Origin: Synechococcus sp. Nb3U1
GTDB lineage: Bacteria > Cyanobacteriota > Cyanobacteriia > Thermostichales > Thermostichaceae
Reading direction: 5' to 3'
Assembly (NCBI RefSeq): GCF_021533835.1
Contig: NZ_JAKFYQ010000004.1
Coordinates: 1 to 64,000, forward strand
Length of the DNA: 64,000 nt
Below the pieces are notes generated by a model that saw only the letters and a list, made by a program, of their open reading frames with translations, made no database searches and was not told the DNA's origin. Below are positions 1 through 64,000 of the stretch, one piece after another (the first letter of the stretch is position 1; the number at the start of each line of letters is the position of its first letter). The translations under genes and the position numbers were made by a program.

Positions 1-85
1 GCTCGGAAAGAAGCCCGCGCTCTATGCGTTGGCACAAGCCTGCCCTAGGCACAGCATGAGCGTCGGGAGTAGTTCACGACAAATC
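1..85 (+). mobile_element. possible right end of an IS605/IS607-type (TnpB) element, cut by window edge
   Basis: No gene is visible here, but the first 75 bases can fold: CCCGCGCTC near base 14 pairs, with one bulged T, with GAGCGTCGGG near base 58. The stem is extended by ATGC/GCAT and encloses a smaller GCC...GGC hairpin. The text 'GAAGCCCGCGCTC ... GAGCGTCGGGAGTAGTTCACGA' resembles, from memory, the right ends of cyanobacterial IS605/IS607-type elements, where the 3' part of tnpB and its omega-RNA lie. The tnpB gene itself would be to the left of the window and is not seen. This is a weak, pattern-based call. Confidence 0.3.
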
Positions 86-227
86 ACCCATAATCGCAGG
101 AATTGAGGTGGGGATCCCTTGCAAAGATAGAACTACGGTTTCAGGCAACAATCTAATAGGAACTTTGGATCTATCCTGCTCTGGAAGGACAGTAGGTTAG
201 TGGGATCCCGTAATCACCTTCGGTTCC

Positions 228-1103
228 ATGCTCAAGATTGGCGATTTTTCCCGGCTCGGTCAGGTTTCAGTCCGAATGTTGCGTCACTATGACCAGATGG
301 GGCTGATCAAACCCGCCTATGTGGATCCCGACTCCGAATATCGTTACTACAGCCTGGAGCAGTTGCCGCGTTTGCATCGCATCCTGGCTCTTAAGGATCT
401 GGGGCTGTCCTTGGAACAAATTGAGACGGCGCTGCAAACAGATCTCGCCCCAGGGCAACTGAAGGAGATGTTGGCCCTCAAGCAAGCAGAACTTAGCCAA
501 CAGGTGGCAGAGACCCAAATCCGCTTGCAACGGGTGGCCTCACGTTTGGCCCAGCTGGAAACTGAGGCTGTGGTTTCTCCCTATGAGGTGGTGCTGCGTG
601 CTGTACCGGAGAGGGTGCTCGCCTCGATTCGGCGGGTTGTGCCCACCCTGATGGATATGCCTGCCTACCGTTGCGGAGCCTCAGATGAACTCTATGCTTG
701 GCTGGATAAACAGCATTTGCAACCCTGTGGGCCGGAGATGGTGCTCTACCACTTCGTGGAATACACCGAAACCGATGTGGATATGGAGTTCGGGATCCCG
801 GTGCAGCCGCGCCCGGGGTTGACTTTCAGGGATCCCATACAACTGGCCTCACTACCAGCAGTGGATCAAATGGCCTGCGTTATTCACACGGGTTCCCTGT
901 GGGATGTGGGTCTGGCGATCACAGCTCTATTTACCTGGATGGGACGTAATGGTTATGCTAGCGCCGGCAGCTTTCGGGAGGTGCATCTGTTTGGTAAAGA
1001 AACCGAAAAGACCGCCAGGGAACCTGTGGTGGTTGAGTTGCAGCTGCCAGTAGTTTCCCAATCCATCCATCTTCAAAGAGCATCTCAGAGTCGGGAAGCA
1101 TAG
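228..1103 (+). CDS. MerR-family transcriptional regulator with GyrI-like effector domain
   Basis: A 291-residue cytoplasmic regulator. The N-terminal 70 residues are a MerR winged helix (KIGDFSRLGQVSVRMLRHYD, then GLIKP and YRYYS), followed by a coiled dimerisation helix at about 75-115. The C-terminal half (about 120-285) looks like the GyrI/AraC-effector-binding fold that binds small lipophilic or cationic ligands in BmrR-like proteins. MerR proteins usually act by untwisting a promoter with a long spacer. No target operator is recognised here. It faces the convergent BMP-type binding-protein gene, so it is not clearly linked to that cluster. The ligand is unknown. Confidence 0.9.
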   Translation: MLKIGDFSRLGQVSVRMLRHYDQMGLIKPAYVDPDSEYRYYSLEQLPRLHRILALKDLGLSLEQIETALQTDLAPGQLKEMLALKQAELSQQVAETQIRLQRVASRLAQLETEAVVSPYEVVLRAVPERVLASIRRVVPTLMDMPAYRCGASDELYAWLDKQHLQPCGPEMVLYHFVEYTETDVDMEFGIPVQPRPGLTFRDPIQLASLPAVDQMACVIHTGSLWDVGLAITALFTWMGRNGYASAGSFREVHLFGKETEKTAREPVVVELQLPVVSQSIHLQRASQSREA

Positions 1104-1194
1104 ATACAGCTCTGGTGCGGGTTGCCTACAACAATGCTTGTACCCTTGAACTTGTGCCCTTGAAGGAGTGTAGAAGTGAGAACTCATCCCATCC

Positions 1195-2262
1195 TCAGTC
1201 TGGCTGGAAAGGAACCTCCAGTTCGCCAGCAATCATCTTTTCCTGGGTCTCTTCATAAAGAGTTAGGGCTTCAGGGCTAATTTGGGTTTGAAAGTTGGGA
1301 TTAATAGATAACTGAATTACATTTTCAGAAACGCCTAAGGCATAATATTTATTCGCATAGTTATCGGATTTAATATCGATTAGCATTTGTCGGAAGAGAG
1401 GCTCGGTATTCCAAACAATGCTGGCAACCACCACCTCTGGCCCAATGTCAGTCATATCCCGCACATAGCCAATTCCAAATCCATCCACTTCCTTAGCAGC
1501 TTCAATGGATGCCCAGGTTGGCCCTTGGCCACAACCAATCCAAAAGTCTACACCAGTTTCCGCTTGAGCCAGAGCAGCTTCTTTAGCTCGGCCCACATCA
1601 TACCAATCCCCAACGCCAACATCGGTAAGGCTAGCCTCTGGATTGACCTGCTGAGCTCCTAATAAAAAGGCATTGCCCATCGCTTTGCAAACCGGAATTT
1701 CAAAGCCGTAGAGAGCCCCCAATTGACCTGTGGAGGAAAGATCTCCAGCCAGGATCCCTGCTAAGTAGGCTGCTTCGAAAAAAGGTTGGTCGTAGTCGGC
1801 AACATTTTCGCTAAATCTTCCAATTCCCGCTTCCCACGCGAAATTGACATCTGGAAATTCCTCAGCAACGGCAAAAATAGCATCCTGATGATTAAAAGAA
1901 TGCCCAATAATCAGATCAAAATCTTGTTCCGCATATTGACGGATTACCCGCTCAGCGTCTGGATCGGGAATTTGCTCGAGAATCACGACTTCAACACCTA
2001 AGTCCTTCAGCTCTGCTGCCCCTTCAGCTCCTGCTTCATTCCAAGATCCATCGTTGGCGGATCCACCGAGGATAAGTGCCAGCTTCATGCCGGCAATATC
2101 GGGTTTGACTTCACTCAGAACTGGAGCGATCCGGCTGTTGAGCAATATTGTTAAAAACAGTAGCAGGAGCCCTAGCTTTTCGAGGCCTGCGTTTGAACAG
2201 AGCTTGAGAAACCTAGAGAGATTATGGCTCGCAGGATTCTCGGGCAAAGTAAACCGTTTCAT
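1195..2262 (-). CDS. BMP-family (Med/PnrA-like) ABC transporter substrate-binding protein
   Basis: A 355-residue exported binding protein. A hydrophobic segment at residues 30-48 serves as signal peptide or membrane anchor after an unusually long polar start. There is no clear lipobox cysteine, unlike classical PnrA lipoproteins. The mature part begins with the BMP pattern KLALILGG..NDGSWNEAG (about 60-80), followed by IIGHSFNHQDAI and FWIGCGQGPTWASIE. BMP proteins bind nucleosides or related bases for ABC import. No ATPase or permease gene lies nearby, so its transporter partners are elsewhere. It is divergent from the 2OG oxygenase and amidohydrolase genes, which suggests a shared small N-heterocycle substrate (inference). 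Confidence 0.85.
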   Translation of the reverse strand: MKRFTLPENPASHNLSRFLKLCSNAGLEKLGLLLLFLTILLNSRIAPVLSEVKPDIAGMKLALILGGSANDGSWNEAGAEGAAELKDLGVEVVILEQIPDPDAERVIRQYAEQDFDLIIGHSFNHQDAIFAVAEEFPDVNFAWEAGIGRFSENVADYDQPFFEAAYLAGILAGDLSSTGQLGALYGFEIPVCKAMGNAFLLGAQQVNPEASLTDVGVGDWYDVGRAKEAALAQAETGVDFWIGCGQGPTWASIEAAKEVDGFGIGYVRDMTDIGPEVVVASIVWNTEPLFRQMLIDIKSDNYANKYYALGVSENVIQLSINPNFQTQISPEALTLYEETQEKMIAGELEVPFQPD

Positions 2263-2296
2263 AGCTCTACTGCTCCCGTACTATTCTCGAAGCGGC

Positions 2297-2323
2297 ACGA
2301 TTCTTGCATTGCAAGCAAATCGT
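2297..2323. promoter_or_regulatory. inverted repeat in divergent promoter region, candidate operator
   Basis: ACGATT CTTGC (2297-2307), loop ATT, GCAAG (2311-2315), bulge CA, AATCGT (2318-2323) make an 11-bp dyad with a 2-base asymmetry. It lies in the 140-bp gap between the divergent BMP gene and the 2OG oxygenase gene. It could be an operator acting on both genes or an RNA hairpin in the leader of the BMP gene. The regulator is unknown. Confidence 0.35.
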
Positions 2324-2402
2324 TATTGTATCTGTCGGCACAAAACCTAAGTGGCTTCTCCCATAGCGTGTTCATCTGGAAGCCTACCTCAATTTCTGGG
2401 TT

Positions 2403-3428
2403 ATGCCTGAGACTGTTACGCAAACTCCCATGCTTTCTGCCGCTCAAGGGATCCCTTGCGTGATCCCCTGCGTCGATATCGCCCCTTTTTTGAATGAAAT
2501 GGACAAGGCCGGGGTTGCTCGTGAGTTTGGCAAAGCGTTAGAAGAAATAGGGTTTGTGGTGATTACCGGGCATGGGATCCCTGAAACTCTATCCCAAGAG
2601 ACTTATCGGCAGGCAATAGCCTTCTTTGATCTTTCTTTGGAGAAAAAACTAGAGGCAACCCTTCCGGATCGTATGGCCAATCGAGGCTATATTCCTTTAG
2701 GAATTGATAGCGTGGCTGCCACACGAAATGAACAAACTCCACCGGATTTGTGTGAAGCATTAATGTTTGTCAATTTGGTTAGAGAAAATCCTGATCGATT
2801 TCAAGTCGGCATCGATCCAGATTCTGGCAATCTTTGGCCGATGGATCCCGCTGTTTTAAGAGCATCTTTTTTGAACTTTAGTCAGGCTTTGTTGGGCCTC
2901 AGCCATACCTTAATGCGTATCAGTGCCTTGGCTTTAGATTTGCCAGAAGAGTATTTCCTCCCCTTCCTAGAACCCAATGGAGGAGTGTTGCGAGCTGTTC
3001 ACTACCCGGATCAACAGGAGAAACCTTTACCAGGGCAACTTCGATACGGCGCACATTCTGACTATGGGGGTCTCACGATTCTGTTGCAGGATCAGGCCCC
3101 AGGTGGGCTACAGGTGTGTTTACGATCTGGGGAGTGGGTGGATGTGAAACCTTTGCCCAACTCTTTTGTCATCAATGTTGGGGATTTGATCGCCCGTTGG
3201 ACCAATGATCGTTGGCGTTCCACGCTGCATCGAGTTATTAACCCACCCAGAAATCTCTCGGGATCCACCCGGCGACTTTCCCTGGTTTATTTCACAGGGC
3301 CACGGGCAGATGCTTGGATTGAGTGTTTGCCGACTTGCCAAAGTGAGAGCAATCCACCGCGCTATGAAGCTGTGAGAGCTGGAGAATATATTCGCAGCAA
3401 AATTGAGGCATCTGTTGTAAAAGCGTAA
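2403..3428 (+). CDS. 2-oxoglutarate/Fe(II)-dependent oxygenase, isopenicillin-N-synthase-like
   Basis: A 341-residue soluble non-haem iron oxygenase. The N-terminal DIOX_N region (VIPCVDIAPFL at 20-30, FVVITGHGIPE at 51-61) is followed by the catalytic core. That core has His218 and Asp220 in GAHSDYGGLTILLQ, His276 in STLHRVINP, and the 2OG-binding Arg in RRLSLVYF (about 290-294). All iron and co-substrate ligands are present, so it should be active. It hydroxylates or desaturates a small molecule using O2 and 2-oxoglutarate, but the substrate is not evident. It lies 23 bp upstream of the amidohydrolase in the same direction and probably in one operon. The related thymine hydroxylases make a nucleobase substrate plausible, but this is inference. 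Confidence 0.85.
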   Translation: MPETVTQTPMLSAAQGIPCVIPCVDIAPFLNEMDKAGVAREFGKALEEIGFVVITGHGIPETLSQETYRQAIAFFDLSLEKKLEATLPDRMANRGYIPLGIDSVAATRNEQTPPDLCEALMFVNLVRENPDRFQVGIDPDSGNLWPMDPAVLRASFLNFSQALLGLSHTLMRISALALDLPEEYFLPFLEPNGGVLRAVHYPDQQEKPLPGQLRYGAHSDYGGLTILLQDQAPGGLQVCLRSGEWVDVKPLPNSFVINVGDLIARWTNDRWRSTLHRVINPPRNLSGSTRRLSLVYFTGPRADAWIECLPTCQSESNPPRYEAVRAGEYIRSKIEASVVKA

Positions 3429-3451
3429 GCCCTTCTCAGGAATATTGGAGC

Positions 3452-4684
3452 ATGAAAAAATCCAGGTTGGTTCTAGTGAATGGTGTACTTGCCGATGGAA
3501 CACCAGCCGGTGTTGCTGTGGATCCCGTTGGTGGAGTGATTGCAGCAGTAGGCTCTGTCGCACTTTTCCCAGAAGATGAAAAAATCGATTGTACAGGAAT
3601 GGTGATCTTACCAGCCGCAGCCGAGCCTCATGCCCACCTGGATAAGGCTTTATCTTCTCGCCTTGTGCCCGCTATGCCTGTAGATTTGGCGGCTGCCGTG
3701 GCAGATTGGCATCACATTTGGCCCACCTTAACCCACGAAGATCTAGTGCAACGGGCTAGTGAATCGGTAGAAGCCATGGTGATACGCGGAGTGACAGCGA
3801 TTCGCAGTCATGTTGACATTGGCTCGGGTGTGGGCTTGCGGGGGTTGCGGGCACTCAAGGATGTGAAAGAGCAATACCGGGATCTGGTGGATTTGCAGAT
3901 CGTGGGCTTGATTGCTCATCCGCTGGTGGGGGATGAAGGAGCGGAACATCGCGCCCTCCTGGAGGAAGGTATTGAAGAAGGCTTGATGGATGTGGTGGGG
4001 GGCAGTCCAGACTTGGCTCCGGATCCTGTTGAGACCACTCGAGTTTCGGTGGTGGCGGCGGCTCGCAGTGGCTTGCCTCTGGATCTGCATACGGATCAAA
4101 CTGTGGATCCTGACTTTTTCTATCTACCGGAAATGGTGCGGCTGGTTCAGGAATACGGAGTGAAAAACGTTGTGGCTAGCCATTGCATCAGTTTGGCGAC
4201 CCAACCGGAGGCTGTCCAGGAGAAGGTGGCGGCTGAAGTGGCCGAGGCGGGGATAGCGGTTACCACGATGCCTTTGACCAGCTTGTTTTACTTCGGATGG
4301 GATCAGCCGGTTGCGCCTCCACGGGGGGTAACTGCCATCGCCAAACTAGAAGCAGCCGGGGTGGTGGTGGCTGCTGGAGCCGACAATGTTCGGGATCTGT
4401 TCTTTCCCTATGGCCGTTTTGATCCGGTGGAGACGGCAACGGTTTTGGGGATGGTGGCCCACTTCACGCCTGAGCATGTTTGGGATCTGTGTTCTCGTGC
4501 AGCTCGCAAGGCGATGGGCTTGCCAGAGATGACTTTGGCTCCCGGCTCTCCTGCTGAGCTGTTGGTTATTCAAGGGCGGCATTTGACGGATGCTCTCGCA
4601 GATGGAAGTGAACGGCGGATTGTCCTTCATCGTGGGCGGGTGGTGGCCAATACCTCTGTTCAAAAACAATTGATTCGGGCTTGA
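3452..4684 (+). CDS. amidohydrolase, cytosine-deaminase-like
   Basis: A 410-residue metal-dependent hydrolase of the CodA/AtzC branch. Visible metal and catalytic positions are HAHLDK (His60, His62), His213 in DLHTDQT, His244 in ASHCIS and Asp311 in AAGADNVRD. The segment GRFDPVETATVLGMVAHFT after the last ligand is typical of CodA-like enzymes. Where E. coli CodA has HCDE, with the acid-base glutamate, this protein has HTDQ. The usual cytosine-deaminase proton shuttle is therefore changed, and another substrate is likely. The start has an upstream GGAGC. It forms a probable operon with the oxygenase, and together with the divergent BMP binding protein it suggests catabolism or salvage of a cyclic amide or nucleobase. 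Confidence 0.85.
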   Translation: MKKSRLVLVNGVLADGTPAGVAVDPVGGVIAAVGSVALFPEDEKIDCTGMVILPAAAEPHAHLDKALSSRLVPAMPVDLAAAVADWHHIWPTLTHEDLVQRASESVEAMVIRGVTAIRSHVDIGSGVGLRGLRALKDVKEQYRDLVDLQIVGLIAHPLVGDEGAEHRALLEEGIEEGLMDVVGGSPDLAPDPVETTRVSVVAAARSGLPLDLHTDQTVDPDFFYLPEMVRLVQEYGVKNVVASHCISLATQPEAVQEKVAAEVAEAGIAVTTMPLTSLFYFGWDQPVAPPRGVTAIAKLEAAGVVVAAGADNVRDLFFPYGRFDPVETATVLGMVAHFTPEHVWDLCSRAARKAMGLPEMTLAPGSPAELLVIQGRHLTDALADGSERRIVLHRGRVVANTSVQKQLIRA

Positions 4685-4784
4685 ACGCATCCTCTGGCTC
4701 TGATCCCGAAAAAAAGCTGAATAAGCCGATGTTGCTCAGGGATCCCTTCTAGCCTAGAGGGGGTCACTGTGGGGGCGCTTACCC

Positions 4785-5609
4785 TTGGAAAGTTTTGTCC
4801 TGATCAAGCAGGTTCCGGATCAAAGTTCGAAAGCGGGCATCAACAGCGATGGCACCATCGATCGGGCCAAAGCCAAGCGTATGTTGAACCCTTTCGATCG
4901 CTATGCCCTAGAAGCGGCCTTACAAACCAAGCGGCAACATGGAGCTAGGGTAACCGCCATCACTATGGGGCCCCCGCCCGCGATGGAAATTCTCTACGAA
5001 GCCATTGCCCATGGGGCGGATCGGGGCATTTTGATGACAGATCGCCGACTGGCGGCATCGGACACCTTGGCTACGGCCTATACCCTAGCGCAGACGGTAC
5101 GTTACGCGGGCTCCCCGGATTTGATCTTCTGTGGCTTACAGACCACCGACGGTGACACGGCCCAAGTAGGGCCCCAACTGGCGGAGCGGCTCGGGATCCC
5201 GCAGGTAACCTACTGCGAGGCCTTCGAGATTCGGGATGGCATTCTCCTGGCGCGGCGGGCGATTGAAGGGGGATCCCAAACGGTGACGGTGTCCCTACCA
5301 GCTCTGGTGACGGTTGCCAATTCTGCCCAACGCCTGGCCTACCAAACCCTGCGAGGTGCCCGACGGGTACAACATCTGATGCGGGACGAAGCGGCGCGGG
5401 CTGAGGTAATTCAAATCATCAATTTGGACGATGTGGGCGCGGATCCGGAACGCTGTGGTCTGAAGGGATCCCCGACCATCGTGGCGGCTACGGAAAAAGT
5501 GGGAGAAATTGGCGGCAATTGCCAAGTCTTTCAAGGACAATCGGTTCCTAGCTTGGTGAAAAGCCTGAGGGAGGCCGCCTCCATCTCCAGCTACATAGGA
5601 GCAGGATAG
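4785..5609 (+). CDS. etfB: electron transfer flavoprotein beta subunit
   Basis: A 274-residue protein starting with TTG at 4785. The next in-frame codons upstream offer no ATG or GTG, and the start places FVLIKQVPDQSS at the N-terminus as in the EtfB/FixA family. Other family marks are DRYALEAALQ near 40-50, DTLATAYTLAQ near 92-102, FCGLQTTDGDTAQVGPQLAERLG (about 112-134) and IEGGSQTVTVSLPALVTV, the ETF-beta signature region, before 190. EtfB binds AMP or a second FAD and pairs with EtfA to pass electrons from acyl-CoA or similar dehydrogenases. It is followed 89 bp later by etfA. No dehydrogenase or ETF-quinone oxidoreductase gene is in the window. Confidence 0.9.
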   Translation: MESFVLIKQVPDQSSKAGINSDGTIDRAKAKRMLNPFDRYALEAALQTKRQHGARVTAITMGPPPAMEILYEAIAHGADRGILMTDRRLAASDTLATAYTLAQTVRYAGSPDLIFCGLQTTDGDTAQVGPQLAERLGIPQVTYCEAFEIRDGILLARRAIEGGSQTVTVSLPALVTVANSAQRLAYQTLRGARRVQHLMRDEAARAEVIQIINLDDVGADPERCGLKGSPTIVAATEKVGEIGGNCQVFQGQSVPSLVKSLREAASISSYIGAG

Positions 5610-5698
5610 TCGGAAGGTTCATTGGGTTCATTGTTGTTAAATCTTGTTCAATCAAAGCCATCCAGTCCAATATCTATCCTTGTGGGAGTTGCAGTTCT

Positions 5699-6793
5699 AT
5701 GGTTCAGAAGCGGGTTTTGATCTTCGCCGAGCAGGTGAACGGGGAATTGCAGCCGATTGGTCTGGAGCTGTTGGGCTCGGGTCGTTTGCTAGCTGATAAA
5801 TTAGGGGCCACCCTGAGTGCGCTGGTTCTGGGATCCAATATTGCCCACCTGTCGTCAACCCTGATTGGCCATGGAGCCGATGAAGTGTTTTTGGCGGATC
5901 ATCCCGAACTGGCTCAATACCGCACGTTGCCCTATCGTCGGGTGATTACCGACTTGATCAAAAGCTGGCCACAGCCTCCCCACATCATCCTGCTGGGATC
6001 CACCACCACGGGTCGGGACTTAGCCCCCCGGTTGGCTGCCTATTTGGAAACTGGCTTGACAGCCGATTGCACCGAGCTGGATATTGGCCCCTTCGAGTAT
6101 TCCAACAGCAAAGACCCGAGCAAGTCTGGTCTCTTCCCCAATTGCTTGTATGCGATTCGGCCCAGCTTCGGGGAATCCCTGAAGGCGCGTATTCTTGGCC
6201 CCTGGAAAAACCCACAAATGGCTACGGTACGTCCGGGGGTAATGGTGCCGCTGGCTTGGAATGGATCCCGTCGGGGCGAGGTCTTTCAGGTGCCGGTTCA
6301 ATTGGATCCTAGCGACTTGAGTTTGCAGATTGTCGAGACTGTGCGCAATCTTTCCCAGGCGATCGATCTAACGCGGGCGGAGGTAATCGTCTCGGGCGGC
6401 TATGGGTTGGGTTCGCCAGAAGGGTTTGAGTTGATGGAGCAGCTTGCAGCTTGTTTTCCCAACAGCGCCGTCGGTTCCTCCCGCAAAGCAGTGGATTCTG
6501 GCTGGATCCCTTATGCTCACCAGGTGGGTCAAACTGGCAAAACTGTACGTCCACAGATCTATATCGCTTGCGGTATTTCTGGGGCGATCCAACACCGCGT
6601 CGGCATGGATAAATCTCAAACCATCATCGCCATTAATAAAGACAGTTCTGCCCCCATCTTTAAATTTGCCCATTACGGCATCGTCGGGGATCTCTATCAG
6701 GTGGTACCGGAGATGATCCGACAACTGCAACAGGGCCAACCCCAGCCTCAAGCCAGCCCCAGTGAACGGATCCCGGTTTTGCAAGGGCAGTGA
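5699..6793 (+). CDS. etfA: electron transfer flavoprotein alpha subunit
   Basis: A 364-residue partner of EtfB. The N-terminal alpha/beta domain starts RVLIFAEQVNGELQPIGLELLG. The C-terminal FAD domain is well conserved: VIVSGGYGLG (about 229), GSSRKAVDSGWIP (about 258-270), QVGQTGKTVRPQIYIACGIS, GAIQHRVGM and IIAINKDSSAPIFKFAHYGIVGDL near the end. These are the FAD-pyrophosphate and isoalloxazine contacts of ETF-alpha. It is co-oriented with etfB and is probably co-transcribed. ETF is uncommon in cyanobacteria, and its electron donor here cannot be identified from the context. Confidence 0.92.
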   Translation: MVQKRVLIFAEQVNGELQPIGLELLGSGRLLADKLGATLSALVLGSNIAHLSSTLIGHGADEVFLADHPELAQYRTLPYRRVITDLIKSWPQPPHIILLGSTTTGRDLAPRLAAYLETGLTADCTELDIGPFEYSNSKDPSKSGLFPNCLYAIRPSFGESLKARILGPWKNPQMATVRPGVMVPLAWNGSRRGEVFQVPVQLDPSDLSLQIVETVRNLSQAIDLTRAEVIVSGGYGLGSPEGFELMEQLAACFPNSAVGSSRKAVDSGWIPYAHQVGQTGKTVRPQIYIACGISGAIQHRVGMDKSQTIIAINKDSSAPIFKFAHYGIVGDLYQVVPEMIRQLQQGQPQPQASPSERIPVLQGQ

Positions 6794-6915
6794 GAATGGT
6801 TGCAATCGGATGTATGCCTGGTCTCCAGATGGGTTAGATCTTTTGAGCATATCGCTAGAGCAAGACTCGTGTAGCCTCACCCTGCTTTGGTATGATGCTA
6901 TGATGAGCTACTCAT

Positions 6916-6989
<74 letters not shown>

Positions 6990-7245
6990 TAAGGATCAAA
7001 AGCTTGCATGGCAAGCCATTTCAACGATTTCTCCCTCTTGTTGGAGCACAAAGATGCTTCATATGGGACTCCGCAGCTTTCACCAGCCCGCTGCGTTGGG
7101 GTTGTTAGGCCGCTTAGTTACCCATTAGCTCTCAATCCAGCTCCGTCTGCCGATGGAGCCCCCAAAGCTAGTCAGGGACAGAAAAAGCCCCCATCAAGCT
7201 AGAAGCTTGTTGCTACGCAACGCTTAGGCGACTGAGAAAAAAAGA

Positions 7246-7317
<72 letters not shown>

Positions 7318-7361
7318 AAGCGAGGAATCCCAGTTTATTGAGTCTAGCATCCGTTGTGAGG

Positions 7362-8525
7362 CTATTTCCCCATACCCAGGCTTTGGGCTTTCTGATAAAC
7401 CTTGCCTTCTGTAAGCAGGGAGGGAGCAATACAAATGTCCACCTGCTGCATTTCCTTGAGATTGGCAGCACCCAGGGTAGCCATGCTGGTGCGCAGTGCG
7501 CCCAAGAGGTTATGGGTGCCATCGTCCAGACGGGCGGGGCCACGCAAGATCTCTTCCAACGTGCCGGTGGATCCCACCTGAATACGAGTGCCACGGGGCA
7601 ATACGGGGCTGGGAGTGGCCATTCCCCAGTGAAAACCGCGACCAGGAGCTTCTTTGGCACGGGCCAAGGGGGATCCAATCATCACCGCATCGGCACCACA
7701 GGCAATGGCTTTGCAAATATCTCCACCGGTTACCAATCCGCCATCGGCAATCACGGGAACATAGGTACCCGTCTGGGCCAAGAACTGCTCCCGCGCCGCT
7801 GCACAATCAGCTACAGCAGTGGCTTGAGGCACCCCTACCCCCAAGACTCCACGGGAAGTGCAAGCGGCACCAGGGCCAATGCCCACCAGTACACCAGCGG
7901 CTCCCGCTTGCATCAGTTCTAGGGTGACATCGTAGGTGACGCAGTTACCCACCACTACCGGAATCGGCATCGAGTGACAAAACTGGGCCAGATCCAGCAA
8001 ATCTAGCCCTGCTGGGGCTTTGTGGTGAATAGAAACCACCGTGGCTTGCACAAAAAACAGATCTCCACCAGCTTCGGCAACCAAAGGGCCATATTGAGCG
8101 GCATTGGCGGGCACACTACTGGCAGCCGCAATTCCACCGCTGGTTTTAATTTGCTGGATGCGCTCTTGGATCAGGGCCGCTTTGACAGGTTCGCTGTAGA
8201 GGCGCTGCATCAGGGGTACAAATTCGTCTTTGCCCACAGCGGCGATCTTGTCCAACACCTCATCTGGATCCGCGTAGCGGGTTTGGATCCCATCCAGGTT
8301 GAGCACCCCAAACGCTCCCAGTTCCGAGAGTAGGATGGCCATTTTGACATCTACCACACCATCCATGGCGCTGGCGATAATCGGGATTTGCCGTTGGATC
8401 CCTCCCAATGTGAAGTGGGTATCCACCAAACTGGGATCCAGCGTCCGCCTGCCCGGAGCCAGGGCAATCTCATCCAGCCCATAAGCCCGTCTGACCTGCC
8501 GATTATGGCCCAGTTGAATGTCCAT
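7362..8525 (-). CDS. guaB3: GuaB3-family IMP dehydrogenase-related protein
   Basis: A 387-residue TIM-barrel protein. The chosen ATG at 8525 gives the N-terminus MDIQLGHNRQVRRAYGLDEI, which matches the family; an upstream in-frame ATG at 8558 would add 11 unlikely residues. It lacks the CBS pair of classical IMPDH and is about 100 residues shorter. Barrel motifs include IIASAMDGVVD, VVGNCVTYD, VGIGPGAACTSR (the catalytic-cysteine loop) and VIADGGLVTGGDICKAIACGADAVMIGSP. GuaB3 has been reported as a functional IMP dehydrogenase in cyanobacteria, so it probably makes XMP for guanine nucleotide synthesis. It is transcribed alone, away from the two-component operon. Confidence 0.9.
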   Translation of the reverse strand: MDIQLGHNRQVRRAYGLDEIALAPGRRTLDPSLVDTHFTLGGIQRQIPIIASAMDGVVDVKMAILLSELGAFGVLNLDGIQTRYADPDEVLDKIAAVGKDEFVPLMQRLYSEPVKAALIQERIQQIKTSGGIAAASSVPANAAQYGPLVAEAGGDLFFVQATVVSIHHKAPAGLDLLDLAQFCHSMPIPVVVGNCVTYDVTLELMQAGAAGVLVGIGPGAACTSRGVLGVGVPQATAVADCAAAREQFLAQTGTYVPVIADGGLVTGGDICKAIACGADAVMIGSPLARAKEAPGRGFHWGMATPSPVLPRGTRIQVGSTGTLEEILRGPARLDDGTHNLLGALRTSMATLGAANLKEMQQVDICIAPSLLTEGKVYQKAQSLGMGK

Positions 8526-8600
8526 TGTTGTCCTGTTCTGTGGATCCCTTGTTTTCATGATGCCGCTAAGGGGTGATCCAACGCCAGTGCCGAGCCCGAT

Positions 8601-9344
8601 TCAGAAGCTGATGAGACCATAGGTAAGGGCGTAGCGAACCAACTCTGTGCGGCTGCTGGTACCAGTTTTGTTCAGCAACCGGGTCACGTATTTCTCTACA
8701 TTGCGCACGCTGGTTTGCAGTTGTTTGGCAATCTCTTTGTTCATGAGTCCTTCTGCTACCTTCTCCAACACCTGCTGTTCTCGCGGCGTAAACTCCACCT
8801 TGATCGGCGGGGGCAAGGGAGTAGAGGCAGGGGGATGAGGGGAACTATCCAAAACTGAGGCCCGCTCCGACAGCAAGGCGCGAATTGAGGCTAGCTCCCG
8901 CGCTACTATCTCCGAAGGATTGGCTGACCGGGAGCGCTCAAGCAGATTGGAGACGATGGCCACCAGCTCCTCAGGATCGAAGGGCTTGGGCAAATAGGCA
9001 TCGACCCCGGCCCGATATCCCTGAATGCGATCAGCGGTCATGCCCTTGGCAGTTAGAAACACCACAGGTAGATGGCTATAGGGCTCTAGCTGCCGCAACT
9101 GCGCCAAAAATTGATAGCCGTCAATGCCCGGCATCATGATGTCGGAGATGATCAGTTGGGGCTGAGTGGTGCTAAGCAATTGCAGAGCCTGCTGAGGATG
9201 GGCAGCAGGGATCACCTCAAACCCGCTGTCTTCTAGGTAGGCTTGTACCGCATCCCGTAAACCCGGTTCATCGTCCACTAACATGACCCGTGCCGGTGCG
9301 GTCGCACCAGATGGCTCTGTGGGTCTTGGGGGGGTGGAGGGCAT
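8601..9344 (-). CDS. response regulator, receiver plus LuxR/NarL-type HTH (Ycf29-like)
   Basis: 247 residues. The receiver domain at about 18-138 has acidic VDDEPGLRDAV, phospho-acceptor Asp68 in IISDIMMPGIDG, the LTAKG threonine/lysine pair and PKPF. A proline-rich linker (about 160-178) leads to a LuxR-type helix-turn-helix with FTPREQQVLEKVAEGLMNKEIA and VRNVEKYVTRLLNKTGTSSR. The overall layout and C-terminus resemble the cyanobacterial/plastid Ycf29 (TctD-like) regulators. It is the last gene of a three-gene operon with two histidine-kinase-like genes 51 bp and about 0.9 kb upstream, so they probably form one signalling pathway. The signal and targets are unknown. Confidence 0.88.
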   Translation of the reverse strand: MPSTPPRPTEPSGATAPARVMLVDDEPGLRDAVQAYLEDSGFEVIPAAHPQQALQLLSTTQPQLIISDIMMPGIDGYQFLAQLRQLEPYSHLPVVFLTAKGMTADRIQGYRAGVDAYLPKPFDPEELVAIVSNLLERSRSANPSEIVARELASIRALLSERASVLDSSPHPPASTPLPPPIKVEFTPREQQVLEKVAEGLMNKEIAKQLQTSVRNVEKYVTRLLNKTGTSSRTELVRYALTYGLISF

Positions 9345-9394
9345 AACGTAGCTCCTACTGATTGCCGATTGATCTGTTTGGTTCCCTTGGTTCC

Positions 9395-10159
9395 CTAAGC
9401 CAGGGGTAAGCTCAGGTGAAAACAGGATCCCTGAGTAGAACTCTCCACCTCTAGCCGCCCCCCCATCTGAGTGGCAAGATCGCGGCTGATGGCCAGCCCT
9501 AATCCCTGCCCTGGCTTGGAGGGATCCGCCCGAAAAAAGGGAGCAAAAATACGCTCCAGATTCTCGGGGTGAATGCCGGGGCCGCTATCGCAAATGGACA
9601 CTTCCACCATCGTGGGAGCGGTGTCGGGTTGCAGCTCAACCCTCAACTGAATTTGGCCAGGGCTAGGGGTGTACTTGCAGGCATTGTCGATCAGATTGTC
9701 CAGGATCTGCCGCAACGCCCGTGGATCCACCTGGATCAAAGGCAGGTGCGAGGGGATCTCCGCTTGAAAGTGGTGTCCCTGAGTTTCGGCCACAGCTTGA
9801 TACACCGGGATCCACTCCCGCAGCAAATTGCCTAGAGAGAGAGGCTGTACCTGCAGGGGGGCCGGGATCCCATCCGAGCGCTCAAATTCCAGCAGCAAAT
9901 CCTGTAAATGCTTGCACTCCTGTTCAATGCTGAGGCCAATCCAGTGGTTGCGATCCTCTGGGGGCAGGCGTTTCTGCAACAACTTGGCCAAGGTATTTAA
10001 GGCGGTCAAGGGATTGCGCACCTCGTGTAACAAGGTAGAGAGCTGCCGCGAAGAGCGTGTCATGGCTGAAGGTGTTGTCAAGGGATCCCCTCCCTCCTCA
10101 GCTCCCCATGCGGACTCTGGCTCTCGCGCTTGTTCAACACCTTTCCTGACTCTTGGCAT
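9395..10159 (-). CDS. soluble sensor histidine kinase
   Basis: About 254 residues from the ATG at 10159 (a TTG two codons upstream is also possible). The protein has no membrane segment or obvious input domain. After a 30-residue polar leader come HisKA with LLHEVRNPLTAL (phospho-His near residue 45) and a complete HATPase: N-box QILDNLIDNACKYTP, G1 DSGPGI, F-box FAPFF and G2 GQGLGLAISRDL. The kinase should be catalytically competent and probably receives its input through a partner protein. It sits between a larger degenerate kinase and the response regulator in one operon, so it likely phosphorylates that regulator. Confidence 0.9.
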   Translation of the reverse strand: MPRVRKGVEQAREPESAWGAEEGGDPLTTPSAMTRSSRQLSTLLHEVRNPLTALNTLAKLLQKRLPPEDRNHWIGLSIEQECKHLQDLLLEFERSDGIPAPLQVQPLSLGNLLREWIPVYQAVAETQGHHFQAEIPSHLPLIQVDPRALRQILDNLIDNACKYTPSPGQIQLRVELQPDTAPTMVEVSICDSGPGIHPENLERIFAPFFRADPSKPGQGLGLAISRDLATQMGGRLEVESSTQGSCFHLSLPLA

Positions 10160-10261
10160 GGACAACCATCTCTCGATTACCTAGCCCTTGATCTAGCAGA
10201 TCGATCCTAGCCACATCTCCCCTCTGATCCGCCACTTTTGTCGGGATCCCAGCCCAGAGGT

Positions 10262-11797
10262 TTAGATCTGACGGGGCAAGTAGATGTTGAGGATCTCCCC
10301 CTGATGGGCGCGATGGCGCACGGTTAAATAGCCCCCTAAGGCTCGAAACAGGGTTTGGGTGACCGGAATGCTGAGGCTGACCGCGCCCGTATCCGGTTGC
10401 AATACCAACAATTGACCAATGGCCTGTGGGGATCTGAGTTCTGTGGCGGTAGCAGGGATCCCGCCCTCTGGAGTATCCACCTGAAACTGGAGTTTGACCA
10501 AATCCCCAGCGCTGACCAGTTGGGCGCGAATATGGCTGCCAGCCGGTGTACTGCGGGCGATGCGGTCGATCATGCCAAACAGTACCGCTTCCAACGCCTT
10601 CGGATCGCTGACCACATCCGGCAACTCATCGGAAATCTCCAGATCAAACTGGGATCCCCGTCGTTCCACCTGCTCCTGCCAGCGGGGTAGGTTTTGTCGC
10701 ACCAAATCCACCAAGGCAATCGGCTCCAACTGTAACCGGCGCCCCTCCCGTGCCTTGGCGGCAGGCATCACCGTTTCGGTAGCTTGGAAGAACAAGCCGA
10801 AGCGGTTGATTTGCTCGGTACACTCGCGGTCGATCTTCTCGGCATAGTCCCGCACCCGTGGGGGGAGATCGGGCTGTTTCAAAATCAAGCTAGCCAGGGT
10901 GCGAATGGTACTGAGGGGGGTTTGCACCTCGTGAATCAGAGCCCGCAACAGTTCCGCCTCAGATAGGCCGCTCTGCTGACCCGAAGACAAGTCATGGGCG
11001 GAGGAGTCCAGGGAAGCAGGCTGGGAGGGGGATGGGGTCGCCATCCGCTGCTCCACATCTTCTGTGGATGCTCTGGGTTCTGGGGAAGCCTCTAGCTCCG
11101 TCTTGGCCGGGGGCAAGCAAGCGGGCTGGGATCCCAACTCTGCCAAGTTCCCCAAGAGCAATAAACTGCTAAACCGTGCCAAAACCCGTACATGGGGATC
11201 CATCAGCGGATATTGCTTGGCTAAGCTCTGCCACAAGGGCAACCGATCCGGTCGGCCCTGCTGAACCCGCTGCTCCAAGCTCTGCCAGGCCCGCTGCACC
11301 ACCTCCGGCTCAAAGGAGATCATCATGCCCGCCTGCCGCGTATGGGGGTGATGCCCTTGGGCGGCTACTGCCGAAAAAACAGGGGTGAGTACCAGCAAAA
11401 AAGGCTCCTGTACCAGCGGATCCCGAGACAATAGGGGAATCACCGTCTGACCGGGGGTCAAGATCGATTCTGGCGACAGATCGGGGGTAAACAGCCAGGG
11501 GGCTTCTCGGGCCGGATCCCGTAGTTTCAGGGCGGTTTTCAGCGTGTCGATGCGCACCGGCAGTTGTGGCAAGGAATCTTTGCTGGCCGGATCCTGGCCA
11601 GCCCATACTACCCAAGGAGGTAACCAAGAGACTGGCCCACTGAGAACCACCCCAAACTGCCCTACCTCCTGCCACAGTTGCACCAGGGCAGCCACTGTCT
11701 GCTGCCAAGACCGTTCCCCCGCAGCCGGCAACCACTCCGGCAAAGGCAAATCAGCCCACAGCGACTGCAACAAAGATGGCAAGCGATAGCTGTTCAC
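10262..11797 (-). CDS. histidine-kinase-like protein with degenerate ATPase domain
   Basis: 511 residues starting with GTG. The first 220 residues form an uncharacterised input domain without transmembrane helices, followed by a low-complexity Pro/Ser/Glu linker (about 225-278). HisKA is intact with LIHEVQTPLSTI (His289). The HATPase-like region is eroded: where the neighbour has NLIDNACKYTP this has GMIDRIARSTP, so the Mg-binding N-box Asn is lost. No DxGxG G1 box or GxGLGL G2 box is visible before the conserved end (ALGGYLTVRH..., IYLPRQI). It may be a sensor or phospho-acceptor scaffold served by the active kinase 102 bp downstream. It is the first gene of the operon. Confidence 0.8.
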   Translation of the reverse strand: MNSYRLPSLLQSLWADLPLPEWLPAAGERSWQQTVAALVQLWQEVGQFGVVLSGPVSWLPPWVVWAGQDPASKDSLPQLPVRIDTLKTALKLRDPAREAPWLFTPDLSPESILTPGQTVIPLLSRDPLVQEPFLLVLTPVFSAVAAQGHHPHTRQAGMMISFEPEVVQRAWQSLEQRVQQGRPDRLPLWQSLAKQYPLMDPHVRVLARFSSLLLLGNLAELGSQPACLPPAKTELEASPEPRASTEDVEQRMATPSPSQPASLDSSAHDLSSGQQSGLSEAELLRALIHEVQTPLSTIRTLASLILKQPDLPPRVRDYAEKIDRECTEQINRFGLFFQATETVMPAAKAREGRRLQLEPIALVDLVRQNLPRWQEQVERRGSQFDLEISDELPDVVSDPKALEAVLFGMIDRIARSTPAGSHIRAQLVSAGDLVKLQFQVDTPEGGIPATATELRSPQAIGQLLVLQPDTGAVSLSIPVTQTLFRALGGYLTVRHRAHQGEILNIYLPRQI

Positions 11798-11885
11798 GGA
11801 TCCCTCTAGCCCTCCCCTCAGGGTAGCGGGTTCAGTCGTGGCCTAGCAGGGGAAAACCTCACCCTGATTAGGGTGGATCCCCGCC

Positions 11886-12872
11886 TCAATTCACCCGTCC
11901 ATCCGGCATGGTTGTCCCCTGCAAGTTAGCCCCAATCAAGTTGGCTGTGCTCAGATCGGCGCGGGTTAGCATTGCACAGCTGAGATCAGCATTTTCTAAA
12001 TTGGTACGACCCAGATAGGCGTCCACCAAGCTGGCATATCTCAAATCTGCCCCTGCCAGATTAGCCCGGCTTAGATCCGCCCGTGCCAATTTGGCCGAAT
12101 ACAGACAACTGGCGGAAAGATCAGCCCCCCCCAAATCCGCCTCACTTAGGTTGGCCTCAGTCAGGTTGACTTGGCTCAGCATTCCCTCTTTTAGGTTCAC
12201 TCGCGCCATCTGCACCCCCTGCATATCTGCCCCCAAAAAGGAAACCCCGCTCAGGTCAGCCTCGCTGAGGATTGCCCCGCGCAAACAGGCTTGCTGCAGA
12301 TTGGCCCCACTCAGATTGGCCCCCAGCAAACTGGCCTCCCGCAGATTGGCCCCGCTCAAATCAGCCCGGGTTAAATCCGCCCCCGATAAATTGGCCCCAC
12401 TCAGGTCAGCGCGGCTGAGATTAGCACTGCGCAACACTGCGTTACGACGGCTATCCAGACGGAAATTGGCTCCCCGCAAACAAGCTCCCAAGAGATTGGC
12501 ACTGGTGAGGTTGACCCAGCGCAGATCCGCATCCAGAAGGTTGGCATCAATCAGCATAGCCAGCGTCAGGTTGGCTCCATGCAAATCCGCCCCCTGCAGG
12601 GTGGTGCCGTGCAGTTGGGCATCGCTGAGATCCGCATCGCTCAAATCCGCTTGGCTGAGGTTGGCCCCGCTTAACTTGGCCCCCACCAAAGTTGCCTTCT
12701 GCAACTTGACCCGCCCCAGATAAGCAAAAATCAGGTTGGTATTGTTCAGGTTGGCACTGGAGAGATCTACCCCGATCAGATCGGCTCGGCTCAGATCAAG
12801 AGCAGCAAAGTTTTCACCCGAGAAGTTGGTACGCCCTGACCGGTACAACCGGAGCAGATCTTTGGCATCCAT
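11886..12872 (-). CDS. pentapeptide-repeat protein
   Basis: 328 residues made almost wholly of A(D/N)LXX pentapeptides, for example LSRADLSGANLSGADLTRAD. They predict a right-handed quadrilateral beta-helix of roughly a dozen coils. A short N-terminal piece (MDAKDLLRLYRSGRTNFSGE) caps the helix. There is no signal peptide, so the protein is probably cytoplasmic. Such proteins are abundant in cyanobacteria and mostly of unknown function; a few mimic DNA and bind gyrase. Start ATG at 12872. It is downstream of the pathway-unrelated duplicated-domain gene and reads the same way. Confidence 0.9.
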   Translation of the reverse strand: MDAKDLLRLYRSGRTNFSGENFAALDLSRADLIGVDLSSANLNNTNLIFAYLGRVKLQKATLVGAKLSGANLSQADLSDADLSDAQLHGTTLQGADLHGANLTLAMLIDANLLDADLRWVNLTSANLLGACLRGANFRLDSRRNAVLRSANLSRADLSGANLSGADLTRADLSGANLREASLLGANLSGANLQQACLRGAILSEADLSGVSFLGADMQGVQMARVNLKEGMLSQVNLTEANLSEADLGGADLSASCLYSAKLARADLSRANLAGADLRYASLVDAYLGRTNLENADLSCAMLTRADLSTANLIGANLQGTTMPDGRVN

Positions 12873-13003
12873 AAGGTCTACCTAGCTTGCTCCCTTAGGT
12901 TACCGCCGCCGTAGCCCGTGGATATCATCCTCGCTGGTCAGATCCGACAATGTACGGATTTTGCCTGTTACCCCTCATCCCCCCACCTCAGGAGAGGCAG
13001 CCC

Positions 13004-14611
13004 TCAAGTTAGCCCAAACAGACGACGCTCTGCCTCTTCCATGCGATCTAGCAGGGCAGAAAATTTTGTGGAGATCTCTTCCACTTCATGCAAAAAGGTA
13101 CGCAACGCCTGGTACTTCAAAAACAGGGCTTCTTCGAGGTTGTGGGTTTGGAACTGCTCATCCAAAGCATTGCCCAACTCACTCAAGGCATTTTCGATGC
13201 CGACTTTGATCGAGCCGATGTTGCGGCGTACCAAACGCATCACCTCTTGCTCCAACTGCGGCTTTTGTTGAGTCAGATCACTGGTGGCCAAAACTTGCCG
13301 CAAGGAAGAATAGGGATCCTCGAAATCGCTGGGCATCTCCGTCACCACCTCTGGCAGATCCGGCTGTACCAGGCGACGTTCCGATTGTTCCAGCTTTTTC
13401 AAAATGGCCATAAACGTCACTGCGGATCCCTCCACATCCTTCAAGAGGCCGCGCAGCACCTGGTGCTTCAGGGTGAGATACTGTTCCGGCTCCTCATCTT
13501 GTAGCCGTTCATCGAGGGCATTGCCCAGCTCACTGAGGGTGTTTTCGATGGTGGCCATGAGGGAGTTGGCGCTGCGATCCAATAGCTGCCGTGAGCGCTC
13601 GGGTAGCTGGTGTAGGTGGATGGGCGGGGGCGTCACAAAGCGGGGTCGGCTGGCAGGAGACGGTGGGGGAGTGGGGGCAGGGGGTTCCGGCACAGCAGGA
13701 GGTGGGACAACAGATGCTTCAGGCCAGGCATCCGCGCTGAGATAGGGATCATTTGGGTCGAGCGGCTCGCCTCCATCCATCTCTGGGTAGTCTGGAGTCC
13801 AGGGCTCAACCAAGGTGATGCGACTGGAGGCTTCCCCATTTAGCCAATCCAGATCCCCAGATGCGGTTTCAGCCGCCAATCCACTGCCAGCGGAGGGTTC
13901 GAGGGGCAAGTAAACATAAAGGGGCTTCATCATCTGCAGCAAGGCATTGGCCGCTTGGCCGTCCTGTTCGGGCTCTTGCAACTGCTGCACAGCCTGTTTC
14001 AGCCGCGTTTCCAGTTCTTCAGGTGAGTTGCAGGCATCGTAAAGCTCCTTTAGCAGGTCGTCGAAGTTGTAGCGTCGCAAAGCCGCCAACCCCTGCAGAT
14101 TGGGTTCCAACTTGTGATGTAGGGCCGTAAATGCCACCAGCTTGGCCCGCAGAGGACTGGTCTGCCGCATCACCCCTGCCCTCAGCTCGAAGGGATCGTA
14201 GTCTTGTTTTTGCAGTTGCATCCCTCCATAGCCCAGCGGTAGAGCAGGCTGTGGTGCGACCCAAACTGGCGGATCCACAGGGGCTTGGAGAGGAGGGCCA
14301 GAATCGTTAGGAGACTGCTCCTGGTAAAAGGGTTGCAGCTTGCTGAGTACTATCTTGGCGATGCGGGCATATTCAGCTTTTTTGTTGATGTGGCTAATCG
14401 CCTCCCGAAAGCGCTGACCCAAGGACTCTAGGGTGGTGTGCTCGCGGCAAAGTTGCTCCAGCAGGCTTTTTAAGTCCACCTGGTTCAATTTATTGGCATC
14501 ACTCTCCCAAGTGCTAGTACAGGTGAAATAAACGAGCTTTTTGACTCGGTCTGCATGCCCGCCCTGCTGCATTTCCTGCACGGCAAAGCTAAAGGGATCC
14601 GAGACTACCAT
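13004..14611 (-). CDS. cyanobacterial protein of unknown function with two internally duplicated domains
   Basis: A 535-residue cytoplasmic protein that I do not recognise by function. Two different domains each occur twice. An N-terminal helical unit appears at about 48-93 (LKSLLEQLCREHTTLESLGQ ... ILSKLQPFYQ-like) and again at about 178-232 (FDDLLKELYDACNSPEELET ... LLQMMKPLYVY). After a Pro-rich linker (about 290-335), a C-terminal helical unit occurs at about 345-415 (IENTLSELGNALDERL ... LKHQVLRGLLKDVE) and about 455-530 (IENALSELGNALDEQF ... LKYQALRTFLHEVE). Each C-terminal unit ends in (L/M)E.(S/A)ERRL. The pattern suggests a coiled, possibly scaffold or oligomerising protein. It is flanked by the pentapeptide gene and the HdrB-like gene, with no functional link apparent. 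Confidence 0.75.
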   Translation of the reverse strand: MVVSDPFSFAVQEMQQGGHADRVKKLVYFTCTSTWESDANKLNQVDLKSLLEQLCREHTTLESLGQRFREAISHINKKAEYARIAKIVLSKLQPFYQEQSPNDSGPPLQAPVDPPVWVAPQPALPLGYGGMQLQKQDYDPFELRAGVMRQTSPLRAKLVAFTALHHKLEPNLQGLAALRRYNFDDLLKELYDACNSPEELETRLKQAVQQLQEPEQDGQAANALLQMMKPLYVYLPLEPSAGSGLAAETASGDLDWLNGEASSRITLVEPWTPDYPEMDGGEPLDPNDPYLSADAWPEASVVPPPAVPEPPAPTPPPSPASRPRFVTPPPIHLHQLPERSRQLLDRSANSLMATIENTLSELGNALDERLQDEEPEQYLTLKHQVLRGLLKDVEGSAVTFMAILKKLEQSERRLVQPDLPEVVTEMPSDFEDPYSSLRQVLATSDLTQQKPQLEQEVMRLVRRNIGSIKVGIENALSELGNALDEQFQTHNLEEALFLKYQALRTFLHEVEEISTKFSALLDRMEEAERRLFGLT

Positions 14612-14835
14612 AATGAAGAAGGCTGCCAGGCAGGAGTGAATGTATCTAATGTTACGCTAATTCTTCGGAGAGCACAGGTCACCTTGCCCGGCAGGATAGC
14701 ACATCCTTCAGCCAATCGACCCTATTCAAAGTTTTCCCAGGGATCCCTTCGGTACTGAACTTTATTGGGAACTGATGTTCTGCCCAACCGCCCGTTGAAC
14801 CTGTGCATCGAGGGTTGGCCAAGGGCGCAATCCCG

Positions 14836-15762
14836 TCACTGATATATCTTCTGCAATACCGTTTCCACCTGCACTACATGCCGATTGAGGCCCAGTTTTT
14901 CTGTCGGGATCCCCAGGGCTAAGCCCACCAACTGGGGTAGGTGCAGGATCGGGAGCCCCAGTTTGCGCCCGATCACCCCTTCCACCTCCGGCTGGCGAGA
15001 ATCCAAATTGAGGTGGCACAAGGGACAGGGGGTAACCAAACAATCGGCTCCCGCTTCTAGGGCTTCCAACAAATGGCGGCCAGCCATTGTAAAAGACTGC
15101 TCCGGGGCATAGCTAGAAATGGGCCAGCCACAACATTGGGTGCGCCCTCGATACCAAACTGGGGTAGCCCCCAAACACTCGAATAGGTTCTCCATCGAAC
15201 GGGGATCCTGAGCCAAATCAAAGCGAGCAATATCGTGAGTTCGCAGCAGATAACAACCGTAGAAAGCAGCACAGCGCAGCCCCTTGAGGGAGCGTTTTAC
15301 CTGCTGTTGCAGTCGTTCCAGACCGTAATCGGAAACCAACATCCAAAGTAGGTGTCGTACATCGCCAGTGCCCTGATAGAGACTTTCGCAGCCTCCTTTC
15401 TGGCAGAGGGTTTCAATGTGGTGGAAATACTCCGGGTTGGCGGTTTTCGCCGCCCTCAGCTTCTCATTCACGCGACCCAAGACCCCCTGACAAGTGCTGC
15501 AATGGGTCAACATCGGCAACCCGAGCGCTTCTGCCAAGGCTAAATTGCGGGCATTCACCGTGTCTTCTAGCAGTTCCGATTCTTCCTTAAAGGTGCCGGA
15601 TCCACAGCAGGAAGCGGATTCCAGCTCCACCAGCTCAATGCCCAAATGGCGGGTGATCTGCTCTGTGGAGTCGTACAGCTCCCGACAGGCTCCCTGGGCC
15701 ACGCAGCCGGGATAGTAGGCATAGCGCAGCAACGGCTGAGAAGAAGAAGCAACAGCGTTCAT
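14836..15762 (-). CDS. HdrB/SdhC-type protein with two CCG cysteine motifs (type-E succinate:quinone reductase subunit)
   Basis: 308 residues with two CCG motifs. The first has Cys19 in YYPGCVAQ, Cys51-Cys52 in ASCCGSG and C..C in HCSTCQG. The second has Cys in FYGCYLL, CCGWP and TPCPLCHLN. Each motif binds a noncubane Fe-S cluster or Zn, as in heterodisulfide reductase HdrB and in the SdhC/SdhE anchor-like subunit of type-E succinate dehydrogenase used by cyanobacteria. It would pass electrons to quinone at the thylakoid or cytoplasmic membrane. There are no transmembrane helices, and the sdhA/sdhB genes are not nearby. An HdrB role with another oxidoreductase cannot be excluded. Confidence 0.85.
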   Translation of the reverse strand: MNAVASSSQPLLRYAYYPGCVAQGACRELYDSTEQITRHLGIELVELESASCCGSGTFKEESELLEDTVNARNLALAEALGLPMLTHCSTCQGVLGRVNEKLRAAKTANPEYFHHIETLCQKGGCESLYQGTGDVRHLLWMLVSDYGLERLQQQVKRSLKGLRCAAFYGCYLLRTHDIARFDLAQDPRSMENLFECLGATPVWYRGRTQCCGWPISSYAPEQSFTMAGRHLLEALEAGADCLVTPCPLCHLNLDSRQPEVEGVIGRKLGLPILHLPQLVGLALGIPTEKLGLNRHVVQVETVLQKIYQ

Positions 15763-15852
15763 GGAAGGAGAGCCAGGAGAAAATAACCAGTAGGGGCAAT
15801 TCTAGCCAGTCTTGTCCCATCCCTGTCGGCTGCTTGCCTGTGACCCTACCCT

Positions 15853-17232
15853 ATGGATGCAACCGCTCCTCTTGCCGATACGATTGCTGCCATTGCTACT
15901 GCGGTGGTACCCGAACAGGGCAGCGTTGGGATCGTGCGCCTTTCAGGATCCCAGGCCCTCTCCATCGCCCAGGCCATTTTTACCCCCGCCCGCCCCCAGC
16001 AGCGCTGGATCAGCCACCAAATGATCTACGGCTGGATCCGCGACGAAAAGGGGCAAACCCTGGACGAAGCTTTGGCGGTGTGGATGCAAGCGCCCCGTTC
16101 CTATACCCGTGAGGATGTGGTGGAATTGCATTGTCACGGAGGGATCATGGTGGTACAGGCGACGCTGCAGCAGTGTCTGCGACAGGGATCCCGTCTAGCC
16201 CAACCGGGGGAATTTAGCCTGCGTGCCTTCTTGAATGGCCGGATTGATCTCACCCAAGCTGAAAGTGTGGCGGATCTGGTGGCGGCCCGTTCCCCACAGG
16301 CGGCCCAAATGGCGCTGGCGGGCTTGCAGGGTAAGTTGGCGGAATCCATTCGCGCCCTAAGGCAACAGTTGCTGAGTTTATTGGCAGAGATCGAGGCCCG
16401 CCTCGACTTTGAAGAGGATCTGCCCCCTTTGGATATTCCGGATTGGCAAGAGCAAGTGCAGCAATGTCAAAGCCAGATACAAACTCTGTTGGCCACTGCA
16501 GCACGGGGAGAACTACTGCGTACCGGCCTTAAGGTCGCCATCGTCGGGCGCCCCAATGTGGGCAAATCCAGCCTGCTCAATGCCTGGTCGGGCCAGGATC
16601 GGGCCATCGTCACGGCTCTGCCGGGCACGACCCGTGATGTGGTGGAGTCCAATCTGGTAGTGCGAGGGATCCCGATACAACTACTGGATACCGCTGGCAT
16701 TCGGGATACGGATGATCCGGTGGAACGGCTGGGGGTAGAACGCTCCACTCGCCTGGCGCAAGCAGCCGATATTTTAGTGCTGGTGATCGATGCACAGGTC
16801 GGCTGGACAGAAGCAGATGCCGCCATTTACGAGTCCATCCGCCATCGCCCCCTGATCCTGGTGGTCAACAAAACCGATCTGGCCCCCCTCGAAGGAATCT
16901 CCCTGCCCCCTGAAATTGCCTATCGCATCCCGACAGTGGCCGCCCAAGGAGAAGGGATCCCGGCCCTAGAAACCGCCGTCGAGCAGATTGCCTGCCAAGG
17001 TCGCCCGCAGCCCAACGTGGCCGTGAGCCTGAACCAACGGCAAGCTGCTGCCCTGATCCAAGCCCAAGCTAGCCTGGAACAGGTAGACAAATCCCTTCAG
17101 GAGCAGCTTCCCCTGGATTTTTGGACAATCGACCTACGCGCCGCCCTCCATGCCCTTGGACAAGTTACAGGCGAAGAAATCTCAGAGTCAGTCTTAGATC
17201 AAATCTTCAGCCGCTTCTGCATCGGCAAGTAG
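15853..17232 (+). CDS. mnmE: tRNA uridine-5-carboxymethylaminomethyl modification GTPase
   Basis: 459 residues. The N-terminal formyl-THF-binding domain begins [21 protein letters not shown] and contains [14 protein letters not shown] and [16 protein letters not shown] helical domain encloses a G domain at about 215-380 with G1 [12 protein letters not shown], switch TTRDVVE, G3 DTAGIR and G4 NKTD. The last residues FSRFCIGK carry the invariant catalytic cysteine of MnmE. With MnmG (not in the window) it modifies U34 of several tRNAs. The start ATG at 15853 matches the family. It is divergent from the HdrB-like gene, so the 90-bp gap probably holds two promoters. Confidence 0.97.
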
Positions 17233-17369
17233 TCCCTTAGGCCCTAACTCATACTCATTCCGAGTTTGTGTTACTATGTTTTCAGTTGGCAGCAGCAGGC
17301 AGCCCTCCCGTAGGAGTCATCCCTGTTGTCAATATTCGATAATGGAAACTAATACCCAGGAGCTTGGTT

Positions 17370-17870
17370 ATGTTAACCACCGCGAAAACCCGTCTATACT
17401 CCACCCACATCGATCTACCCGAAGACGCTCGTGTCGAACTGGTGGCCCTACTCAATCAGGCGCTTGCCAACACATTGGATCTGAAAACCCAGGTGAAACA
17501 AGCCCACTGGAACGTCAAGGGCATGAACTTCATCGCCCTGCACGAGATGTTTGATACCTTTGCCAGCACCCTGGAAGAATACGTCGATATGCTGGCAGAA
17601 CGGGTCACTGCTTTGGGGGGGGTTGCGCGAGGCACCGCTCGTATTGTTGCTCAAACCTCCGCCCTGCCGGAATATGACCTAGCTGCCGAAGAAGGCCGGG
17701 ATCACCTACAGGCCTTAGCCAGCCGCTATGGCCAGTACGCAGCAGCCACCCGCAGCAACATCGATCGCACTGCCGAACTGGGGGATGCGGATACCGCCGA
17801 TCTGTTCACGGAAATCTCCCGCCAGATTGACAAAGATCTCTGGTTCATCGAGGCTCACTTACAGGCGTAA
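17370..17870 (+). CDS. dps: Dps-family ferritin-like DNA-protection protein
   Basis: 166 residues from the ATG at 17370, chosen because AGGAG lies 7-8 bases before it; a TTG two codons upstream is less likely. The ferroxidase ligands shared across the Dps dimer are visible in QAHWNVKGMNF and ALHEMFDTFASTLEEYVD. Dps forms a 12-subunit shell that oxidises and stores iron using H2O2 and protects DNA in stress. The N-terminus is short and not strongly basic, so direct DNA binding is uncertain. The ycf37-like gene starts 15 bp after its stop, suggesting shared transcription. Confidence 0.93.
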   Translation: MLTTAKTRLYSTHIDLPEDARVELVALLNQALANTLDLKTQVKQAHWNVKGMNFIALHEMFDTFASTLEEYVDMLAERVTALGGVARGTARIVAQTSALPEYDLAAEEGRDHLQALASRYGQYAAATRSNIDRTAELGDADTADLFTEISRQIDKDLWFIEAHLQA

Positions 17871-17885
17871 TTCTGGGCAGGCACC

Positions 17886-18404
17886 ATGGGCATGAATGCT
17901 CCGCTCCTTTACCTTTCTGCATTGGCTGGCATTCTCGGGGTGGCGGGCTTCTTCATCCTGCGGGAGGTGTTGCGGGTACGGGCACAAGAAAAAGTGCTCA
18001 ACCAACTGCAACCCCGGCTCAGCAAAGAGAAGGGATCCCCGCAGGAGCATTACGAGCTGGGCAGTGTCTATCTGCAAAAGCGCCTTTACGATCAAGCTAT
18101 TGCTCAGATGAAAAAGGCCCTAGAAGTGGCAGGAGAAGACATTCCCCCTGTCTGTAACGCCCTTGGTTTTGCCTATTTCAGCCAACAGCAATACGATTTG
18201 GCCATCCGCTACTACAAAGATGCGGTTACTGCAGATCCAGATTATGTGACCGCCTGGAATAATCTAGCCCATGCCTATGAGAAGAAAAATCTCTATGGAT
18301 CAAGCCTAGAAGCCTACGAAACTGCCCTGAAATTGGACCCAAAGAATGCTGTGGCCAAACGCCGCTCGGACTCGCTGCGCAAACGCCTGCAACCGAACGC
18401 CTGA
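17886..18404 (+). CDS. ycf37: TPR membrane protein, Ycf37-like photosystem I accumulation factor
   Basis: 172 residues: one N-terminal transmembrane helix (LLYLSALAGILGVAGFFILR, about 6-26), a short basic linker, then three tetratricopeptide repeats (about 55-155: YELGSVYLQKRLYDQAIAQM, NALGFAYFSQQQYDLAIRYY, NNLAHAYEKKNLYGSSLEAY). This architecture and the linker sequence QPRLSKEKGSPQEHYELGS match cyanobacterial Ycf37. Ycf37 is thylakoid-anchored and supports photosystem I assembly and stability. Another small TPR protein cannot be fully excluded. It follows dps closely. Confidence 0.72.
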   Translation: MGMNAPLLYLSALAGILGVAGFFILREVLRVRAQEKVLNQLQPRLSKEKGSPQEHYELGSVYLQKRLYDQAIAQMKKALEVAGEDIPPVCNALGFAYFSQQQYDLAIRYYKDAVTADPDYVTAWNNLAHAYEKKNLYGSSLEAYETALKLDPKNAVAKRRSDSLRKRLQPNA

Positions 18405-18630
18405 GGGGTTGATCTAAGTAGCCAGTCAGTAGCTAGGTTCTATCTTCAGTAGAAATACCCTTGACCCAGGGATGCGGGGCCATTTCCGGCCAGAACAAAT
18501 CCTCATCAAAGTCAGCACAATTGGTGCTTTTTCCCTCAAAAGAGGGCTGAAATCTTGAGCGCAAATAGAGGATCCGGTATCGTGTTGCCGAGGCTGGTAT
18601 CATGTGTTGAATAAAATGAGAGGCCATTTC

Positions 18631-20220
18631 ATGGACGCGCAATCGGTGGCACCTGTGGTTTTGGTGATCCTGGATGGCTGGGGTCACCGGGATACCCTCG
18701 ATGGCAATGCGGTATTGGGCGCCGAAACCCCCGTCCTGGACAGCCTCTGGGCTGCCTATCCCCACACCCTTCTGGAAGCCTCTGGACGAGCGGTAGGTCT
18801 GCCCGCTGGTCAAATGGGCAACTCCGAAGTCGGGCACCTCACCCTGGGGGCCGGTCGGGTAGTGCCTCAAGAACTGGTGCGCATCAGTGATGCGGTGGAA
18901 ACAGGATCCCTATTTCAAGAGCCGCTGCTGGTGGATCTCTGCCGCACCCTTAAGGAACGGGGTGGCCGCCTGCACCTGTTGGGACTGTGTTCCAAGGGGG
19001 GAGTCCACTCCCATATTGACCACCTCTACGGTCTGCTCAAACTGGCGGCACAAGCACAGGTTCCCGCCTATATCCACGCCATCACCGATGGCCGCGATAC
19101 CTTGCCGCGCGAAGGTGCCACGGTTTTGGCCGCCCTGCAAAAGGAGTTGGATCTGTTGGGCAACGGCGTCATCGCCACCCTGAGCGGCCGTTACTATGCC
19201 ATGGATCGGGATCGCCGCTGGGATCGGATACAAAAAGCCTACGAAGTGATGACTGAAGATGGCCCCGGCCAGAGTCGCAGTGCTGCCGAGGTGACCCAAG
19301 AGTTTTATAACCAAGACCTGACGGATGAGTTCATCCCCCCCACCCGCCTCGCTCCCGGGGCTGTTCAAGCTGGGGATGCCGTGATCTTCTTTAATTTCCG
19401 CCCCGACCGTGCTCGCCAGCTCACCCAAGCCTTTGTCTGCCCCGATTTTTCCGGCTTTGAGCGCCCGTTGCTGCCCAACTTGACTTTCATCACCATGACC
19501 CAGTACGAAGCGGATTTGCCGGTGGAGGTACTGTTTAAACCCCAGAATCTGGATCATCTGCTCGGCCAAGTGGTGAGCGAGGCAAATCTGAAGCAGTTGC
19601 GCATTGCTGAAACCGAGAAGTACGCCCATGTCACCTATTTCTTCAATGGCGGTATCGAGCAGCCTTTCCCCGGCGAAGATCGTATTTTGGTGCAAAGCCC
19701 GATGGTCACTACCTACGACCAAGCGCCGGAAATGTCGGCAGTGGAAGTCACCGAGAAAGTCGTCGAAGCTATCGCCCGCCGTGAATACAGCCTGGTGATC
19801 CTTAACTATGCCAACACAGACATGGTCGGTCATACCGGCAACTATGAAGCGACGGTGCGGGCCCTAGAAACGGTGGATCAGTGTATCGGCAGGCTGCTGG
19901 CAGCCGTGGTGGATGTGGGCGGCACAACCCTGATCTTGGCGGATCACGGCAATGCTGAGGTGATGTGGGATGAAGACCACAACCCCTGGACAGCCCACAC
20001 CACCAACCCCGTTCCCTGTATTTTGGTGGAAGGGGAAGGCCGGAAGATCCCCGGCTATGGTACAGATGTGAAGTTACGCTCCGACGGCAGCCTGGCGGAT
20101 GTAGCTCCCACCCTCTTGCAAATTCTCGGCTTACCCCAGCCTCAAGAGATGACGGGCCGATCCCTGTTGCAGCCAGCAGAATACTCCGTGCAGCGACGTC
20201 CGACTCCGGTGGTGCGCTAG
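18631..20220 (+). CDS. gpmI: 2,3-bisphosphoglycerate-independent phosphoglycerate mutase
   Basis: 529 residues from the ATG at 18631, which has GAGAGG 7 bases upstream and gives MDAQSVAPVVLVILDGWGHR. Earlier GTG and ATG codons at 18604 and 18616 are possible. It interconverts 3- and 2-phosphoglycerate via a phosphoserine: the nucleophile lies in GQMGNSEVGH. Mn-binding elements include LDGWG, GRDT, RYYAMDRD, NYANTDMVGHTGN and LADHGNAE. The length is normal for the alkaline-phosphatase-superfamily enzyme. It is the central glycolytic enzyme of cyanobacteria at the branch to pyruvate. Confidence 0.97.
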   Translation: MDAQSVAPVVLVILDGWGHRDTLDGNAVLGAETPVLDSLWAAYPHTLLEASGRAVGLPAGQMGNSEVGHLTLGAGRVVPQELVRISDAVETGSLFQEPLLVDLCRTLKERGGRLHLLGLCSKGGVHSHIDHLYGLLKLAAQAQVPAYIHAITDGRDTLPREGATVLAALQKELDLLGNGVIATLSGRYYAMDRDRRWDRIQKAYEVMTEDGPGQSRSAAEVTQEFYNQDLTDEFIPPTRLAPGAVQAGDAVIFFNFRPDRARQLTQAFVCPDFSGFERPLLPNLTFITMTQYEADLPVEVLFKPQNLDHLLGQVVSEANLKQLRIAETEKYAHVTYFFNGGIEQPFPGEDRILVQSPMVTTYDQAPEMSAVEVTEKVVEAIARREYSLVILNYANTDMVGHTGNYEATVRALETVDQCIGRLLAAVVDVGGTTLILADHGNAEVMWDEDHNPWTAHTTNPVPCILVEGEGRKIPGYGTDVKLRSDGSLADVAPTLLQILGLPQPQEMTGRSLLQPAEYSVQRRPTPVVR

Positions 20221-20221
20221 G

Positions 20222-20554
20222 TTATCCCTCTAGCTTGGGATCCTCAACCACGGGGATCCCAGCTTCCGCAAGCCATGCCTGCAGATCTGACCACTGCCTG
20301 TAGGTGGCCAGGATTTTCGATTGGTTGGGATGGTAGGGGGCAGTCAGCCGCTCCAGTTGCACAAACCGGGCTGTGGGGGAAATGACTGCCTCATCAGGAT
20401 TATGGGGAGTGAACCGCATGAGGGAGCTGCTGAAGCCCCGATAAATCAACACCAAGTCGGATCCCTCCTCCCCCTCTAGCTGCACCCGCAATACTTCCTG
20501 GGGGTGCTTTTGGCTGTAGCGTTCTAGGACCAGGGGCCAAGGCAAAGCTGTCAT
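20222..20554 (-). CDS. small conserved cyanobacterial protein, function unknown
   Basis: 110 residues from the ATG at 20554. This start overlaps the upstream gene's stop in an ATGA, a typical coupled arrangement; a longer reading from 20608 would overlap by 58 bases. The sequence MTALPWPLVLERYSQKHPQE ... LVLIYRGFSSSLMRFT ... SDLQAWLAEAGIP looks like a small conserved protein of cyanobacteria and plastids (DUF7734-like, from memory). It has no membrane helix, signal peptide or catalytic motif. The coupling suggests it works with the upstream DUF3177-like membrane protein. Confidence 0.75.
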   Translation of the reverse strand: MTALPWPLVLERYSQKHPQEVLRVQLEGEEGSDLVLIYRGFSSSLMRFTPHNPDEAVISPTARFVQLERLTAPYHPNQSKILATYRQWSDLQAWLAEAGIPVVEDPKLEG

Positions 20555-21150
20555 TCCTCCGCTCCTGTGGAGATAGAGTTCAGCGGGCCGCCGGGTCGCA
20601 ACCGCCACACAAAGTAAACGCTATAGAGCAGATAGGCCACCAAGCCAAAGGCCCCCACACCCCCCAACAGCTCCACCGGCACATTCGGGTGAAAGATCTC
20701 TCGAAACCCCAGGGGCGGCGCCAACCAAGCTCGACAAGCCTCCGACAGGGATCCGCGAAAAGCACAGGGCACAAACGCCCCTGAAAAGAGGATCCCCACT
20801 CCCATATACCCAGTTAAGCTCCAACGCCAAAGCAGAAAAACCCGCGCCGCCCACGTCCTGGACTGCTGCAGGGCCGCACTCCAATCGGCCCAAAACCAAA
20901 CACAGACCAAGATCAGCAGTCGCGCCATCGCTCCCGTCAAAAAACTCACCGGCAGGCCAGCGATCATCAAATATACTGTCACCGCCAACAGGCTAGACAC
21001 CCGCCAGTAGACAATTAACAGCTGGATCAAGGGGCGTAACCCCACCCCAAAAGCCCAAACCAACAGGCTCAGGGGCAGCACCACCGTTAGAGCCACCGCC
21101 AAACTGTAGTCCAGCCAAATGGCATCTACCAGCCAGCCCTGTGGGATCAT
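20551..21150 (-). CDS. DUF3177-like integral membrane protein
   Basis: 199 residues from the ATG at 21150, preceded by GGGGGGAGAGG; the GTG at 21201 would give a 17-residue extension. It starts MIPQGWLVDAIWLDYSLAVA and has about five hydrophobic helices (around 15-40, 45-75, 80-100, 115-135, 165-190). It resembles the cyanobacterial DUF3177 family, whose function is unknown. It is translationally coupled to the next small gene and divergent from the ATP synthase operon. Confidence 0.8.
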   Translation of the reverse strand: MIPQGWLVDAIWLDYSLAVALTVVLPLSLLVWAFGVGLRPLIQLLIVYWRVSSLLAVTVYLMIAGLPVSFLTGAMARLLILVCVWFWADWSAALQQSRTWAARVFLLWRWSLTGYMGVGILFSGAFVPCAFRGSLSEACRAWLAPPLGFREIFHPNVPVELLGGVGAFGLVAYLLYSVYFVWRLRPGGPLNSISTGAEE

Positions 21151-21466
21151 CCTCTCCCCCCGCCACGCCTGTTCCCAACAGTATAAAAGCGACGGAATCA
21201 CGAAATATTACAATTTCGCTGAGTAGCACAGATAAAACTTTGCACGACGTGACCCTCAGAAAGTTTTCCGATTTCTGCCGTTGCCGATCCGCGAAAGTGG
21301 TAGATTCTTAGAGGAACATCCGGGTGTATCAGGGGGCTAGTTGCTCTTCTGGGCGACGAACGGACGTTTCATCCGGCCTCAGCTCAGCCTAATGGAGTTA
21401 AGTATTGTTACTTAATCATGTTATGTTGAGTTACGGTCGAGCCCTGAGAGGTATGACCTCATTCTC
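21151..21466. other. intergenic region between DUF3177 gene and ATP synthase operon
   Basis: This 316-bp gap must hold the promoter of the atp operon and, on the other strand, that of the DUF3177 gene. The only clear structure is the dyad at 21398-21415, listed separately. No small ORF or RNA gene is evident. Confidence 0.6.
21398..21415. promoter_or_regulatory. perfect inverted repeat upstream of atpI, candidate operator
   Basis: TTAAGTA, spacer TTGT, TACTTAA: a perfect 7-bp dyad in an AT-rich patch 52 bp before the atpI start. Its position fits an operator or promoter element of the ATP synthase operon. It does not match NtcA (GTA-N8-TAC), and the binding protein is unknown. Confidence 0.3.
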
Positions 21467-22015
21467 ATGACACGTTCCTCCAGACTCCTCTCCCATAGTT
21501 TTAGCCGTTGGAAGGTGACTCAGTGGAAGCCCACACCGTTGCCTCCCCTACCTGAGGTGTCTGTCCGTTTTGAGACTTCTACGGAGTCCGACTCAAAGGC
21601 CGCGCTTCAGGGTTCGCCGGAACTGGATTCGAGCATGCCGAAAGCAATGGCTCCCAGCAAGGGGAGCTACGTGCAGCTGCAGTTGTGGCTGATATTGGTG
21701 ACGTTGGGGGTCAGCCTAGCCATTGCCGTCTGTGTAGCTTTTGTCTACTCCTTTGGGGTGGCAGCCAACTACCTGCTCGGTGCGTTGGTGGGTTTGGTTT
21801 ACCTGCGGATGCTGAGCCGAGGTGTAGCGGAGCTGGGCAAAAGCCGCAACCGTTTGGGAGTAACTCGTCTAGCTCTGTTTGTGGGGCTAATCGTCTTGGC
21901 CACTCAGGTGGAATCTCTGCAAGTTCTGCCCATTTTCCTGGGCTTTATCACCTACAAAGTCACCTTATTGATCCATATTGTTCAAACCTTGACACGTTCA
22001 TCCTCTTCTGCGTGA
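21467..22015 (+). CDS. atpI: ATP synthase protein I
   Basis: 182 residues. A polar, variable N-terminal 65 residues is followed by four hydrophobic helices (about 68-92, 96-112, 128-148, 152-175), with [23 protein letters not shown] as the conserved core. AtpI helps assemble the c-ring and is the usual first gene of cyanobacterial atp operons. The stop is 5 bp before the atpB start. The N-terminal tail is long for the family, so a later start is possible. Confidence 0.88.
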
Positions 22016-22020
22016 TATCC

Positions 22021-22767
22021 ATGAACCTGTCCTTCTTCTCTCACCCTTTCCTGGCAGAACTGGAGGTTGGCCATCACCTCTACTGGCACCTCGGCAAATT
22101 CACGGTTCACGGGCAGGTTTTGATCGCCAGCTGGATCGCCATCGCCCTGATCCTGACGGTGGTGGTGCTGGGCACTCGCCAACTGCAGCGGGAGCCCAGC
22201 GGCCTGCAAAACTTCGTCGAATACGCCCTGGAATTTGTGCAAGGCATTGCCCGTGCCCAGATTGGCGAGAAAAACTTCCGCCCTTGGGTACCCTACATCG
22301 GCACCTTGTTCCTGTTCATTTTTGTCTCCAATTGGATGGGCAATCTCTTCCCCTGGAAGTTGATCGAGCTACCGGAAGGGGAACTGGCCTCCCCCACCAA
22401 CGACATCAATACCACCGCCGGATTGGCCCTGCTCACCAGCGTCATGTATTTCGTGGCGGGCATTAGCAAGCGGGGCCTGTCTTATTTCAAAAAGTACATC
22501 GAGCCGACGCCGATCTTGCTGCCGATCAACGTCCTGGAAGACTTCACCAAGCCCCTCTCCCTCAGCTTCCGACTGTTTGGCAATATTTTGGCGGAAGAAT
22601 TGGTGATCGCGGTGTTGGTCTTGCTGGTGCCTTTGTTTATCCCGGTGCCGGTGATGATTTTGTTCCTGTTCACGGGGGCAATTCAAGCTTTGATCTTCTC
22701 GACCCTCTCGGCTGCCTATATCGGGGAGGCATTAGAAGGTCATGGGGGCGGGGAACACCACGACTGA
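22021..22767 (+). CDS. atpB: ATP synthase F0 subunit a
   Basis: 248 residues from the ATG at 22021, giving the typical [23 protein letters not shown]. The open frame extends upstream but that part overlaps atpI. Transmembrane helices line the proton half-channels. The essential arginine lies in [19 protein letters not shown] (about 180-198), and the C-terminal helices end in [16 protein letters not shown]. It works with the c-ring in the thylakoid membrane to translocate protons. Confidence 0.95.
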
Positions 22768-22948
22768 TCCACCACTTGGGTTGTCGCTAGGGATCCCTTC
22801 TCTGGTAAGGTTTGTTGGGGCTGACAGGTTTATTCTGAAGGCCGCTGACAAGGAAGTGATTTGAGGCTGATGTATCGTTTCAGGCCAGATCACCTCATCG
22901 TTCGAAAAACGCTGTCTCTCGTTTTGTCAACCACTAAGGAGCGTCTGA

Positions 22949-23197
<249 letters not shown>

Positions 23198-23302
23198 CGC
23201 TAATGGGGGTAGATGGCCTAGTCCAGGTCTATGTGAGGAATCTACCCCCTGATCTAGCCTGATGTCAGACCCAAAATTGTTCCTGTTGAGGCCGCAACAC
23301 CG

Positions 23303-23776
23303 ATGCTCTCTCAAACCCTGTTGGCTGCTGAAGTTGCTGAAAAAGGTGGGCTATTCGATTTCGATGCCACCCTGCCTCTGATCGCCATTCAGTTTTTGCT
23401 GTTGGTGGCAGTGCTCAACGCTCTGTTTTATGAGCCAGTCACCCGCACCATGGACGGTCGTAGCGACTACATCCGCACCACCCAAGCGGAAGCGCAAGAA
23501 CGTTTGGATAAAGTGGTGACCCTGACTCGCCAGTACGAGGCTGAGATCAGTCAAGCTCGCCTCAAAGCCCAGCAGCTAATTGCCGAAGCCGAAGCGGCGG
23601 CAGCACGGATCCGATCTGAAAAATTGGCGGCCGTTCAGGCAGAGCTGCAAGAAAAGCTGGAGACTGCCCGAATCCGGGTGGAGGAAGAGAAACAAGCAGC
23701 CCTGAGCCAACTGCAACAACAGGTGGATGCCATCGCTGCCCAGATTACCCAGAAGCTACTGGGTAGCGCCCGCTAA
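23303..23776 (+). CDS. atpG: ATP synthase F0 subunit b'
   Basis: 157 residues. The N-terminal membrane helix (FDFDATLPLIAIQFLLLVAVLNALFY) is followed by a long charged coiled coil (about 55-150) that forms half of the peripheral stalk. Photosynthetic organisms have two diverged b subunits, and this is the b' type by order and by the DATLPLIAIQF start. It partners AtpF. Confidence 0.95.
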   Translation: MLSQTLLAAEVAEKGGLFDFDATLPLIAIQFLLLVAVLNALFYEPVTRTMDGRSDYIRTTQAEAQERLDKVVTLTRQYEAEISQARLKAQQLIAEAEAAAARIRSEKLAAVQAELQEKLETARIRVEEEKQAALSQLQQQVDAIAAQITQKLLGSAR

Positions 23777-23817
23777 TCCTGATTTGGAAAGTGCGTTGAA
23801 TGCCTTTGGAGTAGAGC

Positions 23818-24384
23818 ATGATACCCAGCCTGATGCCCAGTTGGATCCTTGCCGTCACTGAGCCGGTGGCCGAGACCATGGAAATTCTTGAAGACTCCGA
23901 AGAGGGGGATCTGTTCGCCAAGGTTCTCGATAGCAACCTGGTCAACATTGCCATTATTCTCACCCTGCTCTTCATCCTGGGTCGCAAGGTGGTGGGTGAA
24001 GCCCTGGCCAAACGGCGGGAGAGCATCTTAGAAGAATTGCAACAAGCGGAGCAACGAAAGCAGGAAGCGATCGAGAGGCTGGCGGATCAGCAGCAAAAGC
24101 TGGCCCAAGCCCAGCAGGAGGCCGAGCGCATTCGTCAGCAGGCGGAAGCCAATGCCGAAGCCCGTCGCCGAGAATTACTAGAGCAGGCGGATCGGGAAAT
24201 TGAACGGCTGTGGGCCACTGCCGAAAAAGATGTGTCTACTGAGCAGGAGCGGGTCTTAAAGGAGTTGCGCCTGCAAATCGTGCGCCAGGCTCTGAGCAAG
24301 GTAGAGGAAGAGTTGCCACAACACCTCAGCGATCAGGTGCAGCAGAGGTTGATCGACCAAGGGATCCAGATGATCGCCCGCTAG
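23818..24384 (+). CDS. atpF: ATP synthase F0 subunit b
   Basis: 188 residues with a membrane helix at about 38-58 ([20 protein letters not shown]) and a long coiled coil rich in Glu, Gln and Arg. It forms the peripheral stalk with b'. The first 30 residues are longer than in many homologues, and an internal start (for example the Met at residue 5 or 21) is possible. Confidence 0.95.
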
Positions 24385-24404
24385 ATGAGGAGAAAGGGGA
24401 AACT

Positions 24405-24953
24405 ATGACCAGCAGTGCAATTACCGAACAGGTGGTGGATCCCTATGCCGAGGCTCTTATTTCTCTGGGTTCTGGCCAGGGAATATTGGATACCTTTGCT
24501 GCCGACATTCGCTTCATCGCCGCTGTCCTCCAGTCCTCACCGGAGCTAGGAGAGTTTTTGGCCAACCCTGTGATCAAGACCGAGTCGAAAAAGGACTTGT
24601 TGCAGCAGGTGTTTGCGGAGCAGATTCACCCTCTGCTGTTAAATACCCTCAAGCTACTGGCTGACCGTCGCCGCATCATGTTTTTGGGGGCAGTCTGTCG
24701 GCGCTTTTTGGATCTGCAACGGAAGCTGCAGAACATCGCTTTGGCTCAAGTGACCACGGCTGTGGCTCTGACGGAAGCCCAGCAACAGTCCATCCGTGAG
24801 CGGGTGATGGACTTCACCCAGGCTAGCAGTGTGGAGTTGCAAACCACCGAAGACCCGGCCCTAATTGGTGGAGTGATCATCAAGGTTGGATCCCAGGTGA
24901 TCGACCTGAGTTTGCGCGGCCAGTTACGGCGTCTCACTCTACAGTTGACCTAA
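24405..24953 (+). CDS. atpH: ATP synthase F1 subunit delta
   Basis: 182 residues. The N-terminal helical domain (VVDPYAEALISLGSGQGILD) binds the top of the alpha/beta hexamer and the C-terminal part (DPALIGGVIIKVGSQVIDLSLRGQLRRL) contacts b/b'. GAGGAGAAAGG precedes the ATG. It is in the expected operon position. Confidence 0.95.
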   Translation: MTSSAITEQVVDPYAEALISLGSGQGILDTFAADIRFIAAVLQSSPELGEFLANPVIKTESKKDLLQQVFAEQIHPLLLNTLKLLADRRRIMFLGAVCRRFLDLQRKLQNIALAQVTTAVALTEAQQQSIRERVMDFTQASSVELQTTEDPALIGGVIIKVGSQVIDLSLRGQLRRLTLQLT

Positions 24954-24996
24954 GTTTGCCTTTGTTTCTTTGGATCCCTTCCCGAATTACTTTTAG

Positions 24997-26526
<1,530 letters not shown>

Positions 26527-26611
26527 GGTCACTCGCCCATTATCGGGGATCCCCTAGGGGATTGATCCCAGAGGATCCCCACCAGACTCACCACAGCACA
26601 GGGGATAGGTC

Positions 26612-27556
26612 ATGGCAAACCTGAAGGGTATCCGCGATCGGATCAAGTCAGTCAAAAACACCCGCAAGATCACCGAGGCAATGCGTTTGGTGGCGGCAGC
26701 TCGGGTACGGCGCGCCCAGGAACAAGTGAATGCCACCCGTCCCTTTGCGGATCGCTTGGCACAAGTGTTTTATCGGCTGCAAACCCGTCTGCGGCTAGAA
26801 GATGTCAACCTGCCCCTACTCCAACAGCGCCCGATCCAAACAGTGGGCCTGCTGGTGGTGTCCGGGGATCGGGGCCTGTGTGGGGCCTACAATTCCAACA
26901 TCATCAAACGCACCGAAGAGCGTATCCGGGAAGTCCAGGAGGCGGGTGGCCAAGTGGAACTTTACCTGATCGGGCGCAAAGCAGTGCAGTATTTTCAGCG
27001 GCGCTCTGCCCCGATAGCCAAAACCTATATGAACTTGTCTCAGATCCCTTCTGCAGCTGAAGCAGCACAAATTGGGGATCAGTTGCTCTCCGCTTTCCTT
27101 TCTGAAAAAGTGGATAAGGTGGAGCTGATTTACACCCGCTTTGTCTCCTTGATTAGTTCTCGCCCTGTGGTGCAATCCATTTTGCCCTTGGATCCCTCGC
27201 GGTTGGCCACTCAGGACGACGAAATTTTCAACCTGTTGGTGCGCGGTGGAGAATTTACCGTCGAACGCAGCAAAGTCATCGCAACGGTTTCTGCCCCCCC
27301 CCAAGACATGATTTTTGAGCAGGATCCGGTACAGATTTTGGATGCCCTGTTGCCCCTTTATTTGAATAACCAATTACTGCGGGCCTTACAAGAATCAGCT
27401 GCCAGTGAGTTGGCAGCCCGCATGACTGCCATGAACAACGCTAGCGACAATGCCAGCGAGTTAATCCGCTCTTTAGGTCTCTCCTACAACAAAGCCCGTC
27501 AAGCAGCCATTACTCAAGAGATTTTAGAGGTAGTAGCGGGAGCGCAAGCCCTATAG
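26612..27556 (+). CDS. atpC: ATP synthase F1 subunit gamma
   Basis: 314 residues. The ends [32 protein letters not shown] and [21 protein letters not shown] form the rotor coiled coil. A cyanobacterial-type insertion around residues 195-230 ([20 protein letters not shown]) is present and limits wasteful ATP hydrolysis. The plant regulatory cysteine pair is absent. This is the last gene of the operon. Confidence 0.97.
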
Positions 27557-27751
27557 ACATTCGGTAGGTAGACACCAGATATTTTCTCAGAGGTGCGAAG
27601 TTCCGTAGCCCAGTCTGGAAAGATTAGATCTAGCTTTAACGGCTGGAATACCCTGAAGACAAATAAGCTCATTTCCTCCCCGGCCCGACACGAAGGTAGT
27701 AACTGAAGAACATAAGGATTGCCCAACTAATACTTGCAAGCATCCCCTCGA

Positions 27752-27780
27752 AAGTTGGAAATGCTCTGATTTTCCAACTT
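27752..27780 (+). terminator. strong hairpin after atpC, possible 3' end of the atp transcript
   Basis: AAGTTGGAAA (27752-27761) and TTTCCAACTT (27771-27780) form a perfect 10-bp stem with a 9-base loop, about 195 bp after the atpC stop. It is not followed by a T-run on the plus strand, so it may stabilise the RNA or be a processing end rather than an intrinsic terminator. Confidence 0.35.
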
Positions 27781-27846
27781 GACAAGGAGCCTCGTGATCC
27801 AAAGCCTGCGTCACCTTAGGTAGAGTTACATTCTAGTCAGGCAAAC

Positions 27847-28007
27847 GGTGGTGCTCCACCCTTGCATAGCAAGACTGACTTGGAGGACTCGTTGTAGTCA
27901 ATACAGCCTTTTCCGATTTCACGCAAGCCCTTGACTAGGCTAAAAACCTTGTGGAGCAAGGGATTGACTTGAATCTGTTATATCAGATAACGCCAGAAAA
28001 GGCTGTA
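27847..28007 (+). ncRNA. candidate structured RNA with closed multi-branch fold
   Basis: Two adjoining hairpins (GGTGG-TGCT-CCACC at 27847-27860 and CTTGC-ATA-GCAAG at 27861-27873) and TGACT/AGTCA (27876-27880, 27896-27900) precede a perfect 12-bp closing helix, TACAGCCTTTTC (27902-27913) with GAAAAGGCTGTA (27996-28007). Inside that helix are an arm CAAG-CCCTTG (27924-27933) with CAAGGG-ATTGA-CTTG (27957-27971) and a hairpin ATCTG/CAGAT (27973-27988). The nested, consistent pairing argues for a folded RNA. No known family (6S, SRP, RNase P, Yfr1) is matched, and the strand is not certain. Confidence 0.35.
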
Positions 28008-28050
28008 AACCGGCGTGCCTTTTAGTCTCTTTGCTCATGGGAACTAGCCT

Positions 28051-28082
28051 AAAAAAAGGGATCCGTGCCGCTACGGATCCCT
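28051..28082 (-). terminator. Rho-independent terminator of the porin gene
   Basis: AGGGATCCGT (28057-28066), loop of 6, ACGGATCCCT (28073-28082) is a perfect 10-bp stem. On the minus strand it is followed by seven T residues. It lies 36 bp past the porin stop. The stem contains GGATCC, the core of the abundant GGGATCCC repeat. Confidence 0.88.
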
Positions 28083-28118
28083 CAGTGCAACTATGAACTT
28101 GCAGAGAAAGTCAACTCA

Positions 28119-29693
28119 TCAGAAGTTGAACACAGCCCGCAGAGCACCCACGCCAATAGTGGGGTCGTTGTCACCCGGCAGAGCGCCGTTGGGATTGCTT
28201 ACAAAGTAAGCAGCTGGGGTTAAGGTCAGGTAGTCGTTCACCGGGAAGCTGTAGTACACATCCACGATGAAGGGACGGCTATCCCAAACGCCATCGTTAC
28301 TGGTGGTTACGATCGGCTGGCCGAAAACCACGCCACCCTGAGCTCCTTCAATGAACAGATCCGGGAAGGCAAAGCCGAACAGGAATCCGTTGAAGTCTTC
28401 ATCACCAGGATCGATGGTGCCAGCGGGAACCACATTGGGCAGGTTGTAATCCACGTTGCCAGTGGTGAACCAGCCAGACAGAATCACACGAGGGCTAAGC
28501 TCCCAGTTGGCAGCCACAGAGAAAGCATTAACGCGAGCAGAGTGAGACACATTGGTCACGCTCAGAGGCCCACGGAAGAGGGTGGTGCCGTTGGCCAAGA
28601 AACCAGGGTCACCGTCCTGCACATAGGTGCTAGCAAACTGCAGGTACAGCTCCAAAGTGTCAGTCGGCAAGAACCCCAATTCAACCGCATGAGCACTATT
28701 GCCACCCGTCAGACCCGAGTCACCAAAGCCTTTACCCAGAGACTGACCGCCAGTAGTGCTGTAGCTATAGGCCAAGCGAAACTGATCGCCAGGGCGGAAA
28801 CGGAAGCCAAACATGGTTCCGCCGGGCACGTCAGCGGTGGAGTTGGGAGCATCGGCGAAGTCAGACAGGGCATCGAAAGGAGTGCCATAGTTGAAGACAT
28901 CGAACACACCCGAACCAGAGATGCCCGCATAAATGGTAGCAGCGTTATTGAAAGCCGGGAACTGATAGATCAACTTGGCTAGGGTGAATGTGCCACCACC
29001 ACCACCGCCGAAACCAGGGCCGGGATCGCCATCAAAGAACTCGGTCACGGCGTTACGAGCTTGCAAACGAATCCGCAAGCGATCCCGACCGGTGAAAGAA
29101 GCATCGAAGTTCAAGCGCACCCGGTAGGGTAGGGTCATGTTGGCTTGGTCTTGCTCAGCAACCGTTGTGCCATTCACAATGCGATCATCGGTAAGGGCAC
29201 TACCGTAAATGGCAGTGATCACCTGAGCATTCAACTTTGTGACGGGGTTGAAGACTTTCCCCTTCAAGTTGGTGACATCAGCTTCTAGGGCATCGACACG
29301 ACCGCGCAGGGCAGCCAATTCAGCGGCAAATTCCTCTTGCAGGCGCTGCAGGGTAGCCAAGTCTTCCCGAGACACTTTGTCAGCCAAGCCAGCAGCGATC
29401 AACTCGTTGATGCGATCCAAACAAGCATTCATACCAGCGGCAAACTCAAAGCGGGTCATGGCCCGGTTGCCACGGTAGGTGCGATCAGGGTAACCAGCAA
29501 TACAGCCATAGCGCTCCACCAAAGATTGCAGAGCTTGGAATGCCCAGTCGGTCGGCTGTACATCAGAAAGCTCAGAAATAGCGGTGACCGGCCCAGAAGC
29601 TTGGGCATAGGCCATTCCAGGAGTCAAGACTGCCGCTGCACCCAGGGTGCCAGCCAGCAGAGTCTTCCAGTAGTTCGCGTGTTTCGCGGGCAT
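28119..29693 (-). CDS. outer-membrane porin with SLH domain (cyanobacterial iron-uptake/SomA-type)
   Basis: 524 residues. A signal peptide (about 1-31, ending AYAQA) is followed by an S-layer-homology domain (about 38-100: LSDVQPTDWAFQALQSLVERYGCIAGYPD), which binds the cell wall. A coiled coil comes next (about 105-145: LATLQRLQEEFAAELAALRG), then a beta-barrel with the OprB-like end VDVYYSFPVNDYLTLTPAAYFVSNPN ... RAVFNF. It is the abundant outer-membrane channel type of cyanobacteria (Slr1841, SomA/B). AAGGAG sits 8 bases before the ATG, and an intrinsic terminator lies downstream. Its 5' leader carries a putative Yfr1 pairing site. Confidence 0.92.
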   Translation of the reverse strand: MPAKHANYWKTLLAGTLGAAAVLTPGMAYAQASGPVTAISELSDVQPTDWAFQALQSLVERYGCIAGYPDRTYRGNRAMTRFEFAAGMNACLDRINELIAAGLADKVSREDLATLQRLQEEFAAELAALRGRVDALEADVTNLKGKVFNPVTKLNAQVITAIYGSALTDDRIVNGTTVAEQDQANMTLPYRVRLNFDASFTGRDRLRIRLQARNAVTEFFDGDPGPGFGGGGGGTFTLAKLIYQFPAFNNAATIYAGISGSGVFDVFNYGTPFDALSDFADAPNSTADVPGGTMFGFRFRPGDQFRLAYSYSTTGGQSLGKGFGDSGLTGGNSAHAVELGFLPTDTLELYLQFASTYVQDGDPGFLANGTTLFRGPLSVTNVSHSARVNAFSVAANWELSPRVILSGWFTTGNVDYNLPNVVPAGTIDPGDEDFNGFLFGFAFPDLFIEGAQGGVVFGQPIVTTSNDGVWDSRPFIVDVYYSFPVNDYLTLTPAAYFVSNPNGALPGDNDPTIGVGALRAVFNF

Positions 29694-30148
29694 GTTTCTC
29701 TCCTTGTTCTTTTCCTCACACCTGTTTGGCTGTAGCGATGCCTTCTAAAAGTAACAAACTGCCTAACTCAAGAATGAGCCTGACAATTGCGGACTCTGGA
29801 AAAACATGATACAGCCATAATCCATATCGTCTACCACTTTACACAGTTTTTGCGCGAGACTCAATGCGAGACCCAGCGGCGGTAGATGATCCAGGCCCAA
29901 TATCCATTACTCTACCTCAGGGATCCAGCTCTGGCTAGCAGGTGTACCCCCTGTGAAGCTGCAAATGGCACCGATTGGCACTCCAGAGGTGGGATCTAGC
30001 AGGCTGTGGCTGCGGGATCCCTCAGTTAGGATCATCCTGGTGCCAGACCCAGTAACACCCCCGGTAACACTTCTTATCCCTCCGCTGGCAGAAGGGGCTG
30101 ATAAACTGCGGGAGTATACTTGGCCTTTTTCACAAGCTCTGAATCACT
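29694..30148. other. divergent intergenic region, porin leader and acsF leader
   Basis: 455 bp between the divergent porin and acsF genes, without a credible ORF. It holds the porin 5' untranslated region with the site at 29713-29721 and an AT-rich patch at about 29750-29850. The acsF-proximal half is more GC-rich, with two GGATCC motifs. No further element is recognised. Confidence 0.6.
29713..29721 (-). promoter_or_regulatory. putative Yfr1 small-RNA binding site in the porin mRNA leader
   Basis: The porin mRNA carries GUGUGAGGA 20 bases upstream of its AUG, just before the AAGGAG ribosome site. This is exactly complementary to 9 bases of the invariant single-stranded core of cyanobacterial Yfr1 (ACUCCUCACAC). 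Yfr1 is known to repress som-type porin mRNAs in Prochlorococcus by pairing at the leader. The yfr1 gene itself was not found in this window. Confidence 0.5.
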
Positions 30149-31243
30149 ATGAGTCCTAGCCTGCAAGCCACTCAAACTCAGGCGCGAGTGCCTACTGAAA
30201 CGATCCTGACGCCGCGCTTCTACACCACCGACTTCGAGGCCATCGGCAAGATGGGGTTGGGGGATCGAGAGGCGGACTTTCACGCCATGTTGGAGGAGTT
30301 TCGCGCAGATTACAATCGCCATCACTTTGTCCGTGGCGAAGAGTTTGCTCAGGATTGGGAAAGCCAACTGGATCCAGAGTCGCGGCAGTTGTTCGTGGAG
30401 TTTCTGGAGCGTTCCTGTACAGCAGAGTTCTCTGGCTTTCTCCTCTACAAGGAGCTGTCTCGCAAGCTGAAGGAAACCAACCCCACCTTGGCCGAGTGCT
30501 TCGCGTTGATGAGCCGCGACGAGGCCCGCCATGCTGGCTTCCTGAACCGGGCCATGGGAGACTTCAACCTGGCGCTGGATCTGAGTTTCCTGACCAAAAA
30601 CAAGGCTTACACCTATTTTGCGCCGCGCTTTATTTTCTACGCTACCTATCTCTCGGAGAAGATTGGCTACTGGCGTTACATCCTCATCTACCGTCACCTG
30701 GAAGCCCACCCCGAAGACCGTGTTTACCCGATCTTCAACTTCTTTAAGAACTGGTGCCAGGACGAGAACCGCCACGGCGACTTCTTTATGCTGATGCTCT
30801 CTAGCCAGCCGAAGCTCCTTAAGGGGTGGATCGCCAAGCTTTGGTGCCGTTTCTTTTTGCTGTCGGTGTTTGCCACTATGTACCTGAACGATGTCGGGGA
30901 GCGCCCCGATTTCTACCGTCTGATTGGCTTGGATCCGCACACTTATGATGTCGAGGTGATCTACAAGACCAATCGCGAAGCGGCCAAGGTATTTCCGGTG
31001 GTGTTGGATGTGGAAAACCCTGAATTCATCGAGCGGTTGCAGCGGTGTGTAGCCAACAATGCCAAGCTAAGAGAGATTGCCCAAGGTACTGGCCCTTTGA
31101 AAGGGCTGCGCAAGTTGCCCCTCTACTTGGCCAATGGCTATCAGTTCTTGCAGCTCTTCTTGCTCAAGACTCGGCCCGCCGGGATCCACCTGTGGGAACA
31201 GACTGAACCGGCGGCTCCTCAAGGGGCTACCGTTCCTGCCTGA
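30149..31243 (+). CDS. acsF: Mg-protoporphyrin IX monomethyl ester oxidative cyclase, aerobic
   Basis: 364 residues. This O2-dependent di-iron enzyme forms the fifth ring of chlorophyll, making divinyl-protochlorophyllide. Di-iron carboxylate/histidine motifs are visible in [39 protein letters not shown] and [16 protein letters not shown], plus the family start [14 protein letters not shown]. It has the usual length and is probably membrane-associated at the thylakoid. It is followed 35 bp later by a site-2 protease gene. Confidence 0.97.
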
Positions 31244-31278
31244 GCCGCCTTCAACCCTAGCTCAACTGTAGACAGACC

Positions 31279-32772
31279 ATGAACATCGCTACCGAGATTA
31301 CCCCCCTGTTTTTGTTAGCGACGCTGGCGTTTTTGGGTTGGGGATTTTGGCGAGCGCGCAAGCGGGGATCCGTTGCCCTCTGGGTTTGGCTACAGGGATC
31401 CCTGTTGTTGCTGCCATGGGTGGCATTTTTGGGGCTGCTGCTGTTTGGGATCTATCTCAATTTTGCCGGGTTCCTGTTGTTGTTGCTGGTCTTTACGGGG
31501 CTCTACATCGCCGTGGGGCGCAAGGCGCGGCAATTGGCAAACCAAGAGTTGCAAGCCCGCCGTGAACAACTGGCCAGTCAAATGGAGGGGCAACCCGACT
31601 CCGCAGGATCTGAAGACGCACCGCGAAAGCTCGACACTGCTTCTTCAGAGGCCGTTCCCCACCGTCTTTCTGCCGAGGACTTACAAGCGATTCAGTCGAT
31701 TTTTGGCATTGATACTTTTTTTGCCACAGAAACTATCCCCTACGGAGAAGGGGCGATCTTTAAGGGCAATCTGCGCCAGGATCCAGAGGTGGTTTTACCC
31801 CTGTTGATCGATAAGTTGAAGGAGCGGGTGGGCAATCGCTACCAACTGTTTTTGGTGGAGGATCCCTCGGAAAAACCGGCTGTGGTGGTGCTGCCGGATG
31901 AGATCGTCAACTACCGGGCTTCTACAGGAGCCAAGATTCTGGCGGGAGCACTGCTGTTCTTTAGCTTTATCGCCACATTGGAGGTGGGGGCAAATCTGTT
32001 TGGCTTCCGCCTGCTGGATGCGCCAGGACGCTGGGTGGAGGCTTTGCCCGTCTCGGTGGGGATCCTCGCGACCTTGCTCGTGCACGAGGCGGGCCATCGT
32101 TGGATGGCGGGAAAGTATGGAGTACGCCTCAGCCCTGCTTTTGTCATTCCCAGTTTTGGCATCGGCACGCTGGGATCCCTGAATCGGATTGAGTCGCCGG
32201 TACCCAACCGCAAAGCCCTCTTCGATATTGCCTTTGCTGGGCCAGCGGCGGGCGGGTTGCTCTCTCTGCTGGTGTTGTTGATAGGGCTGTTGTTATCCGG
32301 TTCGGCGGGCCTGTATGTGCCCACGGATCTGTTCCGCAGCTCGATTCTGGTGGGAACCCTGGCGCGCTTGGTGTTGGGGGGCGAGTTTCAATCAGAGGTG
32401 ATCGCCATTCACCCGCTGGTGGCGGTGGGGTGGATTGGCCTTGGGATCACGGCTTTGAGCCTGTTGCCTACCGGTCAGTTGGATGGCGGACGGATCATGC
32501 AGGCGGTGTATGGACGCAAGACGGCGGCTCGGGCCACGTTCATCACCTTGATCGCGTTGGCAGTGGCGTCCTTTAGCAATGTTTTGGCTTTGTACTGGGC
32601 CTTGCTGATCCTGTTTATTGCCCGTGAGCCGGAGCGCCCCCCTCAGGATGAGATCAGCGAAACCGATGGACAACGGGATGCTTTGGCGTTATTAGCCCTG
32701 TTTTTGATGGTGATGACCCTGCTACCGATTGCGCCGGCTTTGGCAGGCTTCCTCAATTTCCCCAATGGGTAG
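31279..32772 (+). CDS. site-2 (M50) membrane metalloprotease, EGY1-like
   Basis: 497 residues with about eight hydrophobic helices. Two N-terminal helices precede a soluble domain (about 130-210). The zinc site LLVHEAGHRWMA (HEAGH near 268-272) and the third ligand region LLPTGQLDGGRI (about 396-406) follow. Family motifs GTLGSLNRIESPVPNRKALFDIAFAGP, C-terminal to HExxH, match cyanobacterial and plastid EGY-type proteases. These cleave within membranes, and EGY1 homologues affect thylakoid and chlorophyll accumulation in plants. Co-orientation 35 bp after acsF is suggestive but not proof of a shared role. Confidence 0.9.
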   Translation: MNIATEITPLFLLATLAFLGWGFWRARKRGSVALWVWLQGSLLLLPWVAFLGLLLFGIYLNFAGFLLLLLVFTGLYIAVGRKARQLANQELQARREQLASQMEGQPDSAGSEDAPRKLDTASSEAVPHRLSAEDLQAIQSIFGIDTFFATETIPYGEGAIFKGNLRQDPEVVLPLLIDKLKERVGNRYQLFLVEDPSEKPAVVVLPDEIVNYRASTGAKILAGALLFFSFIATLEVGANLFGFRLLDAPGRWVEALPVSVGILATLLVHEAGHRWMAGKYGVRLSPAFVIPSFGIGTLGSLNRIESPVPNRKALFDIAFAGPAAGGLLSLLVLLIGLLLSGSAGLYVPTDLFRSSILVGTLARLVLGGEFQSEVIAIHPLVAVGWIGLGITALSLLPTGQLDGGRIMQAVYGRKTAARATFITLIALAVASFSNVLALYWALLILFIAREPERPPQDEISETDGQRDALALLALFLMVMTLLPIAPALAGFLNFPNG

Positions 32773-32824
32773 GTCGAGGGGGGTAGACAAGTTTCCTCGC
32801 GTAGCTCGGGAGGAGATTGGGGAG

Positions 32825-33052
32825 ATGTTGATAAGGGAAGATTGGGGGCAACCCTGCCTTGGCCGCAAGAATGGGATCCAAGAAGGGATCCAACCGGCAC
32901 TCCTGCAGGGGGTTCAACTTCAACAACGACGAGCAAAGCTGGCCCTGGGTCTGTTGCGCCGTAAGTTCAGATCTTGGGTTCCTGCCCAAGCAACTCAACT
33001 GAGCCAGTTGCCGGTTGCTGATTTGAAAGCCTGGCTGCAGCATGTCCACTAA
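32825..33052 (+). pseudogene. possible remnant of a DUF4351-type gene
   Basis: A 75-codon frame whose C-terminus (LGLLRRKFRSWVPAQATQLSQLPVADLKAWL) resembles, with an internal deletion, the DUF4351 tail found on Rpn/PD-(D/E)XK family proteins of cyanobacteria. No upstream nuclease domain is present. It overlaps the next gene by 11 bases. It may equally be chance coding, so this is a weak call. Confidence 0.3.
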
Positions 33053-35009
33053 AGGGGGGAAAGGCTTTGGAAAATCACCGGCTCCCAAGGGATCCCCATC
33101 TTTTTCCATCGAATCTGTTTTGACACGGGCCGTTAGCCACCATCAGGCGGGGCAACTGCTCCAGGCTATCCCTCTCTACGAGTGGATTTTGGGAAAATCC
33201 CCCAACCACCCAGAGGTGCTGCATCTCTTGGGAGTTTGTCGGCAACAACAGGGATCCCTGGATATCGCCATTCAGTTGATCCGTCAAGCGATCGCCCAGC
33301 AACCCCAATTCCCCGATGCCCATTTCAATTTGGGGATTGCCCTCAAGCAAGCAGGCCGACTGGCCGAGGCAGAAACCCACTTTCGACAAGCCCTAGAGCA
33401 AGGGGGGCCGGATCCAGAAACGCTTTATCAGATCGGGCTGGTATTGCGGCAGCAGGGGCAGTTGGAAGCTGCACGGGATCCCTTGGCACAAGCCCTGAAG
33501 TTCCAACCGGAGTTTGCCGATGCCGCCTATACTTTGGCGATCATCTTGCGCGACTGTGGCCAAGAACCCGCAGCTGCCGAGCTGTTTCGCCAACTTTGGG
33601 AGCGGGATCCCGCCGATTTGGCCGCTGGGTTGGGGTGGTGCATCAGCCAGTTGCCCCTTCTGTATGAGGAGGAACAGCACATTTGGACGGCACGGGAGCA
33701 ATACCGCCAAGCCCTCCTGCACGTGAAAGGGACGCTAGAACCGCTGCTGCGGGATCCCCGTCTACTGGAACGGGCTGCCGCCGGGATCGGCTCGGTACAA
33801 CCGTTTTTTCTGCCCTACCAAGGCCAGAACGACCGCGAGCTGCAACAGATATACGGATCCCTAATTCACACGGTGATGGCGGCCCGTTATCCCCACCCGC
33901 CCACCCCCCAGACCCAGCGCCAAGGCCAGCTGCGGGTTGGGATCGTCTCGGGGCTGTTTCGGGATCACTCGGTGTGGAAGATCATCACCCGTGGCTGGGT
34001 GGAGGCCTTGGATCGAAACCAGTTCGCCCTTTACGGCTTTCACACCTCAGATATCCAAGACGAGATCACCCAATCTCTACCACAACGCTTCGAGCAGTTC
34101 CTGGCCGGATCCCGTAGTTTCGAGGACTGGCAGACTCAGATCCGCTCGGCCCAGCTGGATGTGCTCCTCTACCCCGAAGTGGGAATCGACCCCATGTGTG
34201 CTCGTTTGGCCACCCTGCCACTGGCACCCGTTCAAGCCATGGCTTGGGGACATCCCGAAACCTCCGGACTACCGACGATGGATGTTTTCTTAAGCAGCCA
34301 GCTGATGGAACCGGAAGATGGGGCCACCCACTACTGCGAACAGAGGATCCCTCTGCCGGGGATCGGCACCTACTATGTGCCCCTGGAAACGCAGCCGGTG
34401 GCGGTGAACTGGGAAGCCTGGGGGGTAGAACGCCACAAAATCCTCTACCTCTGCGCTCAGTCCCTATTCAAATACCTGCCCCAATACGACTGGGTGCTTC
34501 CCCGCATCGCGGCTGAAGTGAAAGACTGTCAATTTTTATTTTTGCGCGGGCGATTTTCTCAAGGGCTGCGGGAGCGCTTTTGGCAACGGATGCAACGAGT
34601 CTTTGAAACCGCTGGACTGCGGGCAGAAGACCATGTGCTGCTGCTGCCGGAATTGGATCCGGGGCAATATGCTGCCTACAACGCCCTCGGCGATATTTAC
34701 CTGGATAGCATCGGCTGGTCAGGGGGCAACACTACTCTGGAAGCCCTGCCCTACGGCCTACCGGTTGTCACTCTGCCCGGATCCCTGATGCGAGGCCGCC
34801 ACAGCTACGCCATCCTGCAGCAGATGGGGATCCCGGACACCATCGCCCACAGCCCGGAGGAGTACGTTCACATTGCCGCCCGCCTGGGAACCGATCCAAC
34901 CTGGCGAGCACAGATTCGCCAACAGGTGCAAGAACGGCAACACCGGGTCTACCGGGATCCCGCCCCGATCCGCGCCCTAGAGCAGTGGTTGCTCAGCCTA
35001 GAGCGTTGA
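33042..35009 (+). CDS. TPR protein with OGT/SPINDLY-like glycosyltransferase domain
   Basis: 655 residues. Residues about 25-240 form tetratricopeptide repeats (for example GVCRQQQGSLDIAIQLIRQA, DAHFNLGIALKQAGRLAEAE, LYQIGLVLRQQGQLEAARDP). Residues about 295-650 resemble the C-terminal GT-B fold of O-GlcNAc transferase/SPINDLY, with GIVSGLFRDHSVWKI, DVLLYPEVGIDPMC, VQAMAWGHPETSGLPTMD, LGDIYLDSIGWSGGNTTLEAL and LPGSLMRGRHSYAIL. The GWSGGNTTLEAL loop is the nucleotide-sugar site of the family. It probably glycosylates proteins or another acceptor in the cytoplasm. The donor and acceptor are unknown. Confidence 0.88.
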   Translation: MSTKGGKGFGKSPAPKGSPSFSIESVLTRAVSHHQAGQLLQAIPLYEWILGKSPNHPEVLHLLGVCRQQQGSLDIAIQLIRQAIAQQPQFPDAHFNLGIALKQAGRLAEAETHFRQALEQGGPDPETLYQIGLVLRQQGQLEAARDPLAQALKFQPEFADAAYTLAIILRDCGQEPAAAELFRQLWERDPADLAAGLGWCISQLPLLYEEEQHIWTAREQYRQALLHVKGTLEPLLRDPRLLERAAAGIGSVQPFFLPYQGQNDRELQQIYGSLIHTVMAARYPHPPTPQTQRQGQLRVGIVSGLFRDHSVWKIITRGWVEALDRNQFALYGFHTSDIQDEITQSLPQRFEQFLAGSRSFEDWQTQIRSAQLDVLLYPEVGIDPMCARLATLPLAPVQAMAWGHPETSGLPTMDVFLSSQLMEPEDGATHYCEQRIPLPGIGTYYVPLETQPVAVNWEAWGVERHKILYLCAQSLFKYLPQYDWVLPRIAAEVKDCQFLFLRGRFSQGLRERFWQRMQRVFETAGLRAEDHVLLLPELDPGQYAAYNALGDIYLDSIGWSGGNTTLEALPYGLPVVTLPGSLMRGRHSYAILQQMGIPDTIAHSPEEYVHIAARLGTDPTWRAQIRQQVQERQHRVYRDPAPIRALEQWLLSLER

Positions 35010-35316
35010 CATTGCAAACCCCACTAAGGGATTGATTTTGTATCGGAATTCCTGATTTTAATGAAGGATTAATAAGCATCCTCAGAAACATCAAGGCGAG
35101 TTCGATAGAATTGTTTTATATTGCCTCAGAATGCTTTTCCAGCAAAGAAAGCGAGCAGTAGCATTTGAGGTTTTGTTCTGTCGGTGTGGGCAATCCTTGT
35201 TTTTTTACCCCTTCTCTAGAAGGCATAGTTCTACACCGTCGGCAGGTTGGCGTAACCTATCTGCGGCATGCCGGCCAAACACGATTGCCCCGATTTGCAT
35301 ATAGGAGTCTCTACTG
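35010..35316. other. intergenic region upstream of sugar ABC transporter operon
   Basis: 307 bp, more AT-rich than its surroundings and with no GGATCC motif, unlike most nearby DNA. No ORF or clear dyad is seen. It must contain the promoter of the transporter operon. A T-tract (TTTTTTT near 35200) is not preceded by a good stem. Confidence 0.5.
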
Positions 35317-36606
35317 ATGAACCCCACCCCTCGGCCCCTATCCCTCAGCCTGAGCTTAGTTCTTGCCACCTCCCTTTTCGCCTGTGCCCCGCAACCTCAG
35401 CAACCGGATACCGCAGGGGCAAGACAACGGGTCACCATTTTCGGTGCATTTGTGGAAGAAGATGCCCGGCGTTTTGAAGCCTCGATGCGGCCTTTTGAGG
35501 AACAGACTGGCATTCAGGTGGAATACGAAGGCTCCGGCGACTTTGAAACCCTGATCACGGTGCGCATGGAAGGAGGGGATCCCCCGGATATCATCGCCTT
35601 TCCGCAGCCGGGTTTGATGGTGGAATATGCCCGTGAAGGCCGCCTAGTGGATCTGGGGGAAGTGTTGGATAGCCAACAACTCAGCCAAGGGTATCGTTCC
35701 TTCTGGCTGGATTTGGGCACCGTTGATGACACCCTGGTGGGGGTGTGGTATCGCGCTTCTGTCAAGAGCTTAGTGTGGTACCCGGTGCCGCAGTTTGAGG
35801 AAGCAGGCTACGAAATCCCGGAAACTTGGGATGAGCTGCTGGCCTTATCGGATCAAATTGTGGCGGATGGGGGTACCCCCTGGTGTATCGGCATCGAGAG
35901 TAGCGGCGCCACTGGTTGGGTAGGCACCGATTGGATTGAAGATATTCTGCTGCGTACCTCTGGCCCAGAAGTTTACGACCAATGGGTGAGCAACGAAATC
36001 CCCTTCAACGACCCACGGGTGAAAGAAGCTTTTGAGAAAATGGGCGAGATCTGGCTCAACCCCGACTACGTGTTGGGGGGCACCGTGGGCATTCTCACCA
36101 CACCCTTTGGGGATGCCGCCAACCCGATGTTTGAGGAGCCGCCCGGTTGCTACCTGCACCGTCAGGCCAGCTTTTTGCCGGTGTTTTTGCCCCCAGAAGT
36201 AGAGCCAGGCCGCGATATCGACTTTTTCTATCTGCCGCCGATCAACCCCGAGCATGGTCGCCCCGTGATGGGCGCTGGGGACGTGATGTCGATGGTCAAC
36301 GACCGCCCGGAAGTACGGCAGGTGATGGAATACCTGACCACAGCAGAAGCAGGACGAGCCTGGGCGGAAGCAGGGGGGTTCCTCTCTCCCCACAATGATG
36401 CCGATTTGGATTGGTACCCGGACGATCTCACCCGTGCGCAAGCAGAACTGCTGCGGGATGCCGACACCTTCCGCTTCGATGGCTCCGACATGATGCCAGG
36501 GGCGGTTGGGACAGGCACCTTCTGGACAGGGATCGTGGATTACCTCAGCGGGCGGGATTTGGATACGGTGCTGCTAGAGATCCAGCGCAGTTGGCCCCAG
36601 GACTAA
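35317..36606 (+). CDS. sugar ABC transporter substrate-binding lipoprotein (AglE/GgtB-like)
   Basis: 429 residues. The lipoprotein signal has lipobox LFAC (Cys near residue 23) anchoring it to the cytoplasmic membrane. The mature SBP_bac_1 fold includes VTIFGAFVEEDARRFEASMRPFEEQTGIQVEYEG, MEGGDPPDIIAFPQPGLM, VWYRASVKSLVWYP and GTDWIEDILLR. It resembles alpha-glucoside AglE and the cyanobacterial glucosylglycerol binder GgtB, so the ligand may be glucosylglycerol, sucrose or trehalose (inference). It is followed by two permease genes, but no ATPase is present. Confidence 0.88.
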   Translation: MNPTPRPLSLSLSLVLATSLFACAPQPQQPDTAGARQRVTIFGAFVEEDARRFEASMRPFEEQTGIQVEYEGSGDFETLITVRMEGGDPPDIIAFPQPGLMVEYAREGRLVDLGEVLDSQQLSQGYRSFWLDLGTVDDTLVGVWYRASVKSLVWYPVPQFEEAGYEIPETWDELLALSDQIVADGGTPWCIGIESSGATGWVGTDWIEDILLRTSGPEVYDQWVSNEIPFNDPRVKEAFEKMGEIWLNPDYVLGGTVGILTTPFGDAANPMFEEPPGCYLHRQASFLPVFLPPEVEPGRDIDFFYLPPINPEHGRPVMGAGDVMSMVNDRPEVRQVMEYLTTAEAGRAWAEAGGFLSPHNDADLDWYPDDLTRAQAELLRDADTFRFDGSDMMPGAVGTGTFWTGIVDYLSGRDLDTVLLEIQRSWPQD

Positions 36607-36666
36607 CCCAGCTCATCGTTGACCTCCAGCATCTGGGCTGGATTTGAATTGGGAGATACAGAATAC

Positions 36667-37761
36667 ATGCAAGGGGCAAGTACCGCTGAAGAGAGCAGCC
36701 TACTGGACAGTCAACCGGCTCGCATCTTGCGACCTATTTTGGGGTTAACCGCCATTTTCGCCGCCTTTGGCTGGAGTACCGGGTTCATGAGGGATCCGAA
36801 CGCGCCCGCCTGGCAATTGCTGCTGGTGGCTCTGGCGATCGGGGTGCTGGGGGTTTGGACGCTCTTTTTTCTAGCCAACGATTTGGTATCGCGCTTTCCG
36901 CGGCTCTGGGCAGAGCGGATCCGGCCCTACATTTTTGTGGGGCCGGGGCTGCTGCTGTTGTTTGCCTATCTAGTTTTCCCCACGGTGCAAACCCTTTACT
37001 TAAGTTTTTTGGATGCCCGTTCCCAGCGCTGGGTGGGCTGGCAGAACTACCAATTTGCCTTTACCGACCGCACCATGTTGATCGCCTTTCGCAACAACCT
37101 GCTCTGGCTGGTGTTGGTCACCGGGATCAGCGTTTCCTTGGGTTTGCTGATCGCCGTCTTGGTGGATCGGGTGCGTTGGGAGCCACTGGCCAAGTCGCTG
37201 ATCTTTTTACCGATGGCGATCTCTTTTGTTGGGGCTAGTGTGATTTGGCGCTTTATGTACGCCTTTCAACCGCCGGGGCGACCGCAGATCGGCCTGCTCA
37301 ATGCCATTTGGACGGGGCTGGGCGGCAACCCGATCGGCTGGCTACAAACGCAACCCCTGAATACCTTTGCCCTGATCGTGATCATGATCTGGCTGCAGAC
37401 GGGCTTTTGCATGGTGATTTTGTCGGCAGCGGTGAAATCTGTGCCCAGCGAACTCCTGGAGGCAGCCCGCATCGACGGGGCCAACGAGATCGAGATCTTC
37501 TTTCAGGTGATCATCCCCTACGTCAGCAAAACAGTGATGACGGTGGCCACTACGGTGGTGATTCTGGTGCTGAAGGTGTTCGATATCGTCTACGTCATGA
37601 CCAGCGGCCAGTTTGGCACCGAGGTGATCGCCAATCGCATGTACTCGGAGATGTTCCGCTTCCGCCACTTTGGACGGGGCAGTGCCCTGGCGGTAATCCT
37701 GTTGATTGCGGTGCTCCCGGTGATGATTGGCAATATTCGCAGTTGGCGACGTGCCCAGTAG
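36667..37761 (+). CDS. sugar ABC transporter permease (AglF/GgtC-like)
   Basis: 364 residues from the ATG at 36667, which has GGGAGA upstream; a TTG at 36619 is less likely. Two N-terminal helices precede the six-helix core. The cytoplasmic EAA loop that contacts the ATPase is ELLEAARIDGANEIEIFFQVIIPYVS. The extended N-terminus matches AglF/GgtC rather than MalF. It forms a heterodimer with the next permease. Confidence 0.9.
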   Translation: MQGASTAEESSLLDSQPARILRPILGLTAIFAAFGWSTGFMRDPNAPAWQLLLVALAIGVLGVWTLFFLANDLVSRFPRLWAERIRPYIFVGPGLLLLFAYLVFPTVQTLYLSFLDARSQRWVGWQNYQFAFTDRTMLIAFRNNLLWLVLVTGISVSLGLLIAVLVDRVRWEPLAKSLIFLPMAISFVGASVIWRFMYAFQPPGRPQIGLLNAIWTGLGGNPIGWLQTQPLNTFALIVIMIWLQTGFCMVILSAAVKSVPSELLEAARIDGANEIEIFFQVIIPYVSKTVMTVATTVVILVLKVFDIVYVMTSGQFGTEVIANRMYSEMFRFRHFGRGSALAVILLIAVLPVMIGNIRSWRRAQ

Positions 37762-37825
37762 CTTTTTTTGCAGCACTTTTCACATCCTTATTTCAGACTC
37801 CTTTTCCTTTCAGCCTTTGCCCACC

Positions 37826-38716
37826 ATGACGCCAGCCACTTCAGCTCACCCAGCCCGTTCTTCTGCCCTCCGGCGGGGGTTGCAAGGGATCCCGTTGCGG
37901 GCCTTGATTCTGTTCCTGTGCTTTCTGTGGACCTTACCGACGGCGGGCTTGTTGATCAGCTCTTTTCGGCAGCGCAGCGCCATTACAAGCTCCGGTTGGT
38001 GGACGGTGTTTGCCCATCCGTTTGAGTTCACCCAATGGACTTTGGACAACTACCAGTTGGTGCTCACCTCCGATGGCATGGGGCGAGCTTTTTTGAACAG
38101 CCTGCTGGTGTCGATCCCGGCCACGGTAATCCCGATTACGATCGCGGCTTTTGCAGCCTATGCTTTGGCCTGGATGCAGTTTCCGGGGCGACGCTGGATC
38201 TTCGCTGGGATTGTCGCCCTGATGGTGGTACCGCTGCAGATGTCGCTGATCCCGATGCTGCGGATCTATACCCAGATGGGCTTGAATGGCACCTTTTTGG
38301 GGATCTGGCTGGCCCATACGGGGTTTGGCTTGCCCTTGGCCATTTATTTGCTCCACAGCTCAATAGCGGGCTTGCCGAAGGAGATCATCGAGTCAGCAGC
38401 TGTGGATGGGGCGGGGCATTTCTCCACCTTTAGCCGCTTGGTGGTGCCCCTGTCTTTGCCGGCCATTGCTTCGTTCGCCATTTTTCAGTTTCTCTGGACT
38501 TGGAATGACCTGTTGGTGGCGCTGGTGTTTTTGGGCACCCGCCCGGATGTGGCGGTGGTGACGGCGCGCCTCTCGGAATTGGTGGGATCCCGTGGGCAAG
38601 ACTGGCACATTCTCACGGCGGGCGCTTTTATCACTATGGTGATCCCGTTGTTGGTGTTTTTCTCGCTGCAGCGCTACTTTGTGCGGGGCCTTTTGGCCGG
38701 ATCGGTGAAGGGTTAG
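37826..38716 (+). CDS. sugar ABC transporter permease (AglG/GgtD-like)
   Basis: 296 residues from the ATG at 37826. The frame is open to a TTG at 37727, but that would overlap the upstream gene. Six transmembrane helices are predicted. The EAA loop is KEIIESAAVDGAGHFSTFSRLVVPLSLPA. It completes the membrane channel with the preceding permease. The shared ATPase (MsmX/GgtA-like) must be encoded elsewhere. Confidence 0.9.
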   Translation: MTPATSAHPARSSALRRGLQGIPLRALILFLCFLWTLPTAGLLISSFRQRSAITSSGWWTVFAHPFEFTQWTLDNYQLVLTSDGMGRAFLNSLLVSIPATVIPITIAAFAAYALAWMQFPGRRWIFAGIVALMVVPLQMSLIPMLRIYTQMGLNGTFLGIWLAHTGFGLPLAIYLLHSSIAGLPKEIIESAAVDGAGHFSTFSRLVVPLSLPAIASFAIFQFLWTWNDLLVALVFLGTRPDVAVVTARLSELVGSRGQDWHILTAGAFITMVIPLLVFFSLQRYFVRGLLAGSVKG

Positions 38717-38815
38717 CAGGGGCGTGTGTTCCTGGCGTCTTGAAGGGATCCCGAACCGATGGCAGGATGAGCTGGGTTGTGTTGCCGTTTGCGCCAGTGA
38801 GCCGGAGGTCGAGAC

Positions 38816-40090
38816 TTGCCGATGTCTTCTGAGCCTTCCCCCAGTCAGTCCCTTGTGGTTGAGAACGAGCCGCCCGAGGCATTCCCTCCCCTCTCGACCC
38901 GCCTCAAGGAGATCGCTGAAGTATTTCTCCGGCTGGGATCCCTGGGTTTCGGTGGCCCACAGGCCCATATCGCCATGCAAAACGACGAGGCGGTGACGCG
39001 GCGGGGCTGGATGAGCCAGGAACAATTCACGGAAGGGGTGGGCCTGTGTGAGATGTTGCCGGGGCCGGCTTCTACCCAAATGAGTATTTATGTCGGCTAT
39101 GTGCGGGCGGGTGGGTTGGGGGCGGTGGTGGCGGGTTTGTGCTTTATCGCCCCGGCCTTTGTGATCGAGGTAATTTTTTCTTGGCTTTACTTTCGCTTTC
39201 AGGGCGTACCCCAGCTCCAGGGGGTGTTTTTTGGGGTAGCCCCGGTGGTGATCGCCATTATTCTGGCTTTTTGTTGGAAGCTGGGCCGCAAGGCTATCAA
39301 GGATTGGAGCCGGGGGCTGATCGCGGTAGCGGCTTTTGCCCTGCTGCTGTTCGGGGGGGTGAATATCTTGCTGCTGTTTGGGTTGGCGGCCCTGGTGGGG
39401 CTACTGCTGTACGGGCCGCGCAGTCCTTTGCCAGGGATCCCCGGTTTACTCCCTTGGCCTGTGACGACGTTGGCCCAGACGGTGGTGGCAACAGTTCCGC
39501 CGGAAACCCTCACTCTAAGTAGTTTTTGGGGCCTAGAGCGCATTGGCACCTACTTTTGGCCGATGACGCTGTTTTTCCTGAAGGTGGGCAGTGCCATTTT
39601 CGGGGGGGGTCTGGTGATTATCCCCTTCATTGCTGAAGAGGTGGTGGAGCAGCTAGGCTGGCTCACTCCGGCGGAGTTTTTGGATGGGGTGGCGATTGGA
39701 CAGTTTACCCCTGGCCCCGTGGTGCTGACGGCGGCCTTTATCGGCTACAAGGTGGCGGGGGTGTTGGGGGCCCTGACGGCAACAGTGGCGATTTTTGCCC
39801 CTTCTTTTGCGTTTATTCTATTGGCAGCTCCGGTTTTGCTGCGGGTGCGGCGTAATGCTTGGGTGAAGGGATCCCTGCAGGCGATCACCCCAACGGCGCT
39901 GGGGGCGATTGCAGCAGCAACGATCCCGTTGGCCCAAAATGCCCTGCTCCAAGAGACAATTGCGGCCTCTTGGGTGGCTGTGCTTGGGGTAGCAGCGTTG
40001 GTGGGGTTGATGCGCTTGAAGCTGCCCACTTGGTTGTTGGTGCTGGCGGGAGGCGGATTGGGTTGGCTGGGCAGTGGATGGGTGGGGTAG
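38816..40090 (+). CDS. chrA: chromate transporter family protein
   Basis: 424 residues. Start TTG at 38816 sits 7 bases after GGAGG; the ATG at 38822 is the alternative. It is a two-domain CHR protein: the first half has LRLGSLGFGGPQAHIAMQ and GLCEMLPGPASTQMSIYVGY, and the second has LKVGSAIFGGGLVIIPFIAEEVV and GQFTPGPVVLTAAFIGYKV, with about ten helices in total. ChrA proteins export chromate and confer resistance in some bacteria. In cyanobacteria the substrate is often unproven, and sulfate-like anions are possible. Confidence 0.92.
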   Translation: MPMSSEPSPSQSLVVENEPPEAFPPLSTRLKEIAEVFLRLGSLGFGGPQAHIAMQNDEAVTRRGWMSQEQFTEGVGLCEMLPGPASTQMSIYVGYVRAGGLGAVVAGLCFIAPAFVIEVIFSWLYFRFQGVPQLQGVFFGVAPVVIAIILAFCWKLGRKAIKDWSRGLIAVAAFALLLFGGVNILLLFGLAALVGLLLYGPRSPLPGIPGLLPWPVTTLAQTVVATVPPETLTLSSFWGLERIGTYFWPMTLFFLKVGSAIFGGGLVIIPFIAEEVVEQLGWLTPAEFLDGVAIGQFTPGPVVLTAAFIGYKVAGVLGALTATVAIFAPSFAFILLAAPVLLRVRRNAWVKGSLQAITPTALGAIAAATIPLAQNALLQETIAASWVAVLGVAALVGLMRLKLPTWLLVLAGGGLGWLGSGWVG

Positions 40091-40135
40091 CCCTTGCGGA
40101 GATGAGCGGGAGGGTGGGGAGGAATCCGTGATCGC

Positions 40136-40762
40136 TCAGAGGACAATGCCGCTGAGAATGCCCATCACCTGTTCTAGGTCTGCCGGGATCCGGTAAAGGT
40201 TAAGGTCTTGCACAATGTGATGATCACGCCGTTGGTAGAGACAAAACTGCCAGATATCCCCAGTGGTTACAGCTCCGTAGAGGGTGGGGACTTCTGGGAG
40301 CTGCCCCCGCTGCTCCAGCCAGAGATCAAAAGCAATCAACTCCACCGCCAATTGAGTCGCACCCCGGCTGAGATCTGCCCCCTTAGCCTCAATCACGATC
40401 ATCTGCTGCTCGCCGCGCAAGAGATAGTCGACTTCCCCTTTCAAAAAGCGATTCACCTCAATGCCGTATTCAATGCTCAGTTGTAGGGGTAAGCATTCCA
40501 GTAACATGGTCAGAACGGGGCTGATCAACAGTTCCCGCCGTGCCATCTTGCTGGTTAGAGCAGCTTTCGGCAAGTATTGCAACATACTCTGGCGCAGAGC
40601 AGTAGCCCCCACCGCCAAAGACTCCGGCCAAGCATAGGGCAAATCCTGCAGATAGCGCCGTTCCAGGGTGACGGAGAGTTCGGCCAAAATATCTGCCGGA
40701 TCAAAGCGTAGCTCAAAATATTGGGAGAACGTGTAGGAACGCTCTGGATCCAAAATGGGCAT
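40136..40762 (-). CDS. PD-(D/E)XK nuclease-like protein of unknown function
   Basis: 208 residues from the ATG at 40762, giving MPILDPERSYTFSQYFELRF; the frame is open to 40939 but that part is not conserved-looking. The centre carries a nuclease-like pattern GEVDYLLRGEQQMIVIEAKG (Asp...Glu-x-Lys), followed by GATQLAVELIAFDLW. This fits a restriction-endonuclease-like fold common in cyanobacterial hypothetical proteins. The substrate is unknown. It reads in the same direction as apcF, which ends 173 bp upstream of this start. Confidence 0.7.
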   Translation of the reverse strand: MPILDPERSYTFSQYFELRFDPADILAELSVTLERRYLQDLPYAWPESLAVGATALRQSMLQYLPKAALTSKMARRELLISPVLTMLLECLPLQLSIEYGIEVNRFLKGEVDYLLRGEQQMIVIEAKGADLSRGATQLAVELIAFDLWLEQRGQLPEVPTLYGAVTTGDIWQFCLYQRRDHHIVQDLNLYRIPADLEQVMGILSGIVL

Positions 40763-40935
40763 TGTCTGGGATCCCTCCCTTCGGGTGAAGGCTGCCCTTA
40801 CCTTAGCTTGAACGGGATCCTGGGCACCTAGGCTTTCCAAGTTCCCCTGTAGCGATAGAAAGGGGTATCTCGGCGGATACGCACCGCTTGGCCACAGTAG
40901 GGGTGGGGTTTGGGTTGAGAGCGAGCGCTCCAAGC

Positions 40936-41439
40936 TCAAATATCGGTCTCGCTCAGTCCGTCGCTCAGGTAGTCGAAGGGCTCGGCCACAAAGCTGTAGT
41001 CTTCGTCGGATCCCAGCAGCTCCAGGGTGCGCCCTTTCATGTTCTGAATGCCGATCACCGTTGGGGCAATCGGCACGCCAAGGGAGTTGTAGGTTTCCCG
41101 CAACCCCGCTAGCACCCGCTCATCCAAAATGCTGGTATCGGCAGCCACCAGAGCATAAGAAGCATAGCGCAGATAGTAGTCCATATCCCGCAAACAGGTG
41201 GCATAGCGGCGGGTGGTATAGGCATTGCCCCCCGGACGAATCAAATCCGGTACTTGGGCGAACATGCCCGCAGCAGCCGTCTTGACGATATCCACCGAGT
41301 TGAGATTGATCACGTTCACTGCCTTAATGCGCCGTAGCCCCGAGTCATAAAAAGACTTGAGGGCATCCATCGCATCCCGATCAAGGTAGCGGCCTGTCAG
41401 GTCGTAGGTTTTGATCAGTGTGGTCACAGCATCACGCAT
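40936..41439 (-). CDS. apcF: allophycocyanin beta-18 subunit
   Basis: 167 residues. The start MRDAVTTLIKTYDLTGRYLD matches ApcF rather than ApcB. The phycocyanobilin cysteine is in RRYATCLRDMDYYLRY (about Cys 82) and the methylated-Asn motif is PGGNAYTT. The C-terminus EPFDYLSDGLSETDI is longer than in ApcB. With ApcE it forms the terminal emitter end of the phycobilisome core, passing light energy to the photosystems. It is transcribed alone downstream of truB. Confidence 0.92.
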   Translation of the reverse strand: MRDAVTTLIKTYDLTGRYLDRDAMDALKSFYDSGLRRIKAVNVINLNSVDIVKTAAAGMFAQVPDLIRPGGNAYTTRRYATCLRDMDYYLRYASYALVAADTSILDERVLAGLRETYNSLGVPIAPTVIGIQNMKGRTLELLGSDEDYSFVAEPFDYLSDGLSETDI

Positions 41440-41647
41440 ATCCCAAACTCCGTTCCTGTAGCGTCTTTTATTGAATCGGCTGAGATGAAAAAATGAGAAG
41501 AGATTTTGCTAAGCGGGATCCGAATGCAAACCTCGGAAAATCGAGCCGGAGCCCAGCAACCGCAATGCCCCAGGCTTCCAATTCGCCCTCAGAAGTTTAA
41601 CATGCAGGGGTTTCTTGCCGGCTGTGCCCTGAGAGAATAGCAAATGT

Positions 41648-41665
41648 TGTTACGAAAATGTAACA
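41648..41665. promoter_or_regulatory. inverted repeat between truB and apcF
   Basis: TGTTAC, spacer GAAAAT, GTAACA is a perfect 6-bp dyad just past the truB stop and 209 bp before apcF. It could be a truB 3' hairpin or an apcF operator. It is not an NtcA site because the half-site order is reversed. Confidence 0.25.
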
Positions 41666-41678
41666 TTTCTGCAACAAT

Positions 41679-42584
41679 TCAGGGATCCGGCAACAACACC
41701 CGCAGGGGCTTGAGCCGTGCCTCTTGGCAGTGACCCAAACCCAAAAACTCGCCATCGCTCCCCTGCACGCGTAGGTTTTCTGAAGCCGGGGTGAGGGATC
41801 CCACGTCAACCCCCTGACCCTGCTGCCAGCGGTGGGCCATATCTGGGGACAACTGGATCGGATCCCAGTGCAAAAATCCGGTTTCAATCGGCCAGAGCGC
41901 AGCGGTGGGATCCGCGGATCCCTGCCATGTATCTAAAGACACACTCTGCTCAATCCGGAATGGGCCACTTTGTAAGCGCCGCAACCGGCTCATCAGGCCC
42001 CCACAGCCCAATTTCTCTCCCAAATCGCGGGCAATAGCCCGGATGTAGGTACCCGACCCGCAGGTGATCTCTAGATCCATTTCGGGGAAGTCTCCGGGCC
42101 GCCAGTCCAGCAGGTGCAGTTGGTGAATGCTGACGGGGCGAGGTTCGAGTTGCAATTCAGAGGCTTCCACACCGGCACGCGCCAACTGATAGAGCTTTTT
42201 GCCCTGCCGTTTAACGGCACTGTAGAGGGGGGGCACCTGTAAAATCTTGCCGACAAACTCCCGCAAAGCCTGCTCCACCAACTCCCGGCCCAGCTCAGCA
42301 CAAGGGGATCCCACCTGGATCTGTCCTTCGGCATCGTCGGTATCGCTGCGTTGCCCCAGGCGGAAGGTGGCCCGATACACTTTCTCCCCCGGCAAAAAGG
42401 ACAGAAATCGCGTCGCCCGCCCCACCGCAATCGGCAAAACCCCAGTCGCCGCCGGATCAAGGGTGCCCCCATGCCCCACCTTGCGCGTGCGCAAGACCCG
42501 CCGCACTATCGCCACACCATCGTGGGAGGTGAACCCCGCCGGTTTATCCAGGTTGAGAAAGCCCTCTAGGGATCCCATGGCCAT
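41679..42584 (-). CDS. truB: tRNA pseudouridine(55) synthase
   Basis: 301 residues. The N-terminal motif I (GFLNLDKPAGFTSHDGV) and the catalytic aspartate in GHGGTLDPAATGVLPIAVG define TruB. Further family marks are YRATFRLGQRSDTDDAEG, VPPLYSAVKRQGKKLYQLAR and CGSGTYIRAIARDLGE. It converts U55 of the T-loop of all elongator tRNAs. A PUA-like C-terminal region is short. Start ATG at 42584; the Met two codons later is equally possible. Confidence 0.96.
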   Translation of the reverse strand: MAMGSLEGFLNLDKPAGFTSHDGVAIVRRVLRTRKVGHGGTLDPAATGVLPIAVGRATRFLSFLPGEKVYRATFRLGQRSDTDDAEGQIQVGSPCAELGRELVEQALREFVGKILQVPPLYSAVKRQGKKLYQLARAGVEASELQLEPRPVSIHQLHLLDWRPGDFPEMDLEITCGSGTYIRAIARDLGEKLGCGGLMSRLRRLQSGPFRIEQSVSLDTWQGSADPTAALWPIETGFLHWDPIQLSPDMAHRWQQGQGVDVGSLTPASENLRVQGSDGEFLGLGHCQEARLKPLRVLLPDP

Positions 42585-42666
42585 CCATCAATCATTAAGA
42601 TTTGTAACCGAACTGCTTTAGCGCTTAACATAGGGGGTAACTTCTGTCCCCAAGTTTTAAGCACTC

Positions 42667-43683
42667 ATGCCCCAATTTGTCACGTTTTCTCAGCCTATCT
42701 GGCAGCGCCTGCTGATGATCGCCCCCTTCTTCCTGTGGGGATCGGCCATGGTGGTAATGCGCGATGCCTTGGCGGAGACGACCCCGCTGTTTATCGCCAT
42801 TTTGCGGCTGTTGCCAGCAGGGATCCTGGTGCTGGCCTTTCGGCTTTGGCAGGGGCGCGGCTCTGAGGCTGAATCCAACCCCAAACCCTGGCATCCCCAG
42901 GGGCTACGGGGCTGGCTGTGGGTGTTGGCTTTTGCCCTAGTGGATGGCACCTGTTTTCAGGGATTTTTGGCTCAAGGGTTAACCGAAACAGGCGCTGGGC
43001 TAGGTTCTGTCTTGATCGACTCCCAACCGCTGGCGGTAGCTTTGATGGCCACCTGGTTCTATCGGGAACGGATGGGATCCCTGGGCTGGCTCAGCTTAGG
43101 GGTCGGGGTCGTGGGCATTGGTATCATTGGCCTATCCGGGGAGGGATCCCTGCAACTGAACTCCGGCGTGATCTGGATGTTGATGGCCTCTTTGTCGATG
43201 GCGATTGGCACCGTGATGATGCCGAAGGTGGCGGAAGTCGCCGATCCAGTCTTGGCGACGGGTTGGCACATGGTGTTGGGCAGCCTGCCTTTGATTCTGC
43301 TCTCGGGGCTGACGGAAACTCAACAGTGGCAGGAGTTGAGCGGATCCCATTGGTTGGGCTTGCTCTATGCGTCTGTGCTGGGTAGTGCACTGGCCTATGC
43401 CCTCTTTTTCTACTTTGCCTCTCAGGAGAACCTCACCGAATTCAGCTCCCTCACTTTTCTCACCCCTGTCTTTGCCCTTCTGTTTGGCAGCACCTTCTTG
43501 GGGGAATCCCTGACGCAGTTGCAATGGCTAGGGGTGGGCATTACCCTCATCTGTGTCTATTTGATCAACCACCGCCAAGAATGGCAGAACCGGCTGCGCC
43601 TGGGCTGGAAAGGGATCCTCGCCGAGCTAGGCTTAGGTTGGGTGGTGAGCACCGTCGAAATTCGGGATGGCAACCCAGACTGA
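42667..43683 (+). CDS. EamA/DMT-family transporter
   Basis: 338 residues with ten predicted transmembrane helices in two EamA repeats (about 15-150 and 170-305). Family marks are FFLWGSAMVVMRDALAETTPLFIAILRLLPAGI near the N-terminus and LTFLTPVFALLFGSTFLGESLTQLQWLGVGITL near the end. Such proteins export amino acids or metabolites, and the substrate cannot be read from the sequence. It is divergent from truB and convergent with trpS. Confidence 0.9.
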   Translation: MPQFVTFSQPIWQRLLMIAPFFLWGSAMVVMRDALAETTPLFIAILRLLPAGILVLAFRLWQGRGSEAESNPKPWHPQGLRGWLWVLAFALVDGTCFQGFLAQGLTETGAGLGSVLIDSQPLAVALMATWFYRERMGSLGWLSLGVGVVGIGIIGLSGEGSLQLNSGVIWMLMASLSMAIGTVMMPKVAEVADPVLATGWHMVLGSLPLILLSGLTETQQWQELSGSHWLGLLYASVLGSALAYALFFYFASQENLTEFSSLTFLTPVFALLFGSTFLGESLTQLQWLGVGITLICVYLINHRQEWQNRLRLGWKGILAELGLGWVVSTVEIRDGNPD

Positions 43684-43713
43684 GGGAGGAGCAAGGGCTT
43701 TTGTAGGGATCCC

Positions 43714-44709
43714 TTAAGCAGGCAAGAACCCCATGGCATCCCGAACCGTTTGCAGCGTTTGATTGGCAATGGCGCGGGCTTTGGCGGCGTTTTCCCGCAT
43801 CAGAAAGAGTAAATGGTCGGGGTTACGCCAGAGCTCCTGATAGCGCTGCTGAATGGGATCTAGGGCAGCAACGATGCTGTCGGTGAGGAGCGGTTTGAAC
43901 TGTCCCCACCCCATCTCGGCACACTCAGCCGTTACCGCTTCTTTGCTCTTACCGGAGGTGAGCAGGTAAATGGTGAGCAGATTATTGGCCTCTGGACGGG
44001 TCGGATCGTCGAAGGTAATGCCGCGAATCGGGTCGGTTTTGCACTTCTGAATTTTTTTGCGGATTGTATCGGGATCATCCAGCAGGTTGATGCGGCTCAA
44101 ATCGGAGGGATCCGATTTGGACATCTTGCGGGTGCCATCCGTCAGGCTCATCACCCGGGCTCCATCTTCCCGAATCAGGGCCTCCGGGATGCGAAACACC
44201 TCCCCGAAGCGGTCGTTAAAGCGACGGGCGATATCCCGACTCAGCTCAATGTGCTGTCGTTGATCCTCCCCAACCGGCACATACTTAGGCTGATAGAGCA
44301 AAATATCCGCTGCTTGCAAAATCGGGTAGCTGAAGAGTCCGACACTGGTCTCTTCCCCCTGTTTCTCTTTTTTCTCTTTGTACTGGATCATGCGCTCGGC
44401 CCAGTTCATCGGGGTGATCGTGTTGAACAGCCAAGCCAATTCGGTATGAGCAGCCACATGCGACTGCACAAACAGCACACAATGCTCCAGGCTGAGACCA
44501 CAGGCCAAATAAAGGGCAAATAGCGAGCGGGTACGCTCCCCCAACAGCTTCGGATCCTGGGGAACGGTGATGGCGTGCTGATCGACAATGCAAAAGAAGT
44601 TTTCGTAGTGTTCCTGCTCGGCCACCCAGTTTTTAATCGCCCCCAAGTAATTGCCCAAGTGCAGTTCACCGGAGGGCTGAATGCCAGAGAAGGTACGTGG
44701 CTGGGTCAT
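43714..44709 (-). CDS. trpS: tryptophanyl-tRNA synthetase
   Basis: 331 residues, class I synthetase. The HIGH-like motif is in SGIQPSGELHLGNYLGAIKN and the KMSKS motif in TRKMSKSDPSDL (about 195-206). PILQAADILLY and GEDQRQHIELSRDIA are typical of bacterial TrpS. The C-terminal domain ends NQTLQTVRDAMGFLPA. It charges tRNA-Trp. Confidence 0.97.
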   Translation of the reverse strand: MTQPRTFSGIQPSGELHLGNYLGAIKNWVAEQEHYENFFCIVDQHAITVPQDPKLLGERTRSLFALYLACGLSLEHCVLFVQSHVAAHTELAWLFNTITPMNWAERMIQYKEKKEKQGEETSVGLFSYPILQAADILLYQPKYVPVGEDQRQHIELSRDIARRFNDRFGEVFRIPEALIREDGARVMSLTDGTRKMSKSDPSDLSRINLLDDPDTIRKKIQKCKTDPIRGITFDDPTRPEANNLLTIYLLTSGKSKEAVTAECAEMGWGQFKPLLTDSIVAALDPIQQRYQELWRNPDHLLFLMRENAAKARAIANQTLQTVRDAMGFLPA

Positions 44710-44824
44710 AGAGCAAAAAGAAGATCGAACAACAAAGCCGCAGGAGTTGCGAAAACTCCTTCAAGGATATCAGGGCAACTGCAGGAAGTTGGCGCATGAT
44801 GAGAAAGATAGACTGGATTCGCTC

Positions 44825-45124
44825 ATGTCAGACTACGAGCCCGAACAGCTACGTGCCGCTAGCCATTATGTGTTGTTGATGCCAGGATTACCGGAGCAAT
44901 TTCTCAGCCCTGAGGAGTTACAGGAGTTTCTCGAGCAGTTGTTGCAGGAACATCCCCACCTCGTCGATGCCGATCTGGCCCGTTACCCCACCTCTCAAGC
45001 GCAAGCGCAACGGCTGATCGATACGGCTTGTGAAGTAGAAGTTTCCCCCGGCGAGACCCTGCAGTGGCACCCTGTGCGCCTGAACAAGCGAACCTCAAAC
45101 CCTCTCCATTCCGGATCCCTGTGA
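44825..45124 (+). CDS. small conserved protein of unknown function
   Basis: 99 residues from the ATG at 44825 (the frame is open further upstream into the trpS start region). It is an acidic, helical, soluble protein: MSDYEPEQLRAASHYVLLMPGLPEQFLSP ... EFLEQLLQEHPHLVDADLA. No family function is recognised. It precedes ycf3 by 116 bp in the same direction. Confidence 0.6.
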   Translation: MSDYEPEQLRAASHYVLLMPGLPEQFLSPEELQEFLEQLLQEHPHLVDADLARYPTSQAQAQRLIDTACEVEVSPGETLQWHPVRLNKRTSNPLHSGSL

Positions 45125-45240
45125 GGGTCTAATTGGATATCACTTCATGAAGCTAGGCGGAGGTTTATAGGGAATCTCGGCCTGCGCATGATAAAACGCA
45201 AGAGTGTGAAAGATCCCATCTCTAACCCAAGAGGTCAACC

Positions 45241-45762
45241 ATGCCGCGCAGCATGAAGAACGACAACTTCATCGATAAGAGCTTCACTGTCATGGCGGAT
45301 TTGATCCTGAAGCTAATGCCGGGGGTGAGTTCCGACCAGAAAAAAGCCTTTGCCTACTACCGGGATGGCATGGCCGCCCAGGGGGATGGAGAATACGCCG
45401 AAGCCCTGGATAACTACAAAGAAGCCCTTACCTTAGAAGAAGGGGAAGAAGACCGCAGCTACATTCTCTACAACATGGGCTTGATCTACCAAAGCAACGG
45501 CGAGATCGACAAAGCCCTCGACCACTACCAACAGGCACTGGAGCTGAACCCGCGGTTGTGCTCTGCGTTGAACAACATAGCCGTCCTGCTACACCATCGG
45601 GGCGAAGCCAGCCTAGAAGCTGGGGATGAAGAAACGGCAGAATCCTTGTTTGATGAAGCCGCCCAGTACTGGATCCGCGCCATCCGCATTGCCCCTAACA
45701 ACTACATCGAGGCGCAAAATTGGCTGAAAATCACCGGGCGAGCCAACCTAGAAGTGTACTAA
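45241..45762 (+). CDS. ycf3: photosystem I assembly protein Ycf3
   Basis: 173 residues, the usual length. The N-terminus [27 protein letters not shown] and three TPR motifs ([55 protein letters not shown]) plus the end [14 protein letters not shown] are diagnostic. Ycf3 is a peripheral thylakoid chaperone that assembles PsaA/PsaB. It is followed closely by gatC. Confidence 0.96.
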
Positions 45763-45818
45763 ACAACACGGCTACAGGGAAATGGGTTAACTTAGTAACC
45801 GATGCGGCAGAGGGGCTG

Positions 45819-46112
45819 ATGCTGAAACGAGAAGAGGTACAACATGTCGCTCATTTGGCTCGTCTGGAGCTAAGTGAAGAAGAGGAGATCCAATTTACAG
45901 AGCAGCTAGCAGATATTTTGGCCTACGTGGAGCAGCTGAAGGAGCTGGATACGGAGGGAGTAGAGCCTACCTTCCACATCTTGGATATGGAATTGCCCAC
46001 TCGCCCGGATGAGATCCAGCCCTACCCGGATATCGAAGGGATCCTGGCCAATGCCCCCGACCGCGCCGATACTTTTTTCAAAGTGCCCCGCATTCTAGAT
46101 GCGGAAGATTAG
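45819..46112 (+). CDS. gatC: Asp-tRNA(Asn)/Glu-tRNA(Gln) amidotransferase subunit C
   Basis: 97 residues from the ATG at 45819, giving MLKREEVQHVAHLARLELSEEE. Family marks are QLADILAYVEQLKELDTEGVEPT and the proline-rich end. GatC wraps around GatA/GatB to stabilise the complex that makes Gln-tRNA and Asn-tRNA by transamidation. gatA and gatB are not in the window. It lies 56 bp after ycf3. Confidence 0.95.
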   Translation: MLKREEVQHVAHLARLELSEEEEIQFTEQLADILAYVEQLKELDTEGVEPTFHILDMELPTRPDEIQPYPDIEGILANAPDRADTFFKVPRILDAED

Positions 46113-46330
46113 CTAGGGAGCCCTTGCGGAAAGAACCATCCTATTCGCACCCTTTTCTGTTATTTAGAAAGGCTTTAAGAAAGGCTTCAGCCAACTCTTA
46201 GGCCCATCTCAGCCATCTGGGGTTCGTTTGTAGCAAAATAGACTCAGACGTGAAAAAATACACATTGCTGCCTTACACGGGTTGACCCTAGTAGCACTTG
46301 TGTCCCTGATGCCTTGTAGGAGGGTTGGGC

Positions 46331-47329
46331 ATGGCCAGTTCTGGATCCCCGCAGTTGCGTCATGTGTTGGTGCTAGATGACACACAGGGGCGGCGAGCCC
46401 TGATCTTGGATGCGGCCACCTATTCTTTGGGACGGGACCTGCAAAATTCCATTCCCCTGCACTCTAGCTCCATTTCCCGGCAACATGCGCTGCTGCTGAG
46501 GGTTCCGGCCAGTTCTGGTTATCGCTACCGCATTTTGGATGGCAATGCCGAGGGCAAACGGAGCACTAACGGGATCCGGCTGAATGGGATCCCTTGTACC
46601 TCCCAGGATTTGGAAGATGGGGATTTGATCGAGTTTGGCCCCGATACCAAAGCTCGCTACTACCGCCGCGAAATGGCCGAAGAAGAGATCGGGCTGTATG
46701 CCGAGTCGCTGGAGTACCGCAGCATCAAAACCAGCACCGTCAGTCCGAAAAGCACCGATCTGTTCGGAGATAAGCGGGATCGGGTTCTGCTGCTGCAACC
46801 CCACGAATATCAACGCAGCGGAGTGCTTCGGCCAGGGCTCCCGCATCCGGTCTTGGGGCTGATCTTTCAAAATCAGTGCTATTATTTCGAGCGGCTATTA
46901 GGAACCGACCTAGAGGAGGCCATAGAGCAATGCCGGAGTCGCCTGGAACATCCTCTAGAGGAACGGGAATTTTGTGTATTGATTCAAGACGTGCATGGGT
47001 ATCGTCTCGCCCTTCATCAACCGCAGTTGGTGGCTGTACCCTACGATAAGTTCCTGGAAACCACCTGTCGACTGATGCGGCGTGGCATTCGCGTGGAGGA
47101 TCGACGGTGGCGGCTGCGTAAGTTTGAGAAGTGCTTTGTCGGCTTGGATGCCGTGGCCTGGTTGGCGGGCCATTTTCAGATCAGCCGTCCTGAGGCGGTA
47201 CAGGTGGGCCAAGAGTGTCTCCAGCGCCGCTTGTTTTTGCACGTGCTGGAAGAACAGGATTTTGCCGATGAGGGCTATTACTATCGCTTCCGAGAAGATG
47301 GCGGCCCAGAAGAGCGGGTGGTGGGGTAG
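46331..47329 (+). CDS. FHA-DEP domain protein
   Basis: 332 residues from the ATG at 46331, with AGGAGG 7 bases before it. The N-terminal FHA domain (about 10-110) has YSLGRDLQNSIPL, SSSISRQHALLL and GKRSTNGIRLNG, which bind phosphothreonine. A middle region of unknown fold leads to a DEP-like domain (about 240-320: LMRRGIRVEDRRWRLRKFEKCFVGLDAVAWLAGHF). This pairing suggests an adaptor that links Ser/Thr-kinase signalling to a membrane or partner protein. It is a paralogue of the shorter FHA protein at 57980-58525, which lacks DEP. Confidence 0.85.
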   Translation: MASSGSPQLRHVLVLDDTQGRRALILDAATYSLGRDLQNSIPLHSSSISRQHALLLRVPASSGYRYRILDGNAEGKRSTNGIRLNGIPCTSQDLEDGDLIEFGPDTKARYYRREMAEEEIGLYAESLEYRSIKTSTVSPKSTDLFGDKRDRVLLLQPHEYQRSGVLRPGLPHPVLGLIFQNQCYYFERLLGTDLEEAIEQCRSRLEHPLEEREFCVLIQDVHGYRLALHQPQLVAVPYDKFLETTCRLMRRGIRVEDRRWRLRKFEKCFVGLDAVAWLAGHFQISRPEAVQVGQECLQRRLFLHVLEEQDFADEGYYYRFREDGGPEERVVG

Positions 47330-47410
47330 ATTTCACCCCCAACCCAGAATGGGGTAACCGAAGCTGGGTAAGATGTGGCGGGCACTTGTCCAGTCAGGGA
47401 ACCAGAAGCA

Positions 47411-48265
47411 ATGTCGGACGTGACTCACTCGGTAGAACGGCTACAGCAGCACGGGTGTTTTGGGGGCAGGGTCGAGTTTTATCGCCATGTCTCGCAGAGA
47501 TGCCGAACGGAGATGCGTTTTTCGGTATATCTGCCGGCCCAGAGGGGATCCCTGCCGGTGCTCTACTGGTTGTCGGGTCTCACGTGTACCGAAGAGAATT
47601 TTATGGTTAAGGCTGGAGCCCAACGGCTGGCAGCAGAGTTGGGTTTGCTGTTGGTGGCCCCCGATACCAGTCCGCGCCATTTGGGCCTAACGGGTGAAAC
47701 CGAGAACTGGGATTTTGGGGCTGGAGCCAGCTTTTATGTGGATGCCACTCAGGATCCCTGGCAGGCTCACTACCAGATGTACAGCTACGTCACCCAAGAG
47801 CTGCCAGCCCTCATCCAGGCCCATTTCCCAGCAGATCCAAATCGACAGGGCATTTTTGGCCATTCGATGGGAGGACATGGGGCACTGGTCTGTGCGCTGC
47901 GCAACCCGACTCAGTACCGTTCGGTGTCTGCCTTTGCGCCCATTGCCGCGCCGATGCAGTGCCCTTGGGGTCAAAAAGCTTTTACAGGCTATCTGGGATC
48001 CAACCGTGAATCCTGGAAAGCCTACGATGCCAGCCAGTTGGTGCTCAGTTCCCAGTGGGATCGACCCATTCTGATCGATCAAGGAGCGGTGGATCCCTTT
48101 TTGGCTCAGCAGCAGTTGTTGCCAGAAAAGTTTCAAGCCGCTTGTGCCGAGGCGGGGAAATCTCTAACCCTGCGCTACCAATCTGGTTACGATCACAGCT
48201 ACTACTTCATCGCCAGCTTCATCGACGATTACCTGCGCCATCATGCAGCTGCCTTGAGAAACTGA
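47411..48265 (+). CDS. fghA: S-formylglutathione hydrolase
   Basis: 284 residues, alpha/beta hydrolase of the esterase D family. The nucleophile elbow [10 protein letters not shown] (Ser near 152), an Asp in QGAVDPFL and a His in [12 protein letters not shown] complete the triad. [19 protein letters not shown] is typical. It splits S-formylglutathione to formate and glutathione in formaldehyde detoxification. The partner formaldehyde dehydrogenase is not in the window. Start ATG at 47411. It is convergent with the HerA-like gene, with a 29-bp gap. Confidence 0.93.
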
Positions 48266-48294
48266 GGCAAACACGTCCCTCTACAATGGGACAC

Positions 48295-51200
48295 TCATTT
48301 CGGAAGCCATGAAATCTGAAGAACTCGGCTCTTTTCTAGCTTGGTGCGCAAAGAGCGCTCTAGCACCTCTGATTCATTCAAAGGAGTGGAAGCATGATAA
48401 GACAAACATAAAGGGGTTTTCACCTTACAGGGAGGAGATAGCTGCTCTGAGGAAACATAAAATTGGCCTACTTTCAAAGTGGGAATATCATCACCAGTCC
48501 CTCCCCTCAAGGCAATTTGGTTGCGAACCACATCAATTGCCGCAGGTGAACTGGCTTTGCCAAAAAATTGGGTCAAGCAGTTGGCAATTATGTTGTGATC
48601 GATACTTTTTGGTGCTTGCGTAGCAAAAATTAAGCCCAGACCATACTTTCGAGCCTGTGCTGCCAAACGGTTAATACTTTGTTTGCAGACGGTACTTCCT
48701 GAAGAGGGCACAAAATCCTTCGCTTCATCAATAACCAATAGCCCTCTGACAGGAGAATCGAGAGGTGCTGGGTTTTTCTTGATCCAGGTAAAGAGAGTCA
48801 TGGCTAGCTGGTTCAGAAATTGCTGCTGAGCAGAAAGACTAGTAAGCCCAAGCAAGTTGATAATGGACACTCTCGTTTTTGAGGAAGTCTGATTTAACCC
48901 CAGCAAAGTCGCTGGATCTAATACTGTCCCACTCTGTCGCAGTAAGCTGTTATTGGCCTTTTCAGCCCTGAGAAGATCTGCCATCTCAAGAGCTCTTTTA
49001 GAAGCCTGACTAATTTCTGACCCAGCTTCAGGTGGGAGGTCAGAAAGCAACTCAATAAAGTCATCCAAGGTGCCAGGTTGATGAGTTGCAAAATACGTTA
49101 AAGCTAATTTTAGAATGCCTCTTTTCAATTTGGCAGTGCTGGTATTTCCAGAAGCGACAATATCTTGGAGGGCATCATGGGCCATATCAGCAGCCTGATC
49201 CAACTCTTCAGGATCTCCAGCTACAGCACCAAAATCAGGCAAAGGAGATAGAGCAAGGGGGTTCCCCGATTCTCGCCCGGGCGTCCAAATGATTACTTCA
49301 CTCTGTTCAAAATAGTGATCGGCTTTGGCTCTATCTTCTTCATCCCAGGAGTCGGGAATAGATGGCCAGGGATCCCCCATGCGAGCTAAATCATTAGCCC
49401 CATCAATCACAATCGAGGGAATCCCAAGCAATGCTGCTTCTTCAACAATCCGCTTGACGAGAACGGTTTTCCCAGAACCACTCCCAGCAAGAATAACAGT
49501 GTGCCGCACCAAGTCCTGAATGGGAAGCAAAATAGGATCCCCTACTCGGCTACCCAACAAGCACCTCCCCAGAAAAATATGTTGCTTGTCCAGTTGTGGT
49601 TTTGCCGTTGGCTTTGTAGCAGTTGATTCCCGAATAACAGGATTGGCCAGGCTCCCAGTAGAAATCGCCTGAGATGGCTCTTCAGAGGTAGCAAAATTAA
49701 AAGGTGGAGATGCTTCTAGTGGCCCGTCAGGGATCCCTGCAAACAGCCACTCTGCTATCGGGGAAAGTGCAGGCAATTTAGAGAGCGGTCGCTCCTGGAG
49801 CATCCAAGACTGGAAAGCAGAATGGGTACTAACCTGTTCAAGGGCTGATAAAACCTTCAGCTCCTCTTCAGTCGGCTGCCAGTGGATCCCTCCAGCTGTG
49901 AAGAATCTTTGTAGCAATTGCTGCGTTTTTTCGCCACCGGGCAACGGGGAGGTTCTCACCAGAATCATTTTTCTAAACGTGAGGGCTGGGTCAATGCCTG
50001 AAGCCGTGATCGCAGCATTGAGGCGAGCTTGGAAGGCTTTGGCGTTCGTTCTTTGTAAAGCCCTGAAACAAAGGTGTCTTTCTCGGTCATTCTCACGGTG
50101 GAAAATTAATCTTGCTCTAGCATGGAGCAATGGGAAAGTCTTTCCTCCAGGGAAATTAGTATCGACCTGCGCGTCAATTCCTACGGGGAGATTTCTCTCC
50201 ATCAAGAGAAAAGTACAAAGACAAGTTAAGCAGGAGCTCCAGTCAGCATCTTTACTTTCTTCTGCCATGTACTGTGCAACATTAACATTCCTTTTGGCAT
50301 CTTCAAATTGCTGACTAATTTCTCGGAAATCACTGATTTTAGGTGGCGGAGAAATTAAAGTTGCGGATCCCAGCTCTATAACTTTTCCCTCTTTTAGACA
50401 ATGCTCTCTATGTTCATGACATCGCTGCAAAACACGTCTTGGAGATAGACCTTTAATTTGCTGAAAAAACTCTGGTTTGAAAGGATAAGAAGGATAAGGT
50501 GGGACAAAGCCAGTCTTTTGATAAGCATCCGAGAGGCGGAGAGTGATCATCTTCGCCACGATTTCTTCAGAAAGGGAAGTAGATAAGCTTTCTGCCGGCT
50601 CAAAGCGTGCTGCGAAGGTGCTAACGGCAGTTTTGGTTAAAATATCCCAGGAAGCCTCTAGACAAGAAATAACGATGAGGGAGCGGAAGGAATTATCCCG
50701 CAAACCTATCAAGCCTGCTCCAATGTTGTGAATGATATTCTCTGAAGCTCGTCTTTCTTCTTCTGCTAACACTTCTTGAGGTGTCGATTTAGCAGGTGAG
50801 ACCGTATGGTGCTGTATCACAATGGGATCCAACTGATCGATGGCGATCACGCTAGGCCCCCGCAAACTCATTAACCAAGATAGTCCTGCTGCTACTTCAC
50901 TGTGAGAAGGAGAAGCAGACGAAAAACCAAATTTTTTGCGTTCCTCTGGCTCCAGTTCCAACCCTTGTATCCAGTTCGTGCCGATTGCAGAAACAGTGTA
51001 ATCATTAGAATTAGCCAGAATAATTGCCCGTACGCAGTCTCGATATTTTAGAGTATGGACGCGATCTTGAGTAGACAGCCATTGCAGAGCTCGATTAATC
51101 AAGTCACTCAAGTAGTCTTGAGGTGTCTCAGCAATCTCTTCCGAAGTCTGAGGCCTAGGGAGTGCCTGCGTAAAAATCTGGTCGATGATTTTCTGTAACT

Positions 51201-51561
51201 GGCTTCTACCATTCGGTTCTGCCATGAAGAGAGAGCTAAAATAACCTTGTACCAAGGTTTCCCAAAAGTCTCGTACATCCGTCATGTCAACCAGTACGAA
51301 TCCTGCCCCTTGCTCAAAGGCTGACTGCCTGAGTAAGCTCAACAGGTGAGTTTTCCCGGCCCCGCCAGCCCCAATCAATGGGATCCCTAAAGGAGAATCT
51401 GCCGTAGAGGATCTAAAAAGCTTGTTCAGTCGATCAAATAATTTTTCTCTCACATTGATCTGGAAATCAGGTACATCAAACTTTTGTAGTTCCCAAACCT
51501 TTTTCAGGTGAACTACCCAATCAAAATCTGCCTCTTTTAGTGCTTTCAGAGCTTCTAGCAT
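48295..51561 (-). CDS. fusion of ORC/STAND-like AAA ATPase and HerA/FtsK-like translocase
   Basis: 1088 residues with two P-loop modules. The N-terminal module has Walker A GAGGAGKTH (64-72), Walker B SVIAIDQLD (237-245) and a following helical region with GLSPRRVLQRCHEHREH, as in AAA/ORC or BrxC-like ATPases. A middle domain (about 410-600) contains a restriction-endonuclease-like or unknown fold. The C-terminal module has FLGRCLLGSRVGDPILLPIQDLVRHTVILAGSGSGKT (Walker A 692-699), Walker B LLVIDEAKDF (941-950), and HerA/DUF87-type FATQAPKSIDHNIIANC (979-995). The HerA part likely pumps or unwinds DNA as a ring. It is the last gene of a three-gene operon, overlapping the preceding gene by 7 bases. 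The protein is larger than ordinary HerA (about 500-600 residues) because of the N-terminal fusion. Confidence 0.8.
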   Translation of the reverse strand: MLEALKALKEADFDWVVHLKKVWELQKFDVPDFQINVREKLFDRLNKLFRSSTADSPLGIPLIGAGGAGKTHLLSLLRQSAFEQGAGFVLVDMTDVRDFWETLVQGYFSSLFMAEPNGRSQLQKIIDQIFTQALPRPQTSEEIAETPQDYLSDLINRALQWLSTQDRVHTLKYRDCVRAIILANSNDYTVSAIGTNWIQGLELEPEERKKFGFSSASPSHSEVAAGLSWLMSLRGPSVIAIDQLDPIVIQHHTVSPAKSTPQEVLAEEERRASENIIHNIGAGLIGLRDNSFRSLIVISCLEASWDILTKTAVSTFAARFEPAESLSTSLSEEIVAKMITLRLSDAYQKTGFVPPYPSYPFKPEFFQQIKGLSPRRVLQRCHEHREHCLKEGKVIELGSATLISPPPKISDFREISQQFEDAKRNVNVAQYMAEESKDADWSSCLTCLCTFLLMERNLPVGIDAQVDTNFPGGKTFPLLHARARLIFHRENDRERHLCFRALQRTNAKAFQARLNAAITASGIDPALTFRKMILVRTSPLPGGEKTQQLLQRFFTAGGIHWQPTEEELKVLSALEQVSTHSAFQSWMLQERPLSKLPALSPIAEWLFAGIPDGPLEASPPFNFATSEEPSQAISTGSLANPVIRESTATKPTAKPQLDKQHIFLGRCLLGSRVGDPILLPIQDLVRHTVILAGSGSGKTVLVKRIVEEAALLGIPSIVIDGANDLARMGDPWPSIPDSWDEEDRAKADHYFEQSEVIIWTPGRESGNPLALSPLPDFGAVAGDPEELDQAADMAHDALQDIVASGNTSTAKLKRGILKLALTYFATHQPGTLDDFIELLSDLPPEAGSEISQASKRALEMADLLRAEKANNSLLRQSGTVLDPATLLGLNQTSSKTRVSIINLLGLTSLSAQQQFLNQLAMTLFTWIKKNPAPLDSPVRGLLVIDEAKDFVPSSGSTVCKQSINRLAAQARKYGLGLIFATQAPKSIDHNIIANCLTQFFGKASSPAAIDVVRNQIALRGGTGDDIPTLKVGQFYVSSEQLSPPCKVKTPLCLSYHASTPLNESEVLERSLRTKLEKSRVLQISWLPK

Positions 51562-52172
51562 TGTTCAATTTTTAATCGTAGAATGTGTTTTTTGTATCCA
51601 AGGATATCAATTGCAGCTGCATCGATCTCGGGAGTGATCGAGAGAGGATCATCTAGAGGCATGATTGCGACTTGATCTTGTGCCTCCATTTGCAGAAGTT
51701 CTTGATCCAGGCGATTTCTGGGAAGATCTGAAAGCTTCTTGCGCAAATCAGACAGATAAACCCTCTGGTGTCGCCCCCCCAATTCCTGACAAGACAGAAG
51801 GATTCTTTGGTCTAGGGATATAGGCTCCGGGGGACGAATAATATCTACCAAAGACAGATTCTGCCGCTCAAGATAAGACACCAGCTTTGCTAGAACCAAC
51901 TGCAATACAGCTGCGGCCTGAGGCGATTTAGACCTTTCGATGGCTGATGGTGGAGTCTTGGTTGCCCAATCCCAAGCCTTGTCTGTCAGAACCAAACAGG
52001 TTGATCTTTTCCCGCCTTTAACTTGCGTCTTGTATTCAATTAGACCATTCTCCTCCAGAGGTTTTCTATCTCTGGAGCTATGCGCCGGCTTTACCTGAGA
52101 TTTCGTGGGCTCTTCCCCAGTCAGGATCATCCTCCAGAGCAAAATCTCGTTCTTGGGCAACAGAGGTATCAT
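51555..52172 (-). CDS. small probable winged-helix protein in the HerA/DUF559 operon
   Basis: 205 residues, soluble and charged. The N-terminal region NEILLWRMILTGEEPTKSQV ... KPLEENGLIEYKTQVKGGKRSTCLVLTDKAWDWA reads like a winged helix, with HTH then beta wing LVLTDKAW. A second helical-wing-like part lies at about 118-175 (RILLSCQELGGRHQRVYLSDLRKKLSDLPRNRLDQELLQMEAQ). It may be a DNA-binding or specificity subunit, or the operon's regulator. It begins 3 bp after the nuclease gene stop and overlaps the HerA-like gene start by 7 bases, so translation is coupled. The family is not recognised. Confidence 0.6.
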   Translation of the reverse strand: MIPLLPKNEILLWRMILTGEEPTKSQVKPAHSSRDRKPLEENGLIEYKTQVKGGKRSTCLVLTDKAWDWATKTPPSAIERSKSPQAAAVLQLVLAKLVSYLERQNLSLVDIIRPPEPISLDQRILLSCQELGGRHQRVYLSDLRKKLSDLPRNRLDQELLQMEAQDQVAIMPLDDPLSITPEIDAAAIDILGYKKHILRLKIEQC

Positions 52173-52175
52173 GGA

Positions 52176-53225
52176 TTAAGCTCCCAAGGTGTTATTCAAA
52201 GCTTGGCTCCTAGGGCGCAACCTGACTACATTACGGATCATCTCCAACACCCGTTCACAATCAGACATCACTTGATCATTTGAAATCCGTAGAACCAAAT
52301 AACCTGAAATCACGAGCTCATAATCTCTCTGACGATCAGCAGTGTAACGATTCCTCCCTCTGTGTTCATCCCCGTCAAGCTCTACGATCAGCTTACCCTC
52401 TTCCCAAAGTAGATCCACCTTGAAGGACTGCCCCGTAGTGGTTTGTATAGATTGGTTGAAGCTGAACAAGCCTTTTAACTCTGCATCACATTCAATTCGC
52501 TTTGCCAGCAGCTGCTCCATCTGACTGCCAGGATGAGGGGATCCCCTCTGGCCCAGAACCACTCTAACCGAGGTGTCAAGGAACTCAGTAGGTGCTGGCA
52601 GTTGAAGTTCAAGGGCACTGTATCCTATCGAGGCAAGTTCTTCGTGGTGGGCAAGGGCAGTAGGTACCAGCAAAACAACCCGAACCTTACTCTGGTCAGC
52701 CAGCCAGGATGCTGCTTTTGCCAAACCCAACAGGTACATCGAGCGCGGCTGGGGATCATCGGTGACCAAAGCCAGGGTTAAACCCTTGGGGCTGATGGCC
52801 TTGATCAGCTGCTGTACCTGCAAAGATCTGGGAAGCTTTGTTAACTGGGGAGGAATATTGTTCTCACACAAAGGGACTACCGCTTTCAACCACATAGTGG
52901 AGATCGATGGATCTACTTCTACTGAGATGGCTTGTATACGGAGGTGATTCAGCCATATCTCTTCTGCAGCAGTGCTTTGAGTGAACCACTGTGTTTGCCC
53001 ATACCAATTAGGCCAAAGGGACAACGCCACCTTCGCCAATACACTGAGGCACTCATCAATAATCGTCTCTTGGGCTGGAACTTGGTGCCAGAGCTTAGAA
53101 ACAAGAACTTCGTCTTGCTGTTCCGCCACTTCTGCTAGCAAAGTTAGGGTTTGTTCCACAGAGGGAGAAGACAACACCTTCACCTCACCCGCATTCCCTA
53201 ACTCTTCCCAACAGAAATTAACCAT
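52176..53225 (-). CDS. DUF559-like PD-(D/E)XK nuclease with uncharacterised N-terminal domain
   Basis: 349 residues. The C-terminal 115 residues fit the DUF559/Vsr-like nuclease fold: Glu237 in SQMEQLLA, Asp271 in FKVDLLW, Glu282-x-Asp284 in LIVELDGDEHRGRN, then DRQRDYELVISGYLVLRIS. All the usual catalytic positions are present. The N-terminal 225 residues form an unfamiliar domain (SLWPNWYGQTQWF, PKGLTLALVTDDPQPRSMYLLGLAKAASWLADQSKVRVVLLVP), perhaps a Rossmann-like or inactive P-loop domain. It is the first gene of the three-gene operon, with AGGAGG about 9 bases before the ATG. It probably cleaves DNA delivered by the HerA-like translocase. Confidence 0.75.
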   Translation of the reverse strand: MVNFCWEELGNAGEVKVLSSPSVEQTLTLLAEVAEQQDEVLVSKLWHQVPAQETIIDECLSVLAKVALSLWPNWYGQTQWFTQSTAAEEIWLNHLRIQAISVEVDPSISTMWLKAVVPLCENNIPPQLTKLPRSLQVQQLIKAISPKGLTLALVTDDPQPRSMYLLGLAKAASWLADQSKVRVVLLVPTALAHHEELASIGYSALELQLPAPTEFLDTSVRVVLGQRGSPHPGSQMEQLLAKRIECDAELKGLFSFNQSIQTTTGQSFKVDLLWEEGKLIVELDGDEHRGRNRYTADRQRDYELVISGYLVLRISNDQVMSDCERVLEMIRNVVRLRPRSQALNNTLGA

Positions 53226-53324
53226 GAGGCTTTCCTCCTTTTCTCAGGTTCGTCAGCCTCATCATGACTGAGGGGTGGACAGAGTACCTCTAGGGATCCA
53301 GAAATTCCAAACCTACAGCAAACC

Positions 53325-53588
53325 TTAAATAGAAATCGAGTTGTGCCCATCCCTACCCAGTATGCGAAACTCTCTGGCCTCTAGCGAGACCACCCAAACT
53401 TCACCCAGATCATCGATCTGCACCAACCAACGCCCCGTCCACGCATGGCAGCCTTTCCCCGTTTCAGCACAACATTCTTTGCCCAGTACATAGCCCTGTC
53501 GCCCCATCAAATACGGCGGATCCAAGATCTCCACCCGCTCTGGTAAGGCAACAGACTCTGACTTTGGACGAGGATCTTTCCTGTTCAA
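53325..53588 (-). CDS. small cyanobacterial protein of unknown function
   Basis: 87 residues from a TTG at 53588, 5 bp after the upstream stop and preceded by GGGGAG. Sequence marks are VEILDPPYLMGRQGYVLGKEC (about 19-39) and GRWLVQIDDLGEVWVVSLEAREFRIL. It looks like a small beta-rich protein. Two nearby cysteines (CCAETGKGC) could bind a metal. It is downstream of, and probably co-transcribed with, the DUF7219-like gene. I do not know a function. Confidence 0.55.
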   Translation of the reverse strand: MNRKDPRPKSESVALPERVEILDPPYLMGRQGYVLGKECCAETGKGCHAWTGRWLVQIDDLGEVWVVSLEAREFRILGRDGHNSISI

Positions 53589-53593
53589 TAGCT

Positions 53594-53851
53594 CTACTCC
53601 CCCTGCCCAATCCCCAGTGCTTTACAACTGCGTTTCAGGATTTTCCAAAAGTGACGAATCTGACCGTAAGCTTCTATCGGGGTGAGCTTGCCGTTGGCGG
53701 TTAAGTTACTGACATAACCAACCCGCTGGCTGAATTCCTGCAAATTGGCATCAAACACCAAGTTGGCAGGGGTAAAAGTGCCGTGGTAGGAGTGGCGAGG
53801 ATAGAGAAATTCCTGCAGTTCCGGCGAGCGAGATGGATCCCTTTCTGTCAT
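53594..53851 (-). CDS. DUF7219-like small cyanobacterial protein
   Basis: 85 residues: EFLYPRHSYHGTFTPANLVFDANLQEFSQRVGYVSNLTANGKLTPIEAYGQIRHFWKILKRSCKALGIG. This matches, from memory, the DUF7219 family found widely in cyanobacteria, of unknown role. The ATG at 53851 is clear. It is followed after 5 bp by the next small gene in the same direction. Confidence 0.7.
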   Translation of the reverse strand: MTERDPSRSPELQEFLYPRHSYHGTFTPANLVFDANLQEFSQRVGYVSNLTANGKLTPIEAYGQIRHFWKILKRSCKALGIGQGE

Positions 53852-54083
53852 GACCTATCCTTCTACAACGACAACTGGCTTGTCTCTTGAATTTAACCTT
53901 CCCTTAACCTCTGATGGGGGATATTTATCATTCTTGTTGAATGCTCCAAAAGGCCGCTGCTAGCCTACTCGCAAGGCTGTTCAGGAAAGGCGCGATGCTG
54001 GACTAGCGTTCCCGAATAATTCCCGAATAAATTTAGGCGGTGCAGGGTTCTGAACTGGTGACTTGACTGATTGTTTGTAGATA

Positions 54084-54155
54084 TGGGTCGGCAGGGATTC
54101 GAACCCTGGACCAATCGGTTAAAAGCCGAATGCTCTACCGCTGAGCTACCGACCC
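54084..54155 (-). tRNA. tRNA-Lys (TTT)
   Basis: On the minus strand it is a 72-nt cloverleaf: acceptor GGGTCGG/CCGACCC, anticodon stem TCGG/CCGA with loop CTTTTAA (anticodon TTT), T-arm CAGGG TTCGAAT CCCTG, discriminator A. CCA is not encoded. It is divergent from the tmRNA gene 80 bp away. Confidence 0.95.
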
Positions 54156-54235
54156 TAATTTGCAGCTTTACCATCCTAGCAGAGTCACTTCGCAATGTCT
54201 CGAGTTTTTTGCTATGCTGGGATCAAGTCAACCCT

Positions 54236-54637
54236 GGGGCTGTAACGGTTTCGACGGGGTGGCGAACAAGGGTTCATGATACAGGTCGGGATTGAGCTTA
54301 TCCCGTTATCACCAGGCTCAAAACAAGTACGTGCGAACAACGTCGTACCCTTTGCTCGTAAAGCTGCCGTTCTGGCTGCCTAAGGCTCAGTAACCTAAAA
54401 ACTTACTCTTGAGCTCGAGGATCCCCTCACGACCCCGTTAAGTGGGCGGATCAAACCCTCAACGGGTGCAGCTCTCTTCTTTGGCTCCGTCAAGAGAGAG
54501 ACCAAGATCCGACGGAGACATCCCATCACCGGGATCTAAACGGTGCTCCCCGCCCCTAGGGTAAGAGGGGCTAAGCCTGTGAATGAGTGATCCCCCATTA
54601 CCCATCTCGGACACGGGTTCGACTCCCGTCAGCTCCA
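54236..54637 (+). ncRNA. ssrA: tmRNA (transfer-messenger RNA)
   Basis: A one-piece tmRNA of about 402 nt. The 5' acceptor GGGGCTG pairs with CAGCTCC at the end, and the tRNA-like domain has GTAACGGTTTCGAC and the T-arm ACGGG TTCGACT CCCGT. The resume codon is near 54333, and the tag reads ANNVVPFARKAAVLAA before TAA at 54381. It rescues stalled ribosomes and tags their products for Clp degradation. The tag end AVLAA fits cyanobacterial tags. It needs SmpB, which is not in this window. Confidence 0.95.
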
Positions 54638-54905
54638 TCCTCTAGGACGATCCAGATAATAGAACAATCCAGATAACTCCACTCCACTGCCCTCCACTCG
54701 GATGGCTGCTGCTAGCTTCGCAGAAGCAGGCTACCCAGCTTGGAGAAAAGATCAAGCCCGTATTCAACACGGTATCCAGGAGACCTTAGCGGTTCAGCGC
54801 TTCGATGAACCCGTAATGTAGGGGGATCCGTACCCAACCGCACCGACAAAAGGGGGGATCCCAGCGAGGAGGGGCTATTGTCAGCGAGAAAACTAGACTG
54901 GTAAA
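54638..54905. other. gap between tmRNA and the groESL promoter
   Basis: 268 bp before CIRCE (373 bp before the groES start). It has several GGATCC motifs and one weak 39-codon frame (54702-54821). That frame has no clear ribosome site, and I do not treat it as a gene. The groESL promoter must lie at its right end. Confidence 0.5.
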
Positions 54906-54932
54906 CTAGCACTCGTAAGTCGAGAGTGCTAA
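54906..54932 (+). promoter_or_regulatory. CIRCE operator of groESL
   Basis: CTAGCACTC (54906-54914), 9-base spacer, GAGTGCTAA (54924-54932) matches the CIRCE consensus TTAGCACTC-N9-GAGTGCTAA except for the first base. CIRCE binds the repressor HrcA, so groES/groEL is expected to be derepressed by heat. It lies 78 bp before the groES start. Confidence 0.95.
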
Positions 54933-55010
54933 AACTCCGATTTGCGCAAGCTTAGTTCACAACTCAAAACCTTCAGCTTCGTGCTTTAGGCATCACGGAG
55001 GATATTTGTC

Positions 55011-55322
55011 ATGGCTGCAGTAGCTCTTAATGTTTCTACACTGAAGCCTCTGGGCGACCGCGTATTGGTCAAAATCGCTCAGCAGGATGAAAAAACCGCG
55101 GGTGGGATTTTCTTGCCCGACACCGCTAAAGAAAAGCCCCAAGTGGGAGAAGTGGCCGCTGTTGGCCCCGGCAAGCGCAACGATGACGGCAAACTGGTGG
55201 CAATGGAAGTGAAAGCAGGCGACAAAGTGCTCTATTCCAAGTACGCCGGAACCGAAGTCAAGCTGGGCAGCGATGAGTACGTGCTGCTAGCTGAGCGCGA
55301 CATTCTCGCCATTGTTCAGTAA
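55011..55322 (+). CDS. groES: co-chaperonin GroES
   Basis: 103 residues, the heptameric lid of the GroEL chamber. The family motifs are [38 protein letters not shown] (mobile loop included) and [35 protein letters not shown] lies about 12 bases before the ATG. It is co-transcribed with groEL from the CIRCE-controlled promoter. Confidence 0.97.
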
Positions 55323-55346
55323 TTGGCAGTAATTGGCAGTAGTTGG
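55317..55346 (+). repeat. short tandem repeat between groES and groEL
   Basis: Three 10-bp units starting in the groES stop region: CAGTAATTGG, CAGTAATTGG, CAGTAGTTGG. The first contains the TAA stop. It lengthens the groES-groEL gap to about 114 bp. It is probably a slippage product. Confidence 0.8.
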
Positions 55347-55364
55347 ATCTAACTGGATCCCTAG

Positions 55365-57071
<1,707 letters not shown>

Positions 57072-57128
57072 TGGTTGCGGGTGTTGGCGATCTTGTCTGT
57101 CGCCAACTCATCCTGAATTAGCCTATTG

Positions 57129-57154
57129 GGATCCCTTCGGGGATCCTTTTTTTT
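57129..57154 (+). terminator. Rho-independent terminator of groESL
   Basis: GGATCCC, TTCG loop, GGGATCC, then eight T residues (57147-57154), 57 bp after the groEL stop. This is a textbook intrinsic terminator with a UUCG tetraloop. Its stem is made from the GGGATCCC repeat unit. Confidence 0.93.
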
Positions 57155-57183
57155 CATTTTCATGGGTAACGGGAGTATGTTTT

Positions 57184-57975
57184 GTGGCTCAGCTGATTTG
57201 CATGGGTTTAGATCTGGCTTGGTCACCCCGTAATCCCTCTGGCATTGCGACGTTGCAAGTCATCGGGGATCCTGAACTGGGGAGATTGACGGGGATCCTC
57301 GTCGATAGCCGGATTGCGCAAAGCAACGCAGAAATTCTGGACTACATTCAAACCCAGGCGGGAACGGATCCCTGTTTGCTTGCCGTGGATGCCCCATTGC
57401 GTGTCCCCAATATGACTGGACAACGGCAAGCTGAAGCAGAGCTGAACCAGGTGTTTCGTGCTTACGAAGCGGGAGCCCACCCGGCCAATCGACGGTTATT
57501 GGAAAAGGATGGACAGGTACGGGGAGAAGTATTGGTGCAAGCCTTATCTAACTGTGGCTTTCAGGAACAAGCGGAGATCCAACAGGGAATCCTCACCCGA
57601 CAAATCACCGAAGTCTTTCCCCACAGTGCCATGGTCAGCTTGTTTGGCCTCAGCCGTACCCTCAAGTACAAAGCCCGCCCCAAACGTACCTGGCAGGAAC
57701 GACAACAAGCGTGGCATCTCTACCAGGAGCATTTGCAGTCGCTGACAATAGCGGATCCAGCGCTATCAGGCCATGAGGGACTATTACAAGTGGATGTGGG
57801 ATCCCTCAAAGGGTGCTCCCTGAAAAACTACGAGGATCAAGTGGATGCCCTGATGTGTGCCTATATTGCTCTCTACGGCTTTCGCTGGGGATGCGAACGT
57901 TGCCACAGTTTTGGCAATTGGGAAGAAGGGCACATTTTCACCCCTCTGCCTAGGGGGCTCTGGTCAAGTGAATGA
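57184..57975 (+). CDS. DUF429-family protein, predicted RNase H-like nuclease
   Basis: 263 residues from a GTG at 57184, with GGGAG 8 bases before. The frame is open upstream through the terminator, so that part is not coding. The N-terminus reads MAQLICMGLDLAWSPRNPSGIA. Asp in GLDLAW, Asp in LAVDAPLRVPN and Glu/Asp residues in the rest fit the RNase H-like fold predicted for DUF429. YEDQVDALMCAYIALYG near the end is typical. Its biological role is unknown. Confidence 0.8.
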   Translation: MAQLICMGLDLAWSPRNPSGIATLQVIGDPELGRLTGILVDSRIAQSNAEILDYIQTQAGTDPCLLAVDAPLRVPNMTGQRQAEAELNQVFRAYEAGAHPANRRLLEKDGQVRGEVLVQALSNCGFQEQAEIQQGILTRQITEVFPHSAMVSLFGLSRTLKYKARPKRTWQERQQAWHLYQEHLQSLTIADPALSGHEGLLQVDVGSLKGCSLKNYEDQVDALMCAYIALYGFRWGCERCHSFGNWEEGHIFTPLPRGLWSSE

Positions 57976-57979
57976 ACTC

Positions 57980-58525
57980 TCATCCTTTTGAGGGGCGCTC
58001 CAGCCGGGTTTGGTGGGGATCTGAAATTTCTGCCTTGACACTGCGAAAATCTACCCGTTCGGTGTAGCGATCAAATTCTTCATCCGTCAGATTGGCACTG
58101 GCGTAATAGCCTGCTGTCACATCGCTGCTGAAGATGATGATGTCGCCGTGAACCAGATCGTGATCCTGAACACGGTGCCCATTGACCGTGATGCCGTTGG
58201 TGCTGCGCTTGCCCTCTAGGTTGCCATCGATAATGCGAAACCGGTAGCCCTTGCCTTTGAGTCCTGGCATGCGCAACAAAATGGCGTGTTGGCGGGAGAC
58301 AAAGTTGGAATTGAGCATGATGGCACTAGCCGGATCCCGTCCGATGGAATAGGTAGCGGCCTCCAGAGAGATGGTGCGTCGTCCCTTGGTATCTTCCACA
58401 ACCAAGACATGACGAACCTGTCGGCGTTGGCCCTGTGTATCGCTGTCTTTGTCGAGGGGCGCCACAATCACTCCTGGCAAAAGCATCGGCTCCCACGCGG
58501 GGCGGGGATGTCTTGTTTGTATCAT
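57980..58525 (-). CDS. FHA domain protein, paralogue of the FHA-DEP protein
   Basis: 181 residues. The FHA domain (about 35-145) has YSIGRDPASAIML, SNFVSRQHAILL and GKRSTNGITVNG, with the pThr-binding Arg and Ser. Its start RHVLVVEDTKGRRTISLEAATYS closely parallels RHVLVLDDTQGRRALILDAATYS of the FHA-DEP protein at 46331-47329, so the two are paralogues. It lacks the middle and DEP regions. It is convergent with the DUF429 gene, with a 4-bp gap. Confidence 0.88.
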   Translation of the reverse strand: MIQTRHPRPAWEPMLLPGVIVAPLDKDSDTQGQRRQVRHVLVVEDTKGRRTISLEAATYSIGRDPASAIMLNSNFVSRQHAILLRMPGLKGKGYRFRIIDGNLEGKRSTNGITVNGHRVQDHDLVHGDIIIFSSDVTAGYYASANLTDEEFDRYTERVDFRSVKAEISDPHQTRLERPSKG

Positions 58526-58696
58526 TATCGACGTTTGCCCTCCAAGCCATTAGCTTGATAGTGGCAGGCTTGTGGTGGCCCAAGCGGTGATTCGGATCGC
58601 TTGGCCCGTCATCTTTTGGCCAGATCCGCCCAAGTTTCCCTTGACGGAGCAGCATCTCTGAGCGCGTATTGAATTCTACACCTTCCTCACAGTCTG

Positions 58697-59473
58697 ATGT
58701 CTTCTTTTATGCAACGCAGTCTACGGCTTTGGGTAATGGGCTGGTCGATGGCTCTGATCCTGACTGTGGCGGGCTGGGGATCCCTGCATCCTTGGGCTCC
58801 TCATGGCTTTGGGGTAGAAGCGCTACAGGCACAAGCCCAAGCTCAAGCGCTACCGGAACCGGTGCGTCTGCAGTTGCCCCCCGGATTGGCTCGCTATACC
58901 TACGATCGATCCGTTGGAGATTATCTGGAGGAGATCGACTTGCGCTTGCCAGGTGGGGCTTATGTCCAGTGGGCGATCTACCCGATTCCGATTTACATCC
59001 AGGCGGATCACGCCCAATGGAAAAGCTTCGTCGAGCAGGCGGTGAAGGATTGGTCGGTTTACATCCCGATGAAGGTGGTGGCCAAGGAGGAAGATGCTTT
59101 TTATGGGCTGAGCATTTATCGTGTTCCTCCGATTGGGGGTGGGGTGGCGGGGGCAGCCCGTCCAGAGTTTTTCTTCGCTTCGGATGGCTCTTTGCAGCAG
59201 CGGGTACGCATCATTATCGGGGAAGGACAGGGTCTGGCGGAAGTGACAGCGGTTGCCCGGCATGAAATTGGGCACGGTTTGGGGTTGTGGGGGCATAGCC
59301 CGAATGTGCGGGATCTAATGTATGGCGGTCACCATGCGGCGGCCACGGGCAATCGGCGGGTGTTGCGGGTGCCTGGCATCACCAGCCGTGACCTGAATAC
59401 CCTCAAGCGAGTTTATGAACAACCGACGTTGATTGGGCAGGTGTTTCCGGAGGCTTATCGCCGCTTGTTTTGA
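58697..59473 (+). CDS. secreted metzincin-like zinc metalloprotease
   Basis: 258 residues. A signal peptide or anchor (about 8-30, MGWSMALILTVAGWGSL) is followed by a mature domain with the zinc site HEIGHGLGLWGH (about 189-200). A Met-turn-like DLMYGG follows. HExxHxxGxxH plus a Met-turn define metzincins, related to matrixins. It is probably periplasmic, with unknown substrate. Its last 19 bases overlap the convergent AGE-family gene. Confidence 0.88.
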   Translation: MSSFMQRSLRLWVMGWSMALILTVAGWGSLHPWAPHGFGVEALQAQAQAQALPEPVRLQLPPGLARYTYDRSVGDYLEEIDLRLPGGAYVQWAIYPIPIYIQADHAQWKSFVEQAVKDWSVYIPMKVVAKEEDAFYGLSIYRVPPIGGGVAGAARPEFFFASDGSLQQRVRIIIGEGQGLAEVTAVARHEIGHGLGLWGHSPNVRDLMYGGHHAAATGNRRVLRVPGITSRDLNTLKRVYEQPTLIGQVFPEAYRRLF

Positions 59474-60684
59474 GGGTTCACTCCCTGCTGATCTAGGGCA
59501 TAACTCAGCCATTGATCTGCCAACATCAGGGCACGCGGCACATGGAAGCAGCCTTTGTAGGGGCCGCCCTTGAACCGTTGCGAAACTCGCCCTTGTCGAT
59601 CTAGGTAGCCAAACCACTCTCCATACTCAGGATCCGGAAAGCGAGCAAAAGTATAGTTTGCTACTTGCTCGAAGCGCTGCCACCACTCCAGAGATCCGGT
59701 CATCCCGTAGGCCGCCAGAGTCGCCACCAACGCCTCACAATTGGGCCACCACAGCTTGAGGCTCCACTCCAGCTGCACCGGAGAATAGCCCTCCCGATCC
59801 AGAAAATAAAACAATCCTCCGTATTCTGCATCCCACCCCACCTCCAACGACCCAGCGATCATCTCCAGGGCCATGGTTCGCAGGGATCCCTGGGGATCCC
59901 CTATTCGCTCCCCGTATTCCAACAGAAACCAGCCAGCTTCAATGGCATGACCGGGGTTAAGCAGCCGCCCTTCTGGGGTATTCAACAGAGATCCATCAAG
60001 AGCGACAGTTTCCAAAACCAGATTCAGCTCCCGACGATGGTGCAGCCGGATGCGGGCCAAACACCACTGTTCTTGCTCTGGATAGGATCCCGCCAATTCC
60101 CCGATCACATTCAGCAGGATCATTGGAATGGCTAACTCGCTCACCGCAGGGGATCCCGGCCAATGGGGACGGCCCAAGGGGAGGGGATGGGAGGGGCTAC
60201 CACCGACCCAGCTCCAAATGGCAGCGAACACCCGTTCGGCTTCTTGCATCAGATTGGGATCCCCGAACAAACGAGAACACTCCGCCAAGGCCATCACATA
60301 AAAGCACTCGGAGAAAATCTTCCGTTGCAGATAAACCGGTTGCCCCTCACGACTTAGGCAGAAATACACCCGTTGGTCTTGAGGGCGATAGGCAAACCGA
60401 CGCAAAAAGTGGAGGCCCAACTGCACAGCTTCAACCCAACGATGTTGGTCAGAATGCTCAGGGTAGCTTCGGCAAAGACGCGCCAACATCCATACTTGCC
60501 GCCCCTGCAGCCAGACATATTTTTTGTCGTCGTAGCGTTGGCCATTGCGATCTAGGCAGTTGAAATAACCACCACACTGCCAATCGAGGGAGTGATTGAG
60601 CCAAAAGGGGATGACCTGCTGCCAGAGTTCTCGCTGAATACGCTCTTGCCAGGTTTTGAGTGAGGTGGACAAGTCTGTGGGCAT
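59455..60684 (-). CDS. AGE-family sugar epimerase/isomerase
   Basis: 409 residues from the ATG at 60684, with AGGAGGGAG about 7 bases before. The (alpha/alpha)6 barrel has family marks WLNHSLDWQCGGYFNCLDRNGQRYDDKKYVWLQGRQVWML and NPGHAIEAGWFLLEYG and WWPNCEALVATLAAYG. The fold covers N-acylglucosamine 2-epimerase, mannose isomerase and cellobiose epimerase. The exact sugar is not clear. It is preceded after 50 bp by the 2OG oxygenase gene in the same direction. Confidence 0.88.
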   Translation of the reverse strand: MPTDLSTSLKTWQERIQRELWQQVIPFWLNHSLDWQCGGYFNCLDRNGQRYDDKKYVWLQGRQVWMLARLCRSYPEHSDQHRWVEAVQLGLHFLRRFAYRPQDQRVYFCLSREGQPVYLQRKIFSECFYVMALAECSRLFGDPNLMQEAERVFAAIWSWVGGSPSHPLPLGRPHWPGSPAVSELAIPMILLNVIGELAGSYPEQEQWCLARIRLHHRRELNLVLETVALDGSLLNTPEGRLLNPGHAIEAGWFLLEYGERIGDPQGSLRTMALEMIAGSLEVGWDAEYGGLFYFLDREGYSPVQLEWSLKLWWPNCEALVATLAAYGMTGSLEWWQRFEQVANYTFARFPDPEYGEWFGYLDRQGRVSQRFKGGPYKGCFHVPRALMLADQWLSYALDQQGVNPQNKRR

Positions 60685-60711
60685 CAGTATGCTCCCTCCT
60701 GTGTACCCCAT

Positions 60712-60747
60712 CACAAGCTGAATCACAAGCTGAATCACAAATTGAAC
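60712..60747. repeat. 12-bp tandem repeat
   Basis: CACAAGCTGAAT twice, then a degenerate third copy CACAAATTGAAC. It spans the end of the 2OG oxygenase gene and the gap before the AGE gene. Confidence 0.8.
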
Positions 60748-61421
60748 GCAGCTTTTATGCGCACCCGCGATTCAATAACCATTACGGGGATGGAGCTTAA
60801 TTCCAGAGCTTCCAAGTCGTATTGTTCACACACCAAACTCAGTCGGGATCCAGGGCTTTCTAAAGGTTGTACAGCATGGGTGAGATCCCCTTGAAAGTAG
60901 AGCAGTGTATTCCGTTTGGGGCGAATTTGGCCCACCTGTCGTTTGCCTTGGCTGAGCACCAAAGACCCTCCCCGCAAGGGATCCGGCACCTCCAGATACA
61001 GCACACTCACCCAAGCAGGCGGTTGAACCGTTTTGCAATAGGAGTGCAGACTGCGGTCAATATGGGGATCCACACGGGATCCCTCGCCAAGGAGCAGGGG
61101 GTTCAAATAAAAGGCATTGCACTCTGGCAACAACACCTGCTCTAGGTAGGGGGCAAAAAAAGGAAAGAACCGCAACACTTGCTCCAGACCATCACGCCGA
61201 AAAGCCACCGAAAAGCCGCGCGTACCGACGAAATCTCGGTTCAGGTTATTTACCCCCAAATAGGGGCAGGCGAGAATGTGACCCCGCAAAGCTTTCAGGT
61301 CATCACCGGGCAAAAAGTGGGGATGTTGGTGAAAGTAGACCAAGGCAGTCGGCAAAGCAGCTTCACCATCCTGGCATCCCCATCCAGAACATCCACCCCA
61401 GATTGGGTCAAAAACTGACAA
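60735..61421 (-). CDS. 2OG-Fe(II) oxygenase family protein
   Basis: Up to 228 residues; the frame begins at a TTG at 61421 and no better start is evident, so the N-terminus is uncertain. Iron ligands His and Asp are in VDPHIDRSLHSY, the second His in GDLTHAVQPL and the 2OG-binding Arg in GSRLSLVCEQY. FLPGDDLKALRGHILACPYLGVNNLNRDFVGTRGFSV is a conserved N-terminal region. It resembles cyanobacterial 2OG dioxygenases of the prolyl-hydroxylase type. The substrate is unknown. It is unrelated in detail to the oxygenase at 2403-3428. Confidence 0.8.
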   Translation of the reverse strand: MSVFDPIWGGCSGWGCQDGEAALPTALVYFHQHPHFLPGDDLKALRGHILACPYLGVNNLNRDFVGTRGFSVAFRRDGLEQVLRFFPFFAPYLEQVLLPECNAFYLNPLLLGEGSRVDPHIDRSLHSYCKTVQPPAWVSVLYLEVPDPLRGGSLVLSQGKRQVGQIRPKRNTLLYFQGDLTHAVQPLESPGSRLSLVCEQYDLEALELSSIPVMVIESRVRIKAAFNL

Positions 61422-61469
61422 AGCTGACGGACGTTATCCTAAAGGTGTCCCCAAGCACGGGATCCCTGC

Positions 61470-62312
61470 ATGACCACAACCTTCCCCACCCCTCCCATAG
61501 CAGCTAGCAGCGACGAGCTGGCCGAACGAGGCTGGAAAATGGAGCGTTGGATCGATGCCGATGGGAATGAACGATTGATCCAAGTCCCCCTGACCCCAGA
61601 GGAATTTCTGCATCCTGAGGAGGGTTACCACTTGCCCAGCAATACCTTTCACGACCGTGTCAGTAGCAATTTGAAAGATATGCTCCGGCGGCGCTATTCG
61701 GCGCAACCCGATGTGGGCGTATTTGGCGATCTCCTGATTCAGTGGGGCATTGAAGGCTTGGGAAACCATTGTCCAGACGTGTTCGTGGTGTTTGGCCTTC
61801 GAGACCGGGAGCAGCAGCGAGAGAGCTTTCCAGTGCTTGCAGAAGGAGTCAAGCCCAGTTTGATCCTTGAGGTGGTGTCACCCCGTTATCGCAAAGAAGA
61901 TCGCCAAGACAAAGTTTGGGACTACGCTCGGGCCGGGGTAAAAGAATATATCATTTTCGATCACCGCTGGCAGCGGGGGGTTTGGATTGATGAAATATTG
62001 GGTTACCGCCTCAAACAAGGGATCTATCTGCCCCTCACCCCGGACGAAGAGGGGCTGATCCTGAGCGAACAAACGGGACTGAGAATGGGTTTACAAGAGG
62101 GCCGCGTGCTGCTGGTGGATGCGCAGACGGGGGAAAAGGTGCCCACTGCTCAGGAATGGGAGGCCATTGCCCTACAGGAGCGACAAAGGGCTGACCAAGA
62201 ACGACAAAGGGCTGACCAAGAACGAGAGCGGGCGGAACGATTGGCACAACGTCTACAGGCCTTGGGTGTTGACCCTGATCATGACCCTAATCAAATGGTA
62301 AAAGACCCATAA
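61470..62312 (+). CDS. Uma2-family (DUF820) endonuclease
   Basis: 280 residues. The PD-(D/E)XK fold is visible as HCPDVFVVFG (Asp), SLILEVVSPRYRKEDRQDKVWDYARAGVKEYIIFD (Glu and following). The C-terminal 45 residues are a charged coiled coil with exact ERQRADQ repeats. Cyanobacteria carry many Uma2 copies; their function is unsettled, with defence or mobile-element links suspected. It is divergent from the oxygenase gene and probably co-transcribed with the next membrane protein, whose start is 6 bp after. Confidence 0.88.
   Translation: MTTTFPTPPIAASSDELAERGWKMERWIDADGNERLIQVPLTPEEFLHPEEGYHLPSNTFHDRVSSNLKDMLRRRYSAQPDVGVFGDLLIQWGIEGLGNHCPDVFVVFGLRDREQQRESFPVLAEGVKPSLILEVVSPRYRKEDRQDKVWDYARAGVKEYIIFDHRWQRGVWIDEILGYRLKQGIYLPLTPDEEGLILSEQTGLRMGLQEGRVLLVDAQTGEKVPTAQEWEAIALQERQRADQERQRADQERERAERLAQRLQALGVDPDHDPNQMVKDP
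62181..62222 (+). repeat. in-frame 21-bp tandem repeat in the Uma2 gene
   Basis: Two exact copies of a 21-bp unit encode RQRADQE twice, then a diverged RERAERL. Each unit is one coiled-coil heptad, so copy-number change would lengthen or shorten the coil without a frameshift. Confidence 0.85.
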
Positions 62313-62318
62313 CAGTTC

Positions 62319-62891
62319 ATGGCCCAACTGCACCTGCATTTAATGGAACGAAACCCCAAACGGCTGCGGATTGCTCTGCGACCGTTCACCTCTAGGCAAC
62401 TTTTGTTGCGGGCGGCAGTGGGCTTGCTGCTGCTGATTTTGGGATCCCAATTTTGGGGGCGATCCCTTTTGTTTGGATTGATCAGCATTGGGGCGGGGTT
62501 GGGGATTGGGATCCCTTGGGGATTGGGCCATACCTTGAGTTTGGATCGAGTCAGCCAAAAGGTTTCATTCACCCGGCATCGGGGCCCTTGGGGAGTGTGG
62601 CGACAACGAGTGTTTTCCTACCCCTTAGCCCAGTTGCAAACGGTGCATGTATATCGCACGGGCCGAGAAGTTTTGGATAATCAAGCTCAAGACAGTTTTC
62701 AAGTACAAAGCCAAGTGCGATTGCGGTTTCACCAGGAAGAGTTTGAACAAGAAGCTGACCCGAATCAAGTTAGAGAAGAAGCGATCGCTCACTTTACTAG
62801 CCAATCGGGTGTGAAGGGCACAGAGCCAGAAGCGTTTGTGTTGTCGGAGCGCCTAGTACGTTGGATCCAACCCTACCTGCCCCCTCAGTAA
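62319..62891 (+). CDS. small membrane protein of unknown function
   Basis: 190 residues. Two hydrophobic stretches (about 27-45 LLLRAAVGLLLLILGSQFWG and 48-70 LLFGLISIGAGLGIGIPWGLG) are followed by a soluble tail (about 75-190) of mixed beta and helix: LSLDRVSQKVSFTRHRGPWGVWRQRVFSYPLAQLQTVHVYR. This looks like a PH-like or beta-sandwich domain anchored to the membrane. No function is recognised. It follows the Uma2 gene by 6 bp. Confidence 0.7.
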   Translation: MAQLHLHLMERNPKRLRIALRPFTSRQLLLRAAVGLLLLILGSQFWGRSLLFGLISIGAGLGIGIPWGLGHTLSLDRVSQKVSFTRHRGPWGVWRQRVFSYPLAQLQTVHVYRTGREVLDNQAQDSFQVQSQVRLRFHQEEFEQEADPNQVREEAIAHFTSQSGVKGTEPEAFVLSERLVRWIQPYLPPQ

Positions 62892-63077
62892 CTGCGATCT
62901 TCTGAACACTGCTCCCTTCTCTCTTTTCTTTTTTCTTTAGAAGGCTTATCAACCACAGATCCCTTGACATGTGCTCGACCCGACACCTGCAGCACATGAA
63001 TTATGAAAATCATAGAAAAATAAAAAGTTCTGCCAAAAAATGTTAATAATAGTACCACCTACAATTGAGCTAACTGA

Positions 63078-64000
63078 ATGAGCGACTTCAACGTTTTACC
63101 GGATTGGCTTTTTGTTGTCCTCTGGGGGATCTCACTGGCGGCAGTAGGGTACTGGCAAAAACAGAAGCTCAAGCACACCCAAGAAGGTTTCCCTGACCTG
63201 ATCACACTGGCGCAGGCCGATACCACGGTACTGGAGTGCAACAGCGTCTACCAAAAGCTGCTGGGGGACTGGCGGGGCAAACGCTGGATCGATGCAGTAC
63301 CCTCTGCCGAGCAAGCCTTGGTGCGAGAAAAGTTAGCCCAACTGACTCCCGAACAACCGACCTTCATCTCGGTCAATTCCTTGCTCGGTGTTGATGGGGA
63401 AATGCGTTGGATTGAGTGGATTAATCAGGGCCTGTTCGACCGACGGGGCCGATTGCAGTTCATCCGCGGGGTAGGCCGGGACGTGACCGAGCGAAAACGG
63501 CTGGAATTGGATTTACAAGAAAGCAAAGAGCGCTTCCGAGAAATGACTGAGGCCATCGATGCAGTCTTCTTTTTACATTCTGCCGACTTTAGTGAAGTGC
63601 TCTACAACAGTCCTGCATGTGAACGAATTTGGGGGTATCGGCCGGAAGAGCTCTACGCCCAACCGGACTTGTGGTTCCAAAGAGTGCATCCTGAGGATCG
63701 ACCCAAACTATTACAGGCAATATCTCAGGTTCATCAGGGAGAGCAATCCAGGATTTATCGTATTCTTCACCCTGATGGTACACTGCGTTGGTTACAGAGC
63801 CGTTGTTATCCAATTTTGAATGACCAAGGAGAAATTACTCGTATTGCTGGAGTTACAGAAGATATTACTGAACAAAAACAAGCTGAGCTAGCTTTACAAG
63901 AGAGTGAAAAGCGCCTCAAGGCAATTTTAGATGGGATCCCATTTCCCATTTTTCTCAAGGATTTGCAGGGAAGATATATCCATGTCAATACTACTTATTT
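63078..64000 (+). CDS. PAS-domain sensor protein, 3' end beyond the window
   Basis: Open from the ATG at 63078 to the window end (307 codons). An N-terminal membrane segment (about 7-23, WLFVVLWGISLAAVGYW) is followed by repeated PAS/PAC units. The first, at about 40-150, ends FIRGVGRDVTERKRLELDLQESKERF. The second, at about 155-280, has IDAVFFLHSADFSEVLYNSPACERIWGYRPEEL and ends IAGVTEDITEQKQAELALQESEKRL. A third begins AILDGIPFPIFLKDLQGRYIHVN. The output domain (histidine kinase or GGDEF) is not visible. It is probably a multi-PAS signalling protein. Confidence 0.88.
   Translation, partial: MSDFNVLPDWLFVVLWGISLAAVGYWQKQKLKHTQEGFPDLITLAQADTTVLECNSVYQKLLGDWRGKRWIDAVPSAEQALVREKLAQLTPEQPTFISVNSLLGVDGEMRWIEWINQGLFDRRGRLQFIRGVGRDVTERKRLELDLQESKERFREMTEAIDAVFFLHSADFSEVLYNSPACERIWGYRPEELYAQPDLWFQRVHPEDRPKLLQAISQVHQGEQSRIYRILHPDGTLRWLQSRCYPILNDQGEITRIAGVTEDITEQKQAELALQESEKRLKAILDGIPFPIFLKDLQGRYIHVNTTY

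What the first reader, a model, noticed from the sequence alone, without database searches (positions are those of the whole stretch)
29713..29721. Porin leader complementary to the Yfr1 core
Seen: mRNA GUGUGAGGA just upstream of the ribosome site pairs perfectly with 9 bases of the Yfr1 core. Known: Yfr1 blocks translation of two porin mRNAs in Prochlorococcus by this core. Inference: the control is conserved in this deep-branching cyanobacterium.
Basis: partly seen in the sequence, partly recalled or inferred. Interest (0 to 1): 0.55.

Follow-up and report, generated by a model that had tools for sequence, protein, structure and literature searches.

The report
Small-RNA docking site on porin mRNA
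The start of an outer-membrane porin message in this cyanobacterium carries a ten-letter docking site for the small regulatory RNA Yfr1, and the same site precedes many porin genes in other cyanobacteria, so Yfr1 control of porins looks ancient rather than special to ocean strains.

Summary
The porin leader (minus strand) has GGUGUGAGGA (29722-29713), ten bases complementary to the Yfr1 core, 19 nt upstream of the AUG and just before a separate Shine-Dalgarno. The genome carries yfr1 (56.4 bits, core intact) and one Yfr2/Cyano-1 gene, the presumed sponge. The gene is an SLH+OprB porin. Not chance: at least 8 nt of core complement precedes the start in 107 of 137 cyanobacterial porins against 3 of 316 neighbouring genes, in 44 of 46 genomes and in 51 of 80 named loci. 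Genome-wide, 7 of 18 GTGTGAGGA sites sit at starts of long genes. By predicted pairing energy this leader ranks first of 385 sampled. Yfr1 repression of porins is already published for Prochlorococcus and Nostoc, so this is a new member of a known kind. What appears new is the reach across the phylum and a Thermostichaceae geometry: the site stands away from the Shine-Dalgarno, with a possible second contact over the start codon. Repression here is inferred, not shown.

The parts
29713..29722 (-). Yfr1 target site GGUGUGAGGA, 10 nt perfectly complementary to UCCUCACACC of the Yfr1 core
   Evidence: sequence, Yfr1 core, conservation
29699..29705 (-). separate Shine-Dalgarno AAGGAGA
   Evidence: sequence; same letters in the 6 species of the genus
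29690..29698 (-). possible second contact GAAACAUGC over the start codon, complementary to GCAUGUUUC of the Yfr1 5' hairpin
   Evidence: cofold; no other of 385 sampled leaders matches this block beyond 7 nt
28119..29693 (-). SLH + OprB-type outer-membrane porin, 524 aa
   Evidence: Pfam OprB 4.5e-19 and SLH 2.3e-8
29806..29833 (-). weak promoter-like pair (TAGACG-16-TATCAT); a start there would give a leader of about 105 nt that includes the site
   Evidence: 1 found, shuffles mean 0.3; not evidence of function

Best explanation
The element is a Yfr1 target site in the leader of the OprB-type porin mRNA. Yfr1, a 64-nt RNA with an exposed core between two hairpins, pairs through UCCUCACACC with GGUGUGAGGA at -29 to -20. 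The duplex lies within the region that an initiating 30S subunit covers (recalled) and close to the Shine-Dalgarno, so it should block ribosome loading and lower porin synthesis. The Yfr2 RNA of the same genome can pair with 12 nt of Yfr1 (UUCACUCCUCAC) and could relieve repression. Shown here: both RNA genes, the complementarity, its conservation and its preference for porins over neighbouring genes. Inferred: expression, duplex formation, repression and relief by Yfr2. In this family the pairing may extend to the start codon through the Yfr1 5' hairpin (inference, about 0.25).
For: yfr1 present with intact core; one OprB match by Pfam in the genome; Yfr2/Cyano-1 present and complementary to Yfr1 (sequence printed); at least 8 nt of core complement before the start in 107/137 porins vs 3/316 neighbour genes, 44/46 genomes, 51/80 named loci. 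In 90 porins with GAGGA before ATG the five preceding bases are G, G, T, G, T in 54, 70, 79, 79 and 84 of 90; of 11 control genes with GAGGA only the nearest base shows the same preference (T in 7 of 11). Conservation falls at both edges of the 10-nt block. This leader is first of 385 by predicted interaction energy (-22.1, next -17.1), or -16.7 with the 5' hairpin kept closed. With duplex energies alone, 1 of 300 shuffled Yfr1 sequences did as well. Published: Yfr1 represses alr4550 (OprB-like) and alr0834 (porin) of Nostoc in an E. coli reporter (PMC6974561, abstract and one results section read), and PMM1121 of Prochlorococcus (PMC6778093, passages seen).
Against: No expression data for this organism. 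The site is partly paired in the predicted leader fold (mean unpaired 0.33). Sites persist in five genomes in which the Yfr1 model finds nothing (G016, G119, G033, G187, G241): two of these have a core-bearing Yfr10-like element, one is by size probably SS120 (recalled), where Yfr10 is reported, and two are unexplained. 30 of 137 porins and 29 of 80 named loci lack an 8-nt match. On the 3' side two further bases (GU) could pair with the core but are not conserved.
Confidence: 0.85

Rival explanations
1. GGUGUGAGGA is merely an extended Shine-Dalgarno or a translation-enhancing element favoured by highly expressed porins, with Yfr1 irrelevant.
For: GAGGA is Shine-Dalgarno-like, and in 87 of 107 porins with a site it ends 3-12 nt from the start. 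Sites persist where no yfr1 was detected. In G020 the matches are TGTGAGGAGT and TGAGGAGT, closer to a plain Shine-Dalgarno.
Against: The non-SD half GGTGT is largely conserved too (54-84 of 90 per base). Some porins keep GGTGTGAG but lose GAGGA (e.g. L254, L273, L309, L325). In this genus a separate Shine-Dalgarno is present, yet the site is identical in 6 of 6 species.
Confidence: 0.08
2. The physiological partner is another RNA with the same core (Yfr10 type), with Yfr1 a minor player.
For: Core-bearing RNAs other than Yfr1 exist: SS120 has Yfr10 (PMC6778093, passage seen), and G187 and G241 have a core between GGACA/TGTCC arms before a hairpin with a T-run.
Against: This genome has 7 ACTCCTCACA words: one is yfr1, two are the antisense of GTGTGAGGA sites (L016, L018), two were read in context (L241, L250) and by eye are not followed by a hairpin with a T-run, and two were not read. 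So an extra core RNA is not excluded.
Confidence: 0.05
3. Chance complementarity in this one leader.
For: A 9-base word is expected several times in such a genome (19 here, 11 for the reversed word).
Against: Conservation in 44 of 46 genomes and preference for porins over neighbours.
Confidence: 0.01

Closest known systems
Yfr1-PMM1119/PMM1121 porin control, Prochlorococcus MED4
   Same: Same sRNA core and same kind of target (porin), site before the start; the small f3-family genome G009 (by recall Prochlorococcus-like) has two porins in one 3-kb locus with GTGTGAGGA 5-6 nt before ATG.
   Different: Judged from G009 (MED4 itself was not read), the site there is at the Shine-Dalgarno position; here it is 19 nt from the AUG with a separate Shine-Dalgarno.
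Yfr1-alr4550 / alr0834 porin control and the Yfr1 cell-wall regulon, Nostoc PCC 7120
   Same: OprB-type porins; other targets are envelope and peptidoglycan genes, as candidates in this genus are (secretin-like, LysM, AsmA-like, GlmS).
   Different: Different lineage and mostly different non-porin genes; tested by reporter there, only predicted here.
MicF/OmpF-type sRNA control of porins in enterobacteria (recalled)
   Same: Works alike: an sRNA blocks porin translation initiation by pairing at the leader.
   Different: Unrelated RNA and porin families; not the same family.

Membership tests
Yfr1 sRNA (RF01116) | Covariance-model match over the gathering score | tested here: met
   56.4 bits vs 38
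Yfr1 sRNA (RF01116) | Two hairpins flanking an unpaired ACUCCUCACAC core | tested here: met
   alignment; fold
Yfr1 sRNA (RF01116) | Neighbourhood guaB/trxA (common, not universal) | tested here: not met
   between ligA and a Rieske-type gene next to clpX (gene names recalled from the translations); ligA-yfr1-clpX is published for two strains (PMC2190773), so not disqualifying
Yfr1-regulated mRNA | Perfect pairing of the leader with the core in the translation initiation region | tested here: met
   10 nt at -29 to -20
Yfr1-regulated mRNA | Conservation of the site in orthologues | tested here: met
Yfr1-regulated mRNA | Core-dependent change of reporter expression with compensatory rescue | not testable with these tools
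   needs experiment
SLH/OprB-type cyanobacterial porin | OprB barrel plus N-terminal SLH domain over Pfam cut-offs | tested here: met

The most novel reading that the evidence does not exclude
The SLH/OprB porin leader element GGUGUGAGGA is the ancestral, phylum-wide partner that has kept the ultraconserved Yfr1 core fixed. It is found from a genome of Gloeobacter size (G020, in the shifted form UGUGAGGAGU) through Thermostichus, filamentous forms and Prochlorococcus-like genomes, and survives loss of yfr1 where a Yfr10-like RNA takes over. In Thermostichaceae it became a two-contact duplex in which the Yfr1 5' hairpin opens and also covers the porin start codon.
Probability: 0.5. Interest if true: 0.65.

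Novelty: new member of a known kind. Interest (0 to 1): 0.48.

Why it matters
Voss et al. [quoted passage not shown] A porin-leader element found across the phylum offers one concrete answer, testable in any tractable cyanobacterium: outer-membrane permeability would be the ancestral Yfr1 output. The altered geometry in Thermostichaceae is a natural test of whether pairing outside the Shine-Dalgarno still represses.

Tried and rejected
Shine-Dalgarno-only reading: not favoured, because the GGTGT half is largely conserved too and the genus has a separate Shine-Dalgarno. Loss of yfr1 as a natural knock-out test: G033, G187 and G241 have no Yfr1 match but keep 7-9 nt porin sites. This would count against Yfr1, but G187 and G241 carry the core in another RNA-like element and Yfr10 is reported for SS120 (which G033 matches by size, recalled), so the test is not clean. 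G016 (5 of 5 porins with sites) and G119 (3 of 4) also lack a Yfr1 match; unresolved. The reversed-motif control is not independent, since it shares TGAGGAGT with the motif (16 of 137 porins reach 8 nt with it, 11 of 80). For 200 shuffled motifs the mean was 2.3 porins of 137, but one shuffle reached 82 and was not inspected; the mean was 1.6 of 80, with two shuffles at 25 and 41, also not inspected. Rfam scan of the window at gathering scores gave only a tmRNA and tRNAs, so yfr1 is elsewhere. The protein search of the own genome counted 2 matches, of which only the porin itself is listed; Pfam OprB counted 1. Richter et al. 2010 (the original porin paper, recalled) is not held, so whether it already noted wider conservation is unknown. 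The searches 'Yfr1+porin+cyanobacteria' (13 papers), 'Yfr1+soms+Prochlorococcus' (0) and 'Yfr1' (40 of 52 listed) showed no title or abstract start that claims phylum-wide porin sites; I looked into five of these papers only, by passages or sections.

Full report
What is there. The minus strand of the window carries a 524-aa ORF (28119-29693) with SLH and OprB domains over the Pfam cut-offs. It is the only Pfam OprB match in the 3.49-Mb genome; a protein search counted one further, unlisted match. Its leader reads GGUGUGAGGA-AAAGAAC-AAGGAGA-GAAAC-AUG (29722 down to 29691). GGUGUGAGGA is the exact reverse complement of UCCUCACACC in Yfr1.

The partner RNA. The genome has one Yfr1 match, G000:C1:1613497-1613560(-), 56.4 bits against a gathering score of 38, with core ACUCCUCACACC. 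It folds into two hairpins with the core unpaired. It lies between ligA and a Rieske-type gene beside clpX (names recalled from the translations), like the ligA-yfr1-clpX order published for two strains (PMC2190773, passages seen). The genome also has one Cyano-1/Yfr2 match, G000:C1:1664084-1664148, 50.6 bits. At its 5' end stands GUGAGGAGUGAA, complementary to 12 nt of Yfr1 (sequence printed), so the Yfr1-sponge pair known in Prochlorococcus is present by sequence.

Conservation near home. In the genus, the stretch from GGTGTGAGGA to ATG is identical in 6 of 6 species, while sequence upstream of it varies. The two other genera of the family keep 8 nt in one porin each (a second G006 porin has 6), and the sister-family genome G008 keeps 8-9 nt in 5 of 5 porins.

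Conservation across the phylum. I took 30 porin loci each and 80 more places from the listing; they were not chosen by motif, but the listing itself is capped. ORFs with an upstream stop were called uniformly. Of 453 unique ORFs, 137 were porins. At least 8 nt of core complement, followed within 35 nt by an in-frame start, occurs in 107 of 137 porins (9 nt in 85, 10 nt in 54), against 3 of 316 neighbouring genes (9 nt in 1, 10 nt in 0). By genome, 44 of 46 have at least one. The exceptions are G011 and G019 (best 7 nt); a second G011 porin, dropped because its ORF is cut by the contig end, has a 10-nt site. A partly overlapping set of 80 named loci gives 51 of 80 at 8 nt and 27 at 9 nt. Paralogues and related genomes are not independent, so these are counts, not probabilities. 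Anchoring on GAGGA before ATG (90 porins), the preceding bases are G, G, T, G, T in 54, 70, 79, 79 and 84 of 90; beyond the 10-nt block no base exceeds half, although GU on the 3' side could also pair. Of 11 control genes with GAGGA, only the nearest position shows the same preference (T in 7 of 11).

Yfr1 itself. Yfr1 was found in 137 of 291 genomes drawn from the phylum (132 over the cut-off). Of the 141 genomes listed as own or same genus or class, 137 have it; G119, G033, G187 and G241 do not. The listed genomes of other classes have none (134 further non-matching genomes are not listed). Of 16 further genomes from my porin set 15 have it (G016 does not), and the four negatives stayed negative. 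In G187 and G241 another element bears ACTCCTCACACA between short inverted arms, followed by a hairpin with a T-run; their porins keep 7-9 nt sites. Yfr10, with the same motif, is reported for SS120, which lacks Yfr1 (PMC6778093, passage seen).

Wider regulon in the genus. Outside yfr1, GTGTGAGGA occurs 18 times in this genome, and 7 lie 0-20 nt before the start of a long ORF, against 42 of 915 other GAGGA words in a 464-kb sample; two of the seven starts are TTG. The seven are the porin, an AMIN/Secretin_N protein (PilQ-like by inference), a LysM protein, a YhdP/AsmA-like protein (below the Pfam cut-off), a DUF4397 protein, a protein with lipoprotein-like start and no Pfam match, and an FAD amine oxidase-like protein. 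Several recur with the site in other species of the genus by eye, and glmS carries it in G001, G003 and G004. That call examined 88 of the 157 sites listed for nine genomes; 57 of the 88 had a start within 30 nt, many of them chance starts. This resembles the envelope and peptidoglycan regulon of Nostoc Yfr1 (PMC6974561: abstract, one results section and part 1 of the discussion read).

Geometry and mechanism. The site ends 3-12 nt from the start in 87 of 107 porins with a site, where it overlaps the Shine-Dalgarno position. In Thermostichaceae (f1) it ends 18-20 nt away and a separate Shine-Dalgarno lies between. Predicted interaction energy ranks this leader first of 385 (-22.1 kcal/mol; next -17.1; the sample includes this leader itself). 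With the Yfr1 5' hairpin held closed it is -16.7. The difference comes mainly from GCAUGUUUC of that hairpin pairing with GAAACAUGC over the AUG; no other sampled leader matches that block beyond 7 nt. The block is kept in G007 and shortened in G006. Predicted energies are -14.9 to -25.4 in the six species of the genus, -9.9 in G006 and -19.3 in G007; the value for G008 there (-5.3) is unreliable, because the script picked a place other than the porin leader read. The hairpin itself is older (same letters in G020), so a second contact would have been gained on the mRNA side. This was noticed after the fact and is the weakest claim here.

Verdict. A real, conserved Yfr1 target site on the porin mRNA; repression of translation initiation is the best-supported action, already published for porins in two other lineages. 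New here are the lineage, the counts across the phylum and the variant geometry.

Noticed in passing
L014, L017, L019, L013, L016, L012 (own genome), each around position 1501: The same 9-mer directly before starts of a secretin-like, a LysM, a YhdP/AsmA-like, a lipoprotein-like, a DUF4397 and an FAD oxidase-like protein: a candidate Yfr1 envelope regulon.
   Followed up: partly
L337 (G004), L333 (G001), L368 (G003): GTGTGAGGAATG overlaps the start of glmS in three species; a glmS-like leader of the window's own genome has GGTGAGGTGAG instead (L402).
   Followed up: partly
L376:1500-1565: Yfr2/Cyano-1 RNA of the own genome with a 12-nt perfect complement to Yfr1 at its 5' end.
   Followed up: yes
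L235 and L245, centre: Yfr10-like element with the ultraconserved core between short inverted arms in two f3-family genomes without a Yfr1 match.
   Followed up: partly
L008:1514-1621 and L127: Site 4 nt before a 36-aa ORF (MDLIPDEPMVIASLLGLALLGILILNLAGGGSSDAD) without Pfam match, seen in two species: possible small membrane protein.
   Followed up: no
L001:1734-1742: A second near-core (ACTCCTCAC) about 170 nt from yfr1 on the opposite strand.
   Followed up: no

Follow-up and report, generated by a model that had tools for sequence, protein, structure and literature searches.

A DUF559 nuclease, winged-helix protein and AAA-HerA ATPase triad in Synechococcus sp. Nb3U1 as a candidate anti-invader system

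Three tightly packed genes in Synechococcus sp. Nb3U1 raise the question of what a nuclease, a small DNA-binding-like protein and a large double P-loop ATPase do together, and whether they belong to a system that already has a name. The window in which they lie is the first 64,000 nucleotides of contig NZ_JAKFYQ010000004.1 (assembly GCF_021533835.1), all coordinates below being positions in it unless a locus of another genome is named. A first-pass annotation, made from the letters alone, had described the locus as an unrecognised inserted module with a role in DNA processing or defence.

Gene layout and predicted proteins

The module occupies positions 48295-53225 (~4.9 kb) and consists of three co-directional genes on the minus strand. 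The nuclease gene (52176-53225; 349 aa) is separated by a 3-bp gap from a gene for a 205-aa protein (51555-52172), which in turn overlaps the gene of the AAA-HerA fusion ATPase (48295-51561; 1088 aa) by 7 bp. A Shine-Dalgarno sequence, AGGAGG, was read directly on the same strand at 53234-53239, 8 nt before the ATG of the nuclease gene. The ORFs, lengths, strand, spacing and ribosome site were all re-read as first described. Promoter and terminator scans of the module yielded no more than is expected by chance.

The nuclease consists of an N-terminal alpha/beta domain of no assigned type (residues 1-230) and a C-terminal DUF559/Vsr-like domain (residues 232-335). The latter had been recognised as an intact PD-(D/E)XK nuclease, and the Pfam match to DUF559 (5e-14) agrees with this, as does the near invariance of the active-site residues: E237, D271, E282, D284, H288 and D297 are kept in 37-39 of 39 sequences. 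A profile of the protein matched PDB entry 3hrl at 9e-9 and, in the predicted structure (pLDDT 67), the C-terminal domain weakly resembled AbaSI, PvuRts1I and the homing endonuclease I-Bth0305I. Judged by its conserved residues, the protein is an active-looking DUF559 REase.

The small 205-aa protein had no match in Pfam. Its AlphaFold model (pLDDT 74) contains a MarR-like winged helix at residues 6-72 and a second winged helix at residues 120-200, in line, if weakly, with its earlier description as DNA-binding-like. Top matches of the model in Foldseek included MarR and PadR proteins, at a weak E of about 0.01-0.05, and its profile gave ZitR-like matches at an E of about 0.02. Both the nuclease model and the winged-helix model have low to medium confidence. 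The predicted tandem winged helices make the protein a probable DNA-binding or adaptor subunit.

The ATPase was found to consist of an AAA_16/Orc-STAND-like AAA domain (~1-390), a conserved middle domain (~440-600), a linker and a HerA/FtsK domain (~660-1060). Pfam matches to AAA_16 (4e-10) and DUF87/HerA (4e-11) bear out the first reading of a double P-loop protein with HerA motifs, and profile comparison of the HerA part with the PDB returned solved HerA chains, the best at 5e-12. Both Walker A lysines, K70 and K698, are invariant. The C-terminal domain carries the features that define the HerA/FtsK superfamily, namely a Walker A motif, a DE Walker B (D945-E946, invariant), an arginine finger just before strand 4 (R971, invariant) and a glutamine sensor-1 (Q982, in 52 of 53 sequences). 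The middle domain shows alternating hydrophobic stretches and had no match in Pfam or the PDB. The N-terminal AAA domain has DQxD as its Walker B motif in all 53 sequences. Some STAND-like NTPases characteristically have a glutamine at this position, and the motif suggests slow hydrolysis, i.e., a switch.

An inserted stretch in the genus

Comparison with a congener (G902) showed an empty site. In that genome an FHA gene is followed after ~114 bp by the DUF7219 gene, whereas in the window 6.27 kb separate the two. The inserted stretch (47326-53593; synteny with locus L146) holds the triad, an 87-aa ORF between the module and the DUF7219 gene (53325-53588, minus strand), and fghA (47375-48265, plus strand), a convergent gene for an S-formylglutathione hydrolase-like esterase (Pfam Esterase, 3e-58) that we do not count as part of the module. 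Thus, the synteny gap expected of an inserted module is present, and the insertion also takes in fghA. The first-pass annotation had treated fghA as a housekeeping flank; this does not hold, as the gene lies inside the insertion and none of the five remaining genomes of the genus has it. Genes for tRNA-Lys and tmRNA adjoin the module region.

The base composition of the triad differs from that of the window, with a GC content of 0.46-0.49 (window, 0.547; fghA, a normal 0.563) and a GC3 of 0.41-0.51 vs. 0.63 +/- 0.07. Within the module GGATCC occurs 8 times vs. 1.4 expected (about six times), and in the flanks 181 times vs. 22.7 expected (eight times). This level fits partial amelioration rather than a very recent arrival, and the earlier remark to the same effect is a reasonable one. 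GGGATCCC/GGATCC is far commoner than expected across the window, GGGATCCC itself being found 65 times in the flanks vs. 2.2 expected; it is a highly iterated palindrome of the lineage and in this resembles the HIP1 of other cyanobacteria.

Recurrence, nuclease loss and genomic context

The module recurs in Cyanobacteria, Desulfobacterota, Alphaproteobacteria and Actinomycetota. Full-length relatives, each with its two partner genes upstream, were found in Leptolyngbyaceae, Desulfobacterales, Methylobacterium aquaticum, Nonomuraea and Tsukamurella, so the three genes do occur together in distant genomes, which the first-pass annotation had made a test of the module. The winged-helix gene adjoins the ATPase gene in the 55 loci of the main clade (clade I), at a distance of 120 bp or less in 52 of them (median, -1 bp). 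Of the three exceptions, two (L031 and L032) have an ATPase gene split into two ORFs, the scored match starting in the second half. L026 and L095 are cut by a contig end; of the other 53 loci, 39 have a nuclease gene upstream, in 37 of them at 120 bp or less from the winged-helix gene. The distance matrices of the three genes are correlated with one another (0.95), as is expected of any jointly inherited genes. In the ATPase tree, the cyanobacterial sequences group with those of Desulfobacterota, at a point where several long branches meet.

The distribution is patchy. Carriers numbered at least 2 of 386 cyanobacterial genomes, at least 4 of 247 genomes of Desulfobacterota, at least 2 of 149 of Actinomycetota and at least 54 of 201 (27% of the sample) of Mycobacteriaceae, a family taken here in the GTDB sense, i.e., that of Williamsia; these counts are lower bounds because few candidates were scored per genome. 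Just three long matches were obtained among 72,556 plasmid records, and one copy of the module resides on a mobilizable Methylobacterium megaplasmid. Phage records and viral contigs contained no relatives, so the module is, as far as seen, not phage-borne. Two damaged copies of the ATPase gene were also observed: several fragments of a decayed copy in Williamsia muralis (L034:8085-10479), and, in Leptolyngbya PCC 7375 (L030:10931-12505), a gene broken by an intervening segment that carries a 460-aa ORF and is probably an insertion element.

A second clade (clade II; L072-L076, Leptolyngbya order) has the same layout, with a deeply divergent ATPase of 1053-1063 aa encoded behind a DUF559 nuclease gene and a gene of ~355 aa. 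The ATPases of the two clades are homologous over 1001 columns and so are their nuclease domains (E 5e-14). The layout has thus been maintained, or assembled anew, across a very long period. The N-terminal region of the clade II nuclease differs from that of clade I. Profile comparison of the middle genes (205 aa in clade I, ~355 aa in clade II) gave no significant similarity, and we therefore claim no kinship between them. The clade II ATPase had no match in the cyanobacterial phylum sample, a sample that itself holds no known positive. At two clade II loci (L074:12991-14660 and L075:4086-7339), two co-directional genes precede that of the nuclease, one encoding an N6/N4 DNA methyltransferase and the other ~200 codons long; this is possibly an extended, modification-bearing version of the module.

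Fourteen of the 53 clade I loci (10 in Mycobacteriaceae and 4 in Desulfobacterota) lack a nuclease gene, and in each of these the winged-helix and ATPase genes stay. The nuclease-less loci are spread over several branches of the ATPase tree, including one clade of four; among them only L102 retains a remnant, a 16-aa stub exactly at the old site. The winged-helix and ATPase pair is thus the constant core of the module. Its retention through repeated loss of the nuclease argues for a function of the core beyond cutting, and cutting would seem not always to be needed.

Neighbours of the module are mostly housekeeping genes, and a PADLOC analysis of 143 neighbours, which had no control set, gave a weak defence signal, the largest families being methyltransferases with two members each. 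The check for defence islands proposed in the first-pass annotation had a mixed outcome. Some copies lie beside an Mrr gene and a type IIG R-M system (L033), near a SIR2 gene (L067, Desulfobacterota) or beside a PIN-type gene (L093), but most lie outside dense defence islands. At L067:16332-18001, the SIR2-like gene and, after it, what looks like the beginning of a HerA gene lie 5 kb away from a module copy that lacks the nuclease. Most Mycobacteriaceae loci (L093-L126) lie within or close to the S10/spc cluster of ribosomal genes, and in Tsukamurella the module lies between rpsQ and rplN. This site looks like an insertion hotspot, and the location could reflect long, stable residence.

Relation to known systems and proposed function

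Neither Pfam, PADLOC nor NCBIfam contains a named system that matches the whole triad. PADLOC and NCBIfam matches were partial and mostly to HerA-type parts, and literature searches for DUF559 together with HerA or defence returned nothing relevant. Even so, the first-pass description of the module as unrecognised goes too far, since the triad fits the outline of a class predicted in 2024 from comparative genomics (NAR), the anti-invader 'HerA/FtsK capture systems', which combine an Orc/CDC6 AAA+ protein, HerA/FtsK, a wHTH and an REase (PMC10853773). The Orc/CDC6 capture systems carry, between their AAA+ core and the Orc winged helix, an inserted inactive REase, and they have an active REase from one of two families, one of them AbiJ-like and the other left unnamed in the main text (PMC10853773). 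They share with the triad a HerA/FtsK with the signature R and Q residues, a winged-helix protein within a short operon (the triad's wHTH being a model of medium confidence) and a patchy, mobile distribution; for their Orc/CDC6 AAA+ the triad has an AAA_16 domain that could be of Orc or STAND type, and for their active REase the active-looking DUF559 protein of 39 of 53 loci. They differ from it in that the triad has AAA+ and HerA in one chain of 1088 aa, an REase of DUF559/Vsr-like type and a tandem winged-helix protein, and the middle domain of its ATPase gave no Pfam or PDB match to an inactive REase; the main text of the paper names neither DUF559 nor Vsr, cyanobacteria or actinobacteria. 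The Orc/CDC6 HerA/FtsK capture systems are the closest class, of which the triad is likely to be a member.

Other systems share less with the triad. DUF4297-HerA is a proven anti-phage complex (PMC11291478) whose operon, like that of HerA-SIR2, couples a HerA-type ATPase to an effector such as a dsDNA nuclease; membership was rejected since Pfam and PADLOC detected no DUF4297 or SIR2 effector, and the triad has an extra fused AAA domain, an extra winged-helix subunit and a Vsr-like nuclease. BREX shares an Orc/CDC6-type AAA+ (BrxC-like), and BREX-related capture (BRC), a relative added to the predicted anti-invader operons by PMC12839542, has HerA/FtsK as well; BREX was rejected because the BrxC_BrxD Pfam match reached 0.14 only and the unit has no PglZ, BrxX, DUF4007 or TGT. 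DndFGH (SspFGH) is also restriction-like and made up of three genes, with DndG as its winged-helix subunit besides a HerA/FtsK domain and a nuclease. It was rejected as DndH joins SWI2/SNF2, an inactive methylase, an REase and HerA in one chain, an architecture absent from the triad; matches to DndH were weak (0.048 and 1.3e-4) and fell in the HerA part, and neither DndF nor DndG was matched. The best PADLOC match of the HerA part was mad8 (1.2e-27) of MADS (mad1-mad8), a system also rejected, as the triad matched no other mad protein and the unit lacks a methyltransferase and a kinase.

We consider the triad to be a horizontally spread, stand-alone system against invading DNA (phage, plasmid or conjugative), with a probability of roughly 0.6. 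Conserved gene order across phyla, the matching layout of clade II, near-invariant catalytic residues, joint inheritance, the patchy distribution, the empty site, the low GC and GC3, the tRNA-Lys and tmRNA neighbours and the copies beside other defence genes all favour this reading, as do the proven HerA-nuclease anti-phage pairs and the predicted Orc/CDC6-HerA-wHTH-REase operons. The small number of defence-island settings, residence at S10/spc, loss of the nuclease in 14 of 53 loci, the lack of copies in phage and viral records and the modest confidence of the two smaller protein models count against it. From its domains, the AAA-HerA protein would probably assemble into a ring, in which the Orc/STAND-like AAA domain would bind ATP and act as a loading or sensing switch, and the HerA domain would translocate double-stranded DNA. 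The tandem winged-helix protein, translationally coupled within the operon, may dock the complex on DNA or join the nuclease to it, and the DUF559 nuclease would then cut the captured DNA. As the unit has no methyltransferase, self would more likely be told from non-self by the state of the DNA (replicating, entering or with free ends) or by an invader trigger than by modification.

The persistence of the core without the nuclease is also compatible with an ATPase that maintains a mobile element or the chromosome through segregation or DNA transfer, with the winged-helix protein as a site-specific binder and the nuclease as an accessory. A HerA/FtsK/VirB4-like domain, the copy on the mobilizable megaplasmid and the long residence near the Mycobacteriaceae ribosomal gene cluster would suit such a role, which we nevertheless regard as unlikely: the conserved unit has no relaxase, integrase or transmembrane partner, none of the three proteins has a strong hydrophobic segment, and plasmid records yielded so few long matches. 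Slightly less probable still is a repair or recombination module like archaeal HerA-NurA, in which HerA would translocate on broken ends and the DUF559 nuclease would resect them. HerA-NurA, too, pairs a HerA translocase with a nuclease, here encoded in one operon, and NCBIfam models of repair HerA and CedD matched the HerA part at 1e-10 to 4e-12. However, Pfam detected no NurA domain, the triad has an additional AAA domain and a winged-helix protein, the nuclease is frequently lost, no adjoining Mre11/Rad50-type genes were seen, and a repair role sits poorly with so patchy a distribution and with a congener whose site is unoccupied. A toxin-antitoxin-like or abortive-infection unit, with a triggered AAA switch, a nuclease that cuts host DNA and a winged-helix protein acting mainly as repressor or inhibitor, is improbable, for the STAND-like DQxD motif, the MarR/PadR-like first winged helix and loss of the nuclease in several lineages, as expected of a costly toxin, are offset by the winged-helix gene staying with the ATPase gene upon that loss and by a HerA translocase being unusual in such units.

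Returning to the anti-invader reading, the two deep clades may represent an unnamed, phylum-crossing defence family whose invariant core would be the winged-helix protein with the fused AAA-HerA machine, rather than nuclease plus HerA, a proposal that we put at somewhat below even odds. With the nuclease as an optional effector, the core alone might block invading DNA mechanically, by capture or extrusion and without cutting. The triad is small (4.9 kb), intact and found from cyanobacteria to mycobacteria, and the lineages with and without the nuclease constitute a natural experiment that makes the role of the HerA motor in such systems directly testable.
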